This document shows positions 1-64,000 of a stretch of DNA of 64,000 nucleotides, in pieces. The DNA lies in the NCBI RefSeq assembly GCF_013410745.1, contig NZ_JACCFY010000001.1, positions 186,001 to 250,000 on the forward strand. The letters are read 5' to 3'. Source of the DNA: Nesterenkonia xinjiangensis (GTDB lineage Bacteria > Actinomycetota > Actinomycetes > Actinomycetales > Micrococcaceae). The translations under genes were made by a program, and so were the position numbers. The notes under the pieces were generated by a model. The model worked only from the letters and a program-made list of their open reading frames with translations, had not been told where the DNA came from and did no database searches. How positions within the stretch are numbered: the first letter of the stretch is position 1; each line of letters opens with the position of its first letter.

Positions 1-486
1 GAAGTACCTCCCGATGTCCCGGAGGAACTCGATGGCGCTGATTCCCTGGGTCCAGTCCAGGTTGTTGACCATGCGCGCGGCGTTCTCCCCCTCGAAGGAG
101 ATGTAGGGCCGGACCTGGTCCTGGATGCTCTGCACCCAGCCGGCCACGGTCTCCGGAGTGTTGAGCACACGCTCCCCGGAGGCACGCGGGTCCCCAATCA
201 GCCCCGTGGACCCGCCCACCAGGGCCAGCGGCTTATGACCGGCCAGCTGGATGCGGCGCATCGTCAGCAGCTGCACCAGGTGTCCCAGGTGCAGGGAGGC
301 CGCGGTCGGGTCGAAGCCGCAGTAATAGGTGAGGGTCTCCCCAGCCAGCGCCTCTTCGAGGGCGGTCTCATCGGTGGACACCTGCACGAGGCCGCGCCAC
401 TTCAGCTCCTGCCAGATGTTCTCGAAGCTGTCATCATTGCGCTGCTCGGTCAGCCCAGGGGTGTTCTCCACGAGGTTCTTCTCCAT
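1..486 (-). CDS. tyrS: Tyrosyl-tRNA synthetase, N-terminal part (3' end outside the window)
   Basis: Class I aminoacyl-tRNA synthetase that charges tRNA-Tyr with tyrosine in the cytoplasm. About 162 residues are visible, running off the left edge. They include the tyrosine-pocket stretch [10 protein letters not shown], the class I HIGH signature as HLGHL, and [10 protein letters not shown]. The KMSKS loop and the S4-like domain lie beyond the edge. The ATG at 484-486 gives an N-terminus beginning [11 protein letters not shown]. The next gene upstream (helicase) ends only 53 bp away, so this may be the distal gene of a longer transcript. No T-box leader is visible. Confidence 0.93.
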
Positions 487-539
487 CACAACTCGTACGG
501 TAGCAGTGTCGAGCCGCGATATGCCGCCCGACATTCAGG

Positions 540-2903
540 TCACTGCGCCTCGAACCCCGCCGGAAGATCTCCGGAGGAGACGACATGCAGAGACTGGGTC
601 GGTCGGGTCAGCGCGACATAGAGGCTGCCGATCCGACCGGCCGCCTCCGCGCGCAGCTCAGCGGGCTCGGCCACCACGACGGCGTCGAACTCCAGCCCCT
701 TGGCCTCGTCGGCGGTGAGCACCACGATGTCCTGGCTCAACGAACCCGCGCCATCCCCGACGCGATCGCCGAAACGTTCCCGCAGGGCCCGGCGCGCAGC
801 CGAGTGCAGCCGCTCGGGCACGATGGCGGCCACCAACCCGTCCCCGACCTTCTCGAACTCCGCGGCCACTGCCTCCACAGTCCCGGGCACGACCTCGTCG
901 ACGGAGACCCGATCCACCGTCGGGGAGTGGTCGCCCTCGCGCACGGTCCGCAGCGACGTGATCTCCAGGCCGTCGGCACGCGCGACCGCCTCGGCCAGCG
1001 CCACGATCCGTCGCGGGGTGCGGTAGTTGACGGTGAGCTCCTCGATCCGCAGCCGCTCGCCCACGAACGGCTCCATCGCAGCCTCCCAGCTCAACGACGC
1101 CGACGGCGAGGACCCCTGGGCGATGTCGCCCACCACGGTGAAGGACTTCAGCGGGCAGCGACGCATGAGCACATGCCACTGCATCGGAGACAGCTCCTGG
1201 GCCTCGTCGACCACGACATGACCGTAGGTCCACGTGCGATCCACGACGGCACGCTCGGCGGCACTGAGCCGCCCGGTGGTCTCCTCGTTGAGAGCCACGA
1301 CGTCCTCCGCGTTGAGGAAGCCCTCGATGCCCATCTCCTCCATCTGCGGAGTGGCGTTCTCCACCGCCCGGCGAGCATTCTCGAGCTGGCTCTCCCGAGC
1401 GGCCTTCTGCCGGGCCTCCTCGCGCCCGGCAGACTCGTCGAGATCTCCGAGCAGCTCGGCGGCCTCATCGAGGAGCGGAATGTCCGCCAGAGTGAACGGC
1501 GCTCCGGGCTTCCGACTGAGAAGTTCGCGTTCCTCGGCGGTCAGCTGAGGGGCCGCCGTCTTGAGATAGCCCGGACGGCTCCACAGGTCCTCCAGCAGGT
1601 TCCGCGGGGTCCGCGGCATCCAGCACAGGTTCAGCAGCACCCGCACATCACGGGCGGTGCGGACGTCCTCCACCAGATAGGAGCGATCCGCGTCATTGCC
1701 TTGGGAACGTTTGGCCAGAATGCGCTCCAGCTTCTCCGCGATGTCCTTGACCACGACCTTCACGAAGGTCGCCCGTGCCTCGTTGTACGGCTTCCCGGTG
1801 GCGCGTGCCCGCTCCCGGGCACGGTTGATCATCGCCGGGGTCACGGTGACCTTCACACCGTCGACCTCGACCTCCTGCGGGCCGGCGATGGTGCGCTGCC
1901 GCTGGGCGACCGCATCACCGATGACGTCGACCATGGCCAGCCGTCCCTTGATCTCCGCGACGCGCGGGTCCTGCTCCTCCACACCACGCACCCCGGGGTA
2001 GAGCTCGGCCAGCGAAGACATCACCACGCCGGTCTCGCCGAGCGAGGGCAACACACGGTCGATGTAGGACATGAAGGTGGAGTTGGGCCCCACGATCAGC
2101 ACACCGGCGGACTTCAGCCGCTCACGGTGGCTGTAGAGCAGGTACGCCGCGCGGTGCAGCGCCACCGCGGTCTTCCCCGTGCCGGGGCCGCCCTGGACCA
2201 CGAGCACCCCAGAGAGGTCAGAGCGGATCACCCGGTCCTGCTCGGCCTGGATGGTCGCGACGATGTCACCCATCTGACCCGTGCGGCGCGCGTTCAGCGC
2301 CGCCAGCAGCGCACCGTCGCCGTGGTTCTCGGCGGTCTCCTCCAGCAGGTCGGGGTCGAGGACTTCATCCTCCACGCCCTGGACCTCACGGCGACGCAGC
2401 ATCAGATGACGCCGACGTCGCACCCCCTGCCTGTCGAAGGCGGTGGCCTGATAGAAGACCCCTGACTCCGGAGCGCGCCAGTCCAACATGAGTCGCTGAC
2501 GCTGCGCCGTGGTCAGTCCGATACGTCCGATGTATCGGCAGGTGCCGCCGTCGAGGTCCAGTCGTCCGAAGACCAGCCTGTCGTCCACCGCGTTGAGCTG
2601 GGCCAGCCGATCCTGGTACATGGTCGCGAAGGCGTCGCGTTCGGAGACGTTCTGCATCGTGCCCTGCGCCCCGGTGCCGCGCACCTGGGACAGCTGGGTC
2701 TCCTTCTCCGCCCGGAGCTCATCGAGCCGGTGATAGAGCAGCGCCACATAGTCGCGCTCCTGGTCGACTCCGGCGTCGAGGGCAGGGACCGGTACATCGG
2801 CATCGGCGGGTTGATCTCTCACTGAACCTCCGGAGCGACCGTTGCGCACGGCCGGGCGATCCGGGACGACCTCGGACGGGCTCGAGCTGGTGGTGTCACT
2901 CAT
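540..2903 (-). CDS. UvrD/HelD-family ATPase (HelD/HelR, RNA polymerase-associated helicase-like protein)
   Basis: A 787-residue superfamily 1 helicase-like ATPase. The N-terminal coiled segment (YVALLYHRLDELRAEKE) is typical of HelD proteins, which insert into RNA polymerase channels and recycle stalled or drug-bound enzyme. Walker A GGPGTGKT lies near residue 240, Walker B VVDEAQELSP near residue 564, and the C-terminal UvrD motif LTRPTQSLHVV is present. The ATG at 2901-2903 is preferred to a TTG one codon upstream. HelR orthologues contribute to rifamycin tolerance in some actinobacteria. I see no Rif-associated-element-like inverted repeat in the short gap upstream, so a resistance role here is only inferred from the family. 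Confidence 0.88.
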   Translation of the reverse strand: MSDTTSSSPSEVVPDRPAVRNGRSGGSVRDQPADADVPVPALDAGVDQERDYVALLYHRLDELRAEKETQLSQVRGTGAQGTMQNVSERDAFATMYQDRLAQLNAVDDRLVFGRLDLDGGTCRYIGRIGLTTAQRQRLMLDWRAPESGVFYQATAFDRQGVRRRRHLMLRRREVQGVEDEVLDPDLLEETAENHGDGALLAALNARRTGQMGDIVATIQAEQDRVIRSDLSGVLVVQGGPGTGKTAVALHRAAYLLYSHRERLKSAGVLIVGPNSTFMSYIDRVLPSLGETGVVMSSLAELYPGVRGVEEQDPRVAEIKGRLAMVDVIGDAVAQRQRTIAGPQEVEVDGVKVTVTPAMINRARERARATGKPYNEARATFVKVVVKDIAEKLERILAKRSQGNDADRSYLVEDVRTARDVRVLLNLCWMPRTPRNLLEDLWSRPGYLKTAAPQLTAEERELLSRKPGAPFTLADIPLLDEAAELLGDLDESAGREEARQKAARESQLENARRAVENATPQMEEMGIEGFLNAEDVVALNEETTGRLSAAERAVVDRTWTYGHVVVDEAQELSPMQWHVLMRRCPLKSFTVVGDIAQGSSPSASLSWEAAMEPFVGERLRIEELTVNYRTPRRIVALAEAVARADGLEITSLRTVREGDHSPTVDRVSVDEVVPGTVEAVAAEFEKVGDGLVAAIVPERLHSAARRALRERFGDRVGDGAGSLSQDIVVLTADEAKGLEFDAVVVAEPAELRAEAAGRIGSLYVALTRPTQSLHVVSSGDLPAGFEAQ

Positions 2904-2986
2904 CAAGCGGATCGGCTCTCATGTCTGAAACAGATGACCACCCATCCTACCCGCATCGCGGTGAACTGGACATGACGACGTCGCCG

Positions 2987-3673
2987 TCAGCCCGCGTGCT
3001 CCTGGGTGGAGCTCCGCAGCGGGACGTTCCGCCCCGGACGATAGGCCGAGACGCTGGAGGCTCGGGCCACCCAGTATCGCCAGGGGAACTCCGCTCCACC
3101 GCCCGCTCCGGAGACGCCCACCCGTGGGCCGGAGAGAATCTCGGCGGCAGGCTCCGAGGGCGGGGCGAGCACGAACGCCGCGCCCTCCCCCGGGAGATCC
3201 ACAAGCTGGTGCTCCTCCGAGGAGGTGAGCGCCACCGGCGTGGCATCCATCGACAAGGTGATGCCGAGCCCCTGACCCAGCCGTCCAGGTCCGGAGAGCA
3301 GCTTCACCCCGGTGTCGCGGCGCCGCCGCTCCACCGCCAGCTCATGCCCGTGGAGCACCTCCCCGGCTCGCAGCAGCACTCCCCCGGCCGTGCCCTCAGG
3401 GCCGCAGGCCAGGTTCAGACAGCGGTGGATCCCGTAGTTCAGATAGACGTAGGTGCGCCGCGGCGGGCCGAACAGGGAATCATTGCGTGCGGTGCGGCCG
3501 CGGAAGCTGTGCGCCCCCGGATCCTCACCCTGGTCCCCGTAGGCCTCCACCTCGGTGAGCCGCACGGTCACCGCACCCTGTGGGGTGGTCACCGTGAGTC
3601 GACATCCGAGCAGGGCAGGGGCCAGGGACGTGGCGTGGCCGTCGAAGAGCGCATCGAGCTGCTGAAGTTCCAC
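2987..3673 (-). CDS. DNA-3-methyladenine glycosylase (AAG/MPG family)
   Basis: A 228-residue monofunctional glycosylase that removes alkylated purines such as 3-methyladenine and starts base excision repair. Family motifs are visible: LLGCRLT, LTEVEAYG (with the Glu expected to activate water), DPGAHSFRGRTARN, YVYLNYGIHRCLNLA and LLSGPGRLGQGLGI. The start is GTG at 3671-3673, preceded by GGAAG at good spacing; the nearby ATG is out of frame. It is co-directional with the CobW-like gene upstream (41-bp gap) and the HelD gene downstream, and may read through from the former. Confidence 0.9.
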   Translation of the reverse strand: MELQQLDALFDGHATSLAPALLGCRLTVTTPQGAVTVRLTEVEAYGDQGEDPGAHSFRGRTARNDSLFGPPRRTYVYLNYGIHRCLNLACGPEGTAGGVLLRAGEVLHGHELAVERRRRDTGVKLLSGPGRLGQGLGITLSMDATPVALTSSEEHQLVDLPGEGAAFVLAPPSEPAAEILSGPRVGVSGAGGGAEFPWRYWVARASSVSAYRPGRNVPLRSSTQEHAG

Positions 3674-3714
3674 GGCCCCATTCTTCCAGGGCCGCGCCTG
3701 CGAACCCCGCAGCC

Positions 3715-4773
3715 TCAGAGGTTCGGTGCGGTCCGCCAGTCCGGAAAGGGGTCCGGGAACGTGGCCCACAGCATCGGACCGGCGGCCAGTTCGTCGTCGT
3801 CGAGGGCCGCCTCGTCCAACGCCGCGGTCAGCCGGTCCGCGTCCAGGCCCAGCCCGAAGATGGCGAGCTCCTGGCCGAAGGCGAGCACCTCGTCCTCCGT
3901 CCGCATCTGATGGTCGAAGCTCAGCGGCTCCAGGGCGAAGCCGGCACCCACGTGATCCCACTGCGCGGTGACATGTGGACGTGTGGCCAGTCGGCAGAAG
4001 CCCGCGGAGCGCACGACCTGGCCGGCGCCGCGCTCGAAGAGGTACGTCTCCAGGACCGCATGCAGGCGCCCCGGGTGGAAGGGGCGCAGCTGCTCATAAT
4101 GCACCACCGTCACGTCCTCGGACCGGATCGACGGGTCGAAGTCCGCATTGAGCAGGCTCACCCATCCGGCGCGCGTCTGCTCCTGGGAGTACTCCTCCTC
4201 GTGGACCGGGCGCGGCCCGACGGCGCGCTCCGCAGCACGGCTGACCGAGGCCTGCGGGCTCAGTGCGCTGAGCAGGGCCTCCAGGGTGTGGATGCGTCGG
4301 GCGGACAGCCCGGCCGTGTTGACCAGCACGATCTCCGAGGCGTACTCGATCTGCTGGACCATCAGCTCGGCGCGGGCGGCATGGTGGGTTCCGTCGAGAA
4401 GGGGCACGAAGTCCTCGGCCTCCAGGTCCGTGACGAGGTGCGTCGCGTCGACCACGCAGATCACCGCGCTCAGCCGGGTGGGCATGGAGGGGTCGGCGAG
4501 CATGCCGATGATCTCCATGGCCGGGGTCTCCAGCGGATGCTCCACGACCAGCCCGCTGGTCGCTCGCATCCGACCCAGCAGGGAGACCGCCTGGTCCAGC
4601 ACCTCCGGCTCGGTACGCAGCCGACGCGCGGGCAGCAGGACACGCCCCTCGGACGTCGCAAGCCGTTCGGCGTGCTCCTGCCGCTCCGGGCCGCAGGCCC
4701 CGACGACGGCGACCACGTCCACCCGGCGTCCGATGCCGCCGGCCTCCGGGGCCTCCTCCGATGAGAGATCCAT
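3715..4773 (-). CDS. CobW/COG0523-like protein with degenerate GTPase motifs, zinc-limitation locus
   Basis: A 352-residue relative of the CobW metallochaperone GTPases. The C-terminal CobW_C domain is well kept (LRPFHPGRLHAVLETYLF, then SAGFCRLATRPHV) and VDATHLVTDLEAEDF fits the central fold. The nucleotide motifs are lost: the P-loop position reads G25-A-C-G-P-E-R31-Q32 instead of GxxGxGKT, the NKxD position reads NTAG, and no CxCC motif is present. GTP hydrolysis is therefore doubtful. The ATG at 4771-4773 has an AAGGA ribosome site and is preferred to a GTG at 4806. It is transcribed away from a Zur-like box and a zinc-free L36. Mycobacterial Mrf, also CobW-like and Zur-regulated, recruits a ribosome hibernation factor; a similar non-enzymatic role is inference. 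Confidence 0.85.
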   Translation of the reverse strand: MDLSSEEAPEAGGIGRRVDVVAVVGACGPERQEHAERLATSEGRVLLPARRLRTEPEVLDQAVSLLGRMRATSGLVVEHPLETPAMEIIGMLADPSMPTRLSAVICVVDATHLVTDLEAEDFVPLLDGTHHAARAELMVQQIEYASEIVLVNTAGLSARRIHTLEALLSALSPQASVSRAAERAVGPRPVHEEEYSQEQTRAGWVSLLNADFDPSIRSEDVTVVHYEQLRPFHPGRLHAVLETYLFERGAGQVVRSAGFCRLATRPHVTAQWDHVGAGFALEPLSFDHQMRTEDEVLAFGQELAIFGLGLDADRLTAALDEAALDDDELAAGPMLWATFPDPFPDWRTAPNL

Positions 4774-4809
4774 TCGCGTCCTTCCAGGGTCGAAGCGTAT
4801 GATCACCGC

Positions 4810-4827
4810 TAATGCTAATCATTATCA
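4810..4827. promoter_or_regulatory. Zur-like operator between the CobW-like gene and alternative L36
   Basis: An AT-rich 18-bp near-palindrome, TGATAATGATTAGCATTA read on the minus strand, close to the actinobacterial Zur/Fur pattern TGATAATNATTATCA. It lies 14 bp before the L36 start and 37 bp before the CobW-like ATG, placed to repress both divergent genes when zinc is plentiful. The assignment rests on motif similarity plus the Cys-free L36 context. Confidence 0.75.
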
Positions 4828-4840
4828 CTAGGAGGTCACA

Positions 4841-4963
4841 ATGAAGGTCCGCAAGTCCCTGCGCTCTCTGAAGAAGAAGCCCGGCTCCCAGGTGGTGCGC
4901 CGCCGCGGCAAGACCTACGTCATCAACAAGAAGAACCCACGACTGAAGGCCCGGCAGGGCTGA
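4841..4963 (+). CDS. Alternative (zinc-independent, C-minus) 50S ribosomal protein L36
   Basis: A 40-residue basic protein starting [13 protein letters not shown] and ending NPRLKARQG, the YkgO/L36 type B form. It has no cysteine or histidine, so it lacks the zinc ribbon of the usual L36. Such paralogues replace the zinc-binding form in the large subunit under zinc starvation and free zinc. The ribosome site GGAGG at 4831-4835 is ideally spaced. The gene sits directly behind a Zur-like box and is followed after four bases by a methyltransferase gene. Confidence 0.93.
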
Positions 4964-4967
4964 GCTC

Positions 4968-5729
4968 ATGCCCCGGCTCGACGAGTACGAGCTGATCGGC
5001 GAGCTCCATGACCTCTTCCTGGGCGAGGAGGTGTGGAGCTCGATCCGACCCGCTCTCCAGGACGCATTCGGACCGCTGCCGGAGACGGCGCTCGTGGCGG
5101 ACATCGGGGCGGGCACCGGATTGAGCACCCGGCTGCTGGCCGGATGCTTCCCCGGGCGCCTGGCCGCGGTGGAGCCGTCGGCGCTCATGCGGACCGGCCT
5201 GCTGACCCGGACCTCCGACGACGCCGCTCTCGCCGCCCGGGTCAGCGTCATCGCCGGCACAGCACCCAGCGCCCTGGATCAGCTGCCGGGACCGCTCGAC
5301 GGCTTCCTCTGCGCCCACATGCTGGGCCACCTGGAGAGCACGGAGCGTGGGGCGCTCTTCCGCGCGCTGAGCCGCCGCCTGGCCCCCGGTGGCGTCGGGA
5401 TCGTCACCGCACCACGGCTGCGCCCCGAGCCTTCCGGAGAACCCATGGTCCACACGCGTCGGCTGGGCGGGCTGGACTACGTGGCCAGGTATCACCACCA
5501 GGACGCCGAAGACGGCACGGAGAACACCCAATGGCAGCGCTACGAGGTGCGCGACGGTGAGACCGTACTGCGCAGCCTCGAGGCGTCCAGCCGGTGGCGC
5601 ACTGTCACCCAGGGTCAGCTGGCCGAGGAGGCGCGCCCCGCGGGGCTGCACCTGGAGAGCCTCTCCGACGGTCTCGCCGCGCTCAGAATGATCCGGCGTA
5701 CCGCTCCGCCCAGTCGGCGACGTCGTTGA
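4968..5729 (+). CDS. Class I SAM-dependent methyltransferase in the zinc-limitation operon
   Basis: A 253-residue Rossmann methyltransferase: VADIGAGTGLSTRLLAG around residues 43-59 is SAM motif I, AAVEPSALM is the acidic motif II region, and RLAPGGVGIVTAP is the post-motif strand. The substrate cannot be read from the sequence. The ATG follows the L36 stop by four bases with no strong ribosome site of its own, so translation is probably coupled to L36 and expression should follow the Zur-like operator. The 3' end overlaps the convergent transglycosylase gene by 47 bp. A ribosome- or zinc-related substrate is a guess from context. Confidence 0.85.
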   Translation: MPRLDEYELIGELHDLFLGEEVWSSIRPALQDAFGPLPETALVADIGAGTGLSTRLLAGCFPGRLAAVEPSALMRTGLLTRTSDDAALAARVSVIAGTAPSALDQLPGPLDGFLCAHMLGHLESTERGALFRALSRRLAPGGVGIVTAPRLRPEPSGEPMVHTRRLGGLDYVARYHHQDAEDGTENTQWQRYEVRDGETVLRSLEASSRWRTVTQGQLAEEARPAGLHLESLSDGLAALRMIRRTAPPSRRRR

Positions 5730-6462
5730 TGTAGGGCACCGACCGGTTGTAGGCGCCGACTGCGGCGGCGAAACCGTCATCCGTGACGACCTCGCCGCCG
5801 CGCTCACACAGGAAGACGGCCGCCGTCAGGGAGGCGTCGTCGATGTTCTGCGGGTCCGGCGGGGACCCTACGCCCTGACCACCCGAGCCGTCCTGGGCGT
5901 GGAGCTCCCATGTCGTGGGGATGAACTGCATCGGCCCGACCGCGCGATCCCACTCGTCATCGCCGTCGAGCTCTCCGCCATCGGTGTCCGGGATCGCCGC
6001 GACCCCTTCTCCGCCGTCCAGCGCGATACCGATGATCGGCGGAGAGGCTGTGCCGTCCTCCGCCAGGGTCGAGCCCCCGTAGGTCCCATGATGGGACTCC
6101 ACCTGACCGATGCCGGCCAGCGTGTTCCAGCCCAGGCCGCAGTCCAGATGCTCCTCACGCAGCCTCAGCGCCGCGCCCGCATAGGCCTCCAGGGCTCGGT
6201 CCGGAATCTGCACGACCTCGGCGGTCTCCGCCACCCAGTCAGGGTCGGCGAGCTCGCGGACCGGAAGCTCCGCCAGAGACTGCGCAGCCCGCGCCTGCTC
6301 GGAGAGCGGGGCGTGCCGTTGCACCGGGGCGTCAGGCAGTGAGGCGGCGCTCTCCTCGGAGAAGCCTTCAGGGGTTCCTGCACAGCCACAGAGCAGCACG
6401 AGGCCGCACGCCAGGGCCATGTGCCCGACCCGGCGCCGAGTCGCGAAGCTCCCCAGGACCAC
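5683..6462 (-). CDS. Lytic murein transglycosylase, lipoprotein
   Basis: A 259-residue cell-wall hydrolase of the lytic transglycosylase (SLT/MltB-like) fold that cleaves the MurNAc-GlcNAc bond. An Arg-rich N-terminus and hydrophobic stretch end in the lipobox LLCGC (Cys27), so the protein should be membrane-anchored outside the cell. The probable catalytic Glu is E122 in GQVESHHGTYG; GPMQFIPTTW and AVGAYNRS are further family motifs. The GTG at 6460-6462 gives a proper positively charged n-region; the ATG at 6418-6420 is an alternative that would shorten the signal peptide. It lies 14 bp behind argH. Confidence 0.87.
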   Translation of the reverse strand: MVLGSFATRRRVGHMALACGLVLLCGCAGTPEGFSEESAASLPDAPVQRHAPLSEQARAAQSLAELPVRELADPDWVAETAEVVQIPDRALEAYAGAALRLREEHLDCGLGWNTLAGIGQVESHHGTYGGSTLAEDGTASPPIIGIALDGGEGVAAIPDTDGGELDGDDEWDRAVGPMQFIPTTWELHAQDGSGGQGVGSPPDPQNIDDASLTAAVFLCERGGEVVTDDGFAAAVGAYNRSVPYINDVADWAERYAGSF

Positions 6463-6476
6463 TCCTGCCCCGGGCG

Positions 6477-9169
<2,693 letters not shown>

Positions 9170-9235
9170 GGTCCAGCTCCTTGGAAGTCGTCCCTGTCCG
9201 AGCAGGGAGGGGTGGTGGTCGGCTCATCGGCGAGT

Positions 9236-9264
9236 CTACATAATTATTCACAGCATTGCATACT
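9236..9264. promoter_or_regulatory. argG: ARG-box-like ArgR site upstream of argG
   Basis: The minus-strand read contains TGAATAATTATGTA next to an AT-rich TGCAAT half-site, close to the ArgR box pattern TGAATNNNNATTCA. It is the only AT-rich stretch between argG and the arsenic gene. ArgR is encoded at 18.1 kb. Confidence 0.6.
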
Positions 9265-9316
9265 CTCGCAGTACAGTGGGTCCGGCGAGCCGATCTCTCC
9301 CCGGCAGGCTATCGCC

Positions 9317-10309
9317 TCAGGCAGCCGTCGTCAGCGGCGTTGCGGCCCTCGGCCGACGGGCACCTCGCCTGCGCCGGCGCATCCACCAGGTCAGCGCGGT
9401 CAGGTGCGGGAACTCCAGCAGCATCCCGAGCACGATCACCGCCGTGATGACGGCGTTCTCCCCCAGCGCGAGCGCGGTGACCGCCAGCATCAGCGGCGCG
9501 TTGCGGGCGGTGGTCGTGAAGACCACCAGGGTCACCTCGTCCTCGGCCAGGCCTGCCCACCGACGCACCAGCTCCGAGAGGGCCAGGCTCACCGCGAAGA
9601 ACATCACGACCCCGGCGAGCACCCGCCCCAGCGTCGCCGGCTCGAGGGCCGCCTCCCCGAGGCCGGAGGAGAAGAGGCCCAGGATCAGTGCGGCGATCGC
9701 CCAGGGCACGCAGCCTCCGGCGATCCCCTGGACCCGCTCGAGGACCGCACGGCCGCCGAGAAGACCGATGAGGACGCGCAGCACCACGGCGACCCCGGCC
9801 GGGACCAGCAGCCCCTCGAGCAGCGCGGGCCACAGCGCCTCCACCACCCCGGGCAGACTGCGCCCGGACAGCGCAGAGATCCACACCGGATAGAGCAGCA
9901 GCTGGAGCACCAGGCTCACCGGGATCAGCGCCGCACCGAGCGCTGTGCTGCCCCCGGCGACCCGGGTGAAGCCGAGGAACCAGTCGGTGCAGGGGAACAG
10001 CAGGTAGATCAGCAGGCCCAGACGCACCAGGTCGTCGTCAGGGACGATCAGCGCGGTCACCCCGAGCGCCACCGCCGGAAGGATCAGGAAGTTCAGCCCG
10101 AGCACGACCACGACTGCCCGGCGGGAGCGCAGCAGCTCGCGGCCGCCGCCGAGACGGACCTCGAGGAACAGCAGCCCCAGGAGGACCATGATGATCGGGT
10201 CGACCGGGATCGCGACCGGCCCGAACACCCCGAGCATCAGGCCGGCGCCCATGGCGAGCAGGAAGAGCAGAGCGGGGTGCGGCCTCAGCAGGCGCATTCG
10301 GCCCCGCAT
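9317..10309 (-). CDS. Arsenite/bile-acid-symporter-family permease (arsenic resistance type)
   Basis: A 330-residue integral membrane protein with about ten hydrophobic segments, of the bile acid:sodium symporter (BASS/ACR3-like) superfamily. FPCTDWFLGFTRVAGG corresponds to the conserved Cys-bearing helix of ACR3 arsenite carriers, and TTTARNAPLMLA to a second family motif. The likely role is proton-driven arsenite efflux at the cytoplasmic membrane. The ATG at 10307-10309 (GAGGA site) overlaps the end of the flavoprotein gene by 25 bp, so the two are coupled. The family link is strong; the arsenic substrate is supported mainly by the neighbour. Confidence 0.8.
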   Translation of the reverse strand: MRGRMRLLRPHPALLFLLAMGAGLMLGVFGPVAIPVDPIIMVLLGLLFLEVRLGGGRELLRSRRAVVVVLGLNFLILPAVALGVTALIVPDDDLVRLGLLIYLLFPCTDWFLGFTRVAGGSTALGAALIPVSLVLQLLLYPVWISALSGRSLPGVVEALWPALLEGLLVPAGVAVVLRVLIGLLGGRAVLERVQGIAGGCVPWAIAALILGLFSSGLGEAALEPATLGRVLAGVVMFFAVSLALSELVRRWAGLAEDEVTLVVFTTTARNAPLMLAVTALALGENAVITAVIVLGMLLEFPHLTALTWWMRRRRRGARRPRAATPLTTAA

Positions 10310-11409
10310 TCGGAGACGTCCTCAGCGAGCATGCCGGCGCTGCGCCAAGCCTCCAGCTCCGAGCAGTCCTTGCCCAGCGACTCCCCGATGACCCTCGCGA
10401 CGTGGGCGAAGCGCTGGCGGAACTTGTAGATGAAGCAGAAGCGCTGAGCGCCGTGGCGCAGCGCGGGCCCGGAGAGGAAGAGCCCGGGGGCCAGGGTCGA
10501 CTGATCATCGGCGTCCACCAGCGGCCAGCCGTCCTCGCGACGGTCGAACAGATGCGCCGCCGGACCGAGCCCTGGCCCGAATCCGGTGCCGGCCAGCGGC
10601 GGAGAGTCGGCGGTCAGCGTGCCGCCGTCGTCCAACGTGACCGTCCAGCACCGTCCTTCGCGCGCCACAGCGACCGCACGCCGGGACGCCAGGGTGAGCC
10701 GGCCGGTCTCCCGAGCGGCGGCGAGCCGCATGCGTGAGCGCGGGGCGAGCCCGTAGGACGGGTCCGAGCCCTGCCCGGCGTCCCAGGGGTGATCAGCGTC
10801 GAGGACGGTCACGGCGGCCCCGTGCTCGATGTGGTGGCAGGCGATGTCGATCCCAGACTCACCGCCGCCGAGCACCAGGACACGGCCCTCGCGGGGCGTC
10901 CAGGCCTCTTCACGTCCGGTATGGACCAGGGAGTGCCTCCCGGGGATCTGCGGCACCTCGGGGGACTGGAACTCGCCGCCGGCCCAGATCACGGTCCGAG
11001 CGGGAATCGGACCGTTCGCGGTGGTGGCGATGAAGCCGACGTCGTCCTGGCGCAGCGAGGTCACCTCGCAGCCTCGGGCCACGGGGATCTCGAAATGACC
11101 GGTGACGCTGCGCAGGTACTTCGCGTAGCCGGCGCCGTCGGGGTAGTCCACCCCGAGGCTGAAGGCAGGGGACGTGAGCGGGTGCACCGAATTCAGATCC
11201 GTGGCTCCGTAGCCGTTGCCGGTGAAGGAGGGCGTGAGGAACTGTTGCCGGCGGGGCCATCGGTGGAAGGTCTCGCCGATCTCGCCGCGGTCGACGACAC
11301 CGGCGACAAGACCTTCGACGGCGTCCAGGGCAAGCGCGGAACCGATGCCGGCCGGCCCGGCCCCGATGACGAGGGTGTCGAGTGGCTGCGGACCTGTGGA
11401 GGAAGTCAT
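10285..11409 (-). CDS. ArsO-like FAD/NAD(P)-dependent flavoprotein monooxygenase
   Basis: A 374-residue two-dinucleotide-fold flavoprotein: FAD site GAGPAGIG near residue 17 and NAD(P) site VLGGGESGIDIA in the middle. Proteins of this kind occur in actinobacterial ars operons (ArsO). The C-terminus is unusual, with three cysteines (C368, C372, C374) in CGAECAC, a possible metalloid-binding or redox tail. The ATG at 11407-11409 has an AAGG site. It is the first gene of the operon with the permease; an inverted repeat lies 16-41 bp upstream. No arsR or arsC gene is in the window. Confidence 0.77.
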   Translation of the reverse strand: MTSSTGPQPLDTLVIGAGPAGIGSALALDAVEGLVAGVVDRGEIGETFHRWPRRQQFLTPSFTGNGYGATDLNSVHPLTSPAFSLGVDYPDGAGYAKYLRSVTGHFEIPVARGCEVTSLRQDDVGFIATTANGPIPARTVIWAGGEFQSPEVPQIPGRHSLVHTGREEAWTPREGRVLVLGGGESGIDIACHHIEHGAAVTVLDADHPWDAGQGSDPSYGLAPRSRMRLAAARETGRLTLASRRAVAVAREGRCWTVTLDDGGTLTADSPPLAGTGFGPGLGPAAHLFDRREDGWPLVDADDQSTLAPGLFLSGPALRHGAQRFCFIYKFRQRFAHVARVIGESLGKDCSELEAWRSAGMLAEDVSECGAECAC

Positions 11410-11425
11410 GGGCGCACCTTTCCAG

Positions 11426-11450
11426 CTTATTGAGAACTGATATCAATAAG
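11426..11450. promoter_or_regulatory. Inverted repeat, candidate metalloid-responsive operator
   Basis: Perfect 8-bp arms CTTATTGA and TCAATAAG separated by 9 bp, AT-rich against a GC-rich background, 16 bp before the ArsO-like start and 36 bp before the ankyrin gene. The TTGA...TCAA symmetry resembles ArsR/SmtB-family sites. No such regulator is encoded nearby, so any regulator would act in trans. Confidence 0.55.
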
Positions 11451-11472
11451 CGAGCATACGCGATCCCTCGGA

Positions 11473-11478
11473 TAGACT
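11473..11478 (+). promoter_or_regulatory. -10 box (leaderless type) of the ankyrin gene
   Basis: TAGACT ends 7 bp before the ATG, so transcription would start at or next to the start codon. The AT-rich inverted repeat lies just upstream. Confidence 0.5.
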
Positions 11479-11485
11479 GGGAGAC

Positions 11486-11917
11486 ATGCCACACGACCCC
11501 TCCCCCGACACCAACGGCGTGCCCGAGCTGACCGACGAACAGCTGGAGTTCCTCAACTCCATGTTCGATCTCGCACGTCAGGGCCGTGACGAGGAGCTGC
11601 TCGGCCTGATCGACCAGGGGATCCCCGTCAATCTGGCCAATTCCAAAGGTGACACGCTGCTGATCCTGGCCACCTACAACAACCACGCGGCGCTGGTGGA
11701 GGGCCTCATCAGCCGCGACGCCGACGTCGACCGGCTCAACGACCGCGGGCAGTCCGCCCTGACCTGCGCCGTGTTCCTGCAGAACGAGGAGACCGTGCGG
11801 ATGCTGCTGGCCGCAGGCGCAGATCCGCGCCACGAGGGCCAGAACGCCTACGCGGCGATCGAGATGTTCGGACTGGAGACCATGCGCACCGTGCTCGACA
11901 GCGCCTCCCAGGACTGA
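11486..11917 (+). CDS. Ankyrin-repeat protein
   Basis: A 143-residue soluble protein with three to four ankyrin repeats: VNLANSKGDTLLILATYNNH, VDRLNDRGQSALTCAVFLQN and a last repeat with LLAAGADPRHE. There is no signal peptide or membrane segment, so it is probably cytoplasmic. Ankyrin repeats bind proteins; no partner is evident. In other bacteria such small ankyrin proteins sit beside catalase or other stress genes; here it diverges from the arsenic-type operon and shares its 75-bp control region, which hints at metal or oxidative stress. Confidence 0.85.
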   Translation: MPHDPSPDTNGVPELTDEQLEFLNSMFDLARQGRDEELLGLIDQGIPVNLANSKGDTLLILATYNNHAALVEGLISRDADVDRLNDRGQSALTCAVFLQNEETVRMLLAAGADPRHEGQNAYAAIEMFGLETMRTVLDSASQD

Positions 11918-11949
11918 CCCGACGCCCCGGGATCCCTCAGGTGGAGCAC

Positions 11950-12063
11950 CCGGTTCACCCCACGGGTGCCCCCCCCCGGTGAACATCCTGATCACGCAGC
12001 AGCTGATGAGGCCGATGCTCACCCCGTCGATGATCGAGAAGGTCAGCGAGGCTCCTGCAGGTG
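11950..12063 (-). pseudogene. C-terminal remnant of an NCS2/AzgA-type purine permease
   Basis: Directly after guaD, a minus-strand stretch encodes SLTFSIIDGVSIGLISCCV followed by IRMFTG, matching the last transmembrane segments of AzgA-like purine permeases (pattern TFSI-xx-GI-xx-GFISY-xx-K-xx-TG). The rest of the permease and any start codon are missing, and a run of nine C lies at the end. It looks like a deletion scar of a transporter once serving the purine genes. Confidence 0.5.
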
Positions 12064-13371
12064 CGACGCACCAGAGACGACGCGTTCGCCGCCGATCCAC
12101 ACCGTGTCGATGTCAGCCGGTGACCCGAGGCTGAAGAGCTTGGCGACGACGTCCTGGGGGTCACGCGCATGTCGCAGCACCGTCTCCAGCGTCCCACCGG
12201 CACCTGGCCGCACCAGCACGGCGTCGAACTGCCGCCCCGCAGAGAGATCTCCCACCGTCTCGGCCAGACCCAGGGCCAGCGCTCCAGAACGGGTGCTCAG
12301 ATGCAGGAGGTCTGAGGGAGCCAGCTGCACTCCCTCAGCACCGAGCAGCCGCTGCCCGAAGTAAGCCTGCAGCCCTTCCTGGAAGAGCGAGAAGCCGGTG
12401 CCTGCGCCGACATCCGAGCCGAGGGCCACCGGCACACCGGCCGCAAGGTGCTGCCGCAGCGGGAACAGGCCGCTGCCCAGGGAGAAGTTCGACGTCGGGC
12501 AATGAGCTGCGGCAGTGCGGGTCTGGCCCATGCGCTCCAGCTCCGCAGCCGCGGGATGGACGTTGTGGGCCAGCACCGACCGCGGACCGAGCAGGCCGTG
12601 ACGGTCATAGGTGTCCACATAGTCGCGGGCCTCAGGGAAGAGCCGCCGGACCTCCTCGATCTCGACGGGGTTCTCATTGACATGCGAGGTGAACCAGAGA
12701 CCTTCGGACGGCCCTCCCCCTTCACGGAGGAGCACCCCGCAGGACTCCAGCATCTCCTGGCTCGCAGAGAGGGAGAAGCGCGGGGTCACCGCATAGCGGA
12801 GCCGACCCTGGCCGTGCCAGCGTTCTGCGAGCGCCCGGCCGACGTCGAGCGCCTGGGACGGGGTGGTCAGCAACGTCTCAGGAAGGATCCTGTCACTGAC
12901 CACCAGACCTGAGGTCATGCGCAGACCCACCTGCTGCGCCTGGGCGAACAGCACCTCCATCGCCTCGGGGAAATGCGACCCGAACACCAGCGCCGTGGTC
13001 GTGCCGGACTGGACCAGACCACTCAGGAACTCCTGTGCGACCTCACCGGCGTGGTCCGCATCCGCCAGCCGCTCCTCCTCGGGCAGGGCGCACCGGGCCA
13101 GCCAGTCCAGCAGCGCCATGCCCAGCCCACCGATGATGCGGACCTGCGGAAAGTGCACGTGGGCGTCCACCATCCCCGGCATCAGGATGCCGTCCCGCAG
13201 GTCGACCACCGGATGGTCGGGATGGTCCCGCCGCGCCGCCTCGACCCCGGTCCGTGCCAGGATGACGCCGTCGTCGTCGACGACGAGCGCGCAGTCCTGG
13301 TCGCTGCGAAGCCCTTCGGGATCCCCCAGGTCCCCGGGGGTATCGAGGACCCTGCTTCGATAGATCGTCAT
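12043..13371 (-). CDS. guaD: Guanine deaminase
   Basis: An amidohydrolase-family enzyme (442 residues) converting guanine to xanthine. Metal and catalytic motifs are present: PGMVDAHVHFPQ (HxH), TSHVNE, VLAHNVH, CPTSNFSLGSG and GSDVGAG. The ATG at 13369-13371 overlaps the xdhC stop as ATGA, so it is the fourth gene of xdhABC-guaD. Together with xanthine dehydrogenase it would feed guanine to urate. No urate oxidase gene is in the window. Confidence 0.9.
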   Translation of the reverse strand: MTIYRSRVLDTPGDLGDPEGLRSDQDCALVVDDDGVILARTGVEAARRDHPDHPVVDLRDGILMPGMVDAHVHFPQVRIIGGLGMALLDWLARCALPEEERLADADHAGEVAQEFLSGLVQSGTTTALVFGSHFPEAMEVLFAQAQQVGLRMTSGLVVSDRILPETLLTTPSQALDVGRALAERWHGQGRLRYAVTPRFSLSASQEMLESCGVLLREGGGPSEGLWFTSHVNENPVEIEEVRRLFPEARDYVDTYDRHGLLGPRSVLAHNVHPAAAELERMGQTRTAAAHCPTSNFSLGSGLFPLRQHLAAGVPVALGSDVGAGTGFSLFQEGLQAYFGQRLLGAEGVQLAPSDLLHLSTRSGALALGLAETVGDLSAGRQFDAVLVRPGAGGTLETVLRHARDPQDVVAKLFSLGSPADIDTVWIGGERVVSGASHLQEPR

Positions 13372-14192
13372 CGTGGTCGGCCGCCCTCCTGACGCTGCGC
13401 AGGATCGTCGCGACGGAGAAACTTCGCCGCCACGCCGACGGCGATGCTCGCCGGGTCCTTCCCTGGGATCTCCGCGATCCCGAGGGGGCATTCGATCCGA
13501 GAGATCTGCTCGGCCGAGTAGCCGCTCTCGCCCAGGCGCTTGCGGAACCTCGCCCATTTGGCCGCCGACCCGATCAGCCCTACGGAGGCGAGGTCCTCCC
13601 GGCCCAGCACGGCTTCACAGAGGAAGAGGTCCTCGGCGTGATCGTGAGTCATGATCAGCACATGAGCTCCCGCCGGCAGACTGCGGATCACCGTCTCCGG
13701 CGCCGGCGCATGATGGATCGAGACCCGGGCGTGGCCGCTGCGGATGTCCTCGGCCTCGGCTCGCAGCGCGTGCTCCTCACGACTGTCGACCAGGTGCAGG
13801 GAGATCGGCATCCGGGAGAAGATGCGGGCGGCCTCGTAGCCGACATGGCCGAGCCCGAAGATCGCGACCACCGGTGCGACGGCAAGGCGTTCGAAGAGGA
13901 CGGACACCTGCCCTCCGCAGCATTGCCTCCCGTGGAGGGCCGGGGCGTGCTCGGTCAGGGAGAGATCGAGGATCTCCGGGGCCTCAGCTTCGGAGGCAAG
14001 CATGCCCCGGGCATGCTCCACCGCGGTCTTCTCCAGGTTCCCACCGCCGATGCTGTCCCAGGCGGCGTCCGCCGAGACCACCATCTTCGCGCCTGCCTCG
14101 CGCGGGGCGTGACCCCGCGTCCGCAGCAGAGTGATGAGCACCCCCGGTTCGCCTCGGGCCTTCAGACCGCCGATCGCCGCATGCCAGTCCAT
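13368..14192 (-). CDS. xdhC: Xanthine dehydrogenase maturation factor XdhC
   Basis: A 274-residue accessory protein that binds and sulfurates molybdenum cofactor before insertion into XdhB. It has the N-terminal XdhC/CoxI domain with GGNLEKTAVEHA and a conserved GRQCCGGQV cysteine motif, then a Rossmann domain with IFGLGHVGYEAARIF. The ATG lies 3 bp after the xdhB stop. Confidence 0.93.
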   Translation of the reverse strand: MDWHAAIGGLKARGEPGVLITLLRTRGHAPREAGAKMVVSADAAWDSIGGGNLEKTAVEHARGMLASEAEAPEILDLSLTEHAPALHGRQCCGGQVSVLFERLAVAPVVAIFGLGHVGYEAARIFSRMPISLHLVDSREEHALRAEAEDIRSGHARVSIHHAPAPETVIRSLPAGAHVLIMTHDHAEDLFLCEAVLGREDLASVGLIGSAAKWARFRKRLGESGYSAEQISRIECPLGIAEIPGKDPASIAVGVAAKFLRRDDPAQRQEGGRPR

Positions 14193-14195
14193 CGG

Positions 14196-16529
14196 TCATC
14201 CGCTCGCCGGCACCGGGGTCTCTGCCGCTGCGACGGTCCGGGCCGCCTGCACCGCCCAGAACACGGCCTCGGGAGTGGCGGGGCTGGGGAGCTGCACCTC
14301 GACCCCTCCCGGGCCGAAGGCCCCCGCGGCGGCACGCAGCGCCTCCCGGACGCTGAATGCCAGCATGAGGGGCGGCTCCCCCACCGCTTTGGAGCCGTAG
14401 ACCACGCCGGGCTCGGTGGCCCGTTCATAGAGATGCACGGTGAACTCCTCAGGCATCTCGGAGAAGCTCGGCAGCTTATAGGTGCTCGCCGACTGGGAGA
14501 GCACCCGGCCACGACGTTCCGTCTCGGAGGTGTCCCAGCGGAAGTCCTCCAGCGTCAGCCAGCCGGCCCCCTGAACGAAGCCTCCCTCGATCTGCCCCAC
14601 ATCGATCATCGGCGAGAGTGAATCTCCCACATCGTGGAGGATGTCAGTCCGGAGCAGCCGATAGGCCCCGGTGAAGCCATCGACCTCGACCTCGCTGACA
14701 GCGGCCCCGTAGGCGAAGTACTTGAACGGCTCCCCCTGCATCCGTGCCGCGTCCCAGTGGATCCCCTCGGTGCGGTAGTAACCGGCTGCGAAGAGCTGAA
14801 CGCGCTGCAGGTAGGCGTGCCTGACCACCTCGGCGAACTCGAGGGCCCCCTCCTGGCCCAGCCCGCGCACCTGGCCCGCTTCGAAGCGCACGTCGTGGCA
14901 GTGGACGCCCAGGCGGCGAGAGGCCACCTCGGCCAGCCGGCCGCGGATCTGCTCGCAGGCGTTCTTGATCGCGCCGCCGTTGAGGTCCGCCCCGGAGCTG
15001 GCCGCCGTCGCCGAGGTGTTGGGCACCTTATCGGTCCGGGTCGGGGCCAGGCGCACCTGGTGGAGCGGGACGCCGAGCGCGGTGGCGGCGACCTGACGCA
15101 TCTTCGTGTGCAGCCCCTGGCCCATCTCGGTGCCGCCATGGTTGATCAGCACCGAGCCGTCCTTGTACACGTGGACCAGCGCCCCAGCCTGGTTGAACGC
15201 GGTGAAGTTGAAGGAGATGCCGAACTTCACCGGTGTCACCGCCATCCCCCGCTTGACATGCCGGTGCGAGACGTTGAACTCGGCGATCTCCTGGTGCCTG
15301 CGGGAGACTTCAGCACGCTGGCCCAGCTGCTCCCAGATGTCGCCGATCCGCTCAGCGTGGCGGACCGGCTGCCCGTAGGGCGTGAAGTCTCCGGGCCGGT
15401 AGAGGTTGCGACGGCGCAGCTCGTCAGGCTGAATCCCCAGTCGAGGTGCGCAGCGCCCGAGGATGTCCTCGATGACCAGCATGCCCTGTGGCCCGCCGAA
15501 TCCCCGGAAGGCCGTCTGCGAGGTCTTGTGCGTCTTGGCTATCCGGCCCAGGACCTCCACCGCGGGAATGAGGTAGGCGTTGTCCATGTGGCACAGCGCC
15601 CGAGACAGCACCGGCTCCGACAGATCCAGCGCCCAGCCGCCGTCGGCGGTGACCACTGCTCTCAGGCCCAGCAGATGCCCCTGCTCGTCGAAGCTGACCT
15701 CCCAGTCGGCGGCGAACGGATGCCGCTTGCCCGTCATCGTCATGTCCTGGGTGCGGTTGAGCCGCAGTCGCACCGGGCGGCCGGTGCGGACTGCTCCGAG
15801 CGCTGCCACCGCTGCGAGACCGTGCGGCTGCATCTCCTTGCCGCCGAAGGCCCCGCCCATCCTCAGCGACTGGACGATGACCTCGTGGGAGGGCAGACCC
15901 AGCACCTGGGCGACGATCTCCTGGGTCTCGCTGGGGTGCTGAGTCGAGGAATGCACCATCACCTGCCCCGCTTCATCGACGGCGGCGAAGGAGGCGTGGG
16001 TCTCCAGGTAGAAGTGGTCCTGCCCGCCGCACTCGAGGTGACCGCTGAAGCGGTGGGGCGCGCTCTCCAGCGCCGCGGCGGCATCACCGCGGCTGAGCAC
16101 CGGCTGACGCCCCTGGAAGCTGCCTGCCGCGATGGCCTCGTCGAGCGTCACCAGGGAGGGCAGCGGCACGTAGTCGATCTGCACGGCCTCGGCGCCCAGC
16201 CGCGCGGCCTCCTCGGTCTCGCCGAGGACCCAGCACACCGCATGGCCGTAGTACATGACCTCCGCGGGGAAGAGCGGCTCGTCCTTCTTGACGCCGGCAT
16301 CGTTGGTCCCGGGCACGTCCTCGGCGGTGAGCACCTCGACGACGCCGGCGCTGCTGCGCGCCCGGCTGGTGTCCATCGCCACGACCCGGGCGTGGGCGTG
16401 GAGGGACTGCACCGGCCAGGCGTGCAGCGCTCGAGGGTCTCGGGCGGCGAGGTCGTCGGTGTACAGGGCAGCTCCTGTGGCATGCAGCGCCGCACTCTCA
16501 TGTGACTCTGGTGCTCCGACCCCGCTCAT
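14196..16529 (-). CDS. xdhB: Xanthine dehydrogenase, molybdopterin-binding subunit
   Basis: A 777-residue large subunit of the molybdenum hydroxylase that oxidises hypoxanthine and xanthine to urate. Moco and active-site motifs: GGAFGGKEMQ, TAFRGFGGPQG, GTEMGQGLHTK, and KAVGEPPLMLA with the catalytic Glu. The ATG at 16527-16529 has a strong AGGAGGTG site and overlaps the xdhA stop (ATGA). Confidence 0.95.
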   Translation of the reverse strand: MSGVGAPESHESAALHATGAALYTDDLAARDPRALHAWPVQSLHAHARVVAMDTSRARSSAGVVEVLTAEDVPGTNDAGVKKDEPLFPAEVMYYGHAVCWVLGETEEAARLGAEAVQIDYVPLPSLVTLDEAIAAGSFQGRQPVLSRGDAAAALESAPHRFSGHLECGGQDHFYLETHASFAAVDEAGQVMVHSSTQHPSETQEIVAQVLGLPSHEVIVQSLRMGGAFGGKEMQPHGLAAVAALGAVRTGRPVRLRLNRTQDMTMTGKRHPFAADWEVSFDEQGHLLGLRAVVTADGGWALDLSEPVLSRALCHMDNAYLIPAVEVLGRIAKTHKTSQTAFRGFGGPQGMLVIEDILGRCAPRLGIQPDELRRRNLYRPGDFTPYGQPVRHAERIGDIWEQLGQRAEVSRRHQEIAEFNVSHRHVKRGMAVTPVKFGISFNFTAFNQAGALVHVYKDGSVLINHGGTEMGQGLHTKMRQVAATALGVPLHQVRLAPTRTDKVPNTSATAASSGADLNGGAIKNACEQIRGRLAEVASRRLGVHCHDVRFEAGQVRGLGQEGALEFAEVVRHAYLQRVQLFAAGYYRTEGIHWDAARMQGEPFKYFAYGAAVSEVEVDGFTGAYRLLRTDILHDVGDSLSPMIDVGQIEGGFVQGAGWLTLEDFRWDTSETERRGRVLSQSASTYKLPSFSEMPEEFTVHLYERATEPGVVYGSKAVGEPPLMLAFSVREALRAAAGAFGPGGVEVQLPSPATPEAVFWAVQAARTVAAAETPVPASG

Positions 16530-18037
16530 GGGGACACCTCCTGGTGGGCTGCCGCCTCCACAGCGGCGTGGAAACAGGGCAGGGCCTGGTGGAGCATCGC
16601 GGCCCGGTATCGCGCGCTGGCTCGAAGATCGTCCAGGGGAGTGCCCTCTGCCGCCATGGTCGCCGCCGCCTCGTGGATGGTCTGCTCCGACCACGGCCTG
16701 CCGCGGAGCGCCTGCTCGGTGGCTGCGGCACGCAGCGGCGTGGCCGCGACTCCACCGAGTCCTATACGTGCCTCGGTGATGATGCCGTCAGCGACCTGCA
16801 GCGCGATGGCGACCGCGACCGACGAGATGTCGTCGAAGCGACGCTTGGCGATCTTGTGGAAGGCGCTGCGTCCCAGCAGCGGCAGCGGGATCCTGATGCT
16901 GCGGATCAGCTCGCCCTCCCTCAAGACGGTCTGGCGGTACCCGGTGAAGAACTCTTCCAGCGCCACGTGGCGCTCCCCTTCGGCGGAGGCCAGCACGACC
17001 ACGGCGTCCAAGGCCAGCAGCGTCGGGGCGGAATCGCCGATCGGCGAGGCTGTCCCCAGATTGCCTCCCAGGGTCGCGGTGTTGCGGATGAGCCGGGAGG
17101 CGAACTGCGGGAGGAGCTCGCTCAACAGCGGGACCTGTCCGGCCAGGGCGCGCTCGATCTCCGAGAGCGTCGCGCCCGCCCCGATGTCGATGACATCATC
17201 GTCCCTGGTGATATGGCGCAGCTCCTCCAGATGGTCGATCGCCATCAGCTTCGGCGGCCGGGAGTGCCGGATGTTGCGCTCGACGCCGAGATCGGTCGCT
17301 CCGGCCACGAGGACCGTCCCGGGCTCCTCGGCGAGCCGCTCCAGCGTCTCGTGCCAGGTGGCGGGCCGCCGGAACTCTGCACCCTCGGCCGTGAGCACAG
17401 TGGGCTGCGGAGCAGGAGCCGGGCGATCCTGTCGACGGAGGAGCGGGTCCTTCGCCGGCGCGGCACCGAGGGCATAGGCGGCGTCGCGGATGGGACGATA
17501 CCCGGTGCAGCGGCAGAGGTTGCCGCTGAGCGCGTGCAGGTCGAATCCGTTCGCCCCGTGGTCCGACGGACAGTCGGCCGCGGCATCGGACGCAGTGCCG
17601 GCCACAGGGCTGGGCGCCCGGTCGGCCCGGTAATACTCCGCCGCCATGGCGCAGACGAAGCCAGGAGTGCAGTAGCCGCACTGGGACCCTCCGCGCCGAG
17701 CCATCTCCTGCTGCACCGGGTGCAGCTCGTCCAGGGTCTTCTCCAGGGCGGCATCAGGGGCGGAGGCACCGGCGAGCCCTTCGGCGGTGATCACCTCGTG
17801 ACCCACGAAGGCCGCCGCAGGCGGCAGGCAGGCGTTGACGGCCGTCCAGCGTGAGCGCTGCGGCCCGTCCGGCCGCGCCACCAGCACCGCGCAGGCTCCG
17901 CACTCTCCCTCGGCGCAGCCTTCCTTGGCGCCGGTCAGCCCACGGCTCCGCAGCCAGTCCAGGAGGTTCACACGAGGGACGATCTCGTCAGCAGCCTCGT
18001 CCCGTCCGTTCACCCTGATCTGCCATGACCCCGCCAT
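16526..18037 (-). CDS. xdhA: Xanthine dehydrogenase small subunit (2Fe-2S and FAD domains)
   Basis: A 503-residue electron-transfer subunit. The first 2Fe-2S cluster ligands are in CAEGECGACAVLV, the second cluster in GSQCGYCTPGF and NLCRCTGYRP. The FAD domain has LVAGATDLGVE and TLGGNLGTASPIGDS. The ATG at 18035-18037 follows AGGAGG. It begins the xdhABC-guaD operon only 73 bp after the argR stop, on the same strand. The operon appears inserted into what is normally a continuous arg cluster. Confidence 0.95.
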   Translation of the reverse strand: MAGSWQIRVNGRDEAADEIVPRVNLLDWLRSRGLTGAKEGCAEGECGACAVLVARPDGPQRSRWTAVNACLPPAAAFVGHEVITAEGLAGASAPDAALEKTLDELHPVQQEMARRGGSQCGYCTPGFVCAMAAEYYRADRAPSPVAGTASDAAADCPSDHGANGFDLHALSGNLCRCTGYRPIRDAAYALGAAPAKDPLLRRQDRPAPAPQPTVLTAEGAEFRRPATWHETLERLAEEPGTVLVAGATDLGVERNIRHSRPPKLMAIDHLEELRHITRDDDVIDIGAGATLSEIERALAGQVPLLSELLPQFASRLIRNTATLGGNLGTASPIGDSAPTLLALDAVVVLASAEGERHVALEEFFTGYRQTVLREGELIRSIRIPLPLLGRSAFHKIAKRRFDDISSVAVAIALQVADGIITEARIGLGGVAATPLRAAATEQALRGRPWSEQTIHEAAATMAAEGTPLDDLRASARYRAAMLHQALPCFHAAVEAAAHQEVSP

Positions 18038-18110
18038 GCCATCCTCCTCTGCTGCATGCACGATGCGTCCAGCATCACACAGGAGGAGGCATTGCGGGAG
18101 CCTCACTCCG

Positions 18111-18641
18111 TCATGCGGATTCCTGGAGGTCGGTCTCACCTTCGGCGAAACCGCGGAACCGCGCGGCGGCCTCCGCGCCGCCGTCAGCTCCGGTGGTGAC
18201 CAGCATGATGGTGTCGTCCCCGGCGATCGTGCCCAGGATCTCCTTGAGCCCGGCGTGGTCCACCGCGCTGGCCAGGAACTGCGCGGCACCCGGAGGGGTG
18301 CGCAGGATGACCAGGTTCGCACTGGCCTCCGCCGAGACCAGCAGGTCCCGGCAGAGCGCCACCAGCCGGGCCAGAGTGGTGGCCTCGGTCTGGTCCGACT
18401 GCAGCTCCCGCTCGTGGCCCTCCCCCGGCACCGCGTAGATCAGCGCGCCGTCGGCGCCTCGGACCCGCGCCGCGCCGATCTCCACCAGATCCCGGGACAG
18501 CGTGCCCTGCGTGACCCGCACGCCCTCCTCAGCCAGCTGCTCGACCAGCTCGGCCTGGGACCGGAGGGCGCCGCGGGTGATCAGCTCGCGGATCTTCGCG
18601 TGACGGGCGGTCTTGGTGGTCGGGGTGGTGTGCGAGCTCAT
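18111..18641 (-). CDS. argR: Arginine repressor
   Basis: A 176-residue ArgR/AhrC regulator that binds ARG boxes as an arginine-dependent hexamer. The winged helix (KIRELITRGALRSQAELVEQ) carries the recognition region with VTQGTLSRDL; the C-terminal oligomerisation and arginine-binding part includes GTIAGDDTIMLV. The start codon overlaps the argF stop (ATGA). It is the last gene of argCJBDFR. Confidence 0.95.
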   Translation of the reverse strand: MSSHTTPTTKTARHAKIRELITRGALRSQAELVEQLAEEGVRVTQGTLSRDLVEIGAARVRGADGALIYAVPGEGHERELQSDQTEATTLARLVALCRDLLVSAEASANLVILRTPPGAAQFLASAVDHAGLKEILGTIAGDDTIMLVTTGADGGAEAAARFRGFAEGETDLQESA

Positions 18642-19630
18642 CGTCGAGGGATCTCCTCACCCTGCTCGCCGGCACGCACCTGGGCGACCGTGGCGTCATC
18701 GGCGAGGCCGGACTCGACCAGCAGCCAGGCCATCAGCGCCTTCTGCGCATGGAGCCGGTTCTCAGCCTCGTCCCAGACCACGGACTGCGGGCCGTCGATG
18801 ACCTCCGCACCGATCTCCACCCCCCGATAGGCCGGCAGGCAGTGCAGCACGATCGCACCCTCGGCCGCGCGGGCCATCGCCGCGGCGTCCACCCGGTAGT
18901 CGCCGAAGAGCCGCATCCGCTGCTCCTTCTCGTCCTCCTGCCCCATGGAGACCCAGGTGTCGGTGGCGACGACGTCGGCCCCCTCCAGTGCCAGGGCTGC
19001 CTCGGTGGTGATGGTCACCGAACCGCCGGTGAGTCCGGCCCGCTCCTGAGCGGCCGCGACGATCCGCTCCTCCGGCAGATGATCCTGCGGGCCGGCGATG
19101 CGCACATCCATGCCGGCATTGACCCCGGCCAGCAGATAGGAGTTGGCCATGTTGTTGGCCGCATCCCCCAGGTAGGCCAGCGAACGGCCCGTCAGCTCGC
19201 CCAGATGCTCACGGACGGTGAGCAGATCGGCCAGCAGCTGGCAGGGGTGGTAGTCGTCGGAGAGCGCGTTGATCACCGGCACGCGGCTGTGCTCGGCCAT
19301 CTCCTCGAGCCCCGACTGGGCGTAGGTGCGCCAGACGATCAGCGAGACCATCCGGTCCAGCACGTTCGCCGTGTCCGCGATGGACTCCTTGTGGCCCAGC
19401 TGCGACTCTCCGGGGTTCACGATCAGCGGCGCCCCGCCCAGCGCGGAGATCCCGGCGGCGAAGGACACCCGGGTGCGGGTGGAGGTCTTGTCGAAGAACA
19501 CCGCGGCGGTCTGCGGACCGGCCAGCGGCCTGACCGCGTACGGGGCGGCCTTCATCGCTGCCGCGAGGGTCAGCACCCGGTCCAGCTCCTCGGGGCTCAG
19601 ATCCAGGTCAGCGAGCAGGTGGCGGGTCAT
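18638..19630 (-). CDS. argF: Ornithine carbamoyltransferase
   Basis: Forms citrulline from ornithine and carbamoyl phosphate. The 330 residues contain the carbamoyl-phosphate motif KTSTRTRVSF and the ornithine-site HCLPAYRG. It overlaps argD upstream and argR downstream by four bases each, so translation is coupled along the operon. Confidence 0.96.
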   Translation of the reverse strand: MTRHLLADLDLSPEELDRVLTLAAAMKAAPYAVRPLAGPQTAAVFFDKTSTRTRVSFAAGISALGGAPLIVNPGESQLGHKESIADTANVLDRMVSLIVWRTYAQSGLEEMAEHSRVPVINALSDDYHPCQLLADLLTVREHLGELTGRSLAYLGDAANNMANSYLLAGVNAGMDVRIAGPQDHLPEERIVAAAQERAGLTGGSVTITTEAALALEGADVVATDTWVSMGQEDEKEQRMRLFGDYRVDAAAMARAAEGAIVLHCLPAYRGVEIGAEVIDGPQSVVWDEAENRLHAQKALMAWLLVESGLADDATVAQVRAGEQGEEIPRR

Positions 19631-20916
19631 GTATTCTCCTTCGCGGCGCGGTGGATGCCCGGCAGGGCCTCCACGAAGCGCATCATCTGGTCCTCGGTGA
19701 TGGTCAGCGGCGGGGCCAGCCGCAGGGTGCGCGGGCCCGGTGCGTTGATGATGAAGCCGGCCTCCAGCGCCTGGGCGACTATCGCGGGAGCCAACGGTGC
19801 GGAGCCGGGGAGGCCGGCGTCGTCGACGTCGAAGCCGATGAGCAGGCCATGGGCGCGCACCTCGGTGACCTCCGCCCGTGCCGCCAGGGCATCGGCGGTG
19901 GCTGCCCCGACACGACGCACATTCTCCAGGACACCGCCGGACTCCAGGGCATGGATCGTGGCCAGCGCGGCCGCGGTGGCGACCGGATTCCCACCGAAGG
20001 TGGTGCCATGCTGTCCGGCGGAGAGCAGTTCGCTGACCGCCTCGCCGCAGGTGATCAGCGCGCCGATCGGGAATCCGCCGCCCAGCCCCTTGGCCAGAGT
20101 CATCGCGTCCGGCTCCACCCCGGTGGAGGCGAACCAGGCGCCGGTCCGACCCACTCCGGTCTGCACCTCGTCGACGATCATCAGCGCCCCGGCCTCCCGG
20201 GTGATCTCGCGGACGGCCTGCAGGTACCCCTCGGGCATGCCACGGACTCCGGCCTCACCCTGGATGGGCTCCACGACGACGGCGGCGACGGTCTCGTCCA
20301 CCGCGGCGCGCAGCGCCGCCACGTCCCCGGCCGGCACCCATTCGACGCCTCCGGGCAGCGGCTCGAAGGGCTCACGGTGGGCAGGCTTCCAGGTCAGCGC
20401 CAGCGCCCCCATGGATCGCCCATGGAAGCCGTCCTGCAGCGCGATGATCCGCGGACGGTCTGTGCCGCCATGACGCCGGGCGAGCTTGAAGGCCGCTTCA
20501 TTGGACTCCGTGCCGGAGTTGGTGAAGAAGACCTTGGAGCCCTCCGGGGCCTCGGAGAGCTGCAGCAGCTTCTCTGCCAGGGCGATCTGCGTGGGGCTGG
20601 TGAAGAAGTTGGAGATGTGCCCCAGGGTGGCCGACTGACTGGCCACCACGGAGGTCACCAGCGGATGGGCATGGCCCAGCGCGTTGACGGCGATTCCCGC
20701 CAGCAGGTCCAGGTACTCCCGACCCTCGGCATCCCAGACGGTGGCCCCCGAGCCCCGGACCAGGACCCGCTGCGGGGTGCCGAAGACACCCAGCAGCGAG
20801 TCTCGGTACCGTCCGAGCAGGGCCTCTCCGGCCTGCGACTCGGCCAGCACGTCAGAGGTCAGCGCGTCGGGGGTCAGCGCGTCGGGGGTCAGCTCCCCCG
20901 AGGTCGGCTCAGCCAT
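19627..20916 (-). CDS. argD: Acetylornithine aminotransferase
   Basis: PLP enzyme converting N-acetylglutamate semialdehyde to N-acetylornithine. The 429 residues include the PLP-lysine segment LAKGLGGGFPIGA and the cofactor motif VDEVQTGVGRTG. The N-terminus carries an in-frame five-residue repeat (LTPDA twice, then LTSDV) ahead of the family's usual start, a possible length-variable tail. The start overlaps the argB stop by one base. Confidence 0.95.
   Translation of the reverse strand: MAEPTSGELTPDALTPDALTSDVLAESQAGEALLGRYRDSLLGVFGTPQRVLVRGSGATVWDAEGREYLDLLAGIAVNALGHAHPLVTSVVASQSATLGHISNFFTSPTQIALAEKLLQLSEAPEGSKVFFTNSGTESNEAAFKLARRHGGTDRPRIIALQDGFHGRSMGALALTWKPAHREPFEPLPGGVEWVPAGDVAALRAAVDETVAAVVVEPIQGEAGVRGMPEGYLQAVREITREAGALMIVDEVQTGVGRTGAWFASTGVEPDAMTLAKGLGGGFPIGALITCGEAVSELLSAGQHGTTFGGNPVATAAALATIHALESGGVLENVRRVGAATADALAARAEVTEVRAHGLLIGFDVDDAGLPGSAPLAPAIVAQALEAGFIINAPGPRTLRLAPPLTITEDQMMRFVEALPGIHRAAKENT
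20858..20892. repeat. argD: 15-bp tandem repeat at the 5' end of argD
   Basis: The unit GTCAGCGCGTCGGGG (plus strand) occurs twice with a third partial copy, encoding the LTPDA repeats. The period is a multiple of three, so copy change would keep the frame. Confidence 0.7.
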
Positions 20917-21860
20917 CAGACGTCCTCCCTGTCCGGCACGACCTGCGTGCCGACTCCCTCGGCGGTGACGATCTCCAGCAGCATCGAGTGCGGCTCTCGG
21001 CCGTCGACGATATGGGCCCGCGGCACCCCGTCCTCGACGGCGGTCAGCGCGGCGGTCATCTTCGGGATCATCCCGGACTGCAGGTCGGGCAGCATTCTCC
21101 GCAGGTCCGAGACGCTGAGCGAGGAGATCAGCGAGGAACGATCCGGCCAGTCGGCGTAGAGCCCTTCGACGTCGGTGAGCATCACCAGCTTCGCCGCCCC
21201 GAGCGCTGAGGCGACGGCGGCCGCTGCGAGGTCGGCGTTGACGTTGAGCACCTCTCCGGTGGGCTGGCCGGCGTCGTCGAACTCCGGGGCGATCGTGGAG
21301 ATGACCGGGATGCGCTTGGCGGCCAGGAGGTCCTCCACGGCGGCAGGGTTGACCCCGGTGACCTCTCCGACGAGCCCGAGGTCGATCTCCTGCCCGTCGA
21401 TCACAGCTGTCTTGCGGCGGGCACGCAGCAGGGCGGCGTCCTCCCCGGAGAGTCCTACAGCGTAAGGGCCATGGCTGTTGATCAGCCCGATGAGCTGGCG
21501 GCCGACCTGCCCGGTGAGGACCATGCGGACCACGTCCATGGCCTCCGGGGTGGTGACCCGGTAGCCGGCGCGGAACTCCGACTGCACCCCGACGGTCTCC
21601 AGCATGGCGTTGATCTGCGGGCCGCCCCCGTGGACCACCACCGGGTTGACCCCGACGTGCCGCAGGAAGACCACGTCCTCGGCGAAGGCGCGGCGGAGGT
21701 CCTCGTCGACCATCGCGTTGCCGCCGTACTTGATGACGATGGTCTCCCCGACGAACTTCTGCATCCAGGGCAGCGCCTCGATCAGTGTGGCGGCCTTCGC
21801 ACCGGCGTCTGCCCGCGGGTCCCGCTCACGGGGCTGCAGGCTGGTGATCTTCTCGGTCAC
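20916..21860 (-). CDS. argB: Acetylglutamate kinase
   Basis: Phosphorylates N-acetylglutamate, usually the arginine-feedback step. The 314 residues carry the amino-acid-kinase motif [22 protein letters not shown] and the substrate-site [11 protein letters not shown]. The start is GTG at 21858-21860, 9 bp after argJ. Confidence 0.96.
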
Positions 21861-21869
21861 TGGTTCCCC

Positions 21870-23036
21870 TCAGGTGGAGTAGGCGCTGTTCTCGTGCACG
21901 TAGTCGTGGGTGAGGTCATTGGTGAGGATGGTGGCCTCGGAGTCTCCGGACTTGAGATCGATGGTGACCTGCACCGTCCGGCCGGTCAGGTCCACCCCTG
22001 CACGATCCTCGCCGATGCCGCCGCCGCGGCAGATCCACACTCCGTTGACCGCCACGTCGATCGTGGCAGGGTCGAAGGCGACGTCGGTGGTGCCCACCGC
22101 CGAGAGGATGCGGCCCCAGTTGGGGTCCTGGCCGAAGATCGCCGTCTTGAACAGGTTGGACCGCGCCACCGAGCGTCCGGCGGTCTCGGCGTCCTCCTCG
22201 CTGGCGGCGTTCACCGTGGTGATGGCGATCTCGTGGGCCGCGCCCTCGGCGTCGGCGATCAGCTGAGCGGCGAGGTCTCGGCAGACCTCCGTCAGCGCGG
22301 CCTGGAACTCGTGCAGATCGACCCCGGACTCATGTGCCTGCGGATGCGCCCCGGAGGCCATCGCGATGACGGTGTCGTTGGTGGACATGCAGCCGTCGGA
22401 GTCGGCACGGTCGAAGCTCACCCGCACCGCCTCGCGCAGGGCGGAGTCCAGATCCTGCTGGGAGATGACCGCGTCGGTGGTGATGACCGAGAGCATGGTC
22501 GCCATGCCCGGGGCCAGCATGCCGGCGCCCTTGGCCATGCCTCCGACCACGAAGCCGGCCCCGGCGGCCTGCGCGGTCTTGGAGACGCTGTCGGTGGTCC
22601 GGATGGCGTCAGCGGCGGACGAGGCGGCGTCGTCGTCATCGGCCAGGACGGCCACGGCGGCGTCCACCCCGGGCAGCAGGGCACCCATGTCCAGCCGCTC
22701 CCCGATCAGGCCGGTGGAGCAGACCAGGACGTCCTGGGCAGAGAGGTCGAGGGCTTCGGCCACACGCTCGGCGGTGTGGTGAGTGTCGGCGAAGCCCTCC
22801 GGGCCGGTGCAGGCGTTGGCGCCTCCGGAGTTGAGCACGACGGCGTCGGCCCGGCCGTCGCTGATCGCCTGACGAGACCAGAGCACCGGTGCGGCGGCGA
22901 CCCGGTTGCTGGTGAACACGGCGGCCGCATGCCGCAGCGGGCCGACGTTGACCACCAGGGCGAGGTCGCGGCCCGCCGACTTCAGCCCGGAGGTGACCCC
23001 GGCGGCGGTGAATCCTGCGGCTGCGGTGACGCTCAT
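21870..23036 (-). CDS. argJ: Bifunctional glutamate N-acetyltransferase / amino-acid acetyltransferase
   Basis: Transfers acetyl from acetylornithine to glutamate (cyclic pathway) and may also acetylate glutamate from acetyl-CoA. The 388 residues are cleaved autocatalytically before the Thr in [17 protein letters not shown] precedes it. The ATG at 23034-23036 overlaps the argC stop (ATGA). A longer reading frame upstream is only argC in another frame. Confidence 0.95.
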
Positions 23037-24064
23037 GGGGAGACTCCCAACAGGTTCAGCCCGGTGGTCTCCTCGAGACCCAGGGCGATGTTCATGGACT
23101 GGACGGCACCGCCGGCGGTGCCCTTGGTGAGGTTGTCGCTGGCGGAGACCACGATGACTCGCCCGGCACGCTCGTCGACGGCCAGCTGCACGGTGACGTG
23201 GTTGGAGCCGACGACGTGTTTGGTGGCCGGCCACTGGCCCTCGGGCAGCAGGTGAACGAAGGGTTCGGCCTCGTAACGGGCTGCGTAGGCCTCCCGCAGC
23301 TGGCCGGCTGTGGTCCCCTCGGCCAGCCGTGCGGTGGAGGTGGCCAGGATGCCGCGCGCCATCGGAGCCAAGGTGGGAGTGAAGGAGATCTGCACCTCGG
23401 TGCCGGCGATCCCGCCCAGGCCCTGCTCGATCTCCGGGGTGTGACGGTGGATTCCGCCCACGCCGTAGGGGCTCATCCCACCCATCGTCTCGGAGCCCAG
23501 CAGGTGGGGTCTGAGCGACTTTCCAGCCCCGGAGGTACCGGTGGCGGCGACGATGACGACGTCGGTCGGCTCGACCAGACCGGCGGCGAAGGCTGGGGCC
23601 AGACCCAGGAGGATCGTCGTGGGATAGCAGCCGGGCACGGCGATACGCCGGGCACCGGCGAGCCTCTCGCGCTGACCGGGCAGCTCAGGAAGCCCATAGG
23701 GCCAAGTCCCCTGATGCTCGGAGCCGTAGAACGCCTCCCAGGCCCCGGCCGACTCCAGGCGATGGTCCGCGGCGGCGTCGATCACCAACACGTCATCGGC
23801 GAGCTGGGCGGCGATCTCACCGCTGGCTCCATGCGGCAGGGCGAGGAAGACGACGTCGTGGCCCGCGAGGTTCTCCGCGGTGGTCTCCAGGATGGTCTTC
23901 TCCGCGAGCGGATGCAGATGGGGCTGCACCGAGCCCAGGAGCTCGCCGGCCGAGGAGTGCGCGGTGACCGCACCGACCTCGACCTCGGGGTGGCCCGCGA
24001 GCAGGCGCAGGACTTCACCGCCTGCATAGCCGGAGGCGCCGGAGACGGCGATCGAGTAGCTCAT
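23033..24064 (-). CDS. argC: N-acetyl-gamma-glutamyl-phosphate reductase
   Basis: NADPH-dependent reduction to acetylglutamate semialdehyde. The 343 residues have the N-terminal nucleotide motif [14 protein letters not shown] and the catalytic Cys in VPGCYPTT. First gene of argCJBDFR. The ATG at 24062-24064 has no good ribosome site but a -10 box 7 bp upstream, so the mRNA is probably leaderless, with an ArgR site just beyond. Confidence 0.95.
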
Positions 24065-24071
24065 AACCACC

Positions 24072-24112
24072 AGTCTACGCACATGTATGCAGCTTGATCA
24101 ATATTTATGCAT
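24072..24112 (-). promoter_or_regulatory. argC: Leaderless promoter and ARG-box-like site of argCJBDFR
   Basis: TAGACT (24072-24077 read on the minus strand) ends 7 bp before the argC ATG. Upstream, minus-strand TGCATAAATATTGAT and TGCATACATG form two AT-rich half-sites resembling ArgR boxes, overlapping the expected -35 region, a position suited to repression. Confidence 0.6.
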
Positions 24113-24157
24113 CGCTGGTCGTCGGACGCTGCGTTCTTCATGTCCAGGGGACTTCGA

Positions 24158-24163
24158 TAGTCT
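24158..24163 (+). promoter_or_regulatory. -10 box (leaderless type) of the quinone oxidoreductase gene
   Basis: TAGTCT ends 6 bp before the ATG at 24170, with no ribosome site between. Confidence 0.5.
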
Positions 24164-24169
24164 GACCGC

Positions 24170-25177
24170 ATGAACGAAAAGAACGTCTTCCCCGAGGACC
24201 TGCCCGGCGCCGCACGTGTCACGCGCGCTGACCAGGCCGGCGGACCTGAAGTGTTCACGACGGTCGAGACCCCCTTGCCCGAGCCTGGCCCGGGCCAGGT
24301 GCTGGTCGAGACGCGCGCTGCCGGGGTGAACTTCATCGAGACCTACCAGCGCAGCGGGGTCTACCCCGTGGAGTATCCCTTCGTCCCCGGCACCGAGGGC
24401 GCCGGCACCGTCATCGCCCAGGGCGACGGCACTGAAGGCCCGCAGATCGGCCAACGGGTGACCACCACCGAGGCCGCTACCGGCACCTACGCCAGCCACT
24501 TCCTGGTGGACGCCGCCAAGGCGGTCACCGTGCCCGACGACGTCTCCGACGAGCAGGCGGCGGCACTGCCCCTGCAGGGAGCCACCGCCCACTACCTGAT
24601 CAACTCGACCTACCGCGTGGCCCCCGGAGAGACCGTACTCACCCACGCCGGCGCCGGCGGGGTGGGCCAGATCCTCACCCAACTGCTCAAGGCCAAGGGT
24701 GCTCGGGTCATCACCACCACCTCCACATCGGAGAAGGCGGAGATCGCCCAGGCCGCAGGCGCCGACTATGTGCTGACCTACGACACCTTCGCCGACCAGG
24801 TGCGGGAGATCACCAAGGGCGAGGGCGTCTCGGTGGTCTACGACGGCGTCGGCAAGGACACCTTCACCGGTTCGCTGGAGAGCCTCGGAGTCCGCGGGAC
24901 CCTCGTGCTCTTCGGCGGCGCCTCCGGCCAGGTCCCGCCGCTCGACCTGCAGGAGCTCAACCGGCGCGGCGGCCTCTTCGTGACCCGCCCTGCGCTGCAC
25001 TGGTACCTGCGCAACGCCGAGGAGCGCGCCTGGCGGTTCTCCGAGCTGTTCAAGTCGCTCACCGACGGGGACCTGACGCTGAACATCGGAGGCACCTACC
25101 CGCTCTCCGAAGCCGGGCGTGCCCACGACGACCTCGAGGCACGCCGCACCACCGGCAAGCTCCTGCTGACACCCTGA
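24170..25177 (+). CDS. NADPH:quinone oxidoreductase (zinc-free MDR family)
   Basis: A 335-residue medium-chain dehydrogenase/reductase of the quinone oxidoreductase (Qor/zeta-crystallin) type. FIETYQRSGVYPVEYPFVPG and ALPLQGATAHYL are Qor signatures; HAGAGGVGQ is the NADPH-binding loop. The zinc ligands of alcohol dehydrogenases are absent. It probably reduces quinones in the cytoplasm. It diverges from argC and converges on pheT, separated by a strong hairpin. Confidence 0.9.
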   Translation: MNEKNVFPEDLPGAARVTRADQAGGPEVFTTVETPLPEPGPGQVLVETRAAGVNFIETYQRSGVYPVEYPFVPGTEGAGTVIAQGDGTEGPQIGQRVTTTEAATGTYASHFLVDAAKAVTVPDDVSDEQAAALPLQGATAHYLINSTYRVAPGETVLTHAGAGGVGQILTQLLKAKGARVITTTSTSEKAEIAQAAGADYVLTYDTFADQVREITKGEGVSVVYDGVGKDTFTGSLESLGVRGTLVLFGGASGQVPPLDLQELNRRGGLFVTRPALHWYLRNAEERAWRFSELFKSLTDGDLTLNIGGTYPLSEAGRAHDDLEARRTTGKLLLTP

Positions 25178-25205
25178 CCACACGCCCGACGGGCCCTTCT
25201 GCGAG

Positions 25206-25252
25206 CGACGACGGCCCCTCCCCTGGTGATCCAGGGTGAGGGGCCGTCGTCG
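25206..25252. terminator. Strong bidirectional hairpin between qor-like gene and pheT
   Basis: Perfect 14-bp arms CGACGACGGCCCCT / AGGGGCCGTCGTCG with an inner CCCTGG/CCAGGG stem. It lies between two convergent stops, so it can end transcripts from both sides. There is no U-tract, as is common in actinobacteria. Confidence 0.85.
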
Positions 25253-25270
25253 TCGGGACGTGCGCGACAG

Positions 25271-27808
25271 TCAGCGCTGGACGGCGCCGTGCCGCTCCGC
25301 GGCCAGGGCCACGGCCGCGCCGCGCGCCTCCGAGGCTTCGTCCGCGGTGAGGGTGCGGTCTGCGGCGCGGAAGCGCAGCGCGTAGGCCAGCGACTTCCTG
25401 CCGACCTCGATCCCCTCGCCGGAATACACGTCGAAGAGCTCGATGTCCTCCAGGAGCTCCCCTGCGCCCTCGGTGAGCGTGGACTCCAGGTCACCGGCCG
25501 GCAGCGCCTCATCCACGATCAGCGAGACGTCCTGGGTGGACGGCGGGAACGCCGCGATCGGCTCCGCGACGATCTTCTCCGGCACGGCCGCCAGCACGGC
25601 GGAGAGGTCCAGCTCCATGGCCGCGGTGCGGGCCGGCAGGTCCCACTCCTCGGCGACCTTCGGATGCAGCTCACCGGCATAACCGACGACGGCGCCGGAG
25701 ACCACCAGCTCGGCGGTCCGGCCCGGGTGGAAGGCCTGGTGGCGTCCCTGCCGCAGGGTCAGCTCCACACCCAGCAGCCGAGCCGCGGTGCGGGCCGCGT
25801 CGACGGCGTCGGCCCAGTCCCGAGCCCGCCCCGGCAGTCCCGGGGAGGCGGCAGGCTCGGAGCCGGCCAGCGCTACGGCCAAGTGCCAGGGCTGGTGCGG
25901 GATGCCGGCCTCGAGCGCGGCGAGGGTCTCCTCCCCCGGGCGCGCACCCAGCGGAGGGATCGACGGAGCGCCCACCGTCTCACCCGGCAGATAGACCAGA
26001 CCTGCCTCATAGAGGGCGAGATCGCCGAATCCGCGGGAGACGTTGCGCCGCAGAGTGTCCAGCAGACCAGGCAGCACAGCGGTGCGCAGCGTGCCCTGCT
26101 GGGACGCGATCGGGTTCTCCAGGCGCAGCATCGCCAACTGCCCGTCGTCCGGGCGGCCGAACAGTGTGTTGGCCTCCTCAGAATAGAAGGGGTAGCTCAG
26201 CGTCTCCGTGAACCCGGCGGCCGCCATCCCGCCGAGCACCTGCCGGCGGTGCTGCTGCTCCCGGGAAAGGCCTCGGCCGGCCGGGGCGGCCGGCAGGCGG
26301 GAGGGGATCCGGTCATAGCCGATCAGCCGGGCGATCTCCTCGACCAGGTCCTCCCCGATGGTGAGGTCAGGGCGCCAGCTGGGCGGGGTGACGCGCAGCG
26401 TCTGGCCCTCCTCGCTCAGCTCGGCGCCGATGGCCCGCAGCGTGGAGCTGATCTGCTCCGGCGTGTACGCCACACCGGTGAGCTTCTCCGGCAGCGCCGG
26501 ATCCAGCAGGATCGGCTCCGGCAGCACCGGGGCGCCCGCATCGGTGACCTCGCCCGCGTCGGTCCCGCCGGCCAGCTCCACCAGCAGGTCCACCACGCGC
26601 TGGGCGGCGAGTGGCGGAAGCAGCGGGTCCACTCCGCGCTCGAATCGCTTGGAGGCCTCGGAGGGGAGCTTGTGTCGGCGCTTGCTCCGACTGACGCTGA
26701 TCGGGTCGAAATGAGCGGCCTCCACGATCACCGTGGAGGTGGTGCTGTCCACCTCGGTCCGGGCCCCGCCCATCACTCCGGCGATGCCGATCGGACCGCC
26801 CTGATCGGCGATGACCAGGTCCTCGGAGTGCAGGGTGCGGACCTTCTCGTCCAGGGTGGTGAGCTGCTCCCCCGCTGTTGCGCGGCGCACGTCGATGCCG
26901 CCGTCGAGCTTGGCGGCGTCATAGCAGTGGTTGGGCTGGCCCAGCTCGAGCATCACGTAGTTGGAGATGTCCACCGGAAGCGAGATGGGACGCATCCCGG
27001 CCAGGCGCAGCCGGGCTGCCATCCATGGCGGGGTGGGTGCCTCCGGGTTGATCCCAGTGACCTTGTGTGCGACGAAGCGGCTGCAGCCCTCGACCCCATA
27101 GATGGGCGCCTGATCGGCGAGGCTGACCTCAAGGCCGGGCCGGGCGGCGTCGTCGGTGCTGATCTGCGCGGCGGGATCACTGAAGGGAGTCCCGGTGGCG
27201 TGGGCATACTCGCGAGCCACCCCGCGGATGGAGAACGCGTAGCCACGGTCCGGAGTCACGTTGATCTCCGCCGCCGCGTCGGTCAGGCCGAGCAGCTCGA
27301 GGGCGTCGGCGCCGATCTCCGGGTCCAGATTCAGGGTGGAGAGCACGAGGATGCCGTCGTGGTCCTCCCCGATGCCGAGCTCCCGGACCGAGGAGATCAT
27401 GCCGGCGGAGACGTGGCCGTAGGTCTTCCGGGCGCTGATCCGGAAGTCCCCGGGCAGCACCGCACCGGGCAGGGTCACCACGACCTTGTCCCCGACCTCG
27501 AAGTTGTGCGCCCCGCAGACCACGCCCTGGATGCCGTCGGGCGAGATGCCCTCACCGGTGAGGGTCTGCTCCTGGCCCTCGGGGACCACGCGGACCTGAC
27601 ACCAGTTGATGGTCTTGCCGTTGCTCTGCGGCTCCGGGGTCTTCTCCAGGACCTCGCCGACGACGATCGGGCCGGTGATCTCGTCGGAGGGACGGTGGAC
27701 GTCCTCCTCCTCGAGACCGACGCGGACCAAGTCCGCCATGAGGTCCTCGGGCGTGGCGTCCGCCGGGAGCTGGGTGTGTTCACGAAGCCATGACAGGGGG
27801 ATGCGCAT
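25271..27808 (-). CDS. pheT: Phenylalanyl-tRNA synthetase beta subunit
   Basis: The 845-residue beta chain of the heterotetrameric synthetase. It has an N-terminal tRNA-binding (EMAP/OB) domain (VVGEVLEKTPEP, VCGAHNFEVGDKV), the B3/B4 editing region (SRFVAHKVTGI), the B5 domain, and a C-terminal anticodon-binding FDX-ACB domain (AFPPSTQDVSLIVDE). It begins 4 bp after pheS. Confidence 0.96.
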   Translation of the reverse strand: MRIPLSWLREHTQLPADATPEDLMADLVRVGLEEEDVHRPSDEITGPIVVGEVLEKTPEPQSNGKTINWCQVRVVPEGQEQTLTGEGISPDGIQGVVCGAHNFEVGDKVVVTLPGAVLPGDFRISARKTYGHVSAGMISSVRELGIGEDHDGILVLSTLNLDPEIGADALELLGLTDAAAEINVTPDRGYAFSIRGVAREYAHATGTPFSDPAAQISTDDAARPGLEVSLADQAPIYGVEGCSRFVAHKVTGINPEAPTPPWMAARLRLAGMRPISLPVDISNYVMLELGQPNHCYDAAKLDGGIDVRRATAGEQLTTLDEKVRTLHSEDLVIADQGGPIGIAGVMGGARTEVDSTTSTVIVEAAHFDPISVSRSKRRHKLPSEASKRFERGVDPLLPPLAAQRVVDLLVELAGGTDAGEVTDAGAPVLPEPILLDPALPEKLTGVAYTPEQISSTLRAIGAELSEEGQTLRVTPPSWRPDLTIGEDLVEEIARLIGYDRIPSRLPAAPAGRGLSREQQHRRQVLGGMAAAGFTETLSYPFYSEEANTLFGRPDDGQLAMLRLENPIASQQGTLRTAVLPGLLDTLRRNVSRGFGDLALYEAGLVYLPGETVGAPSIPPLGARPGEETLAALEAGIPHQPWHLAVALAGSEPAASPGLPGRARDWADAVDAARTAARLLGVELTLRQGRHQAFHPGRTAELVVSGAVVGYAGELHPKVAEEWDLPARTAAMELDLSAVLAAVPEKIVAEPIAAFPPSTQDVSLIVDEALPAGDLESTLTEGAGELLEDIELFDVYSGEGIEVGRKSLAYALRFRAADRTLTADEASEARGAAVALAAERHGAVQR

Positions 27809-27812
27809 GTCC

Positions 27813-28916
27813 TCAGACCTCCATTCCGAAGTGCTGGCTGAAGCGGACGTCGCCCTCGATCATGTCGCGCATGTCGGAGACGTCGTTCCGGAACATGAGC
27901 GTGCGCTCCACGCCCATGCCGAAGGCGAACCCGGTATGGACCTCCGGGTCCACTCCGGCGGCGCGCAGCACGTTCGGGTGGACCATGCCGCAGCCGCCCC
28001 ACTCGATCCACTGCGGGCCGCCCTTGGCCCCCGGATGCCAGATGTCCATCTCGGCACTAGGCTCGGTGAACGGGAAGAAGGAGGGGCGCAGGCGGATGGC
28101 GGCCTCGGGGCCGAACATCTGCCGGGCGAAATGCTCCAGGGTGCCGCGCAGGTCGGCCATGGTCAGGCCCTTGTCCACGGCGAGGCCCTCGAACTGGTGG
28201 AACACGGGGGTATGGGTGGCGTCGAGCTCATCGGTGCGGAACGTCTTCCCGGGGCAGAGCACGTAGACCGGCAGCTCACGCTCCAGCAGCGAGCGCACCT
28301 GCACCGGCGAGGTGTGGGTGCGCAGCACCAGATGCGAATCCTTGGGCTCCACGAAGAAGGTGTCCTGCATCTCGCGCGCCGGGTGGTCCGGATCGAAGTT
28401 GAGGGCATCGAAGTTGAACCACTCCGACTCGACCTCGGGCCCCTCGGCGATCTCCCAGCCCATGCCCACGAACACGTCGCTGACCCGTTCCTGCAGGACG
28501 GTCAGCGGGTGACGCGCGCCGGCAGGACGGCGGCGGGACGCGGCGGTGACGTCGACGGTCTCCTCCACGAGGATCCGCTCGGCTTGTTCGGCCTCCAGCA
28601 CCTCGGTGCGTGCCACGAGCGCCTTCTGGATCCGGCCGCGGGCACCGCCGAGCAGCTTGCCGGCCGCCTTCTTGTCCTCCTTCGGGAGGTCCTTGATCTT
28701 CCGGTTCGCCAGCGCGATGGGGGCCTTCTCACCGCTGTGCGCGAGCCGGACCTCCTTGAGCTGCTCGAGGTCGGAAGCCTGGTCGAAGGCCGCGAGGGCG
28801 TTCTGGACGCAGACTTCGACGGCGGCCTCGTCGAGCGGGTGCGGGACGGCGCCGTCGACGACGCCGGACGCAGCCTCCTGCTCCCGGGTCTCCGGGCTGG
28901 TGTCAGTGCTGGACAT
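27813..28916 (-). CDS. pheS: Phenylalanyl-tRNA synthetase alpha subunit
   Basis: The 367-residue catalytic alpha chain, class II. The N-terminal coiled coil is followed by motif 2 region [16 protein letters not shown] and motif 3 [13 protein letters not shown]. Upstream a short leader holds the inverted repeat AGCGGGT/ACCCGCT (28932-28953) and a possible -10 TAAACT at 28955-28960. I see no leader peptide of consecutive Phe codons and no T-box. Confidence 0.96.
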
Positions 28917-29424
28917 GCTTCTCCAACTGTCAGCGGGTGGGGGCGAACCCGCTCAGTTTATGCGGTTCGCGATGGCGTTGCCGAGTCGAGTCGCGACCAG
29001 CCCTCGAACCAGTGTTCTGACAGTTTTCTCACAGACTTCTCGATTCGAATACACATTCGACACTGGACCAGGAAGGCTTGCAGGACCCCTAGAATACGTG
29101 TTCTAATGACAGGGCGCGATGGGAAGCGCGACGCGCGCAGAAGCCCTCCTCACTGCTTCTGCGCGCGTCTCCCATGTCTGGATCCTCCATCCTCGACGCG
29201 CCAGAGGTGCGGGGCCGCGTGGACACCTCGCGAGCAGAGGCCCACGTCTCAGCGGATGGCGCAGCGTCTGGAGCTCGACTCCACGCAGATGCCCCACCAC
29301 ATCAAGGGGGCACACGGTCGCTCCGAGGATGAGCTGGGCAGGGCGCCCAAGCCCGGCCCGCATGGGTCCATCACGGCAGCTCCATCAGCCAGGGGTCGAG
29401 CTCGACAGCCATGCCAGGGCTGGG
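28917..29424. other. Gene-free stretch between pheS and the beta-lactamase island
   Basis: It contains the pheS promoter, an AT-rich patch near 29.0-29.1 kb with the imperfect palindrome TAGAATACGTGTTCTA (29090-29105), and repeat copy 1. Short open frames here have no recognisable protein content. Confidence 0.6.
29137..29198. repeat. 62-bp repeat, copy 1 (left flank of the bla island)
   Basis: Direct repeat of 32499-32560 with 55 of 62 positions identical, the first 42 differing at one base. It opens with an inverted repeat GCAGAAGC-10 nt-GCTTCTGC; in this copy the stem extends to 15 perfect bp (29130-29144 with 29155-29169). The 10-nt loop is identical in both copies. Confidence 0.85.
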
Positions 29425-30402
29425 TCATCGGGCTGGGTGAGGACCTGCGAGAGATCGCACGTAGTCATGGAGCTGGCGAGCAACGCCTGCCATCACTGCC
29501 TCGGCCCCGGGCTGCGCAGCGGCGGTCACTCGGGACTCTGTCAGCGCGGCGATCGCCACCGCTGCACCATCGGCATGCTCCACCACGCCGATCTCGTGAC
29601 GAAGGTTCAACTGCGTGCCGGTCTTCGACGACCAGCGACTCGCATCGGAGGCGAAATCTGGCGTGAGACGGTGACGATGGACGTTCGCGCCCATGAGATC
29701 TCGCATACGACCCGCAACCCAGGGGTCAAGCGATGAGGGGCCTCGTGACGACGGGGAACCTGCCGGCGAGAGGGCTGTCCAGACCGTGTCGAGCATGTCC
29801 ACCAGCCCCCGCGCCGAACCCACATTCGTGCGGTCGACGTCGAACTGCTCAAGTCGGTGACCACCTCCTTCAGTGCGCTTCTCAATCGCCAAGGCATGAG
29901 CCAAATCAGCGTCCTCTGGCGAAAGCACCTCGGCGGGTGTGCGAGTAAGCGGGGAGAGGCCCTCTCGCACAGTGATCGAGCACATGTCCCATCGCCTGAG
30001 GGCAGTCATCACGTCAGGAGGGGTGACCAACCCGAACAGTGCGTCGGCCGCAGCATTGTCGCTGAGCGAGACCGCCAGCGAGAGCGCATCTTCTACGGCG
30101 ATGTCGGCGACGTGCTGAAACCTCGTGATCCCTGTGGGCCCAGGCGTAGTGATGCGCCCAGGCCGAACGTGCAGTCGGCTGGCAGGATCGAGTGTCCCGA
30201 GTCGGATGTTCTCCAGAACTGCCAACCCTAGCGGCACTTTCACCAAGGAGGCCAAGGGCAGCGGCAGATCAGGCTCGACACTGAGCTCCTCGCCGGTCGA
30301 AAGGTCTCTGACGAGGTATGAACCTCTCAGGCCCGCTCGTTCGAGCTGGCCGCGCAGGTCATCTGTCAAAGCCGTGGCGGGTATGTCAGCATTCGTAGGC
30401 AC
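29425..30402 (-). CDS. Serine beta-lactamase-like protein (BlaB type)
   Basis: A 325-residue protein of the class A beta-lactamase/serine-hydrolase fold. It has the active-site triad motifs S52-LV-K55, S114-D-N116 and K260-T-G, but I do not find the omega-loop ExxLN with the deacylating Glu, and there is no signal peptide. This resembles BlaB of Streptomyces cacaoi, a non-hydrolysing penicillin-recognising protein cotranscribed with a LysR activator of bla. The GTG at 30400-30402 is one base after the LysR stop, implying coupling. It is probably a regulatory partner; residual hydrolysis is possible. Confidence 0.75.
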   Translation of the reverse strand: MPTNADIPATALTDDLRGQLERAGLRGSYLVRDLSTGEELSVEPDLPLPLASLVKVPLGLAVLENIRLGTLDPASRLHVRPGRITTPGPTGITRFQHVADIAVEDALSLAVSLSDNAAADALFGLVTPPDVMTALRRWDMCSITVREGLSPLTRTPAEVLSPEDADLAHALAIEKRTEGGGHRLEQFDVDRTNVGSARGLVDMLDTVWTALSPAGSPSSRGPSSLDPWVAGRMRDLMGANVHRHRLTPDFASDASRWSSKTGTQLNLRHEIGVVEHADGAAVAIAALTESRVTAAAQPGAEAVMAGVARQLHDYVRSLAGPHPAR

Positions 30403-30403
30403 A

Positions 30404-31309
30404 CTATGAAGATACGCCGTCCATCGTCGTTTTCGCGTGGCCGACCCCCAGCGCCTGGCCGATCGGCTCACGGAGTGACTCAGCGAGTGCCCCGGGGTCA
30501 CTGCCAGAGACGCCGCGGAGGGCGTACGTGCGTTCGAACGCACCGACAGCGATGGCGCGCCAGTGAAGCCCGAACTCAGTGGCCTGCCGAGACGAACACA
30601 TCACCAGGTCCCCCGAGGCGAGAGTCTCGGTGACAGCGCCGGTCAGGGTCGATGCCAGCTGCACCTGGGAGGGAGCCAATCCGGCTGCGTCTCGGAGGCG
30701 CAGGAAGCGGTCCCGGGTCGTCGCTACGTCGTCCTCGGGCTGCAGCCAGATTCGCCGTGCCACGCCTGCGGGGCTGTGGCGTCGAGCCCTCAACGTATCG
30801 AGATGGACAGGACGGGAGCCTTCATCGTGGCCCGAGGCCAGCCCCAACGGCACAGTCCAGCGTGCTTGATCCGGTGCGACAGCGATGAGCGCGACCTCGA
30901 CGTCGTGGGTGCGCAGTTGTTCAGCCCGGTCGGCGGGGTCTGCCTGGTGCAGGTCCAAGACCACGCCTGCTTCTTTGCTCGTCTTCCCCAATTCCGCGAG
31001 GTCTCTTACTGTGCAGATCGCTGGTACGGCGCATCGTACGGGAGCCTCGCGGGCATGTGCGGCGTCGCGGCGCAAGGAATCGGCAAGGTGGACCAGCCGC
31101 CGGGCTCGGGGCAACAGCTTGACGCCGAAAGGGGTGGGAGCGGCTCGACGACCTGAGCGGTCGATCAGTCGGGCGCCGAGCTCACGTTCCAGAGCGGCGA
31201 CCCGTCGACTGGCAACTGATTGAGGTATCTGGGCCACGGCAGCACCGATCGTGAAGCTGCCCATATCGCTGACGCTGACGAAGGCGCGACAGGCCGCCAA
31301 GAAGTCCAT
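30404..31309 (-). CDS. LysR-family regulator (BlaA/AmpR-like)
   Basis: A 301-residue regulator with an N-terminal winged helix (MDFLAACRAFVSVSDMGSFT, then QIPQSVASRRVAALERELG) and a periplasmic-binding-like effector domain. It is divergent from the lipoprotein beta-lactamase and followed by the BlaB-like gene, the arrangement of bla-blaA-blaB in Streptomyces cacaoi. It probably activates bla in response to beta-lactam or cell-wall fragments. The ATG at 31307-31309 is preferred; a GTG two codons upstream is possible. Confidence 0.83.
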   Translation of the reverse strand: MDFLAACRAFVSVSDMGSFTIGAAVAQIPQSVASRRVAALERELGARLIDRSGRRAAPTPFGVKLLPRARRLVHLADSLRRDAAHAREAPVRCAVPAICTVRDLAELGKTSKEAGVVLDLHQADPADRAEQLRTHDVEVALIAVAPDQARWTVPLGLASGHDEGSRPVHLDTLRARRHSPAGVARRIWLQPEDDVATTRDRFLRLRDAAGLAPSQVQLASTLTGAVTETLASGDLVMCSSRQATEFGLHWRAIAVGAFERTYALRGVSGSDPGALAESLREPIGQALGVGHAKTTMDGVSS

Positions 31310-31320
31310 ACCCACATCGT

Positions 31321-31365
31321 ATGCCGTTTCAGCATCATTATGGTGCTTTCGTGCTTGGACGGCAT
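31321..31365. promoter_or_regulatory. Candidate LysR operator between the regulator and bla
   Basis: Nested dyads: ATGCCGT (31321-31327) with ACGGCAT (31359-31365), and AGCA-9-TGCT (31331-31347). The second has the spacing of LysR T-N11-A sites. It lies in the 129-bp divergent region. Confidence 0.5.
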
Positions 31366-31438
31366 GAGACCTCGTACTGCACGCTGAAAATCGCTCGATC
31401 CGCATCTCGCTGATCAGTTGAACCCGTAAGGAGACCCC

Positions 31439-32350
31439 ATGACTTCCCCCAGCCTTCGACGCCTCAGTGCTTTCGGCATGTTCGCGCCTGTGGCGTTTCT
31501 GATGGCCGCATGTTCTGGCGCCGCACCCGACGACGCCACCTCGTCGGCGAGTCCTTCCCCAGAGCAGACACCGATCGTGGACAGTTTCGAGGAGCTGGAG
31601 TCGCGTTTCGATGCCACCCTCGGCGTCTATGCCGTTGACACCGCTACCGGTGAAGAAGTGACCTGGCGTGAGGATGAGCGGTTCGCCTATACCTCCACGA
31701 TCAAGGCGATCGCCGCTGGCGCGGTCCTGGACGACGTCGGCGTCGCCGGACTCGAGACAGAGATTCCCGTCGAGGAAGAGGACATCGTGCCCCACTCTCC
31801 GATCACCGAGAACCATGTCGGTCAGACGATGACTCTCGGAGAGATCGCCGAGGCCGCTGTGACGGTGAGTGACAACGCGGCTGCCAACTTCCTCTTCGAT
31901 GCGCTCGGCGGTCCTGGCCAGCTCGACGCTGCCCTGGCGGATTTGGGCGATGACGTCACTGAGGTGGTACGTCGTGAGCCCGATCTCAATGAGGCGACTC
32001 CAGGTGATGACCGGGATACCACCACGGCTCGTGCGATCACAGGCGATCTGCGGGAGTACCTCTTCGGCACGGTCTTGGATGACGAGGAGAAGTCTCAGCT
32101 CGGCGAGTGGTTGATCGACAGTGAAACCGGCGGCACTCTCATCCGCGCCAATCTTCCTTCCGACTGGACCATCGGGGACAAATCTGGAAACGGCGGCTAT
32201 GCGAGTCGCGGCAACGTCGCGGTGATCTGGCCTACCGATGGTGATCCGATCGTGATGGCGGTCCTGTCCTCACGCGATGAAGCGGACGCCGAACACGATG
32301 ACCAACTCATCGCCGAGGCAGCCGAGGTGGCCATCTCCCAGCTTCGCTGA
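31439..32350 (+). CDS. bla: Class A beta-lactamase, probable lipoprotein
   Basis: A 303-residue secreted serine beta-lactamase hydrolysing penicillin-type beta-lactams. The signal peptide ends at Cys25 (LMAAC, a slightly atypical lipobox). Class A motifs: S86-TI-K89 (Ambler 70/73), S144-D-N146, REPDLN with the deacylating E180 and N184, and K248-S-G250 (KSG in place of KTG). Acidic residues are frequent, fitting a salt-tolerant exported enzyme. Base composition looks lower in GC than the neighbouring housekeeping genes. Confidence 0.92.
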   Translation: MTSPSLRRLSAFGMFAPVAFLMAACSGAAPDDATSSASPSPEQTPIVDSFEELESRFDATLGVYAVDTATGEEVTWREDERFAYTSTIKAIAAGAVLDDVGVAGLETEIPVEEEDIVPHSPITENHVGQTMTLGEIAEAAVTVSDNAAANFLFDALGGPGQLDAALADLGDDVTEVVRREPDLNEATPGDDRDTTTARAITGDLREYLFGTVLDDEEKSQLGEWLIDSETGGTLIRANLPSDWTIGDKSGNGGYASRGNVAVIWPTDGDPIVMAVLSSRDEADAEHDDQLIAEAAEVAISQLR

Positions 32351-32376
32351 CGATGCTCCACGTTCTGTCCCACGAA

Positions 32377-32418
32377 CCTCGCCGAGGTGGGTTCTGGCTT
32401 CGGCCTGCCTCGGCGAGG
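32377..32418. terminator. Candidate terminator of bla
   Basis: 11-bp arms CCTCGCCGAGG and CCTCGGCGAGG with a 20-nt loop, 27 bp after the bla stop. No U-tract. Confidence 0.5.
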
Positions 32419-32498
32419 ACGCTGTCGCAAGAACCTGCGCCGATTCTCGGTATGGCCCGCGGCTATACACCGACCACCTGAACTGCTTCTCGAGACAG

Positions 32499-32560
32499 GC
32501 AGAAGCCCTCCTCACTGCTTCTGCGAGCGTCTCCCATGTCCGGGGTCTCCATCCTTGATG
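32499..32560. repeat. 62-bp repeat, copy 2 (right flank of the bla island)
   Basis: Same orientation as the copy at 29137-29198. It keeps the GCAGAAGC/GCTTCTGC hairpin and the identical 10-nt loop; outside the element the two flanks differ. Confidence 0.85.
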
Positions 32561-33011
32561 TGCTGGTTCTGTCGCCGGGGCGTGACGCAGGATCCCCTGA
32601 AGAAGAACTACAGCCCCCAGCAACTCACTCCGGCTGCGTCACAAGTTCCCCGCACCTGACGAGATCGCCCGGCACCGCGCGTCTCGACGTTGATGGTCAC
32701 CCCGACGAGTCAGTCGCCTGAACCGCGGAATCAGCGACGGCCCTCGAGGTTAGTCATCACGAGCCTGAGAAGTCGACGCGAAGAACTGAACTGACAACAT
32801 CGTCAAGATGGATGATGGAACAATGGACGCTGACGCTCTCGAGGACACTCGACTGGGGCTCGGTACATTGCGGACCCCAGGGGGCGAAGAACCGGCGCAG
32901 AAAGTCCGGATGCCACGCACCTGATGGGCGTCGAGCTTCGCTTCGAAGATGACGACACCCCCGGCGGAACCGTCTCACGCATGGGATGACAGATACCGAA
33001 AGGTAAGCATC

Positions 33012-33755
33012 ATGAATCGTATTTCAGACCAGGACTGGCTTCCCCGTGCCGGCCTCGGCGTGACCGCCCTGGCGGCTCTGACCCTCACTGGCTGCGCTTC
33101 CGGTGAGGATCTTGAGCTCGAAGACGACGAATCGACGAGCCACGACGAAGGTGCCGAGGAGGCTGGGGAGACCGCCGATCCCCAGGGCGCCGCTGATGAG
33201 GATGGCGCAGGGGTCGACGAAGAAGACCTGGATGCTGATCCCACGGGTGCGGCTGAAGGCGATGGGGACGCCCCCGAAGAGGACGACACCGCATCAGCCG
33301 GGCCGCTCGACCCCGACGACGCCATCGAGGCCATTGCCTACGAGGTGCCGGGAGAGAGCAGCTCCACGATCGACGTCGGCCTCCATGATCTGCGTGTCGA
33401 GGATGACGTGATGCTGCTGGAGCTCTCATTCACAGGGGATTTCGCCGGCGACGACGCCAAGAACATCTACACCATGTTCAGCAGAACTGCTGTCTACCCA
33501 GAACTGAACGACCGGGAGAACCTCACGCAGTACACCGTGATCGGCGACAGTCACAACCGATGGGCGACGGATTCCACCAACTCAGGAGTTCAGTACGAGA
33601 GTGGCCAGACCGCACCCTATTGGGCCTATTACCCAGCGCCGGTGGATGATATCGAAACCATCGCCGTCACAGTCGTCCCCGGCGCAGTGGAGTTCGAGGA
33701 CGTGGAGATCGACTGGGACGGGAATGAGCATTCCGATGTCGAGGATGGTGAGTGA
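33012..33755 (+). CDS. Acidic lipoprotein, partner of an OmpA-domain protein (copy 1)
   Basis: A 247-residue lipoprotein (lipobox LTGC, Cys28) with a long Asp/Glu-rich linker and a C-terminal domain from about residue 95 that I do not recognise. The domain shares with the protein at 57187-57876 the motifs GLHDLRVEDDVMLLELSF, LNDRENLTQYTV, YWAYYPAPVDD and PGAVEFEDVEI. It probably sits on the outer face of the membrane. The ATG at 33012 follows GAAAGG. The stop overlaps the start of the OmpA-domain gene (ATGA). The function is unknown. Confidence 0.8.
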   Translation: MNRISDQDWLPRAGLGVTALAALTLTGCASGEDLELEDDESTSHDEGAEEAGETADPQGAADEDGAGVDEEDLDADPTGAAEGDGDAPEEDDTASAGPLDPDDAIEAIAYEVPGESSSTIDVGLHDLRVEDDVMLLELSFTGDFAGDDAKNIYTMFSRTAVYPELNDRENLTQYTVIGDSHNRWATDSTNSGVQYESGQTAPYWAYYPAPVDDIETIAVTVVPGAVEFEDVEIDWDGNEHSDVEDGE

Positions 33756-34336
33756 CGATGACTGCACAGACATCCGGCCTGCGCGTCCTGCCCCTCCTGA
33801 CCGCCTGGGCCGTCACCGGCCTGCTATCTGTCAGCTCCTTGCCGGCAGCTGCGGCGCAGATGGACGACCACGAGCCTCCGCCCGAGCCCGAGGGCGGAGT
33901 TTCACAAGGGGACCTCGATGCGTCGATCCATGTCTGGGACGTCACAGACAACATCATCGATTTGGGGCAGAACGAGGACGAGGATGACGTCGTCGTCCTC
34001 GAGACCGACCTCCTCTTCGCCTCCAATGCGTGGGAGCTGACGAACAGGGCCAGCGCGCGGATCACTGAGCTCATCGAGGAGATCCCCGAGGGAGCCTCGG
34101 TAGAGGTACAGGGCCACACAGACTCACGCCCGGTGGATGAGGCTCGATACGGCTTCGACAACCAGGAGCTCTCAGAGAACCGTGCGCAGGCGGTGGCCGA
34201 GGTGCTCGAGGAAGGGCGGTCCGACCTCAGCTTGGACGTGGAGGGCTTCGGCGCCTCCGAACCCGCGGTCACCGAAGACCCAGACGACCCCAGCACCTAC
34301 GCCGACAACCGCCGAGTAGAGATCCGCTACAGCTGA
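33752..34336 (+). CDS. Exported OmpA-family peptidoglycan-binding protein (copy 1)
   Basis: A 194-residue protein with a signal peptide (cleavage likely near AAAAQ) and a C-terminal OmpA-like domain. GHTDS (121-125), the peptidoglycan-binding motif N137-x2-LS-x2-RA-x2-V-x3-L152, and NRRVEI (186-191) are all intact. The domain normally grips the diaminopimelate part of peptidoglycan; in a single-membrane bacterium it would bind the wall from outside the membrane. It is translationally coupled to the lipoprotein gene before it. The paralogue is at 56582-57190. Confidence 0.85.
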   Translation: MTMTAQTSGLRVLPLLTAWAVTGLLSVSSLPAAAAQMDDHEPPPEPEGGVSQGDLDASIHVWDVTDNIIDLGQNEDEDDVVVLETDLLFASNAWELTNRASARITELIEEIPEGASVEVQGHTDSRPVDEARYGFDNQELSENRAQAVAEVLEEGRSDLSLDVEGFGASEPAVTEDPDDPSTYADNRRVEIRYS

Positions 34337-34527
34337 GGGGGTACGGGTGGCGGCTTGCCTCGAGATCACCTCTCCGGGAGAGCGTCTGTTCAGCACATCG
34401 TTGCTGGAGTCGGCCTCCGTGCGCCGCGCGTTGAGACGCCGAAAGCTGGCTGGACGGCAGGAAAAGCAGCTCTCTTGATCTGGTCCCGGAGACTGTCAAC
34501 CTCTCCGTCTCCGCTGCCCGGTCACCA

Positions 34528-34977
34528 TCAGCTGATGACGCGTCGCAGCAGCTCTTCCACGATGGGCCGGTCCGCCGGAATCCAGGGGCGATCGAGCAGG
34601 CCGGCAGTCAACGGCGCCCAGTCCAACCGATCATGGTCCTGCAGCGGCCAGGGCTCACCTTCAAGGATCTCACCCAGGTACAGGCGCATCACGGCCGTGC
34701 CGGTGAGCCTCCACCCCAGATCCGGCAGGTATGCCTCGTCCTGTCCGTCGACCTCTTCGCCGAGGGCCACTCGAATGCCGAGCTCCTCAGCGATCTCACG
34801 ATGCACGGCCTCCACCGGGCCCTCCCCCGGCTCCAGCTTGCCGCCCGGGAACTCCCACAGGCGCCTGACCGGCTCCGGCTGGGTCCGTCGGGCGACCAGC
34901 ATCTCAGCGGGGCCGCGATCGGGGCGACGGATCAGTGCCGCCGCGACGATGGTCTTGACCTGAAGCGCCGATCTCAC
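34528..34977 (-). CDS. MutT-like Nudix hydrolase
   Basis: A 149-residue Nudix protein, probably an 8-oxo-dGTP or related nucleotide pyrophosphatase. The Nudix box is complete: GGKLEPGEGPVEAVHREIAE then ELGI. The start is GTG, overlapping the stop of the SRPBCC gene (GTGA). The exact substrate is not readable. Confidence 0.88.
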   Translation of the reverse strand: MRSALQVKTIVAAALIRRPDRGPAEMLVARRTQPEPVRRLWEFPGGKLEPGEGPVEAVHREIAEELGIRVALGEEVDGQDEAYLPDLGWRLTGTAVMRLYLGEILEGEPWPLQDHDRLDWAPLTAGLLDRPWIPADRPIVEELLRRVIS

Positions 34978-35525
34978 ACTGACTCGGCCAGCGTCTTCAG
35001 CCGACTGATCGACGCGGCGAGCATGTCCGCCGAGGTGCTGCGGGCTCGCTCGACGCGGGCCGGGTCGGTGAGCTGCGACCAGTCATAGGTGTGCGTCACC
35101 TCCACTGCGCCCGACGGCAGCGTGGCAAGCGACCAGCGCCAGAGGTGTCCGGCCGGCGGCTCCCCCATGGTGGCGGGCTTCCAGGCGACGAGCTCACCTT
35201 CGAGGAACTCCACCACGTGGTTCTCCCGCGTCTTGCCGTTGGTGAGCGTCATGCGGAAGACGTCACCCACCCCGGTGACACGCTGGTCCCGCTCAGCGTG
35301 GGAGAGGTTGCTGTTGCCGTCCCACTCGGCCTGCCGTGCCGGGTCGGCGATGAGTTCGAAGATCGCGGAGGCAGGAGCGTCGATGACGTCGTGGGCGGTC
35401 ACGACGCGCCCGCAGTGGTCTGGATCGTAGGCCAGGTCCTCGGCACCGTTCTCCCCATAGGCGGCACACTCACGTGGCGCCCCGGGGACTCCGCCGTCTC
35501 TGTCAGCACGCTGTTCTGCGCTCAT
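34974..35525 (-). CDS. SRPBCC (START-like) family protein
   Basis: A 183-residue protein of the polyketide-cyclase/START fold: VTAHDVIDAPASAIFELIAD begins the fold, DPARQAEWDG follows, and it ends with a helix ADMLAASISRLKTLAE. Such proteins bind hydrophobic ligands; none is indicated. The ATG at 35523-35525 has TACTCT 7 bp upstream (leaderless type). It is upstream of and coupled to the Nudix gene, and divergent from the GNAT gene. Confidence 0.8.
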   Translation of the reverse strand: MSAEQRADRDGGVPGAPRECAAYGENGAEDLAYDPDHCGRVVTAHDVIDAPASAIFELIADPARQAEWDGNSNLSHAERDQRVTGVGDVFRMTLTNGKTRENHVVEFLEGELVAWKPATMGEPPAGHLWRWSLATLPSGAVEVTHTYDWSQLTDPARVERARSTSADMLAASISRLKTLAESV

Positions 35526-35566
35526 GGGATCCAGAGTACGCGAAGCGATCGGTAAGGTGTCGGCCC

Positions 35567-36148
35567 ATGGGAGATTTTGACGAGCTGAGGACCTGGGCCG
35601 CAGGCTTGCTGAGGGGAGAGGTAGCGGCACTGCGCGCCACCGTTGCTGAGGACCTTCCGATCCTCGCTGAATGGTGGAATCAGCCTGATGTCGCCCTGTT
35701 CCAACAGCCCCGGATCGTCCAGCAGCCCCGCGCACAGGTGGAGGAACTCTTCACCACGTGGTCGCGGAACGACTCTCCGGGCGCCGTCGGCTACACCGTG
35801 ACCCGCGCCCACGACGGCGAAGTGGCCGGTCACGTCTCTCTGCACAGCCTCACCGTCCCCGCCCGGATCGCGACGCTGGGGATCGTGCTCGGTCCCCCGG
35901 CCCAAGGGCAAGGACTCGGCGAAGAGGCCGTCAGCCTCATGCTGCGCCTGGCCTTCGATGAGATGGGTGCCAGGAAAGTCGAGTTGAAGGTCTTCTCCTT
36001 CAACGATCGTGCGAAGCGCCTCTACGACAAGCTCGGGTTCTGCGTCGAGGGGCGCCGCCGCGAAGCCGTCCTGCACGGGGGCCGATTCCATGACGAGATC
36101 TCCATGGGTCTGCTGGAGCCGGAGTATCGGGCCTGGTCGCAAGACTGA
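35567..36148 (+). CDS. GNAT-family N-acetyltransferase (RimJ/RimL-like)
   Basis: A 193-residue acetyltransferase. The acetyl-CoA loop is GPPAQGQGLGEEAVSLML (Q-x-x-G-x-G form) and AKRLYDKLGFCVEGRRRE is the C-terminal motif B. It resembles aminoacyl or small-molecule acetyltransferases of the RimJ/L type. TAAGGT lies 8 bp before the ATG and may serve as a -10 box. Confidence 0.87.
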   Translation: MGDFDELRTWAAGLLRGEVAALRATVAEDLPILAEWWNQPDVALFQQPRIVQQPRAQVEELFTTWSRNDSPGAVGYTVTRAHDGEVAGHVSLHSLTVPARIATLGIVLGPPAQGQGLGEEAVSLMLRLAFDEMGARKVELKVFSFNDRAKRLYDKLGFCVEGRRREAVLHGGRFHDEISMGLLEPEYRAWSQD

Positions 36149-36364
36149 TCCGCGGCTACGCTATTGATGGCCCTGTCGTCGACCACGAGGTGACCGGTGA
36201 AGTCCTGACGTCTGAGACCTGCGCAGTCCAGCCGCCGTCGTGCGGCGTGGCCACTGTGCTCTCTGACGGATCAGCACTTCACAGAACAGCCCGCTGACTC
36301 GACCGCCACTTCACTGTGCAGCGTCTCCACGCATCCCCACCCCTGCGTCCTCTGGAGACCACAC

Positions 36365-37966
36365 ATGTTGCATCCCACCGGTGCCGTCACCTGCACCGAC
36401 CTCATCTTCCGCCATGCCGACGGCACATCCGTCCTGGACGGCGTCACCTTCAGCCTCGGCCCGGGCCGGCATGGCATCGTCGGCGACAACGGCTCCGGTA
36501 AAACGACCCTGCTGGGGCTGATCGCCGGGGAGCTGAGATCCACGTCGGGCACCGCCCACGTGGTGGGCGAGCTCGCCAGCCTGCCGCAGGACCCCGCACC
36601 GGATCCGCACCGCCCCGTGGCCGAGCTGCTCGGGGTCGCTGACACGTTCACCGCGCTCCGCCGCATCGAGGCAGGCTCCGTCGCCGTCGAGGACTTCGAG
36701 ACCGTCGGCGACGACTGGGACCTCGACGAACGGCTGACCGCCTCACTCGCCCGCGTCGGACTGGAGGGCATCGACCTCGACCGTCCGTCCGGGACGCTCT
36801 CCGGTGGGGAGCTGATGCTGCTCAGCCTCACCGGCCTGCTCCTGCGGCGACCCGATGTCCTGCTGCTCGACGAACCGACGAACAACCTCGACGCACAGAC
36901 CCGGAGCCGGGTCCACGACGTCGTCGCGACCTTCCCCGGGACGCTGCTGGTGGTCAGCCACGACCGCACGCTCCTGGAGAGGCTCGACGCGATCGGGGAG
37001 GTCCGCGACGGCGGGGTCCGTTGGTTCGGGGGCGGACTGTCCTTCTACGAAGACGTGGTCGCCGCGGAGCAGGAGGCTGCCGCCCAGGCGGTGGCCACAG
37101 CCCGTTCTGATGCCAGACGTCAGCAGCGGGATCTCGTCACCCAGCACGTGAAACAGGCACGCCGGGACCGCCAAGGTCGCAAGAAGGCGGACAGCCTGCC
37201 TCCCATCGTGGCCCATGCGTACCGGCGACGAGCCGAAGAGTCCGCAGGACGCCTGCGGACCATGCACGAAGGCCGACTCGAGGACGCCCGCGAACACCTG
37301 CAGGAGGCCGAACGGCGTGTGCGCCATGATGCCGAGATCCGCATCGACCTGCCCGATACCGCAGTGCCCGCCCAGCGGGACGTGCTGCGTGCCCGAGGAC
37401 TCCGTGCGCCCCATGGCTCCACGGCCCTGGAACTGGCGATGCGCGGCCCCGAGCGGGTGGCCCTCACCGGCCCCAACGGCGTGGGGAAGACGTCCCTGCT
37501 GCGCTGCCTCACCGGACAACAACCAGCCCTGTCCGGGGAGGCGGAGATCCTGGTGCCTCACCGGCTGCTGCCGCAGAACCTCCACGTGCTCGACCCGGCG
37601 CTGAGCGTGCTGGAGAACGTGCAGCGGGCGGCTCCGGAGACGGACCCGACCCGGATCCGCCACCAACTGGCCCTGTTCCTGCTGCGGGGCGACGCCGTCC
37701 ACCAGCCGGCCGGCAGCCTCTCCGGAGGCGAACGCTGGCGGGCCACGCTGGCCAGCATGTTGCTGGCCGAACCGGCGCCGCAGCTGCTGATCCTCGATGA
37801 ACCCACCAACAACCTGGACTTCGCCAGCGTGCGGCACCTGATCCAATCCCTGCAGGCCCATCACGGCGCACTGCTGGTGGTCAGCCACGACGAGCACTTT
37901 CTCGACCAGCTCGACCTGGACCGCCGCATCGCCCTCACCGGCACGAAGGAGCCACCCGATGCCTGA
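36365..37966 (+). CDS. ABC-F family ATPase (ribosome-associated, possible antibiotic protection)
   Basis: A 533-residue protein with two ABC ATPase domains and no membrane segments, the ABC-F layout. First Walker A GDNGSGKTT (near residue 40) and signature LSGGE with LLLDEPTNNLD; second GPNGVGKTS, LSGGERWRA and ILDEPTNNLD. The linker between the domains is rich in Arg, Gln and Glu and charged, as expected for insertion at the ribosomal E site. ABC-F proteins either tune translation or protect ribosomes from drugs; the subfamily is not decidable here. The ribosome site GGAGA is clear. A possible 13-codon reading frame lies at 36256-36297 in the leader. Confidence 0.87.
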   Translation: MLHPTGAVTCTDLIFRHADGTSVLDGVTFSLGPGRHGIVGDNGSGKTTLLGLIAGELRSTSGTAHVVGELASLPQDPAPDPHRPVAELLGVADTFTALRRIEAGSVAVEDFETVGDDWDLDERLTASLARVGLEGIDLDRPSGTLSGGELMLLSLTGLLLRRPDVLLLDEPTNNLDAQTRSRVHDVVATFPGTLLVVSHDRTLLERLDAIGEVRDGGVRWFGGGLSFYEDVVAAEQEAAAQAVATARSDARRQQRDLVTQHVKQARRDRQGRKKADSLPPIVAHAYRRRAEESAGRLRTMHEGRLEDAREHLQEAERRVRHDAEIRIDLPDTAVPAQRDVLRARGLRAPHGSTALELAMRGPERVALTGPNGVGKTSLLRCLTGQQPALSGEAEILVPHRLLPQNLHVLDPALSVLENVQRAAPETDPTRIRHQLALFLLRGDAVHQPAGSLSGGERWRATLASMLLAEPAPQLLILDEPTNNLDFASVRHLIQSLQAHHGALLVVSHDEHFLDQLDLDRRIALTGTKEPPDA

Positions 37967-38168
37967 GCCGCGGCACCTGAGTTCACCGTCGACCTGCCGA
38001 CGAGGGGTCGCCTTCGCCATGATTCCGTTCTTGCAGGAAGTCGACTCATCATTAACACAACAGAAACATTATTGAATCACTTAGCTTAAGCAGTTTTGCC
38101 ATGATGGAGCGGTCGCTGCATCGGCGGCGACCTCCACAGAAATGATCCCTGATGAAAGGTGCCGCACC

Positions 38169-38258
38169 ATGGTCTCTGGTCTGCTTGGAACTGTTCTGGA
38201 CATCGTCGGAGGGCTGACCGACACGCTCCTCGACCTGCTGACCGGCCTGGGGCTCTGA
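38169..38258 (+). CDS. Candidate 29-residue amphipathic hydrophobic peptide
   Basis: A short gene starting MVSGLLGTVLDIVGG and ending DLLTGLGL. It is rich in Leu, Gly, Val and Ile with four Asp and no Lys or Arg, so anionic and probably helical and amphipathic. AAAGG lies 9 bp before the ATG, an AT-rich block (38048-38100) precedes it, and a strong hairpin follows 21 bp after the stop. This is the layout of an independent small transcript. It could be a membrane-active peptide, a toxin-like peptide or a membrane-protein modulator; no homology is claimed. Confidence 0.5.
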   Translation: MVSGLLGTVLDIVGGLTDTLLDLLTGLGL

Positions 38259-38279
38259 GCCTCCACGCACACCCACGGC

Positions 38280-38325
38280 GTGCCGCCCGTCGCTGAGCCC
38301 CACGCTCAGCTGTGACGGGCGGCAC
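38280..38325. terminator. Strong hairpin after the 29-codon gene
   Basis: Perfect 12-bp arms GTGCCGCCCGTC / GACGGGCGGCAC with an inner CTGAGC/GCTCAG stem. Confidence 0.8.
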
Positions 38326-38355
38326 TGTCATGATCGGCACCATCGCCAGCGACCG

Positions 38356-38361
38356 TAGAAT
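38356..38361 (+). promoter_or_regulatory. -10 box (leaderless type) of the YitT-like gene
   Basis: TAGAAT ends 6 bp before the ATG at 38368. Confidence 0.5.
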
Positions 38362-38367
38362 CGCTCC

Positions 38368-38994
38368 ATGCCCGCCGACTCCCTGCAGCCACTGCCAGAC
38401 GTCCGCTTCCCGCACTCCCCCGCGGAGGACCTCCTGGGCATGCTGACCGGCACGTTCCTGGCCTCCTTCGGCCTCCACCTGCTGCATGCCTCGCAGGCGG
38501 TCACCGGCGGAACAGCCGGGCTCTCCCTGCTGCTCACGTATGCGACGCCGTTGAGTTTCGCTGGGCTCTTCATGCTCGTGAACATCCCATTCTTCGTCCT
38601 GGCGATCTGGAAGAAGGGATGGAGATTCACCCTCCGCACCGCACTCGCAGTGGCGATGGTCTCCGGGTTCTCCCTGGTGCATGAGCGTTTCATCCCACTG
38701 CCTGAGCTGCACCCCATCTACGCAGTGGTCGCCGGGAATCTCCTCGCCGGTGTCGGCCTGCTCATCCTATTCCGCCACGGCGCGAGTCTCGGCGGCTTCA
38801 ACATCGTGGCGCTGATCCTCCAGGAGCGGGCGGGGCTCCGTGCCGGATATGTACAGATGGCCATGGACCTGTGCGTGATCCTGCTGGCGCTCACCGTGAT
38901 GGCCCCGGCCCAGGTAGCTCTGTCCGCGCTCGGCGCCATCGTGCTCAACATCGTGCTGGCCTTCAACCACCGCCCGGAACGATACCGCGCCTGA
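38368..38994 (+). CDS. YitT-family membrane protein
   Basis: A 208-residue protein with five to six membrane segments. QAVTGGTAGLSLLL and HGASLGGFNIVALIL are the repeated glycine-rich motifs of the YitT/YczE (DUF161-type) family; the C-terminal soluble DUF2179 domain of longer YitT proteins is absent. The transport substrate is unknown. It is followed 18 bp later by the macro-domain gene, which has its own -10-like box. Confidence 0.82.
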   Translation: MPADSLQPLPDVRFPHSPAEDLLGMLTGTFLASFGLHLLHASQAVTGGTAGLSLLLTYATPLSFAGLFMLVNIPFFVLAIWKKGWRFTLRTALAVAMVSGFSLVHERFIPLPELHPIYAVVAGNLLAGVGLLILFRHGASLGGFNIVALILQERAGLRAGYVQMAMDLCVILLALTVMAPAQVALSALGAIVLNIVLAFNHRPERYRA

Positions 38995-38999
38995 CCCCC

Positions 39000-39005
39000 T
39001 AGGCT
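39000..39005 (+). promoter_or_regulatory. -10 box (leaderless type) of the macro-domain gene
   Basis: TAGGCT ends 7 bp before the ATG at 39013. Confidence 0.45.
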
Positions 39006-39012
39006 GTCGTCC

Positions 39013-39528
39013 ATGCGGATCACCATCGTCGAAGGCGACATCACCATCCAGGACGTTGATGCCATCGTCAATGCGGCGAACTCCTCTCTGCTCGGCGGGG
39101 GCGGGGTGGACGGCGCTATCCATCGCGCCGCCGGTGAGGAGCTCTTGGAGCACTGCCGAGAACTGCGAGCCCGAGACTGGCCCGAGGGACTGCCACCGGG
39201 CCGCGCCGCCTCCACTCCGGCGGGCCGCCTCCCGGCTGATCACGTCATCCACACCGTCGGGCCGAACCGCCGGGCGGGTCAGACCGATCCCGATGTGCTC
39301 GCCTCCTGCTTCAGAGAGTCCCTGGCCGAGGCTGTCAGACTGGGCGTGCGACGCGTGGCCTTCCCTGCCATCGGGGCCGGCGTCTACGGCTGGGACGCCG
39401 ACGACGTCGCCGCGGCGGCCCACCAGGTGCTCACCGACGAGTCCTCACGCTGGGAACCCTTGGACGAGGTCAGATTCGTCCTCTTCTCCGAAGCGGTCGC
39501 GGCGGTTTTCCGACGTCGAATGCTATGA
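39013..39528 (+). CDS. Macro-domain protein (O-acetyl-ADP-ribose deacetylase type)
   Basis: A 171-residue MacroD/YmdB-class domain that hydrolyses O-acetyl-ADP-ribose or removes ADP-ribose from proteins. The ligand-site motifs are intact: VDAIVNAANSSLLGGGGVDG, HTVGP and FPAIGAGVYGW. No sirtuin or ADP-ribosyltransferase gene is adjacent. Confidence 0.93.
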   Translation: MRITIVEGDITIQDVDAIVNAANSSLLGGGGVDGAIHRAAGEELLEHCRELRARDWPEGLPPGRAASTPAGRLPADHVIHTVGPNRRAGQTDPDVLASCFRESLAEAVRLGVRRVAFPAIGAGVYGWDADDVAAAAHQVLTDESSRWEPLDEVRFVLFSEAVAAVFRRRML

Positions 39529-39643
39529 CTCTTCGATCACACGGTCTGGTCCCTGCCGGAGCAGATGGGGAACACCGTAGACACCGCCACCACGGATCCC
39601 GTGCAGCGCCGGCCTCCCGCCACGCCATGCAGCAGGGAAGCTC

Positions 39644-41146
39644 ATGAAACTCCTGCACGCCCTCAGGAAGAGATTCATACACGCCCTCAGGGCGCTGGTG
39701 CCGATCCTCTGCGTCGTGGTGCTCTTTCAGGCGGCGGTGTTCCGCCAGGTGCCGGAGGGCTGGGGCTCCATCCTCATCGGTCTCCTCATCGTCGCCGCAG
39801 GGATCGCTCTCTTCCTCGAGGGCCTGGAGCGCAGCGTCTTCCCCGTCGGGAAGTCCATCACGAACAAGCTCGTCAAGTCGGCCTCGTTGTGGAAGCTGCT
39901 TCCCTTCTGCTTCGCCATCGGATTCGCGGCCGTCATCGCAGAACCGGCGCTGATCTCAGTCGCCGACCAAGCCGAACTCGTCAGCGAAGGACGTCTCGAC
40001 AGCCTCGTCCTACGACTCGTCATCGCCCTCAGCGTCGGCGCCGTCATGATCCTGGGGGCGTTGCGAGTCTTCCTCGGCTGGCCCCTGCACAGGGTGCTGA
40101 TCGTCGGCTACGCGGCCGTCCTGGCCCTGACCTCCGTGGCGCCGCCCGAAGTCTCCAGCCTCGCCTACGATTCGGGCGGAGTGACGACCAACATCGTCAC
40201 CGTGCCCCTCATCGCCGCCATCGGCATCGGCATGGCCGCTTCGATCACCGGGCGCAGCAGACTCAGGGATGGGTTCGGCCTCGTCGCGCTGTGTGTGATG
40301 GTCCCTATGATCAGCGTCCAGCTCTACGGCATCCTGGTCTACCAGGTCGGCGATGCCGAGAGTGTGGCCGCCGAGGGGACACAGGGGTCGGACGCCTGGT
40401 GGCTCGACCTGCTGGCAGGCCTCGGGACCGTGATCAGGGATGTCGCTCCGGTGATCGGCGTCGTGCTCTTCTTCCAGTTCGTCGTTCTGCGCCGACGTCT
40501 GGGAAACCCCGTCCAGGCGACCGTCGGTTTCAGCATGGTCATCCTCGGCCTCTTCGGTTTCATCGTGGGCCTGGAGATCGGGCTGCTGCCGATGGGGAGT
40601 CGGATGGCTGAGCAGCTCATCGAGACCGACCAGCGTCTGCTCATCATCGGTTTCGGTGTGCTGATCGGATTCGCCACGACGATGGCAGAGCCAGCGCTGA
40701 TGGCCATCGCCGAGGAGGCCGAGGACATCTCCGAGAAGGGTCTCCGTGCGAACACCCTGCGCGTCCTCGTCGCCTGCGGAGTCGCGGGAGGCATCGGCAT
40801 CGGCGTTCTGAGGATCCTCACCGGTGGCTCCTTCGCCCTCATCATCGCCAGCATGTACCTCCTAGTACTGTCGCTGGTTCTGCTGGCACCCAAGGAGCTC
40901 GTTCCTATCGCCTTCGACCTCGGCGGAGTGACGACCAGTGAGATCACGGTTCCACTCATCACAGCCCTGGGGATCGGGCTCGCATCGGCGATCCCTGGTC
41001 GCGACATCCTCATCGACGGCTTCGGCCTCATCGCCTTCGCATCAGTGGGTCCAGTCCTGGCTGTACTTGGCTATGCTGTGCTAGTCAGGTTCACCGCGAA
41101 GGCGGAGCCCCGCTCCTCCGCACCTGCCGCTCCGAGGGAGGCATGA
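39644..41146 (+). CDS. Fused double-DUF1538 membrane transporter (UmpAB-like)
   Basis: A 500-residue membrane protein of two DUF1538 repeats. The halves mirror each other: AEPALISVADQAE with AEPALMAIAEEAE, and GGVTTNIVTVPLI with GGVTTSEITVPLI. Each half has about six hydrophobic segments. In Halomonas a pair of separate DUF1538 proteins (UmpA/UmpB) was reported as a Na+(Li+,K+)/H+ antiporter; here the two are one polypeptide. Cation/proton antiport is therefore the best inference. It overlaps the PII-like gene by four bases. Confidence 0.82.
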   Translation: MKLLHALRKRFIHALRALVPILCVVVLFQAAVFRQVPEGWGSILIGLLIVAAGIALFLEGLERSVFPVGKSITNKLVKSASLWKLLPFCFAIGFAAVIAEPALISVADQAELVSEGRLDSLVLRLVIALSVGAVMILGALRVFLGWPLHRVLIVGYAAVLALTSVAPPEVSSLAYDSGGVTTNIVTVPLIAAIGIGMAASITGRSRLRDGFGLVALCVMVPMISVQLYGILVYQVGDAESVAAEGTQGSDAWWLDLLAGLGTVIRDVAPVIGVVLFFQFVVLRRRLGNPVQATVGFSMVILGLFGFIVGLEIGLLPMGSRMAEQLIETDQRLLIIGFGVLIGFATTMAEPALMAIAEEAEDISEKGLRANTLRVLVACGVAGGIGIGVLRILTGGSFALIIASMYLLVLSLVLLAPKELVPIAFDLGGVTTSEITVPLITALGIGLASAIPGRDILIDGFGLIAFASVGPVLAVLGYAVLVRFTAKAEPRSSAPAAPREA

Positions 41147-41466
41147 TGTCTCAGAAGGCCGTGTTCGTCGTCATCCCGGATGATCGGGAGGAGAGGGCCA
41201 TCGCTCTCGTCGAGGACGCCGGAGCCACCGGTGTCACAGCCCTGTCGGCGCGAGGCGTCGGCAAGCACGCCCGCAAGACGTTCTTCGGAGCGAGGTTCTC
41301 CGGCGCACAATCTGCGTTGATCATGCTTGTGCCGGAGGACAAGGTGACACCGATCATGTCCTGCCTCGACGAGGTCATCTACGAGGGGCAGGAAGCCCAC
41401 GGAATCTGCTTCACCGTCCCTGTGGAACAGATCTCTCCACCCGAGCCCTCAACCGACTCCTCCTGA
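41143..41466 (+). CDS. PII-like signalling protein partner of the DUF1538 transporter
   Basis: A 107-residue protein with the PII/GlnB-like ferredoxin fold: an N-terminal strand KAVFVVIPDDREER, helix, GATGVTALSARGVG leading into a T-loop-like segment, and a second half with LIMLVPEDKVTPIMSCLDEV. The Tyr of classical uridylylated PII is not visible. Start and transporter stop overlap (ATGATG), so the two are made together. PII-like proteins often gate the transporter encoded beside them, as SbtB does for SbtA. Confidence 0.75.
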   Translation: MMSQKAVFVVIPDDREERAIALVEDAGATGVTALSARGVGKHARKTFFGARFSGAQSALIMLVPEDKVTPIMSCLDEVIYEGQEAHGICFTVPVEQISPPEPSTDSS

Positions 41467-41484
41467 CGTTCTCACCTCGACCAT

Positions 41485-42072
41485 TCAGCCCGCATAGGCC
41501 TTCCAGTCAAAGGTCTCCCCGACGTCCTGGGCGTTGAGCGCGTAGGAGATCTGCCCGTCCAGGTGCTCACGGATGAGATCGGCATGCCCCGCATGGCGTG
41601 CCACCTCCGCGACCAGATGCTGAGCCACCCAGCGCACGTTCCAGGACTCCAGGTCCTTCGGGAACCACGGAGCGTCCGGAATCGGCACCCGGGTGTCGAA
41701 GTCCACGGCGCCCAGCACAGGTCGTACCAGGTCCCGGGCCGTATTGAGCCGGGCGCGCAGTGTGGCACCGTCGACCTCAGGCACCTCCTCGCCGGTCCAG
41801 AAGCCGTCGAAGCCCAGGGCGAAGGCCTCCTCGGCAAGCCCTCTGTCCGACTCGGCGACTCCGTGGACGTAGACATGGTGCAGCCAGCGGATCACAGTCT
41901 GGGTCACATGGGCGAACAGACCTCCCATGCTCAACGTGCCTGCGGTGGGGGCGGCACGCAGCTGGACATCGTCGAGGTCCAGCGCGGAGATGCGCAGCTG
42001 CTCAAGCTGCTGGATGACATAGGTGGCGCAGGCGTCGCGCTCATCGGTCACCTCGGGGGTCAGGAAGGGCAT
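41485..42072 (-). CDS. DinB-like (DUF664-type) protein, possible thiol-dependent transferase
   Basis: A 195-residue four-helix-bundle protein of the DinB/YfiT superfamily: MGGLFAHVTQTVIRWLHHV and WVAQHLVAEVARHAGHADLI carry the histidines expected to bind a metal. Relatives in actinobacteria use mycothiol. The ATG at 42070-42072 has an AGAGGAGA site. It is divergent from a WYL regulator with a perfect palindrome between. Confidence 0.83.
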   Translation of the reverse strand: MPFLTPEVTDERDACATYVIQQLEQLRISALDLDDVQLRAAPTAGTLSMGGLFAHVTQTVIRWLHHVYVHGVAESDRGLAEEAFALGFDGFWTGEEVPEVDGATLRARLNTARDLVRPVLGAVDFDTRVPIPDAPWFPKDLESWNVRWVAQHLVAEVARHAGHADLIREHLDGQISYALNAQDVGETFDWKAYAG

Positions 42073-42116
42073 GACATTCTCCTCTCGGGGTTCGTGGTGC
42101 CGAGTCTTCCTCCCTC

Positions 42117-42137
42117 TGCGGACAGATACTGTCCGCA
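42117..42137. promoter_or_regulatory. Perfect palindrome between DinB-like and WYL genes
   Basis: TGCGGACAG-ATA-CTGTCCGCA, 9-bp perfect arms with a 3-bp centre, placed between the two divergent starts and just upstream of the WYL -10 box. It is the likely binding site of the WYL regulator. Confidence 0.7.
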
Positions 42138-42146
42138 TCCCAGGCG

Positions 42147-42152
42147 TATCCT
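42147..42152 (+). promoter_or_regulatory. -10 box (leaderless type) of the WYL regulator
   Basis: TATCCT ends 6 bp before the ATG at 42159; the palindrome at 42117-42137 would cover the -35 region, consistent with autoregulation. Confidence 0.55.
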
Positions 42153-42158
42153 GAGGGC

Positions 42159-43148
42159 ATGGCCAGCGACACCACCGACCCCACTCGCCGGGCGCTCCAG
42201 ATCCTCGGGTTCATGCAGGCCCGCTCCTCCGCCAGCGCCGAGGAGATCGCGGAGCGACTGGGCGTCACCACGCGCACCGTACGACGCGACGTGCAACGCC
42301 TTCGAGACCTCGGATACGGGATCGAGTCGACAGCCGGACAGGGCGGCGGGTACCGCCTGGTGGCAGGCTCCAACCGGCCGGTGCTGGTGCTGGAGCCGGA
42401 GGAGGCTTCCGCCGTCGTGCTCGGCCTGGCCCACCTCACCGACCTCGGCCTCTCCGGTCTGGAGGACGCCGCGCTCTCCGCCCTGGCCAAGGTCAGCCGG
42501 ACCATGCCGCCTCAGGTCTCGGCTGCGGCGGAGAAGGTCCGGCGCGGCACCGCCGTCGTCGGCGCACGCGATGCACAGACCCCGGTGGAACACGTGGCGC
42601 TGCTGGCCGAAGCAGCCGCCGAGCGACGCACCGTCACCTTCTCCCACCGCCGCGAGGGCAGCCCGAGGGATCGGCGGGCGGATCCCTACCGGGTCGTGTC
42701 GTTCGCCGGCCGCTGGTACCTGTTCGCCTGGTGCCACCTGCGCCAGGACTGGCGCACCTTCCGAGTGGACCGGATCGGCGAGGTCCATGTCACCACGCTG
42801 CACTACACGGTCGCTCCCTCCCCTGACCCGGTGGCCACGGTGAAGGACGCGGTGCTCCGCTCCCCGTACCCCCTGGTGGCGCGGGTGATCGTGGGGGCAC
42901 CGGCCGACCAGGTGCGGCCTCGGCTCTCCCCGCATGCCGCCGACGTCGAGCCTGCCGGCCCTCACCACGCGCTGGTGACCATCGGCGCACAGGAGGCCGG
43001 CTGGGTGGCAGTCCACTTGGCAGGGCTGAGGCTTCCGCTGCAGGTGATCGAGCCTCCTGAACTCGTCGAGGAGCTGCGGCTGCTGGGGCGGGACCTCACC
43101 GCCGTGACGCTCGCGGCTGACCCCGGTGTGGCCCGCGCCATAGACTGA
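42159..43148 (+). CDS. HTH-WYL transcriptional regulator (YafY type)
   Basis: A 329-residue regulator. The N-terminal winged helix (SAEEIAERLGVTTRTVRRDV) is followed by GYGIESTAGQGGGYRL, then the WYL domain with GRWYLFAWCHLRQDWRTFRV and a WCX-like C-terminal extension. WYL domains sense small ligands or nucleic acid. It is expected to control itself and the divergent DinB-like gene through the perfect palindrome. Confidence 0.9.
   Translation: MASDTTDPTRRALQILGFMQARSSASAEEIAERLGVTTRTVRRDVQRLRDLGYGIESTAGQGGGYRLVAGSNRPVLVLEPEEASAVVLGLAHLTDLGLSGLEDAALSALAKVSRTMPPQVSAAAEKVRRGTAVVGARDAQTPVEHVALLAEAAAERRTVTFSHRREGSPRDRRADPYRVVSFAGRWYLFAWCHLRQDWRTFRVDRIGEVHVTTLHYTVAPSPDPVATVKDAVLRSPYPLVARVIVGAPADQVRPRLSPHAADVEPAGPHHALVTIGAQEAGWVAVHLAGLRLPLQVIEPPELVEELRLLGRDLTAVTLAADPGVARAID
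43141..43146 (+). promoter_or_regulatory. -10 box (leaderless type) of the PaaK-like operon
   Basis: TAGACT ends 7 bp before the ATG at 43154 and lies inside the end of the WYL gene. Confidence 0.45.
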
Positions 43149-43153
43149 CCCCC

Positions 43154-44818
43154 ATGGCGCGATCGACACTCTTCTCCCTGAAGGCCCTCCGGCTGCGTCC
43201 GGCCGTCCCCGACGAGGATCAGGCGCATCTGCGGCGACTGCCGATCCGCCGCGGGCCAGTGAACATCGCCCGGCAAGTGATGCTGCGTTCGGCCAATGTG
43301 GGGCTCACCGCCGCCTATCGGCTCTACCGCGCCGACCCCGCGCTCTGGCGGTTCACCGCACGGCACTATCACCCAGCACTGGAGCGCTTCGCACAGCTCA
43401 ACGCCTGGATGATCTGCCAACACGCCTCGCTGGACGTCCCCGCCTATCAGGACCATCTGGCCCGCAGCGGCTACGAGTTCAGCTGGTGGGATCTGAACTC
43501 CTACACCCCCACCTCCAAGGACGGCTACGTACGCCGCTACCAAGAGGCCACTCGGTGTTGGAACGGACGCATCGACGTCGCCGGCACCGTGGTGGACGAG
43601 TCCTCCGGCTCCTCGGGGACCCCTTTCAACTGGATGAGGTCCAAACAGGAGCTCGACACCGTGCACAAGAACGTGGCCGGGTATGTGACGACGCTCTTCG
43701 GCGAGGAGAACCTATTCTGTATCAACGCGTTCTCCATGGGCGCCTGGGCCACCGGCACCAACACCGGGCAGGCCATGGCAAAGATCGCCATGGTCAAGAA
43801 CACCGGCCCGGACCTGGACAAGATCCTGGATACCATGCGCCACTTCGGCCCTCGATTCACCTACCTGATCACCGCCTACCCGCCCTTCCTCAAGCATCTG
43901 ACAGACCGGATGGAGGCTGCCGGGGACGAGTTCGCCGAGTTTCGGCTCAACGGGTTCGTCGGCGGTGAGGCGATGACCGAGGGACTGCGCGACCACCTGC
44001 AGCGCCGCTTCCATCGGGTCTACTCCGGCTACGGCGCCTCGGACCTGACGATCGGCATGGGCGGCGAAACCGACCTGTCCGTGACCCTGCGGCGGGAGCT
44101 GATCGCGGACTCGGCCTTCCGCACCCGGGTGCTCGGCGAGGACGAGACGCGCATCCCTATGGTGTTCCAGTACAACCCGCTGGAGACCTATCTGGAGACC
44201 ACCAAGGATGATGAACTGGTGGTGACGATCAACTCAGCGGCGGTGATGAGCCCTCGGCTGCGGTACAACATCGGCGACGAGGCCCGGCTGCTCTCCTTCC
44301 CGGAAATGGTGGAGCTCACCGCCGACTTCCCAGACCTGGTCCCCCGACTCAAGCGCGCCTACCGGCACCAGCGGATGAAGCTGCCCTTCCTGCTGCTCTT
44401 CGGCCGCACTGATTCGACCATCTCCTACATGGGCGCGAACATCTACCCGGTGGACGTGCAGAACGGCCTCTACCGGGACCCGCAGGTCGCCCGGCTCATC
44501 GAGTCGTTCCAGATCGAGCTGTTGCAGACCGACGAGCTGGAGCAGCGCCCCACCCTGCACGTTCAGCTGCACGAGCCGCAGCTCCACCCGGACGCCGACC
44601 TCGACGACGACGCCCGCGCCGACCTGGCCCAGACCCTGGCCTCCGGGATGCTGGAGCATCTGGCCTCCGTCTCCCGGGACGTGGCCGAATCGCTGGAGGA
44701 GGACGAGAGCGCCGGGGATCTGCGGGTCCACGTGCACCGCTGGCGCACGGGCCCCTTCGCTGACGACGCCTCCCGCCGCAAGATCAAGAACGTCTACCTC
44801 AGGACCGGGGAGAGCTGA
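43154..44818 (+). CDS. PaaK/F390-synthetase-like adenylate-forming enzyme
   Basis: A 554-residue member of the phenylacetate-CoA ligase-like branch of the ANL superfamily. The phosphate loop VDESSGSSGTPF, SGYGASDL, RYNIGDEARL and GRTDSTISYMGANIYPVDV (start of the small C-terminal domain) are all seen. These enzymes adenylate a carboxylate, or F420 in F390 synthetase. The substrate is unknown. It leads a tight operon with an unknown protein (2-bp gap) and an acyltransferase-nitroreductase fusion, so a small biosynthetic or modification pathway is plausible. Confidence 0.85.
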   Translation: MARSTLFSLKALRLRPAVPDEDQAHLRRLPIRRGPVNIARQVMLRSANVGLTAAYRLYRADPALWRFTARHYHPALERFAQLNAWMICQHASLDVPAYQDHLARSGYEFSWWDLNSYTPTSKDGYVRRYQEATRCWNGRIDVAGTVVDESSGSSGTPFNWMRSKQELDTVHKNVAGYVTTLFGEENLFCINAFSMGAWATGTNTGQAMAKIAMVKNTGPDLDKILDTMRHFGPRFTYLITAYPPFLKHLTDRMEAAGDEFAEFRLNGFVGGEAMTEGLRDHLQRRFHRVYSGYGASDLTIGMGGETDLSVTLRRELIADSAFRTRVLGEDETRIPMVFQYNPLETYLETTKDDELVVTINSAAVMSPRLRYNIGDEARLLSFPEMVELTADFPDLVPRLKRAYRHQRMKLPFLLLFGRTDSTISYMGANIYPVDVQNGLYRDPQVARLIESFQIELLQTDELEQRPTLHVQLHEPQLHPDADLDDDARADLAQTLASGMLEHLASVSRDVAESLEEDESAGDLRVHVHRWRTGPFADDASRRKIKNVYLRTGES

Positions 44819-44820
44819 CC

Positions 44821-45381
44821 ATGCGCACCCGCGACTTCTCCGCCTGCCGTGCACCACAGGCCCGCACCGGCGCGCTCTTCCTGGGCTGCAACGAATACCG
44901 CAGCCCCAAGGCCTTCGCCGAGCAGCTGATCACTTGGGCGCCGCTGGGCCGGGCGCTGAAGCGGGCGCCGGGCTACCTGTGGCACCGCAGCTACTACGAG
45001 TTCCCGCTGCGCATCGGCCTGGTGGTCAGCTTCGAGTCCCGGGAGTCGCTGATGGAGTTCGCCAAGATGCCGGAGCACCAGGCGATCATGCATTGGCTCG
45101 TCGGAACCTCTCCGGAGACCGGCACCCGCTCCGCAGACCCGGCGAAGGCTCCGGTGGTCGGCGGGTTCATCCGCATTCTGGAGGCCGAGGACGTCGGGTA
45201 TGCCAATGGCACCTGGCGGGCCGACTCCGAGGAGCTGCATATGGTGGAGCGGTGGCAGGACCAGCGGCCCGGGGATCGACGTCCGGAGGATCTCCCGGAT
45301 CGGCTGCGCGCCACGGTCACCGGCGTGGGCCAGATCACCGCCCTGGCGCGAGCGCTGAATCCGCTGCGCCGGAGGCGCTGA
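44821..45381 (+). CDS. Protein of unknown function in the PaaK-like operon
   Basis: A 186-residue protein with no signal peptide or membrane segment. The alternation of strands and helices around LWHRSYYEFPLRIGLVVSFE, RESLMEFAKMPEHQAIMHWL and GGFIRILEAEDV suggests a ferredoxin-like alpha/beta fold as in antibiotic-monooxygenase or Dabb proteins; this is only a structural impression. Its stop (TGA) shares one base with the next ATG, so it belongs to the same transcript. Confidence 0.7.
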   Translation: MRTRDFSACRAPQARTGALFLGCNEYRSPKAFAEQLITWAPLGRALKRAPGYLWHRSYYEFPLRIGLVVSFESRESLMEFAKMPEHQAIMHWLVGTSPETGTRSADPAKAPVVGGFIRILEAEDVGYANGTWRADSEELHMVERWQDQRPGDRRPEDLPDRLRATVTGVGQITALARALNPLRRRR

Positions 45382-47426
45382 TGCAGACGTCGCGACTCAC
45401 CCTGGAGGAGGTCCGCACCCCGGCGGCCTGCGAGGAGTTCCTGGCGCTGCCCGCCACCGACCCCCGCGAGGTGCCGGTGCTGGCCGACGACGTACGCGCC
45501 TGGTTCCGCGGGGAGCATCCGCATGTCGACTCGGTGGTGCTGCTGCTGGTCCGAGACGAGAGCGGCGCCCCGGTGGGCCGGTGTCTCACCCACCGGTCCT
45601 CTGAGGCCGACGCTGTGCTGGCCGCCGGGCTCGGGCCCGGCCCGTTCCAGCTCTTCGGCGCGGTGGCGGCCGGGTCCGCGGAGGCGCTGAGGGCTCTGCT
45701 CGATGAGGTTTTCCGGCGCGCCCAGGCCGCGGGCGCAGCAGGAGTCTTCGGCCCGGTGACCTTGCTGCCGAATCAGCTCGGCGGCGCGCTGACCGCAGGG
45801 TTCGAGGACGCGGGGTTCTTCGACTCGCCCTGGACTCCGGCGCTGCTGGCCGAGAGCCTCACCGCCGCGGGCTTCCAGCCCTGGTACCCGGCGGCCACCT
45901 GGGAGATTCCGGTGCGGCATATCCCGCCCGAGAAGCGCCGACGACCCACGAAGACGGAGCTCGCCGCGGCCGGGGTGCGTCGTCTCCCGGCCTCGCGCCT
46001 GCGACTGCGCGGGCCCCGCGGCCAAGTGGAGCTGATGCGCCAGGCGCTCAACGCCTCCTTCGCCCAGCTGCCCTACTACACGTCGATCTCCCGTCGGCAG
46101 ATGACCCGCCAGACCGCGGGCCTGGAGCTGCTGATGGACCCGCGCCTGGTGGTGATGCTCGGTGACGGCTCGGGCGATCTGGCGAGCTTCGCTCTGGTGG
46201 TGCCGGATCCCGCGCCCCTGCTGCGCCGCTCCCGTGGCGAGCTGGGGCTGCGTCAGCTTCCGGCGCTGCTCCGGCGGGGCCGGCTCAGGGATGCAGTGCT
46301 CATCGTCCAGGGCACCCGGCCGGACCGCCAGGGTGAGGGCCTGCTCACCCTCGTGGCCCGGGAGCTGTTCGCCGCGCTGCACGCAGGAGGTTGGGATCAC
46401 CTGCGGGTCACGTTCATCGGCGAGGAGAATCACGGGTCCTCGGCGGTGTTCGCGAAGGCGGGAGGCCGCCCGCTGCACCGGCTGAGCTTCTTCCATCGCC
46501 GTCTGCCCCGTCCTGGCCGTTCCCCGGACCCTCAGTCCTGGTGCCTGATCGCAGCCCGCGCCCCGAGCGCACACAACACTCAGCCCTGGGAACCTCAGCT
46601 CCTCGACGACGGCGCCGAGCCGCGCATCGAACTGACTGTGGACCCGGCACGCACCCTGCCGGTGGGAGATCCGGATCACCGCGACCTGCACCTAAGCCTG
46701 GGGGCCTGGATCGAGTCCTTCGCCGTGGCCGCAGCCGCCGAGGGCCAGCAGGTGCGGATCGACGATGTCCGAGGTGCCGGGCCAGAGATTCGCATCGTGC
46801 TGACCTGGACCGCCGGTGAGGCGCAGGAGGTGACCGCCGACGTCGATGACGTGCTTACCCGCCGGGTCCACCGCGGCACGTTGCTGCCCCCGGGTGAACT
46901 GCACCTTCCAGAGGGTTTCCAATCCCTCGATGCCCTGGACGCCGACCCGCTGGAACGGCGTGCGGGCCGCCATCTCGCCTCCTCCCCGTCCTTGGTGGCG
47001 GAGCTCTTGGACTGGCTGCGCCTGGACCCGTCGGATCCACGCTGGCATGAGGACGGTCTCTCGGCGGAATGTCTCCAACTGCCCCGGACCCTGCGCAGGG
47101 GCCTGAACCTCGGGCTCAGGGGGCTGCGCCCTGTGCTGCCTCCTCTGCTGGGCCGGTTCTCCCCTCCGCTGGCCGGGGCCGGTACCGGTGTTCCGGTGGT
47201 CATGGAGGCCCGGGACCTCTCCCCCGCAGGGCTGGTTGAGGCCGGACGCCGCCTCCAACGGCTCTGGCTGGAGCTGCACCGGCAGGGTATGGCAGCGTCC
47301 CCGGCCTCTCAGGTCATCGACTGCCCGGCCACGGTCGGCTCCTTGGGCGTGGACCACCCGGTCGCCTACTTCAGGGTGGGCATCCCCGACGACGTGCCGC
47401 CGCGCTCGGCCCGGCGGCACCGGTGA
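45381..47426 (+). CDS. Fusion of a YghO-like GNAT domain and an Acg-like nitroreductase domain
   Basis: A 681-residue two-part protein. Residues 1 to about 375 resemble YghO-type acyltransferases: VFGPVTLLPNQLGG, PWTPALLAESLTAAGFQPWY, then a second GNAT half with QGEGLLTLVARELF. From about 385, IAARAPSAHNTQPWE is the FMN-site signature of the nitroreductase branch that includes mycobacterial Acg, and the domain runs to the end with VVMEARDLSPAGLVEAGRRL. I know of no described protein joining these. The ATG at 45381 overlaps the previous stop. Confidence 0.75.
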   Translation: MQTSRLTLEEVRTPAACEEFLALPATDPREVPVLADDVRAWFRGEHPHVDSVVLLLVRDESGAPVGRCLTHRSSEADAVLAAGLGPGPFQLFGAVAAGSAEALRALLDEVFRRAQAAGAAGVFGPVTLLPNQLGGALTAGFEDAGFFDSPWTPALLAESLTAAGFQPWYPAATWEIPVRHIPPEKRRRPTKTELAAAGVRRLPASRLRLRGPRGQVELMRQALNASFAQLPYYTSISRRQMTRQTAGLELLMDPRLVVMLGDGSGDLASFALVVPDPAPLLRRSRGELGLRQLPALLRRGRLRDAVLIVQGTRPDRQGEGLLTLVARELFAALHAGGWDHLRVTFIGEENHGSSAVFAKAGGRPLHRLSFFHRRLPRPGRSPDPQSWCLIAARAPSAHNTQPWEPQLLDDGAEPRIELTVDPARTLPVGDPDHRDLHLSLGAWIESFAVAAAAEGQQVRIDDVRGAGPEIRIVLTWTAGEAQEVTADVDDVLTRRVHRGTLLPPGELHLPEGFQSLDALDADPLERRAGRHLASSPSLVAELLDWLRLDPSDPRWHEDGLSAECLQLPRTLRRGLNLGLRGLRPVLPPLLGRFSPPLAGAGTGVPVVMEARDLSPAGLVEAGRRLQRLWLELHRQGMAASPASQVIDCPATVGSLGVDHPVAYFRVGIPDDVPPRSARRHR

Positions 47427-47427
47427 G

Positions 47428-48003
47428 TCAGTGCAGCGGCACGAACCGGTACTGTCCGTGCACACTGGCCTGGACGCCGTCGGCACTGCGCCGGATGCGG
47501 CACATCTCCCCGACCACGGGGACCACGAGCACGCCGTCGTCGTCGAGCTGGTCGATCAGGTCGTCAGGGGTCCGCGGCGCGTCGGCGGAGACGAGGATCC
47601 GGTCGAAGGGTGCGGCGTCGGGCAGCCCGAGCACGCCCCGCTGGGCCTGATGCACCTGCACCCAGGGCATCTCTTGCCGAGCGACCGCCTCTTGGGCGTG
47701 GGCCACCAGTTCGGGGATCAGCTCCACCCCGAGGACCTCGCCCTCCGGACCGACCAGACGGCCCAGCAGCGCAGCGGACCACCCAGAGCCGGAGCCGACG
47801 TCGAGCACCCGCTGCCCGGGGCGCACATCGAGCAGACGCAGCATGCGCGCCACCGTGCTCGGCTGGGAGTTCGTCTGGCCGTGGCCGATCGACAGAGGCT
47901 CGTCCGCAGCAGCGAGCTGCCGCTGCGGCCCGGGCAGGAAGTCGACGCGGCGCACCTCGTCCATCGCGCGGACGACGGGATCGGCTCCGGCAGGATAGTC
48001 CAT
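47428..48003 (-). CDS. Protein-L-isoaspartate O-methyltransferase family protein
   Basis: A 191-residue Pcm-type methyltransferase that would methyl-esterify isoaspartyl residues for repair. IGHGQTNSQPSTVARML is the substrate-side signature, and LDVGSGSGWSAALLGRLVG and VLGVELIPEL form the SAM site. It is convergent with the fusion gene, one base from its stop. Confidence 0.9.
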   Translation of the reverse strand: MDYPAGADPVVRAMDEVRRVDFLPGPQRQLAAADEPLSIGHGQTNSQPSTVARMLRLLDVRPGQRVLDVGSGSGWSAALLGRLVGPEGEVLGVELIPELVAHAQEAVARQEMPWVQVHQAQRGVLGLPDAAPFDRILVSADAPRTPDDLIDQLDDDGVLVVPVVGEMCRIRRSADGVQASVHGQYRFVPLH

Positions 48004-48064
48004 GGTGCCCTCATGATAAAGGGTGTCACCATGCTGGGCGAAGGGCCTGGGATCTCCCGGCGGC

Positions 48065-49006
48065 TCAGGGCACGCGGTGCCCGGCGACGCGCAGCAGCTC
48101 GTACCATTCGGGCCTGGTCAGCGGGATCTCGGAGCCTGTGGCGGCTTCCGCGACACGGTCCGGACGAGTGGTGCCCAGCACCACCTGCATCCCTGCAGGA
48201 TGGCGGGTGATCCACGCGGTGGCGATCGCCGTCGGGGTGACGGCGTACTTCTGCGCCAGGCGGTCCAGCACCGCATTGAGCTCCGGGTACTGGGGAGAGC
48301 CGATGAACACTCCGTGCGGGGACTGGTAGGGCGACCAGGCCTGCAGGGTGATGCCGTTGATCCGGCAGTACTCCACGATCCCTTCCCCGTTCGGGGACAC
48401 CACGGAGGACAGCCCCAGGGTGTTGGCCATGATCCCCTCCGCGAGGATCGCCGCATGGGGCAGCGAGAGCTGCACCTGGTTGACCACCAGAGGCTGGCTG
48501 ACAGCGGTGCGCAGCAGTTCGATCTGCCCCGGGGTGTGGTTGGAGACACCGAAGTGGCGGACCTTCCCGGTCGAGGCCAGGTGGTCGAAGGCCCGAGCGA
48601 CCTCCTCCGGCTCGACGAGGATGTCCGGACGGTGGAGCAGCATGATGTCGAGGTAGTCGGTCTGCAGAGACCGCAGCGACTCCTCCGCCGAACTGACGAT
48701 GTGCTCATAGGAGAAGTCGTAGTAGGGGCCGTCCTTGACGATCCCGGTCTTCGTCTGGAGAGTGATCTCCTCCCGCTCGGCGGAACTCAGCTGCATCGCC
48801 TCGGCGAAACGCCGCTCACACCCGTGCGTGGTCAGGCCTGGGCCGTAGATGTCCGCGTGGTCGAAGAAGTCGATCCCCGCCCTCCGGGCGGTGCTGACCA
48901 GCTCACGGATCTCTTCGTCGGTCTTCTCCGGGATCCTCATCAGGCCGAGCGTGACGTTGGGTGCGGTGATGTCGGTATGGGCGATGCTCTGAGTGCGCAT
49001 GGTCAC
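48065..49006 (-). CDS. Aldo/keto reductase (YdhF-like)
   Basis: A 313-residue TIM-barrel NADPH oxidoreductase. The catalytic residues fit FFDHADIYG (Asp, Tyr) and LLHRPDIL (His region); FGVSNHTPGQ and VVLGTTRPDRV line the cofactor. The GTG at 49004-49006 has GGAG 6 bp upstream; the ATG two codons later is possible. It follows the SDR fusion gene by 3 bp. Confidence 0.88.
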   Translation of the reverse strand: MTMRTQSIAHTDITAPNVTLGLMRIPEKTDEEIRELVSTARRAGIDFFDHADIYGPGLTTHGCERRFAEAMQLSSAEREEITLQTKTGIVKDGPYYDFSYEHIVSSAEESLRSLQTDYLDIMLLHRPDILVEPEEVARAFDHLASTGKVRHFGVSNHTPGQIELLRTAVSQPLVVNQVQLSLPHAAILAEGIMANTLGLSSVVSPNGEGIVEYCRINGITLQAWSPYQSPHGVFIGSPQYPELNAVLDRLAQKYAVTPTAIATAWITRHPAGMQVVLGTTRPDRVAEAATGSEIPLTRPEWYELLRVAGHRVP

Positions 49007-49009
49007 AGC

Positions 49010-50596
49010 CTACTCCGGAAGGGCGTCGGGCCGGTTCCGGAAAGCACGCTCCCGCACATGACGATGCGCCTCCCGCAACGTGGCGAGCTGCTCCTCCGCA
49101 TCCTCCACCAGCTGAGCGAACACCCCCTCATCCATACCGAGCTCTTCGGCGTGCTCCTGCAGGACCAGCCATCCATGCATCTTGGCGGTGATCGCGCTGG
49201 ACATCAGTTCGCATTCGAGCAGCAGCTCCGAGGGCGAACGGTTCAAGGGTGCCCGGCCGTAGGGCTTCAGCCGCGCGGCCTTCTCCCCCACCCAGGCCAG
49301 CGCGGAGGATGCTCCGGGGCGGGGGAAGTCCTGGCTGGCCATGAGCTTCTGCAGGAAGCTGTGTTCCCGACGGATCTCCTCGGCCACCTTGGAGAGCTCA
49401 GGGAAGACGGGGGTGTCCGAGTAGGCCTCGGCCATGGCCTCGATGCGCTCCACCCCGGCGGTGGCTCCGGTGAGATGGTCAGCCATGTACTGACGCAGCA
49501 GGTCGGCGTCGAGGTCCTGTGGCAGCTGGTGGTCCCGTGTCGGCAGCGGAGTGGGGTCCACACGCGGGCCGGACCGTGGGCGCATCGGCAGCGAGGCGGC
49601 GCCGTCGCCCTGGGCCATGCCCTGCAGCAGGCTCTCCGCCGCCTCGGCGGCGCTGCGGCGCGGACGCCAGCCCAGCTCCTCCCGGGCACGGGTGGTGTCC
49701 ATGATCGGGGCTTTCATCCCCATGTCCAGCCACCCCTCGTCCGCAGGCAGCAGCCGAGCCCGGTGGGCGGCCCGCATCGCGGTCCGCAGCGGGCGGGACG
49801 GAAGGACCACGGCTCTGCCACGGCCGCCTGAGACGATCTGCGCCAAACGCTGGGCATCGAGCAGATCATCGGCCGCGATGTTGAAAGGACCATGAGCGCC
49901 TCGGATCACCGCTTCGGCGTAGGCCGAGGCGACGTCGGCGGCGTGCACCGCCTGGGCGCGCACACCTCGAGGCAGGGGCACCACGGGTGGGCGGACGGCG
50001 TCGAGCACCTGCACCGGGGCCCACCGTCCGGCGAAGTATCGTTGGATCTCCGATCCGGCACAGCCTTGGAAGATGAGTCCGGGGCGCAGGCGCGCCAGCG
50101 CGATGCCGGGGTGCGCGGTCTCGAACTCATCCAGCACCCGCTCCTGGGCGGCCTTGTCCACGCTGTAGTGCGACCCCGGGATCCCTTCAGTGGGCCAGTC
50201 CTCACGGCGCGGCTCATCGTCGTCGACCGGCGAGTACGCGCCCACCGAGGAGGCCACGGCGATCCGCTCCACCCCGGCCTCAGCCGCTGCCTCGAGCACG
50301 TGACGCGTGCCGTCCACGTTGACGCGGCGCAGCAGCTCACGCTCCGAGTTGGGCTGGATCAGCCAGGCCAGGTGGATGACGGCGTCGGCATCCTGGAACG
50401 CCTGTGCGAGGGATTCCCGAGATTCAGGGAACTGGATGTCGATGGTGGCCCACTCAGGGTGCGAGTACGGCTCGGTGTCCGTGTCCGGAAGGCGCCGCGC
50501 GATGCCGATCACGGACGTGACCTCCGGACGCAGATGCAGCTCCCTGAGCACGGCCGTGCCGGCATTCCCAGTGGCTCCGACGACAGCGATCCGCAC
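49010..50596 (-). CDS. Fusion of an extended SDR (NAD-dependent epimerase-like) domain and a helical ferritin-like domain
   Basis: A 528-residue protein. Residues 1 to about 330 form an extended short-chain dehydrogenase: GATGNAGTAVL (nucleotide loop) and YSVDKAAQERVLDEF (the YxxxK pair). From about 350 a helical domain begins with ADLLRQYMADHLTGATAGVE and contains EEIRREHSFLQKLMAS and ECELMSSAITAKMHGW, with Glu and His spacing reminiscent of ferritin-like or DUF892-type bundles. The GTG at 50594-50596 follows GAAGGAGGA. It is co-directional with an aldo/keto reductase. Confidence 0.8.
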   Translation of the reverse strand: MRIAVVGATGNAGTAVLRELHLRPEVTSVIGIARRLPDTDTEPYSHPEWATIDIQFPESRESLAQAFQDADAVIHLAWLIQPNSERELLRRVNVDGTRHVLEAAAEAGVERIAVASSVGAYSPVDDDEPRREDWPTEGIPGSHYSVDKAAQERVLDEFETAHPGIALARLRPGLIFQGCAGSEIQRYFAGRWAPVQVLDAVRPPVVPLPRGVRAQAVHAADVASAYAEAVIRGAHGPFNIAADDLLDAQRLAQIVSGGRGRAVVLPSRPLRTAMRAAHRARLLPADEGWLDMGMKAPIMDTTRAREELGWRPRRSAAEAAESLLQGMAQGDGAASLPMRPRSGPRVDPTPLPTRDHQLPQDLDADLLRQYMADHLTGATAGVERIEAMAEAYSDTPVFPELSKVAEEIRREHSFLQKLMASQDFPRPGASSALAWVGEKAARLKPYGRAPLNRSPSELLLECELMSSAITAKMHGWLVLQEHAEELGMDEGVFAQLVEDAEEQLATLREAHRHVRERAFRNRPDALPE

Positions 50597-50678
50597 GGAG
50601 TCCTCCTTCTCCTCGGTGTCCTTGACCTGCTGGTCCTTTCCTACAAGACCACGCCGCGGCGCCGGACACAAGGGCGCC

Positions 50679-51413
50679 TCAGACAAGCAGGTTGACGGCT
50701 CCCACGGCGGTCAGCACCAGGACGAGCCGATCGAACATCCGCTGCGAGATGCGGGTGGCCAACCAACGACCGGCGAAGGCCGCGACCACGACCAGCGGCA
50801 CCAGGACGGCGGCGATCGTCAGCACCTCCAGGGTCAGCAGACCCAGCCCCACCTGGAACGGAAGCTTGGCGAGGTTGACCGCGAAGAAGAAGTAGGCGGT
50901 GGTGCCCAGGAAGGCCTTCACCGGCAGCCGCATGGCCAGCAGGTACATGCTCATCACCGGGCCTCCTGCGTTCGCGACCATCGTGGTGAACCCGCCCAGC
51001 CATCCGTAGCCGTAGGCCGCCGTGCGACCGAGCTCCGTGGCGTCGGTGCGGGAACGTCTCCGCCACAGGGTGAAGGCGAGCAGCGCCAGCAGGATCCCAC
51101 CGATGACGCGGCGGACGACGGCGTCGGAGGAGAGGCCCAGGAAGACCACCCCGACCAGCAGGCCCACCAGGACCGCAGGCACCAGTCGGCGCAGAGTGGC
51201 CCAGTCGACGTCGTGACGGTACATCCAGACGGCGAACAGGTCTCCGACCAACAGCAGGATCAGCAGGGCCGCCGTGGACTCTCGGGCGGGCATGGTCGCG
51301 GCGAAGATCGCCACCGCCAGCGTGGCCGCACCAGGCAGTGCGGTCTTGGACAGACCGACGATGAGCGCGCCGAGAGCGAGCAGGAGCCAGCTGAGGGAAT
51401 CGAGGTCGATCAC
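50679..51413 (-). CDS. TauE/SafE-family permease (sulfite/organoanion exporter-like)
   Basis: A 244-residue membrane protein with eight hydrophobic segments. GLSKTALPGAATLAVAIFA and GGFTTMVANAGGPVMSMYLL are the twin motifs of the family, which moves sulfite, sulfonates or small organic anions. The start is GTG with TAGGCT 6 bp upstream (leaderless type). The substrate is unknown. Confidence 0.87.
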   Translation of the reverse strand: MIDLDSLSWLLLALGALIVGLSKTALPGAATLAVAIFAATMPARESTAALLILLLVGDLFAVWMYRHDVDWATLRRLVPAVLVGLLVGVVFLGLSSDAVVRRVIGGILLALLAFTLWRRRSRTDATELGRTAAYGYGWLGGFTTMVANAGGPVMSMYLLAMRLPVKAFLGTTAYFFFAVNLAKLPFQVGLGLLTLEVLTIAAVLVPLVVVAAFAGRWLATRISQRMFDRLVLVLTAVGAVNLLV

Positions 51414-51419
51414 CGTGAC

Positions 51420-51425
51420 AGCCTA
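51420..51425 (-). promoter_or_regulatory. -10 box (leaderless type) of the TauE/SafE gene
   Basis: TAGGCT on the minus strand, 6 bp before the GTG start. Confidence 0.45.
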
Positions 51426-51487
51426 GTGCGCGGCGGCCCAGCAAGCGGGCTCTTGCCCCAGGACCCCTCACCGGGTTCCATGGATGC

Positions 51488-51832
51488 ATGACGGTACAGC
51501 GCGTGACACCTATCCTGACGGTGGACGACCTCCCTGCAGCCATCCGCCGGCACCGCGAGATCCTGGAGCTGGACGTGGTGATGAACCTCGGATGGGTGGC
51601 CTTCCTGGCCGACGACGCCGGACATCAGCTCGGCCTGATGACCCAAGACGCCTCCGCCTCGGTGAATCCGGAGGTCTCGGTGTTCGTCGACGACGTCGAG
51701 CGCACCTACCGCCTCGCCCAGGAGTCGGGGGCCGAGATCGCCCATCCGTTGTCGCTGGAGGCCTGGGGTGTGAAGAGGTTCTTCTACCGCGACGACTCAG
51801 GCCGGGTGGTCAATGTCGGGACGCACGTGTGA
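51488..51832 (+). CDS. VOC-family (glyoxalase/bleomycin-resistance fold) protein
   Basis: A 114-residue single vicinal-oxygen-chelate domain: VTPILTVDDLPAAIRRHREI opens the fold, HQLGLMTQDAS and RFFYRDDSGRVVNVGTHV close it. Such proteins include dioxygenases, isomerases and drug-binding proteins; which applies is not readable. Confidence 0.83.
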   Translation: MTVQRVTPILTVDDLPAAIRRHREILELDVVMNLGWVAFLADDAGHQLGLMTQDASASVNPEVSVFVDDVERTYRLAQESGAEIAHPLSLEAWGVKRFFYRDDSGRVVNVGTHV

Positions 51833-51841
51833 CGCCACCGT

Positions 51842-52894
51842 TCAGCGCCGCGGGTCGATCATCGTCATGCCCGCCCGTGATGCGGTCTCCATGGAAGGCA
51901 GCGCCGATGCGGCGTCCTCCAGCCCGATGGTGCGGGCGATGAGCTGCTCAGGGTCCAGACGGCCCTGGGCGATCATGGCGAGCATCCCCGGGTAGGCGCC
52001 GGCTGCCATGCCGTGGCTGCCGAAGACGTCGAGCTCCCAGGCGATCACCCGGTCCATGGGGACGCGCGGGTGCCCTTCGATCGCCGGAAGCAGACCTATC
52101 TGGACATGTCGGCCCCGGCGGCGGAGGCTGTGGATCGCATCCGCACAGGTCTCTTCAGTCCCCACGGCGTCGACGGTCACCTGGGCGCCGCCATCGGTGA
52201 GTTCGCTGATGACGGCGGGCACGTCGACGTCAGGTCCGGCCATGACGGTGTCGTCGGCGCCCAGCTCGGCGGCAAGGTCCAGTGCCGGCTGGCTGCGGTC
52301 CACGGCGATGACACGGGCACCCAGCGCATGTCCGATCATGACCGCGCTGAGCCCCACCCCTCCGACGCCGATCACGGCGAGCGTCTGGCCCTCGCTGAGT
52401 CCGGCGCGGCTGATGAGCCCTCGGTAGGCCGTCGCGAAGCGGCAGCCGAGGCTCGCGGCGGCCTCTGCGCTCACACTCTGCGGAACGGCGACCAGGTTGG
52501 CGTCGGCGGCATGAAGTGCCACACGTTCGGCGAACGATCCCCAGTGGGTGAAGCCGGGCTGCTCCTGGTCCGGACAGACCTGCGGCTCACCCTGAAGGCA
52601 CCATCGACAGCGGCCACAGCCGCACACGAAGGGCACGGTGACGCGGTCCCCCGCCTGCCACCTCTGCACTCCAGCCCCGACAGCGGTGATGGTACCGGCG
52701 AGCTCATGGCCAGGAACATGCGGCAGCGTGATCTCCTCGTGGCCGGCCCATGCGTGCCAGTCGCTGCGGCACAGTCCGCTGGCATGGACCTCGACGACGA
52801 CGCCTCCCTCGGGCGCGACGGGCTCGGGGACGTCGCGGACCTCGGGCTGAGCGCGGATGGCATCGAAGACGACTGCTCGCATGGGATCGATCAT
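51842..52894 (-). CDS. Zinc-dependent alcohol dehydrogenase
   Basis: A 350-residue MDR alcohol dehydrogenase. Catalytic zinc ligands are in ASGLCRSDWHAW and GHELAG; the structural zinc loop is CGCGRCRWCLQGEPQVC; the NAD loop is GVGGVGLSAV. The substrate is probably an alcohol/aldehyde of unknown identity. It may start at 52894 or four codons later. It converges on the VOC gene with 9 bp between. Confidence 0.9.
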   Translation of the reverse strand: MIDPMRAVVFDAIRAQPEVRDVPEPVAPEGGVVVEVHASGLCRSDWHAWAGHEEITLPHVPGHELAGTITAVGAGVQRWQAGDRVTVPFVCGCGRCRWCLQGEPQVCPDQEQPGFTHWGSFAERVALHAADANLVAVPQSVSAEAAASLGCRFATAYRGLISRAGLSEGQTLAVIGVGGVGLSAVMIGHALGARVIAVDRSQPALDLAAELGADDTVMAGPDVDVPAVISELTDGGAQVTVDAVGTEETCADAIHSLRRRGRHVQIGLLPAIEGHPRVPMDRVIAWELDVFGSHGMAAGAYPGMLAMIAQGRLDPEQLIARTIGLEDAASALPSMETASRAGMTMIDPRR

Positions 52895-53242
52895 GGCACA
52901 GCGGCGCCACCGTGAAGCCCAAGCCGTCGGACTTGACCTGCCCTCAACGCCGCGCCGCCCGCGACGCCGCCGGCACCCTACTCCGCCCTGAACTGGTGGA
53001 ACGCTTCGATGCCGCCGACGCCCCCGACTGAAGTCCCACGGTCTGCTCGCCCTCCGCTACCCATCCGACAAGGCAGTACCGGCAACCACGATGACACCGC
53101 CGTCATCGCCATCCGAACGGCCACCGCGACCCCACCGCTCCCAGCACATGCCCCCGCCCCACACGCTGAGGACGGCACCCACCCGGGTGTAGCCCTCAGC
53201 ATGCCCACGCCACTCCGTGGCCGCTGCAGCTACGCTGTCTCC
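52895..53242. other. Gene-free stretch of about 350 bp
   Basis: A 39-codon frame from GTG 52912 has no ribosome site or recognised content. Near the right end lies the -10 box TACGCT (53231-53236), 6 bp before the next gene. Confidence 0.55.
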
Positions 53243-53968
53243 ATGAGTGACGTGTCCCGCCGAACTGACATCGAGCATCTCGCGCTGCTCGCCGCTCTGC
53301 AGCGGGAGTTCCACGCGCATCTGCTCGTCGCCGACTCCGAGGCACCAGTGCCTGCCTGCGGCTGGTGGACCGTCGAGGACCTCACCGAGCACCTCTGTGA
53401 CGTCTACATCTGGGCGGCAGACATGGCCCGGGGCCGGGCCGCGGCTCCTAGGGAGGAGCGCCCCGCAGAACGCCCGGACGGCCTCGCCGCGTACTATCGA
53501 TCCTGCGCCGCCCATCTCCACGAGACCCTCACTCAGCTGGGCCCCGAGGCTCCCGCGCGGATCTTCGGAGGCGACGGGGCGGCGGCGTTCTGGCATCGCC
53601 GCCAGGTCCACGAGACCCTGGTCCACCTCGATGACCTCGCCGCGGCCCTCGACGCCGACCCACCACACGTGGCGGCGGAGGTCTGGGCCGACGGGATCGA
53701 TGAGATCGTCACGGTCCTGTATGCCCATCAGCTGCGATTGGGACGTGCGGAGCCGCCGTCGTCTCCGGTCCTGATCACTGCGACAGACGCCGAGAGCAGC
53801 TGGACCATGCCCGCAGGCACAGAGAACCCGGCCGCGGAGATCCGCGGCCGGGCTCAGGAAATCGATCTTCTGCTGTGGGGGCGCCGTGGCCTCGCGAACT
53901 CATCCCTCGAGGTGCGGGGCGATCGCGTCCCTGTGCGGCAGCTGCTGGATCAGCCGGTCACTCCGTGA
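53243..53968 (+). CDS. Maleylpyruvate isomerase-like (mycothiol-dependent) family protein
   Basis: A 241-residue protein with the N-terminal DinB-type helical bundle and a C-terminal SCP-like domain. GWWTVEDLTEHLCDVYIWA and FWHRRQVHETLVHLDDLAAA carry the His/Glu residues of the metal site. Relatives use mycothiol, the actinobacterial thiol. It overlaps the convergent oxidoreductase gene by 11 bp. Confidence 0.85.
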   Translation: MSDVSRRTDIEHLALLAALQREFHAHLLVADSEAPVPACGWWTVEDLTEHLCDVYIWAADMARGRAAAPREERPAERPDGLAAYYRSCAAHLHETLTQLGPEAPARIFGGDGAAAFWHRRQVHETLVHLDDLAAALDADPPHVAAEVWADGIDEIVTVLYAHQLRLGRAEPPSSPVLITATDAESSWTMPAGTENPAAEIRGRAQEIDLLLWGRRGLANSSLEVRGDRVPVRQLLDQPVTP

Positions 53969-54881
53969 CGTCGATGATGATCTTCCCGGATCCGTCACCG
54001 GACTGGTTGTGCCTCATCGCCTCGGCCGCCTGCTCCAGCGGGAAGTGCCGGTCGATCTCCACGCTCAGAGTGCCGTCTGCGACCTTCGTCAGGAGCTGTC
54101 CCAGCCTCTGCCCGTCGGGGCGCACCCACACCCAGCGACCGTCGTGCTCCTCCACCGCGGGGTCCGCGATCGACACGTGGCGACCGTCATCGGCCAGCAC
54201 AGCGAGAGTCTGCTCGAGGACTCCGCCGGCGAAGTCGGCCACGGCGGTGACCCCTGTGGGCGCCAGGTCGCGGACACGCTCCTCGAGTCCGTCACCATAG
54301 CGGAGCGGCTCCACTCCCAGGGCACGGAGCTTCTCGTGGTTCCGCTCCGAGGCGGTGCCGAGGACCCGTGCACCACCGGCCGCTGCCAACTGGGCCGCGA
54401 CATGACCCACCCCGCCTGAAGCGCCGTGGATCAGCAGCGTGTCGTCTCCGGACAGGTTCAGCATCTCCAGGGAGCGCAGCGCGGTGAGCCCCACCAGCGG
54501 CAGGCCTGCGGCGGCGTCGACGGAGACGCCCTCGGGGACGCGCGCCACGGAGGCGGCCGGCACCGCCACATACTGGGCGTAGGTGCCGCCGTGGACGACG
54601 TCCTTGCGCGCGTAGGACGCCACCCGGTCACCGGGAGAGAACTCCGGGACGTCCGGGCCCACGGCCTCGACCACCCCGGAGACGTCCCAGCCCGGGATCA
54701 CGGGGAACACGGCGTCAAGCATGCCGTCGAGCCCTCCGGCCATGAGTTTCCAGTCCACGGGGTTGACCGCGGCACGCTCCACCGCGATGAGCACCGCGCC
54801 AGGGCCCAGCTTCGGGGTCGGCTGCTCGGTGAGATGCAGAGTGTCAGGGGATCCGTACTCGGAATAGGTCATTGCACGCAT
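53958..54881 (-). CDS. NADP-dependent MDR oxidoreductase (quinone/enoyl reductase type)
   Basis: A 307-residue zinc-free dehydrogenase: VNPVDWKLMAGGLDG and IPGWDVSGVVEAVG are typical of the family, IHGASGGVGHVAAQLA is the NADP loop. It probably reduces quinones or enones. The ATG at 54879-54881 is preferred; an upstream ATG at 54926 would add a non-conserved tail. Confidence 0.87.
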   Translation of the reverse strand: MRAMTYSEYGSPDTLHLTEQPTPKLGPGAVLIAVERAAVNPVDWKLMAGGLDGMLDAVFPVIPGWDVSGVVEAVGPDVPEFSPGDRVASYARKDVVHGGTYAQYVAVPAASVARVPEGVSVDAAAGLPLVGLTALRSLEMLNLSGDDTLLIHGASGGVGHVAAQLAAAGGARVLGTASERNHEKLRALGVEPLRYGDGLEERVRDLAPTGVTAVADFAGGVLEQTLAVLADDGRHVSIADPAVEEHDGRWVWVRPDGQRLGQLLTKVADGTLSVEIDRHFPLEQAAEAMRHNQSGDGSGKIIIDVTE

Positions 54882-54928
54882 GGTGGCGGCAACCGTCACG
54901 GATCCGCACACATTCCCGGTGTTCACTC

Positions 54929-55687
54929 TCAGGAGAGCTGCCGAACGCCGGTTGCGACTCGAGAGAATCCGCAGGCCTTGAACAGAGCACGGTCCTGAGC
55001 GTCAGCGAAGTCGGCGAAGAGCCGGCAGTGTCCGGCCGCCCGCGCCTCCTCGGCGGCCCGCTGCACCAGCGCCTCCCCCAGCTGGTGGTGCTCAGGATCG
55101 AGGAGCAGCTCGATCAGGACGGCATCCCGATCCCCGTCGCCTACCATCCGGACGAACCCCACCAGGCGGCCGGAGATCGTCGCCGCCACCCAGCTCTCCC
55201 GCCCGTCGGCGGTGCGCGGAGACCAGGTCGAGGCGGATCCGTCGGGGTGGACCCGGGCGCGCAGGTCATCGAGCGCCTCCTCATCGAGCTCGCCGGCGAC
55301 CTGCAGCTGCGGCTCCGACGCTGACGCACCGTCCCGCCGTCGACGACGGCGACCCACGCGACGCTCGGACCGGTTCCTGGCGAAGGCACCGCCCAGAGAG
55401 GCGGCGATGGTGACGAACAGCCCCACGGCCAGCATGGCGTAGAGCATGGTGAAGATCTTCGCCAGCGGGCTGCTCGGCGTCAAGTCCCCGTACCCGACGG
55501 TGAGGCCGCTGACCACGGAGAAGTACAGGGCGTCGAGGACGGTCCAGCCCTCAGTGAGCGTGTAGAAGATCGTGGCGCTGAGCACCAGCATCAGCAGGCT
55601 CAACAGCGCCCCGCGGAACACGAGGTCCTGCCACGCCGTCCGGAGAGCAGAGAGGAAACGGGTGAACATCAGCGTCAGACCGAACAT
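54929..55687 (-). CDS. Two-helix K+ channel fused to a GNAT-like domain
   Basis: A 252-residue protein of unusual build. Residues 1-105 form a complete K+ channel pore: TM1 (GALLSLLMLVLSATIFY), pore helix and selectivity filter GLTVGYGDLTP, TM2 (IFTMLYAMLAVGLFVTIAA). After an Arg-rich linker (NRSERRVGRRRRRRDG), residues 127-252 read as a GNAT fold: SWVAATISGRLVGFVRMV, ELLLDPEHHQLGEALVQRAA and DRALFKACGFSRV. The acetyl-CoA loop is off-consensus (HQLGEA), so it may sense acyl-CoA rather than acetylate. The usual regulator at this position in bacterial K+ channels is RCK/TrkA-N. TAGGAT lies 6 bp before the ATG. Confidence 0.85.
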   Translation of the reverse strand: MFGLTLMFTRFLSALRTAWQDLVFRGALLSLLMLVLSATIFYTLTEGWTVLDALYFSVVSGLTVGYGDLTPSSPLAKIFTMLYAMLAVGLFVTIAASLGGAFARNRSERRVGRRRRRRDGASASEPQLQVAGELDEEALDDLRARVHPDGSASTWSPRTADGRESWVAATISGRLVGFVRMVGDGDRDAVLIELLLDPEHHQLGEALVQRAAEEARAAGHCRLFADFADAQDRALFKACGFSRVATGVRQLS

Positions 55688-55693
55688 GACGGC

Positions 55694-55699
55694 ATCCTA
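55694..55699 (-). promoter_or_regulatory. -10 box (leaderless type) of the channel-GNAT gene
   Basis: TAGGAT on the minus strand, 6 bp before the ATG. Confidence 0.5.
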
Positions 55700-55735
55700 C
55701 GCCGACACCGATCACCCCGGACCGACGTTGACGCG

Positions 55736-55741
55736 TATGCT
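55736..55741 (+). promoter_or_regulatory. -10 box (leaderless type) of the aldo/keto reductase gene
   Basis: TATGCT ends 6 bp before the ATG at 55748. Confidence 0.5.
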
Positions 55742-55747
55742 CGGCCC

Positions 55748-56575
55748 ATGGAACACCTGCAGCTGAATTCTGGCACCAGCATCCCGCAGATCGGTTATGG
55801 CACCGGACGATCCTCGGACCCCGCGAGAAACGTCGCCGCTGCCCTCGAGGCGGGCTACCGGCATGTGGACACCGCCCAGATGTACGACAACGAGGCCGGC
55901 GTCGGCGAAGGAGTCCGCGCATCCGGAGTGCCGCGTGACGACGTCTTCATCACCACCAAGCTGGGCAACGGGAATCACGCGCCCGACGCCGTCGACCGCA
56001 CTCTGGACGAGTCGCTGGTGCGCCTCGGCGTCGACGCGGTGGACCTGTTCCTCGTCCACTGGCCCATGCCTGGGCTGGACATCGACTACGTGGACACCTG
56101 GCGAGCCATGATCTCCGTGGCCGAGACCGGGCGGGCTCGAGCGATCGGCGTCTCGAACTTCGAATCCCACCACCTGGAGCGGATCATCGAGGCCACCGGC
56201 GTCTTCCCGGCGGTGAACCAGATCGAGATCCACCCGTACTTCGCCAACAACGAGCTGCGCCGCTGGTGCTGGAACCACGGGCTCGCCGTCGAGGCGTGGA
56301 GCCCGCTGGGCAAGGGCGACGACCTCGACGATCCAGCCGTCCAGGAGCTGGCCACGCGGCTGGGCCGCACCCCGGCCCAGGTGATCCTGCGCTGGCACCT
56401 GCAGCGCGGCGACGTGATCATCCCCAAGACCGATCACCTCGAGCGGATGGCCAGCAACCTGGAGATCCTCGACTGGCAGCTCGATGAGCACGACGCGGCA
56501 GTCCTGGACGCATTGGACCGCGGTGAGGAAGGTCGGCGCACCGCCCATCCGGACCACGCCGTTTCGACACGTTGA
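55748..56575 (+). CDS. Aldo/keto reductase (2,5-diketo-gluconate reductase type)
   Basis: A 275-residue NADPH reductase: GYRHVDTAQMYDNEAGVGEG (Asp, Tyr), VDLFLVHWPMP (His), IGVSNFESHHLERI and VIIPKTDHLERMASNL (the NADPH-phosphate site) are all standard. The carbonyl substrate is unknown. Confidence 0.92.
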   Translation: MEHLQLNSGTSIPQIGYGTGRSSDPARNVAAALEAGYRHVDTAQMYDNEAGVGEGVRASGVPRDDVFITTKLGNGNHAPDAVDRTLDESLVRLGVDAVDLFLVHWPMPGLDIDYVDTWRAMISVAETGRARAIGVSNFESHHLERIIEATGVFPAVNQIEIHPYFANNELRRWCWNHGLAVEAWSPLGKGDDLDDPAVQELATRLGRTPAQVILRWHLQRGDVIIPKTDHLERMASNLEILDWQLDEHDAAVLDALDRGEEGRRTAHPDHAVSTR

Positions 56576-56581
56576 CCGGGG

Positions 56582-57190
56582 TCAGTCCCCGTAGGTGATC
56601 TCCACCCGACGATTCGCCGCGAAGGTGGCGGGATCCTCCTCGTCCTCGGTGACCGCGGGTTCGGTGTCTCCGCGGCCGGCCACGTGGAGCTCAAGGTCCG
56701 GACGCTCCTGTTCGAGAACCTCGGCCACAGCCTCGGCACGGTTCTCCGAGAGCACCTGGTTGTCGAAGTCCTCCCCGGTGGGGACCGAATCGGTGTGCCC
56801 GGTGACCTGCACCTCTGCCCCGTCGGGGATCTCGGCCACCAGCTCCGCGATGCGTGCCCCTGCCCCGTCCGGCAGCTCCCAGCTGTTGATCCGGAAGAGG
56901 ATGTCGGTGGACAGCGAGATCAGGTTCGCCTCCTCATCCTCCGTCCGCGGGTCACCGAGCTGTTCGATGAAGTCCTGAGGATCAAAGCGGTAGATGAACG
57001 GGCCGGCGTCATACGGCACGACGGCGTCGTCCGTCTGCAGGCCCTCGGGACGCTCCGGTGGGGCGTCGAGCCGCTCCTGATCCGGCACCGGAGCGCCGAC
57101 GTGCCCCGGGGAGACCGCCCCCGTCAGGACGACGAGCAGCGCGAGCCCTGCTGCAGCGATCCCAGCCGGGGCGGTGCCGTAGGCGCTCAT
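56582..57190 (-). CDS. Exported OmpA-family peptidoglycan-binding protein (copy 2)
   Basis: A 202-residue protein with an N-terminal hydrophobic segment (signal or anchor; GIAAAGLALLVVLTGAVSPG) and an OmpA-like domain. GHTDSVP, the peptidoglycan motif N-x2-LS-x2-RA-x2-V-x3-L (NQVLSENRAEAVAEVL) and NRRVEI are intact. It differs from copy 1 mostly in the linker. The ATG at 57188-57190 overlaps the lipoprotein stop (ATGA), exactly as in copy 1. Confidence 0.85.
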   Translation of the reverse strand: MSAYGTAPAGIAAAGLALLVVLTGAVSPGHVGAPVPDQERLDAPPERPEGLQTDDAVVPYDAGPFIYRFDPQDFIEQLGDPRTEDEEANLISLSTDILFRINSWELPDGAGARIAELVAEIPDGAEVQVTGHTDSVPTGEDFDNQVLSENRAEAVAEVLEQERPDLELHVAGRGDTEPAVTEDEEDPATFAANRRVEITYGD

Positions 57191-57876
57191 CGCTGGATCT
57201 CCACGCCCTCGAACTCCTGCACACCGGGTATCACGGCGACGTCGACGATGTCGACGTCGTCCACCGGAGCCGGGAAGTAGGCCCAATGGGTGACCTGCTC
57301 ACCCGACTGGACCTCGACGTCGCCGATCGCTGAGGCCCACGCGCCCTGCCCGAAGGCGCCGCTGAGCCAGCCCCCGCCCTGGGCGAACTGGTTCGAGGTC
57401 TGACGAGGCACATGATAGGCGGTGAAGTTCTGGCGGTCGTTGATCACTGGGAGCAGCACCGAGCCGGCATCGTGGCCGTGGAGAGTGCGGAAGCGGTGGA
57501 CCGCGTTCTCGTCCTCGTATTCGGGGATGAAGCTGACGGTGAGCAGCATGCCCTGGTCATCGACCTCCAACGAGTGCAGGCCCATGGTGATCTCGCCTTC
57601 GGCCGCATCTCCCTGGATCGGGTAGGTCACCGTGTACTGGGCGTCCGCGATGTCCAGGGACATATCCTCGCCGGCCCCCTCGGGGTCCTCGGGGTCCTCA
57701 GAAGGCTCCTCCGCAGTGTCATCTGCGCCCCCTTCGGCCTCTCCCTCGGTATCCTCCGCTGGTTCCGGGTTCGCATCGGGAGTCGCATCGTCGCCGTCGC
57801 CGTCGAGCAGACCGCAGCCGGTGAGCGCGAGGAGTCCCGCGATGCTCAGGGTGGTAAGTGCCGGTCGGATGTTCAC
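57187..57876 (-). CDS. Acidic lipoprotein, partner of an OmpA-domain protein (copy 2)
   Basis: A 229-residue lipoprotein (lipobox ALTGC, Cys21), with an Asp/Glu/Pro linker and a C-terminal domain homologous to that at 33012-33755: GLHSLEVDDQGMLLTVSF, INDRQNFTAYHV, HWAYFPAPVDD, PGVQEFEGVEI. It has a central Gly-rich insert (FAQGGGWLSGAFGQGAW) missing from copy 1. The GTG at 57874-57876 follows GGAGG. An upstream palindrome may regulate the pair. The function is unknown. Confidence 0.8.
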   Translation of the reverse strand: MNIRPALTTLSIAGLLALTGCGLLDGDGDDATPDANPEPAEDTEGEAEGGADDTAEEPSEDPEDPEGAGEDMSLDIADAQYTVTYPIQGDAAEGEITMGLHSLEVDDQGMLLTVSFIPEYEDENAVHRFRTLHGHDAGSVLLPVINDRQNFTAYHVPRQTSNQFAQGGGWLSGAFGQGAWASAIGDVEVQSGEQVTHWAYFPAPVDDVDIVDVAVIPGVQEFEGVEIQR

Positions 57877-57904
57877 AGGTGCCTCCAGGATGACGATCTC
57901 GAGT

Positions 57905-57916
57905 TTGCTATAGCAA
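57905..57916. promoter_or_regulatory. Perfect palindrome TTGCTATAGCAA upstream of lipoprotein/OmpA copy 2
   Basis: A 12-bp perfect palindrome 29 bp before the lipoprotein start, AT-rich in a GC-rich region. It is a candidate repressor site; its centre could also include a -10 box (TATAGC). Confidence 0.5.
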
Positions 57917-57985
57917 CACCCTACTGCTGTTCACAGTTGCGAACAACCCCGAGGCACAGATGTCCGAAACTTCTCCGGGTTCCAT

Positions 57986-58444
57986 TCACCGACCACAACG
58001 ATCGGGACGCTCCCACGGCCACTCGGCGATGATCCAGGACTCGAGCGCCTCGGCCAACGGCGCGTCGAGTCCGGCACGGTCGGCACGCACCCAGGACTGG
58101 ACGGTGACGTCATGGCCCTCCGCTTCGGGGGGATACAGGTAGACGCACCCGATCACCTCACCCTCATCCGGGTCCATCACGGTGAACGTGAAGCCCTTGC
58201 GCGCCGTGAAGTCGGCAGCATGACGCCTCAGGTCGGCCAGGTTCGCCTCCAGCGACATCCCCTCCACGGGCGGCCAGGAGCCGTCCGGATACCCGGGAGT
58301 CGCGCGGATGTGCTCGATGCTCGAAGACCATGCCGCGTGGTCCGCCTCGTTGTGCTGCGGCCCGAGGGGTTCCAGGCGGAACGCTTCGGTGACCAGCGAC
58401 GTCGGGGGCTCGAAGTCAGACGGGACGAAGTGATCGGTGGACAT
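57986..58444 (-). CDS. GNAT-like acetyltransferase
   Basis: A 152-residue protein whose MSLEANLADLRRHAADFTAR, KGFTFTVMDPDEGEVIGCVY and GLDAPLAEALESWI fit a GNAT fold, though the acetyl-CoA loop is poorly conserved, so activity is uncertain. TAGGAT lies 6 bp before the ATG (leaderless type). Confidence 0.7.
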   Translation of the reverse strand: MSTDHFVPSDFEPPTSLVTEAFRLEPLGPQHNEADHAAWSSSIEHIRATPGYPDGSWPPVEGMSLEANLADLRRHAADFTARKGFTFTVMDPDEGEVIGCVYLYPPEAEGHDVTVQSWVRADRAGLDAPLAEALESWIIAEWPWERPDRCGR

Positions 58445-58453
58445 GGCGAAATC

Positions 58454-58891
58454 CTACGCGGCCCATGGATCCGGGGATGAGCCTGCAGGCTCGAGTTCCA
58501 CCTGCTCGACGCTGAACGGCCAGCCGCAGAAGAAGCCGATCAGGCGAGTCCCCGCGGCGGAGAAGGCAGACTCCACATCGGAATGCCATCTGCGGACGAG
58601 CTCATCGGGCAGTCTGTGTGAGGAGGACACCGCCACGGCGACCGAGGGGACACCGATGCCGGCCAACGCTGCCAGGATCTCGCGACGCTCCTCCTCCGGC
58701 GCGGACCATTCCACCTCGGCGATGGCGATCGGAGAGGGGTAGGCGATGTCATGCTCATCGCAGGGCAGGAGCAGCAGAGTGTCCTCGGCACGCATGGACT
58801 CGCGGAGGACCAGATCGACGACGTCGACTGCGAGGCCCGGGGTCGACAGCGGAAGGTGGGTCCAGTTCTGGGGGAGATCCTCAAAGCTCAT
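58454..58891 (-). CDS. Conserved-looking protein of unknown function
   Basis: A 145-residue protein starting MSFEDLPQNWTHLPL. It has no signal peptide, membrane segment or recognised motif; hydrophobic strands (LLLLPCDEHDIAY, VPSVAVAVSSSH, LIGFFCGWPFSVEQVEL) suggest a compact alpha/beta domain. It lies between a GNAT gene and a hydrolase gene on the same strand. Upstream is a short dyad CTGTGGA/TCCACAG. Confidence 0.6.
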   Translation of the reverse strand: MSFEDLPQNWTHLPLSTPGLAVDVVDLVLRESMRAEDTLLLLPCDEHDIAYPSPIAIAEVEWSAPEEERREILAALAGIGVPSVAVAVSSSHRLPDELVRRWHSDVESAFSAAGTRLIGFFCGWPFSVEQVELEPAGSSPDPWAA

Positions 58892-58971
58892 GCTCCGATA
58901 CTCGCCACCCGGCAGAGCGTCACGCCACCCCGCGGATGCAACTGTGGACAACTTCTCCACAGGCGCGTCAC

Positions 58972-59778
58972 TCAGTCCTGGTGCGCGAAGAAATGGCGCA
59001 GCACGGAGGTGAAGACCTCCGGCTGGTCCGCGTGGACCCAATGGCCGGCGTCGTTGATCCGCAACAGATGTGTCTGAGGGAACAGGGTCCGCATGGGCGA
59101 CCGGTGCTCCTCGGTGATGTAGTCGGAGTCCGCGCCCGCGATCAAGAGCACAGGACCGGTGAACTGTGTGTCCGTGAGGTCAGGGAATCCACCGATGACG
59201 TCGAGCTCGGCGCGCAGCAGGTCCAGGTTCGAGAGCCACCCGAATCCGCCGTCGCGCCGAACCAGACTCTGCAGCAGGAATCCGCGGATCATCGGATCGG
59301 CGATGTTCTCCTGAAGCTGCTCGTCGGCCTCTCCCCGGGAGGAGATCTGCGTCAGGTCCAGCTCCGCCAGGCTTCCCAGCAGGTGCTCGAACTGCCCCAT
59401 GGAGCCGCCGGTGGCCACCGGGGCGATGTCGACGACGACCAGCCTGTCGATCAGCTCCGGATGGCGCAGGGCCAGCACCATGGCGACCTTGCCGCCCATG
59501 GAGTGGCCCACCAGATGGACCGGCTGATCAGCGGCGACGCCGGCCCGCAGCTCCTCGGCGACCAGGTCAGCCATCTCTGGGTAGTCGAGCTGCTCGGTCC
59601 AGTCGGAGCGTCCGTGGTTGGGCAGGTCCACCAGCAGGCTCTGATGGTCCGGCGTCAGCCCCTTGGCGATCTGGGTGAAGTTCTTGCCCTGCCCGAAGAG
59701 CCCATGTAGGAAGACGACCGTCGAGCCGGAGTCCCCGACCGTCGTCGTGTGCAGGCTGAAATCTGCTGAGATGCTCAC
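58972..59778 (-). CDS. Alpha/beta-fold hydrolase
   Basis: A 268-residue serine hydrolase: oxyanion segment FLHGLFGQ, nucleophile elbow GHSMGG, acid residue near LLIAGADSDYI, and catalytic His in DAGHWVHADQP. The LPNHGRS motif is typical of YbfF-type esterases. The start is GTG with TAGGCT 6 bp upstream. Confidence 0.9.
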   Translation of the reverse strand: MSISADFSLHTTTVGDSGSTVVFLHGLFGQGKNFTQIAKGLTPDHQSLLVDLPNHGRSDWTEQLDYPEMADLVAEELRAGVAADQPVHLVGHSMGGKVAMVLALRHPELIDRLVVVDIAPVATGGSMGQFEHLLGSLAELDLTQISSRGEADEQLQENIADPMIRGFLLQSLVRRDGGFGWLSNLDLLRAELDVIGGFPDLTDTQFTGPVLLIAGADSDYITEEHRSPMRTLFPQTHLLRINDAGHWVHADQPEVFTSVLRHFFAHQD

Positions 59779-59835
59779 CCACCCAGCCTACTGGGCGTCG
59801 GGACGGCGTTCGTTCTCCGGAAAGCTCTCCGTTGC

Positions 59836-59841
59836 TAGCCT
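59836..59841 (+). promoter_or_regulatory. -10 box (leaderless type) of the DUF1905 gene
   Basis: TAGCCT ends 7 bp before the ATG at 59849. Confidence 0.45.
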
Positions 59842-59848
59842 GACGGCC

Positions 59849-60148
59849 ATGCCCTGGAGCTTCGTCACCGAGCTCATCGAGTGGCGTGGACCCGCGCCGT
59901 TCGTGTTCGCACCCATGCCGGAGGAGATGTCCGCCGAGCTGAAGGAGGCCGCACGCGGACTCATGTACTGGGGGCAAGTGCCTGTCACCGCGATCATCGG
60001 GGCCACCGAGTTCGACACTGCCGTCTGGCCCCGGGACGGGCGCTTTCTGGTGCCGATCAAGGCGGTGGTCCAACGCGCGGAACGTGTCGACGTCGGCGAC
60101 GCCGTCTCCGTCCGCCTGGACGTGAGGGAAGATCAGCTCCGGGACTGA
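59849..60148 (+). CDS. DUF1905-domain protein
   Basis: A 99-residue small beta-rich protein: WRGPAPFVFAPMPEEMS, WGQVPVTAIIGATEFDTAVW and RFLVPIKAVVQRAERVDVGD match the DUF1905 pattern. The function is unknown. It overlaps the convergent methyltransferase gene by 16 bp. Confidence 0.83.
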   Translation: MPWSFVTELIEWRGPAPFVFAPMPEEMSAELKEAARGLMYWGQVPVTAIIGATEFDTAVWPRDGRFLVPIKAVVQRAERVDVGDAVSVRLDVREDQLRD

Positions 60149-60738
60149 CGCAGCACGGTGACGGCGAAGTCGGCGTCATCGTGCCAGGCCTTCAGATCCC
60201 AGGTGGCGAACCGGTGTTCCACGCGCAGTCCGGCTTCAGCCACGTACTGGTCGAAATCGGTGAGCTTGAGGTGCCGGTCCACGTGGAAGCCGAGGATGAT
60301 GAAGCCTTCGGCCGTGAGGCAGGCCCGCAGCCGGCGCAGCACCTGTGTTTCCGTGCCCGGTGCGAGGAAGACCATGACGTTGCCCGCCGCGAGCACGGCG
60401 TCGAAGGGCTGGTCCATACCGAGCGCGTCCAGGTGCAGCTCGGTCAGGTCGACCACAGCGTAGGACGGACCCGGATGGTCCTGTGCGGCGGCTGCGATCA
60501 GCTCAGGGTCCGCATCGACGCCGACGACGGCGTGCCCCCGCTGGTGCAGGTCCCCCGAGAGCCGGCCGGTGCCGCATCCCGCATCCAGAATCCTGGCCTG
60601 CCGTGGGACCATGGCGTCGACCAGCCGGGCCTCACCGACGAGGTCCTCCCCCTGAGCCGCCGTCCTGCGGAATCGGTCGATGTACCACTGGGAGTGGTCA
60701 TCCTTGGTCTCGGTCACCCAACGCGTCGGTTCTGCCAT
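60133..60738 (-). CDS. Class I SAM-dependent methyltransferase
   Basis: A 201-residue methyltransferase with motif I ILDAGCGTGRLSGDL, VVGVDADPELI and FDAVLAAGNVMVFL, ending in VTVLRQ. The substrate is not readable. The ATG at 60736-60738 has TACAGT 7 bp upstream. Confidence 0.88.
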   Translation of the reverse strand: MAEPTRWVTETKDDHSQWYIDRFRRTAAQGEDLVGEARLVDAMVPRQARILDAGCGTGRLSGDLHQRGHAVVGVDADPELIAAAAQDHPGPSYAVVDLTELHLDALGMDQPFDAVLAAGNVMVFLAPGTETQVLRRLRACLTAEGFIILGFHVDRHLKLTDFDQYVAEAGLRVEHRFATWDLKAWHDDADFAVTVLRQSRS

Positions 60739-60762
60739 GGATCCCACTGTACTGTCGGCTCG

Positions 60763-61182
60763 TCATGCATCGATGGCAGGATCGCCGCTCCCGGCCGAGC
60801 CTGTGCTGAACCGTTCCGCCAGCGAACGCCGCCAAGCTGGCGGCTCCTCGCCTCCGAGGTGCACCCAGTATTCGACCGATCTCGTGATCCGGCCGTCCAC
60901 GACCTCCATGAAGGCCGCCGTCCGGAAGACCCCGACATCGGCCTGCGGCACTTCGACTTCAGCGACCACCAACGAGCCACTGCCCACCAGTCGCACCACC
61001 CGGATCTCCCACCCCTCCGGATACTCGGCATTCACAGCGACCACGTGGTCGACTCCGACGAAGATCTCGTTCGTCACCGGCCACTCCACCACCACGTCCT
61101 CAGCCAATGTCGCCCGCACACCGTGCCAGTCACGACGCTGCATGTGCTCCCAGAATGCACGGACCGTCTCGACAGGATTCAT
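60763..61182 (-). CDS. SnoaL-like (NTF2-fold) protein
   Basis: A 139-residue cone-shaped NTF2-like domain: VRAFWEHMQRRDWHGVRATL opens it, then DVVVEWPVT and DGRITRSVEYWVHLGGEEPP. Members include isomerases and binding proteins; no specific function is evident. Confidence 0.83.
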   Translation of the reverse strand: MNPVETVRAFWEHMQRRDWHGVRATLAEDVVVEWPVTNEIFVGVDHVVAVNAEYPEGWEIRVVRLVGSGSLVVAEVEVPQADVGVFRTAAFMEVVDGRITRSVEYWVHLGGEEPPAWRRSLAERFSTGSAGSGDPAIDA

Positions 61183-61298
61183 GGTGGCTCCTCGGCTGGG
61201 GGCGTCTTGGGTGGATCTTCAGAATATCCTTGGCGACGGGCTCTTGCCTCACCCTGGGTGTCACACGCGCCCGACTCATGCCCCTCTACGATGCAGCC

Positions 61299-61690
61299 AT
61301 GCGCATACGACCCGCAGTCCCCGAGGACGCCGTGGAGCTGACCGATCTCCACCTCGACGTCTGGGATGAGGCCTACAGCGGTCTCATCTCCGAGGATGTG
61401 CTGGCAGAACGCCGCGCACGCCGCGACCAGCGGCTCCACAGGTGGAAGTCGACTACGCCCAGGACCTGCCCAGCCGCGAGGTGAAGGCACTGTATGTGCT
61501 CGCCGAGGTGTACGGGACCGGCGTCGGCCATGCTCTGCTCACCTCTGGGATCGGCGAGGACCCCGCGTATCTCTGGGTGCTTGCCGGCAACGACCGGGCC
61601 ATCGCCTTCTACGCCAGGCAGGGCTTCCGGCTCGACGGCGCGACGAAATCTGATCCGGTCGGGACGGAAAAGCGCATGGTACGCCCGTGA
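61299..61690 (+). pseudogene. GNAT acetyltransferase broken by an internal deletion/frameshift
   Basis: The first frame (61299-61484) encodes a normal GNAT start, RPAVPEDAVELTDLHLDVWD and EAYSGLISEDVLAERRARRD. The end of the domain continues in another frame to 61690 with KALYVLAEVYGTGVGHALLT, AYLWVLAGNDRAIAFYARQG and F. The central strands with the VAE-xx-GxIVGF part are missing. A leaderless-type -10 (TACGAT, 61287-61292) is still present. A sequencing error cannot explain the missing middle. Confidence 0.75.
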
Positions 61691-61697
61691 GGCAGGC

Positions 61698-62303
61698 TCA
61701 GCGCACCGGGCCGCTTCGCTGGGCCCGCTTGCGGGCATAGGCGCGCGCGGCACGGACTCGATCTCCACACCGCGTCGAGCACCACTGCCGGCGAGCATGC
61801 GTGCGCAGGAAGAACCACTGGCATGAGGGTGCCTCGCAGGCCGCGAGTGACGGCTCCTCGCTTCCCGTGAGCAGAGAGGCAGCGTCCTCCGCGATGACGG
61901 CCATGGCATGCTCGACGACCTGCGTGGCCGGGTGATCCACGCTCCGGCTGAACCGCACTGTCGGATCGAACCGGAGAAGCAGAGCACCGGGTGCGCTGGT
62001 CAGAGCCCGGTTGACGGCATCGAGCGCCTCAGGACTCGGACAATCGCCGGTGACATGCGCAGTGAACAGATCACGGAGATCCTCGCGCAGCCCGACCAGC
62101 CGACGCTGACAGTGCTCGTACAGCACCGCTTCCGGTGCGATCAGGTCATGCTCGGCCAACCAGGCGGTCGCCCCTTCCGGCGTGGACAGGGCATCGCTGC
62201 TCCTGCCCGGTGCGCCGCCCTCGACGCTGTCGACCAGCGCGAGGCTGGGGTGCTCATGCGCGCCGGGCACAAGGGGCTTCGGTGACTCAGGCATAGGTCT
62301 CAT
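61698..62303 (-). CDS. CGNR zinc-finger regulator
   Basis: A 201-residue DNA-binding protein. The N-terminal ABATE-type helical domain is followed by the C-terminal zinc finger C-x4-C ... CSTRCGDRVRAARAYARKR. It is divergent from the truncated luciferase-like gene and the isochorismatase-family gene and so probably controls them. The ATG at 62301-62303 is preferred; a GTG at 62330 is possible. Confidence 0.87.
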   Translation of the reverse strand: MRPMPESPKPLVPGAHEHPSLALVDSVEGGAPGRSSDALSTPEGATAWLAEHDLIAPEAVLYEHCQRRLVGLREDLRDLFTAHVTGDCPSPEALDAVNRALTSAPGALLLRFDPTVRFSRSVDHPATQVVEHAMAVIAEDAASLLTGSEEPSLAACEAPSCQWFFLRTHARRQWCSTRCGDRVRAARAYARKRAQRSGPVR

Positions 62304-62388
62304 GGTAACTATTTTCGCTTTCCATGACACCTCTGCTAGCCTGACTCACGTCAAAAGCCCTTTCCTCCCATGAGAGCAGAGACCACCC

Positions 62389-62592
62389 ATGCAGTTCGGC
62401 TCCCCTGCCGGCACCGCGCCGTTCGCGCTGTCCGTCCTCGCAGGAGGTGGCACCGGCGTCGGCACCACCGCCGCGGAAGGGCTGGCCGCCACGGCCTCCC
62501 CGGCCCGGACCGCCGACCAGCACGGGTACCACCGGTTCTGGATGTCAGAGCATCACGCCATGGGAGCGACCTCCCATATGAACAACCCCTGA
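62389..62592 (+). pseudogene. N-terminal fragment of a luciferase-like (LLM) flavin oxidoreductase
   Basis: A 67-codon frame: PFALSVLAGGGTGVGTTAAE is the first strand-helix unit of the LLM barrel and DQHGYHRFWMSEHHAMGATS the conserved GYHRxWxxEHH motif. The remaining about 270 residues are absent and a stop follows at once. It cannot be a functional oxidoreductase. It lies 16 bp before the isochorismatase-family gene, so it may now only serve to start that transcript. Confidence 0.7.
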
Positions 62593-62608
62593 TGAAACGG
62601 AGAACACC

Positions 62609-63238
62609 ATGACCGCACCCCGCCGAGCCCTCATCGTCATCGACGCCCAGCAGGAGTATTTCGAGGGCCTGCTGCCGATCCAGCATCCCAACCGCGACGA
62701 GTCCGTCGCACGAGTCCGCTCCGCCATCGACGCCGCCGCCGAATCCGGGGCACCCGTGGTCGTCGTGCAGCACGAACTGCAGGAGGGCACCCCCGTCTTC
62801 GCCGCCGGATCCACCACCTGGCAGAACCACCCGGACATCGCCGCCGTCCAGGATCACGCCTCGACGCGGATCAGCAAGCAGTACTCCAGCGTCTTTGCCG
62901 GAACCGGCCTCGAGGACTGGTTGCGCGAACAGGAGATCGACACGATCACCCTGGTCGGCTACATGACGAACAACTGCGTACTGGCCTCGGCCGCGGCCGC
63001 CGAGCCGCTCGGGATCGCCGTCGAGGTGCTCTCGGACGCGACCGGCGCCATCGATCTCGCCAACGACGCCGGCAGCGCGTCCGCCCAGCAGGTCCACGAG
63101 ACCTTGATGGCTCTGCTGCAGTCGAACTGGGCGGCAGTCGCCGACACGGAGACCTGGATCAGCGCATTGAAGGCCGGCGACCCGCTGGAGACGAGCGATC
63201 TGGTCACCTCTGCGACCCAGGGCCGCGAGAGCGCCTGA
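62609..63238 (+). CDS. Isochorismatase-family cysteine hydrolase
   Basis: A 209-residue hydrolase with the Asp-Lys-Cys triad in LIVIDAQQEYF, RISKQYSSVF and GYMTNNCVLASA. Family members cleave isochorismate, nicotinamide or related amides; the substrate is not defined here. It probably shares the promoter of the truncated gene before it and is followed by a strong terminator. Confidence 0.9.
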   Translation: MTAPRRALIVIDAQQEYFEGLLPIQHPNRDESVARVRSAIDAAAESGAPVVVVQHELQEGTPVFAAGSTTWQNHPDIAAVQDHASTRISKQYSSVFAGTGLEDWLREQEIDTITLVGYMTNNCVLASAAAAEPLGIAVEVLSDATGAIDLANDAGSASAQQVHETLMALLQSNWAAVADTETWISALKAGDPLETSDLVTSATQGRESA

Positions 63239-63265
63239 GCGCAGATCACCGGCAGACCTCAGGCC

Positions 63266-63299
63266 GTGCTGGCGCCTCCACCGCAGGAGGCGCCAGCAC
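63266..63299. terminator. Bidirectional hairpin after the isochorismatase-family gene
   Basis: Perfect 14-bp arms GTGCTGGCGCCTCC / GGAGGCGCCAGCAC with a 6-nt loop, between two convergent stops. Confidence 0.85.
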
Positions 63300-63302
63300 A
63301 CC

Positions 63303-63704
63303 TCACGCCCCGCCCCAGAATGCATCCTCAGCGGCTCCGTCCTCGGAGAACAGATGCACCGCGACGATCTTGCCGTCCTGGATGGTCAGCAGGTCCACCC
63401 CTGCCATGTCCATCGCGGCGCCGGATCGCGTGGCGCTGAAGCGGACCGGCACGGCGATGAACCCACCGTTGACCATCGCGGGCCCCGTGGGCGCCAACTG
63501 GAAGGTCCCTTCGCTGGCCTCCATCATGCGCCCCAGGTGTGCACCGACGGCCTCGACGCCGATGTGCTGGCCGGAGAACCGGTGCGCCCCCGGCTGGTGC
63601 CACACCACCTGCTCACCGAGCTGGGCCATCGCCGTCGGCATGTCGCCGCGCGCCAGGGCCTCGAAGTACGTGGCGGCTACTGCCGCCGGAGTGCTCTCAC
63701 TCAT
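63303..63704 (-). CDS. SnoaL-like (NTF2-fold) protein
   Basis: A 133-residue ketosteroid-isomerase-like protein: AATYFEALARGDMPTAMAQL, VVWHQPGAHRFSGQHIG and IQDGKIVAVHLFSEDGAAED. The ATG at 63702-63704 is preferred to an upstream frame. It is divergent from the HxlR regulator and probably its target. Confidence 0.83.
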   Translation of the reverse strand: MSESTPAAVAATYFEALARGDMPTAMAQLGEQVVWHQPGAHRFSGQHIGVEAVGAHLGRMMEASEGTFQLAPTGPAMVNGGFIAVPVRFSATRSGAAMDMAGVDLLTIQDGKIVAVHLFSEDGAAEDAFWGGA

Positions 63705-63779
63705 GGTGTCATCCTTGTCGTCGGGAGGTCGCGGAATCGTCTGATCCGCGCCACCCCTGACAGTAACCAGTGGCAACCT

Positions 63780-63795
63780 GTTACCTCAACGTAAC
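63780..63795. promoter_or_regulatory. GTTAC/GTAAC inverted repeat, candidate HxlR site
   Basis: GTTAC-6-GTAAC between the divergent SnoaL-like and HxlR genes, with a further GTAAC at 63763-63767 in front. It lies 18 bp before the HxlR ATG. Confidence 0.5.
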
Positions 63796-63813
63796 CGTAG
63801 ATGAGGGGCCCTG

Positions 63814-64000
63814 ATGGAACAGCCACCGTGGAACGTGATGGTCGCGACGTGCCCGTCGCGCACGTCCCTGGCGCGCATCGCGAACAAGTGGACGGCGATG
63901 ATCGTCATCGCTCTCAGCAGAGGACGCCTCCGCTTCGGGGAGATCCGTCGAGCAGTGGACGGCATCAGCGGCAAGGTCCTGGCCGACACGCTGCGGGACC
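63814..64000 (+). CDS. HxlR-family transcriptional regulator (3' end outside the window)
   Basis: The first 62 residues of a winged-helix regulator: CPSRTSLARIANKWTAMIVI is the family's N-terminal signature with the Cys used for redox or electrophile sensing in relatives, then RLRFGEIRRAVDGISGKVLA. The right edge cuts the recognition helix. It is divergent from the SnoaL-like gene. Confidence 0.87.
   Translation, partial: MEQPPWNVMVATCPSRTSLARIANKWTAMIVIALSRGRLRFGEIRRAVDGISGKVLADTLRD

Follow-up and report, generated by a model that had tools for sequence, protein, structure and literature searches.

A channel pore and a GNAT-like domain in one reading frame

The window analyzed here is a stretch of 64,000 nucleotides (C1:186001-250000) from the genome of Nesterenkonia xinjiangensis, which is assembled as a single 3.57-Mb contig and is 99.6% complete. 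On its minus strand lies a gene (55687-54929, ATG at 55687, TGA at 54929-54931) encoding a 252-aa protein in which a two-transmembrane (2TM) K+ channel pore is followed by a GNAT-like domain; reading 54929-55687 on the plus strand runs into a stop. An initial annotation had described a two-helix K+ channel with a TVGYGD filter in a single frame, and the complete open reading frame and its Ion_trans_2 match (E = 5.5e-18) bear this out, with the strand, which that annotation left unstated, being minus. The features of the locus are as follows.

54929..55687, minus strand: fusion gene, 2TM K+ channel pore plus GNAT-like domain, 252 aa (ORF and translation, Pfam, whole-length homologues)
55631..55684, minus strand: N-terminal helix, residues 2-19, matching the N-terminal part of NaK/NaKTs (AlphaFold2 secondary structure; NaKTs alignment over residues 1-122)
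55553..55624, minus strand: outer transmembrane helix M1, residues 22-45 (AlphaFold2; NaK/NaKTs alignment)
55484..55501, minus strand: selectivity filter TVGYGD, residues 63-68 (T63-V-G-Y-G-D68; sequence, invariant across the four fused proteins compared)
55379..55468, minus strand: inner helix M2, residues 74-103, with the model helix running on to 121 (AlphaFold2)
55328..55378, minus strand: Arg-rich stretch, residues 104-120 (R104-G120), the counterpart of the basic C-terminal tail in pore-only relatives (alignments; pore-locus tail lengths)
54932..55312, minus strand: GNAT-fold domain, residues 126-252
55070..55096, minus strand: shortened CoA pyrophosphate loop PEHHQLGEA, residues 198-206 (HQLGEA, 201-206; two-residue gap in 5/5 fused copies and 0/36 other GNATs)
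54980..54982, minus strand: F236, where the general-acid Tyr usually sits (alignments)
53958..54926, minus strand: downstream same-strand conserved neighbor, quinone-oxidoreductase-like by resemblance, not part of the channel (synteny with genome G001; found in 24/30 genus genomes)
55748..56575, plus strand: divergent conserved neighbor, aldo/keto-reductase-like by resemblance, not part of the channel (synteny)

A scan of 53900-56700 for promoters and terminators found none.

Domain matches and predicted structure

Pfam searches placed Ion_trans_2 (PF07885) at residues 31-102 (65.1 bits against a cut-off of 22.5) and Acetyltransf_1 at residues 149-241 (E = 5.6e-9, 36.7 bits against a cut-off of 20.7), with Acetyltransf_7 slightly under its cut-off of 27 at 26.1 bits. 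This gene is the sole Ion_trans_2 match of the genome at E <= 0.01. No RCK (TrkA-N) or cyclic-nucleotide domain was found after the pore, the Pfam families at E <= 10 being two channel and three acetyltransferase models, which agrees with the earlier proposal that a GNAT-like domain occupies the position of an RCK or cyclic-nucleotide module. The Arg-rich linker of that proposal is present as the basic stretch R104-G120. A profile search for both domains had been put forward as a check, with absence of GNAT similarity from residues 127-252 as grounds for rejection; both profiles exceed their curated cut-offs and the position of the Acetyltransf_1 match contradicts any such absence.

An AlphaFold2 monomer built from 25 sequences combined a 2TM pore with a GNAT fold (mean pLDDT 83.9), with the TVGYG filter between helices 22-45 and 74-121. 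M2 was predicted as one helix spanning residues 74-121 and continuing into the basic stretch, and the placement of the two domains relative to each other is poorly defined (pTM 0.51; residues 111-130 with pLDDT of about 65-74). When only the 4 fused sequences were supplied the GNAT core still formed, with a mean pLDDT of 61.0 and a poor pore, such that this second run backs the GNAT core alone. Structural alignment with VIA-align covered the GNAT half, and the pore assignment comes from Foldseek and sequence. Compared by itself with the sequences of solved structures, the GNAT part gave weak matches (best E = 0.014). The beta-alpha topology and the profile match expected of the GNAT superfamily are nonetheless both present, and a chance profile match was ruled out by the score over the curated cut-off and the recurrence of the fold in two predictions. 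As judged from its sequence, the protein is probably a K+-selective channel, and we infer that the modeled monomer would assemble as a tetramer.

The pore is related to NaKTs and its basic tail is shared by unfused channels

Among solved structures, NaKTs of Tsukamurella paurometabola (PDB 5cbf) comes nearest to the pore, matching residues 1-122 with E = 6.2e-36, and NaK ranks next. The similarity to NaKTs begins at the N-terminal helix and runs as far as the basic tail. NaKTs is a calcium-activated cation channel that has been expressed in E. coli and crystallized, and its description reported no other channel of similar sequence (PMC5052707). It has 123 aa and no further domain, whereas the fusion protein adds a GNAT domain, and its filter is the proline-rich LPMGNGPLSP, in contrast to the canonical TVGYGD found here (PMC5052707). 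The fusion protein thus has TVGYGD in place of the proline-rich Ca2+-site filter that characterizes the NaKTs subfamily. Among 18 unfused pore relatives compared, TIGYGD occurred in 13 and GLPMG in 4, all of the latter from Tsukamurella, so the odd GLPMG filter marks Tsukamurella and not the pore group. The NaKTs-like filters seen in other Tsukamurella loci (L118, L121, L053 and L116) read GLPMGNGALSP, GLPMGGGALSP (two loci) and GLPMGGSSVSP.

Pore-only 2TM channels of actinobacteria, from Phytoactinopolyspora, Myceligenerans, Nocardioides, Streptomyces and Tsukamurella, have a frame without GNAT, and in the 17 nearest unfused loci (L113-L129) the pore is 49-65% identical to that of the fusion. 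The alignments also revealed an Arg-rich tail in two pore relatives (P0011 and L030), and the linker of the fusion resembles what would once have been the channel's own C-terminal end.

Fused homologues and selection

A whole-protein search of about 5.8 billion proteins returned 10 matches, with both domains present in the window protein and 3 relatives that are homologous over their whole length at 89% (N. suensis), 85% (Nesterenkonia sp. K-15-9-6) and 77% identity (a third protein). Residues 126-252 as the query recovered only those four fused proteins again from the same collection; these protein searches require shared 5-residue words, and more divergent fusions could escape them. A fifth fused copy, in genome G001, is 84% identical to the window protein and 93% to that of K-15-9-6. 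Given whole-length homologues at these identities, a fusion by chance or frameshift is unlikely. In total, five distinct sequences, four from Nesterenkonia and one from a metagenome, carry the uninterrupted fusion and are 73-93% identical where compared. The initial annotation had suggested looking for the same fusion in related genomes, which yielded these five sequences and 2/30 genomes of the genus, and had named a stop or frameshift between the domains as what would undo it; the five copies contain neither, and their common frame rules out a frameshift or assembly artefact.

Between the window gene and G001, dN/dS was 0.126 for the pore (bootstrap 0.04-0.27) and 0.30 for the GNAT part (bootstrap 0.17-0.49). 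The latter is about 2.4 times the former, with overlapping bootstrap ranges and a single genome pair behind both, so the GNAT part is constrained but apparently less so than the pore. These sequence comparisons indicate that purifying selection is acting on both parts. Two motifs, RLFADFAD and FKxCGF, are conserved in 5/5 fused copies.

The fusion has a narrow distribution

The gene was found in 2/30 Nesterenkonia genomes and was absent from the other 28, so the genus manages without it. In the family sample 1/295 genomes was positive, this being the source genome itself (G001 evidently lies outside that sample), and the order, class and phylum samples added no further fusion; in the family, class and phylum samples, the best 6-9 first-look candidates per genome were scored. 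A first scan of a contig collection (query P0001) found no fusion though the collection holds the fused locus L112 of Nesterenkonia sp. PF2B19, and must therefore have been insensitive. A second scan, which found L112, kept the best 80 of 120 relatives. Among 97 pore loci, comprising these 80 and 17 from the phylum sample, a GNAT domain lay on the pore's frame in 1, that of Nesterenkonia sp. PF2B19. Tails of at most 65 residues were found in 95/97, and the tail of 180 residues in a Pseudomonas locus (L186) had no GNAT similarity. The class sample also contained a frame of 661 codons joining a pore to a longer domain (L048), which resembles a Kch/RCK channel. One paper reports that its Nesterenkonia strains have no kch (PMC13373138).

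Among 72,556 plasmid records 11 matched, each over at most 39% of the query, and neither the protein, the genome-sample nor the plasmid searches gave any sign that the fusion is a widespread family. Among the papers listed by searches of the open-licence literature, none was seen to describe a K+ channel-GNAT fusion. Within that literature the architecture appears to be undescribed, as the initial annotation had supposed.

The GNAT part lacks two features of catalytic GNATs

To place the fused domain among other GNATs, we aligned the 5 fused copies with their 9 nearest unfused relatives and with 27 other GNAT matches of the source genome (E <= 1e-5), two of which (L097 and L107) share one frame. 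The nearest relatives came from a search of 394 class genomes with profile A3, whose best GNAT matches were ten proteins (E = 3e-17 to 9e-13); one of them, L045, was omitted for a stop in the matched stretch. The remaining nine (L042-L044, L046, L047, L049-L052) are actinobacterial proteins of about 130 aa, 30-35% identical to the fused domain. Unlike it, they have no pore in frame (standalone status being judged from their frames), a full-length P-loop and an FY motif.

The P-loop consensus of GNATs is given as the six residues Q/R-x-x-G-x-G/A (PMC4964394). The CoA pyrophosphate loop was two residues short in 5/5 fused copies and in 0/36 other GNATs (27 + 9), and three further GNATs from other Nesterenkonia likewise have a full-length loop. 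The fused loops read HQ--LGEA, HQ--LGES, HR--LGET (twice) and RQ--LGES, and while the aligner puts HQ after the gap, all five lack two residues between beta4 and alpha3 whatever the gap placement. At the column of the general-acid Tyr, a residue found in 62% of characterized GNATs (PMC4964394), Phe stands in all five fused copies (ALFK in four, AVFK in one), and the FY of the nine nearest relatives is LF or VF. Tyr occupies this column in 15/27 other GNATs of the genome, with Phe in 3 and one ending before the column. In 5/9 nearest relatives the Tyr lies one column earlier, so the comparison at F236 is sensitive to register; both columns are without Tyr in every fused copy.

The fused domain therefore has neither the normal-length P-loop of catalytic GNATs nor the general-acid Tyr, which is common but not universal among them. 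The sequence comparison marks the GNAT part as degenerate and makes catalysis unlikely. The earlier description of HQLGEA as off-consensus was correct but understated, given a loop two residues short relative to 36/36 GNATs and a Tyr missing in 5/5 copies. Altering the P-loop of another GNAT is reported to have abolished its binding of AcCoA, and a human O-GlcNAcase (OGA) domain with an atypical loop has been termed a pseudo-acetyltransferase (PMC3919268). However, working GNATs with atypical P-loops that still bind CoA, such as MtAAC(2')-Ic, are also described (PMC4964394), so the shortened loop is not proof of lost CoA binding.

A proposed regulatory role for the GNAT domain

Bacterial K+ channels serve as models of gating, and their known cytosolic gating modules are of few kinds (RCK and cyclic-nucleotide domains). 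On balance we lean slightly towards a reading in which a NaK/NaKTs-type pore carries a fused actinobacterial GNAT that has turned into a pseudo-enzyme and cytosolic regulatory domain in one Nesterenkonia lineage. An ordinary actinobacterial GNAT would have been joined to the end of the pore's basic C-terminal tail, would afterwards have lost its catalytic equipment, and would now regulate the channel from the cytosol. That catalytic features were lost while purifying selection continued suggests that the domain serves in structure or in sensing. Four subunits would bring four pseudo-GNAT domains beneath the inner mouth, where a change in their packing, through a ligand, a protein partner or dimer exchange, could pull on M2 and change channel opening; such a change would act on the gate because M2 is predicted to be continuous through the basic stretch toward the GNAT domain. 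Regulation of the gate by this domain is what we infer from these features.

The pore family and enzyme fold of TRPM2 are unrelated to those of the fusion protein. By analogy and not by kinship, human TRPM2 nevertheless offers the nearest functional likeness, in that a degenerate C-terminal enzyme domain of a cation channel serves as ligand sensor: its nudix domain NUDT9H has lost enzyme activity and binds ADP-ribose to gate the channel (PMC5671594). If our reading is correct, a GNAT-fold module would be an additional kind of K+ channel gating module, and the protein would join TRPM2 as the second example of a channel sensor that arose through decay of an enzyme. A bolder version, that this is the first known K+ channel gated by a GNAT-fold sensor that responds to acyl-CoA or to some other metabolite resembling CoA, an amine or a nucleotide, and thus a prokaryotic counterpart of the pseudo-enzyme sensor of TRPM2, is tentative and in our view rather doubtful. 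Two other GNAT folds, PanZ/PanM and the human OGA domain, either do something different from acetyl transfer or have a changed P-loop (PMC4410942; PMC3919268). Neither of them is known to be joined to a channel. The role of the domain is directly testable, since the protein is small at 252 aa, NaKTs has been expressed and crystallized (PMC5052707), and the pore-only relatives are natural controls.

The initial annotation favored ligand sensing over catalysis; its doubt about catalysis fits the poor prospects described above, but its link to acyl-CoA level is weakened, since the shortened loop argues equally against CoA binding. Acyl-CoA is thus a possible but not a favored ligand, and we consider it unlikely that the domain binds acetyl-CoA or CoA without turnover and so couples K+ flux to acyl-CoA level. 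Such gating would be compatible with the GNAT fold retained in AlphaFold2 and VIA-align, with a CoA-bound YhhK (PanM/PanZ) at row 13 of the Foldseek results, and with HQLGEA, which can also be set against the P-loop consensus without a gap, the 77% relative having R there (RQLGES). Foldseek rows 1-2 (4crz and 4cry) are presumably PanD-PanZ entries, and PanZ is no special relative here because the top Foldseek E-values lie close together. Precedents exist in PanZ, a GNAT whose regulation of PanD depends on CoA (PMC4410942), and in the atypical-P-loop GNATs that bind CoA (PMC4964394). Against these stand the shortening between beta4 and alpha3 in 5/5 copies, which should displace the pyrophosphate site, and the reported loss of AcCoA binding upon loop change in another GNAT (PMC3919268).

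That the GNAT domain is instead a near-neutral appendage, attached when a pore-only gene lost its stop and tolerated without a gating role, we regard as improbable. It would accord with the 96/97 pore loci that have no GNAT on the pore's frame, with the 123 aa of NaKTs (PMC5052707), and with a dN/dS that is higher in the GNAT part than in the pore and fits weak constraint. However, no stop or frameshift has arisen in 5 copies down to 73-77% identity, the GNAT dN/dS is below 1 with an upper bootstrap bound of 0.49, and RLFADFAD and FKxCGF are retained in all five. Purifying selection on the GNAT part would equally suit a bifunctional channel-enzyme, in which the tethered GNAT still acetylates a membrane-proximal substrate and the channel chiefly anchors it or has a function of its own, as would the score above the Pfam cut-off and the presence of Phe or other residues at the Tyr column in 11/27 other GNATs of the genome. 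We hold this to be very improbable, given a P-loop shortened and a Tyr missing in 5/5 fused copies where the 9 nearest unfused relatives retain both.

Genomic setting and origin of the fusion gene

Both neighbors of the gene are about 88% identical in G001, with the same arrangement around it. The oxidoreductase neighbor was found in 24/30 genus genomes at E <= 1e-60. The channel is present in 2 of these; in 9 the reductase lies divergently 58-630 bases away without the channel, in 5 it is about 1.0-1.3 kb away, and the 1.5-kb flank of the other 8 showed no reductase. Divergent neighbors of these two kinds, oxidoreductase and aldo/keto-reductase, recur in many species of the genus, separated by 58 to 1314 bases (L062-L082). 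Kv-beta proteins are aldo/keto reductases, but a Kv-beta-like partnership of this neighbor with the channel was set aside because 9 genus genomes have the two neighbors together but no channel.

At E < 0.05 the 14 channel-less gaps contained no sequence resembling a pore or a GNAT, the best match being 37 residues in L071 that are 41% identical to the filter-M2 region (E = 0.052), which we took for chance. The simplest history would be gain of the gene in one lineage rather than repeated loss. A separate GNAT gene beside pore-only genes was sought by tblastn with the fused and four other GNATs in 7 loci of 10-16 kb, with none at E <= 1e-3; this search was insensitive, as two GNAT genes are annotated within 5 kb in one of the 7 loci (L053). 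With hmmsearch, GNAT ORFs appeared in 9/96 other pore loci, in 8 cases on the opposite strand. The ninth, in L200, did not match the fused GNAT in blastp at E <= 1. These searches of pore-only loci did not support an adjacent GNAT gene as the state before fusion.

Several of these loci have features of their own. Ectoine synthesis involves ectA and ectB, and the GNAT ORF of L200 is presumably EctA, with EctB adjacent. In this locus (G1313:C32, frames at about 1225-1869 and 2039-2764), a pore-only channel is followed on the same strand by an ectA-like and then an ectB-like gene, a possible osmotic link. L053 (NZ_LR134461.1 83239-93532), from 'plasmid 19' of Tsukamurella tyrosinosolvens, has ispG and an M50 metallopeptidase close to the channel gene and may be part of a chromosome. 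Finally, one GNAT gene is interrupted by an in-frame TAG in two Nesterenkonia genomes, at an identical site in both (L018 and L020, from G013 and G028), and is open in L024 (G007), possibly reflecting a shared pseudogene.
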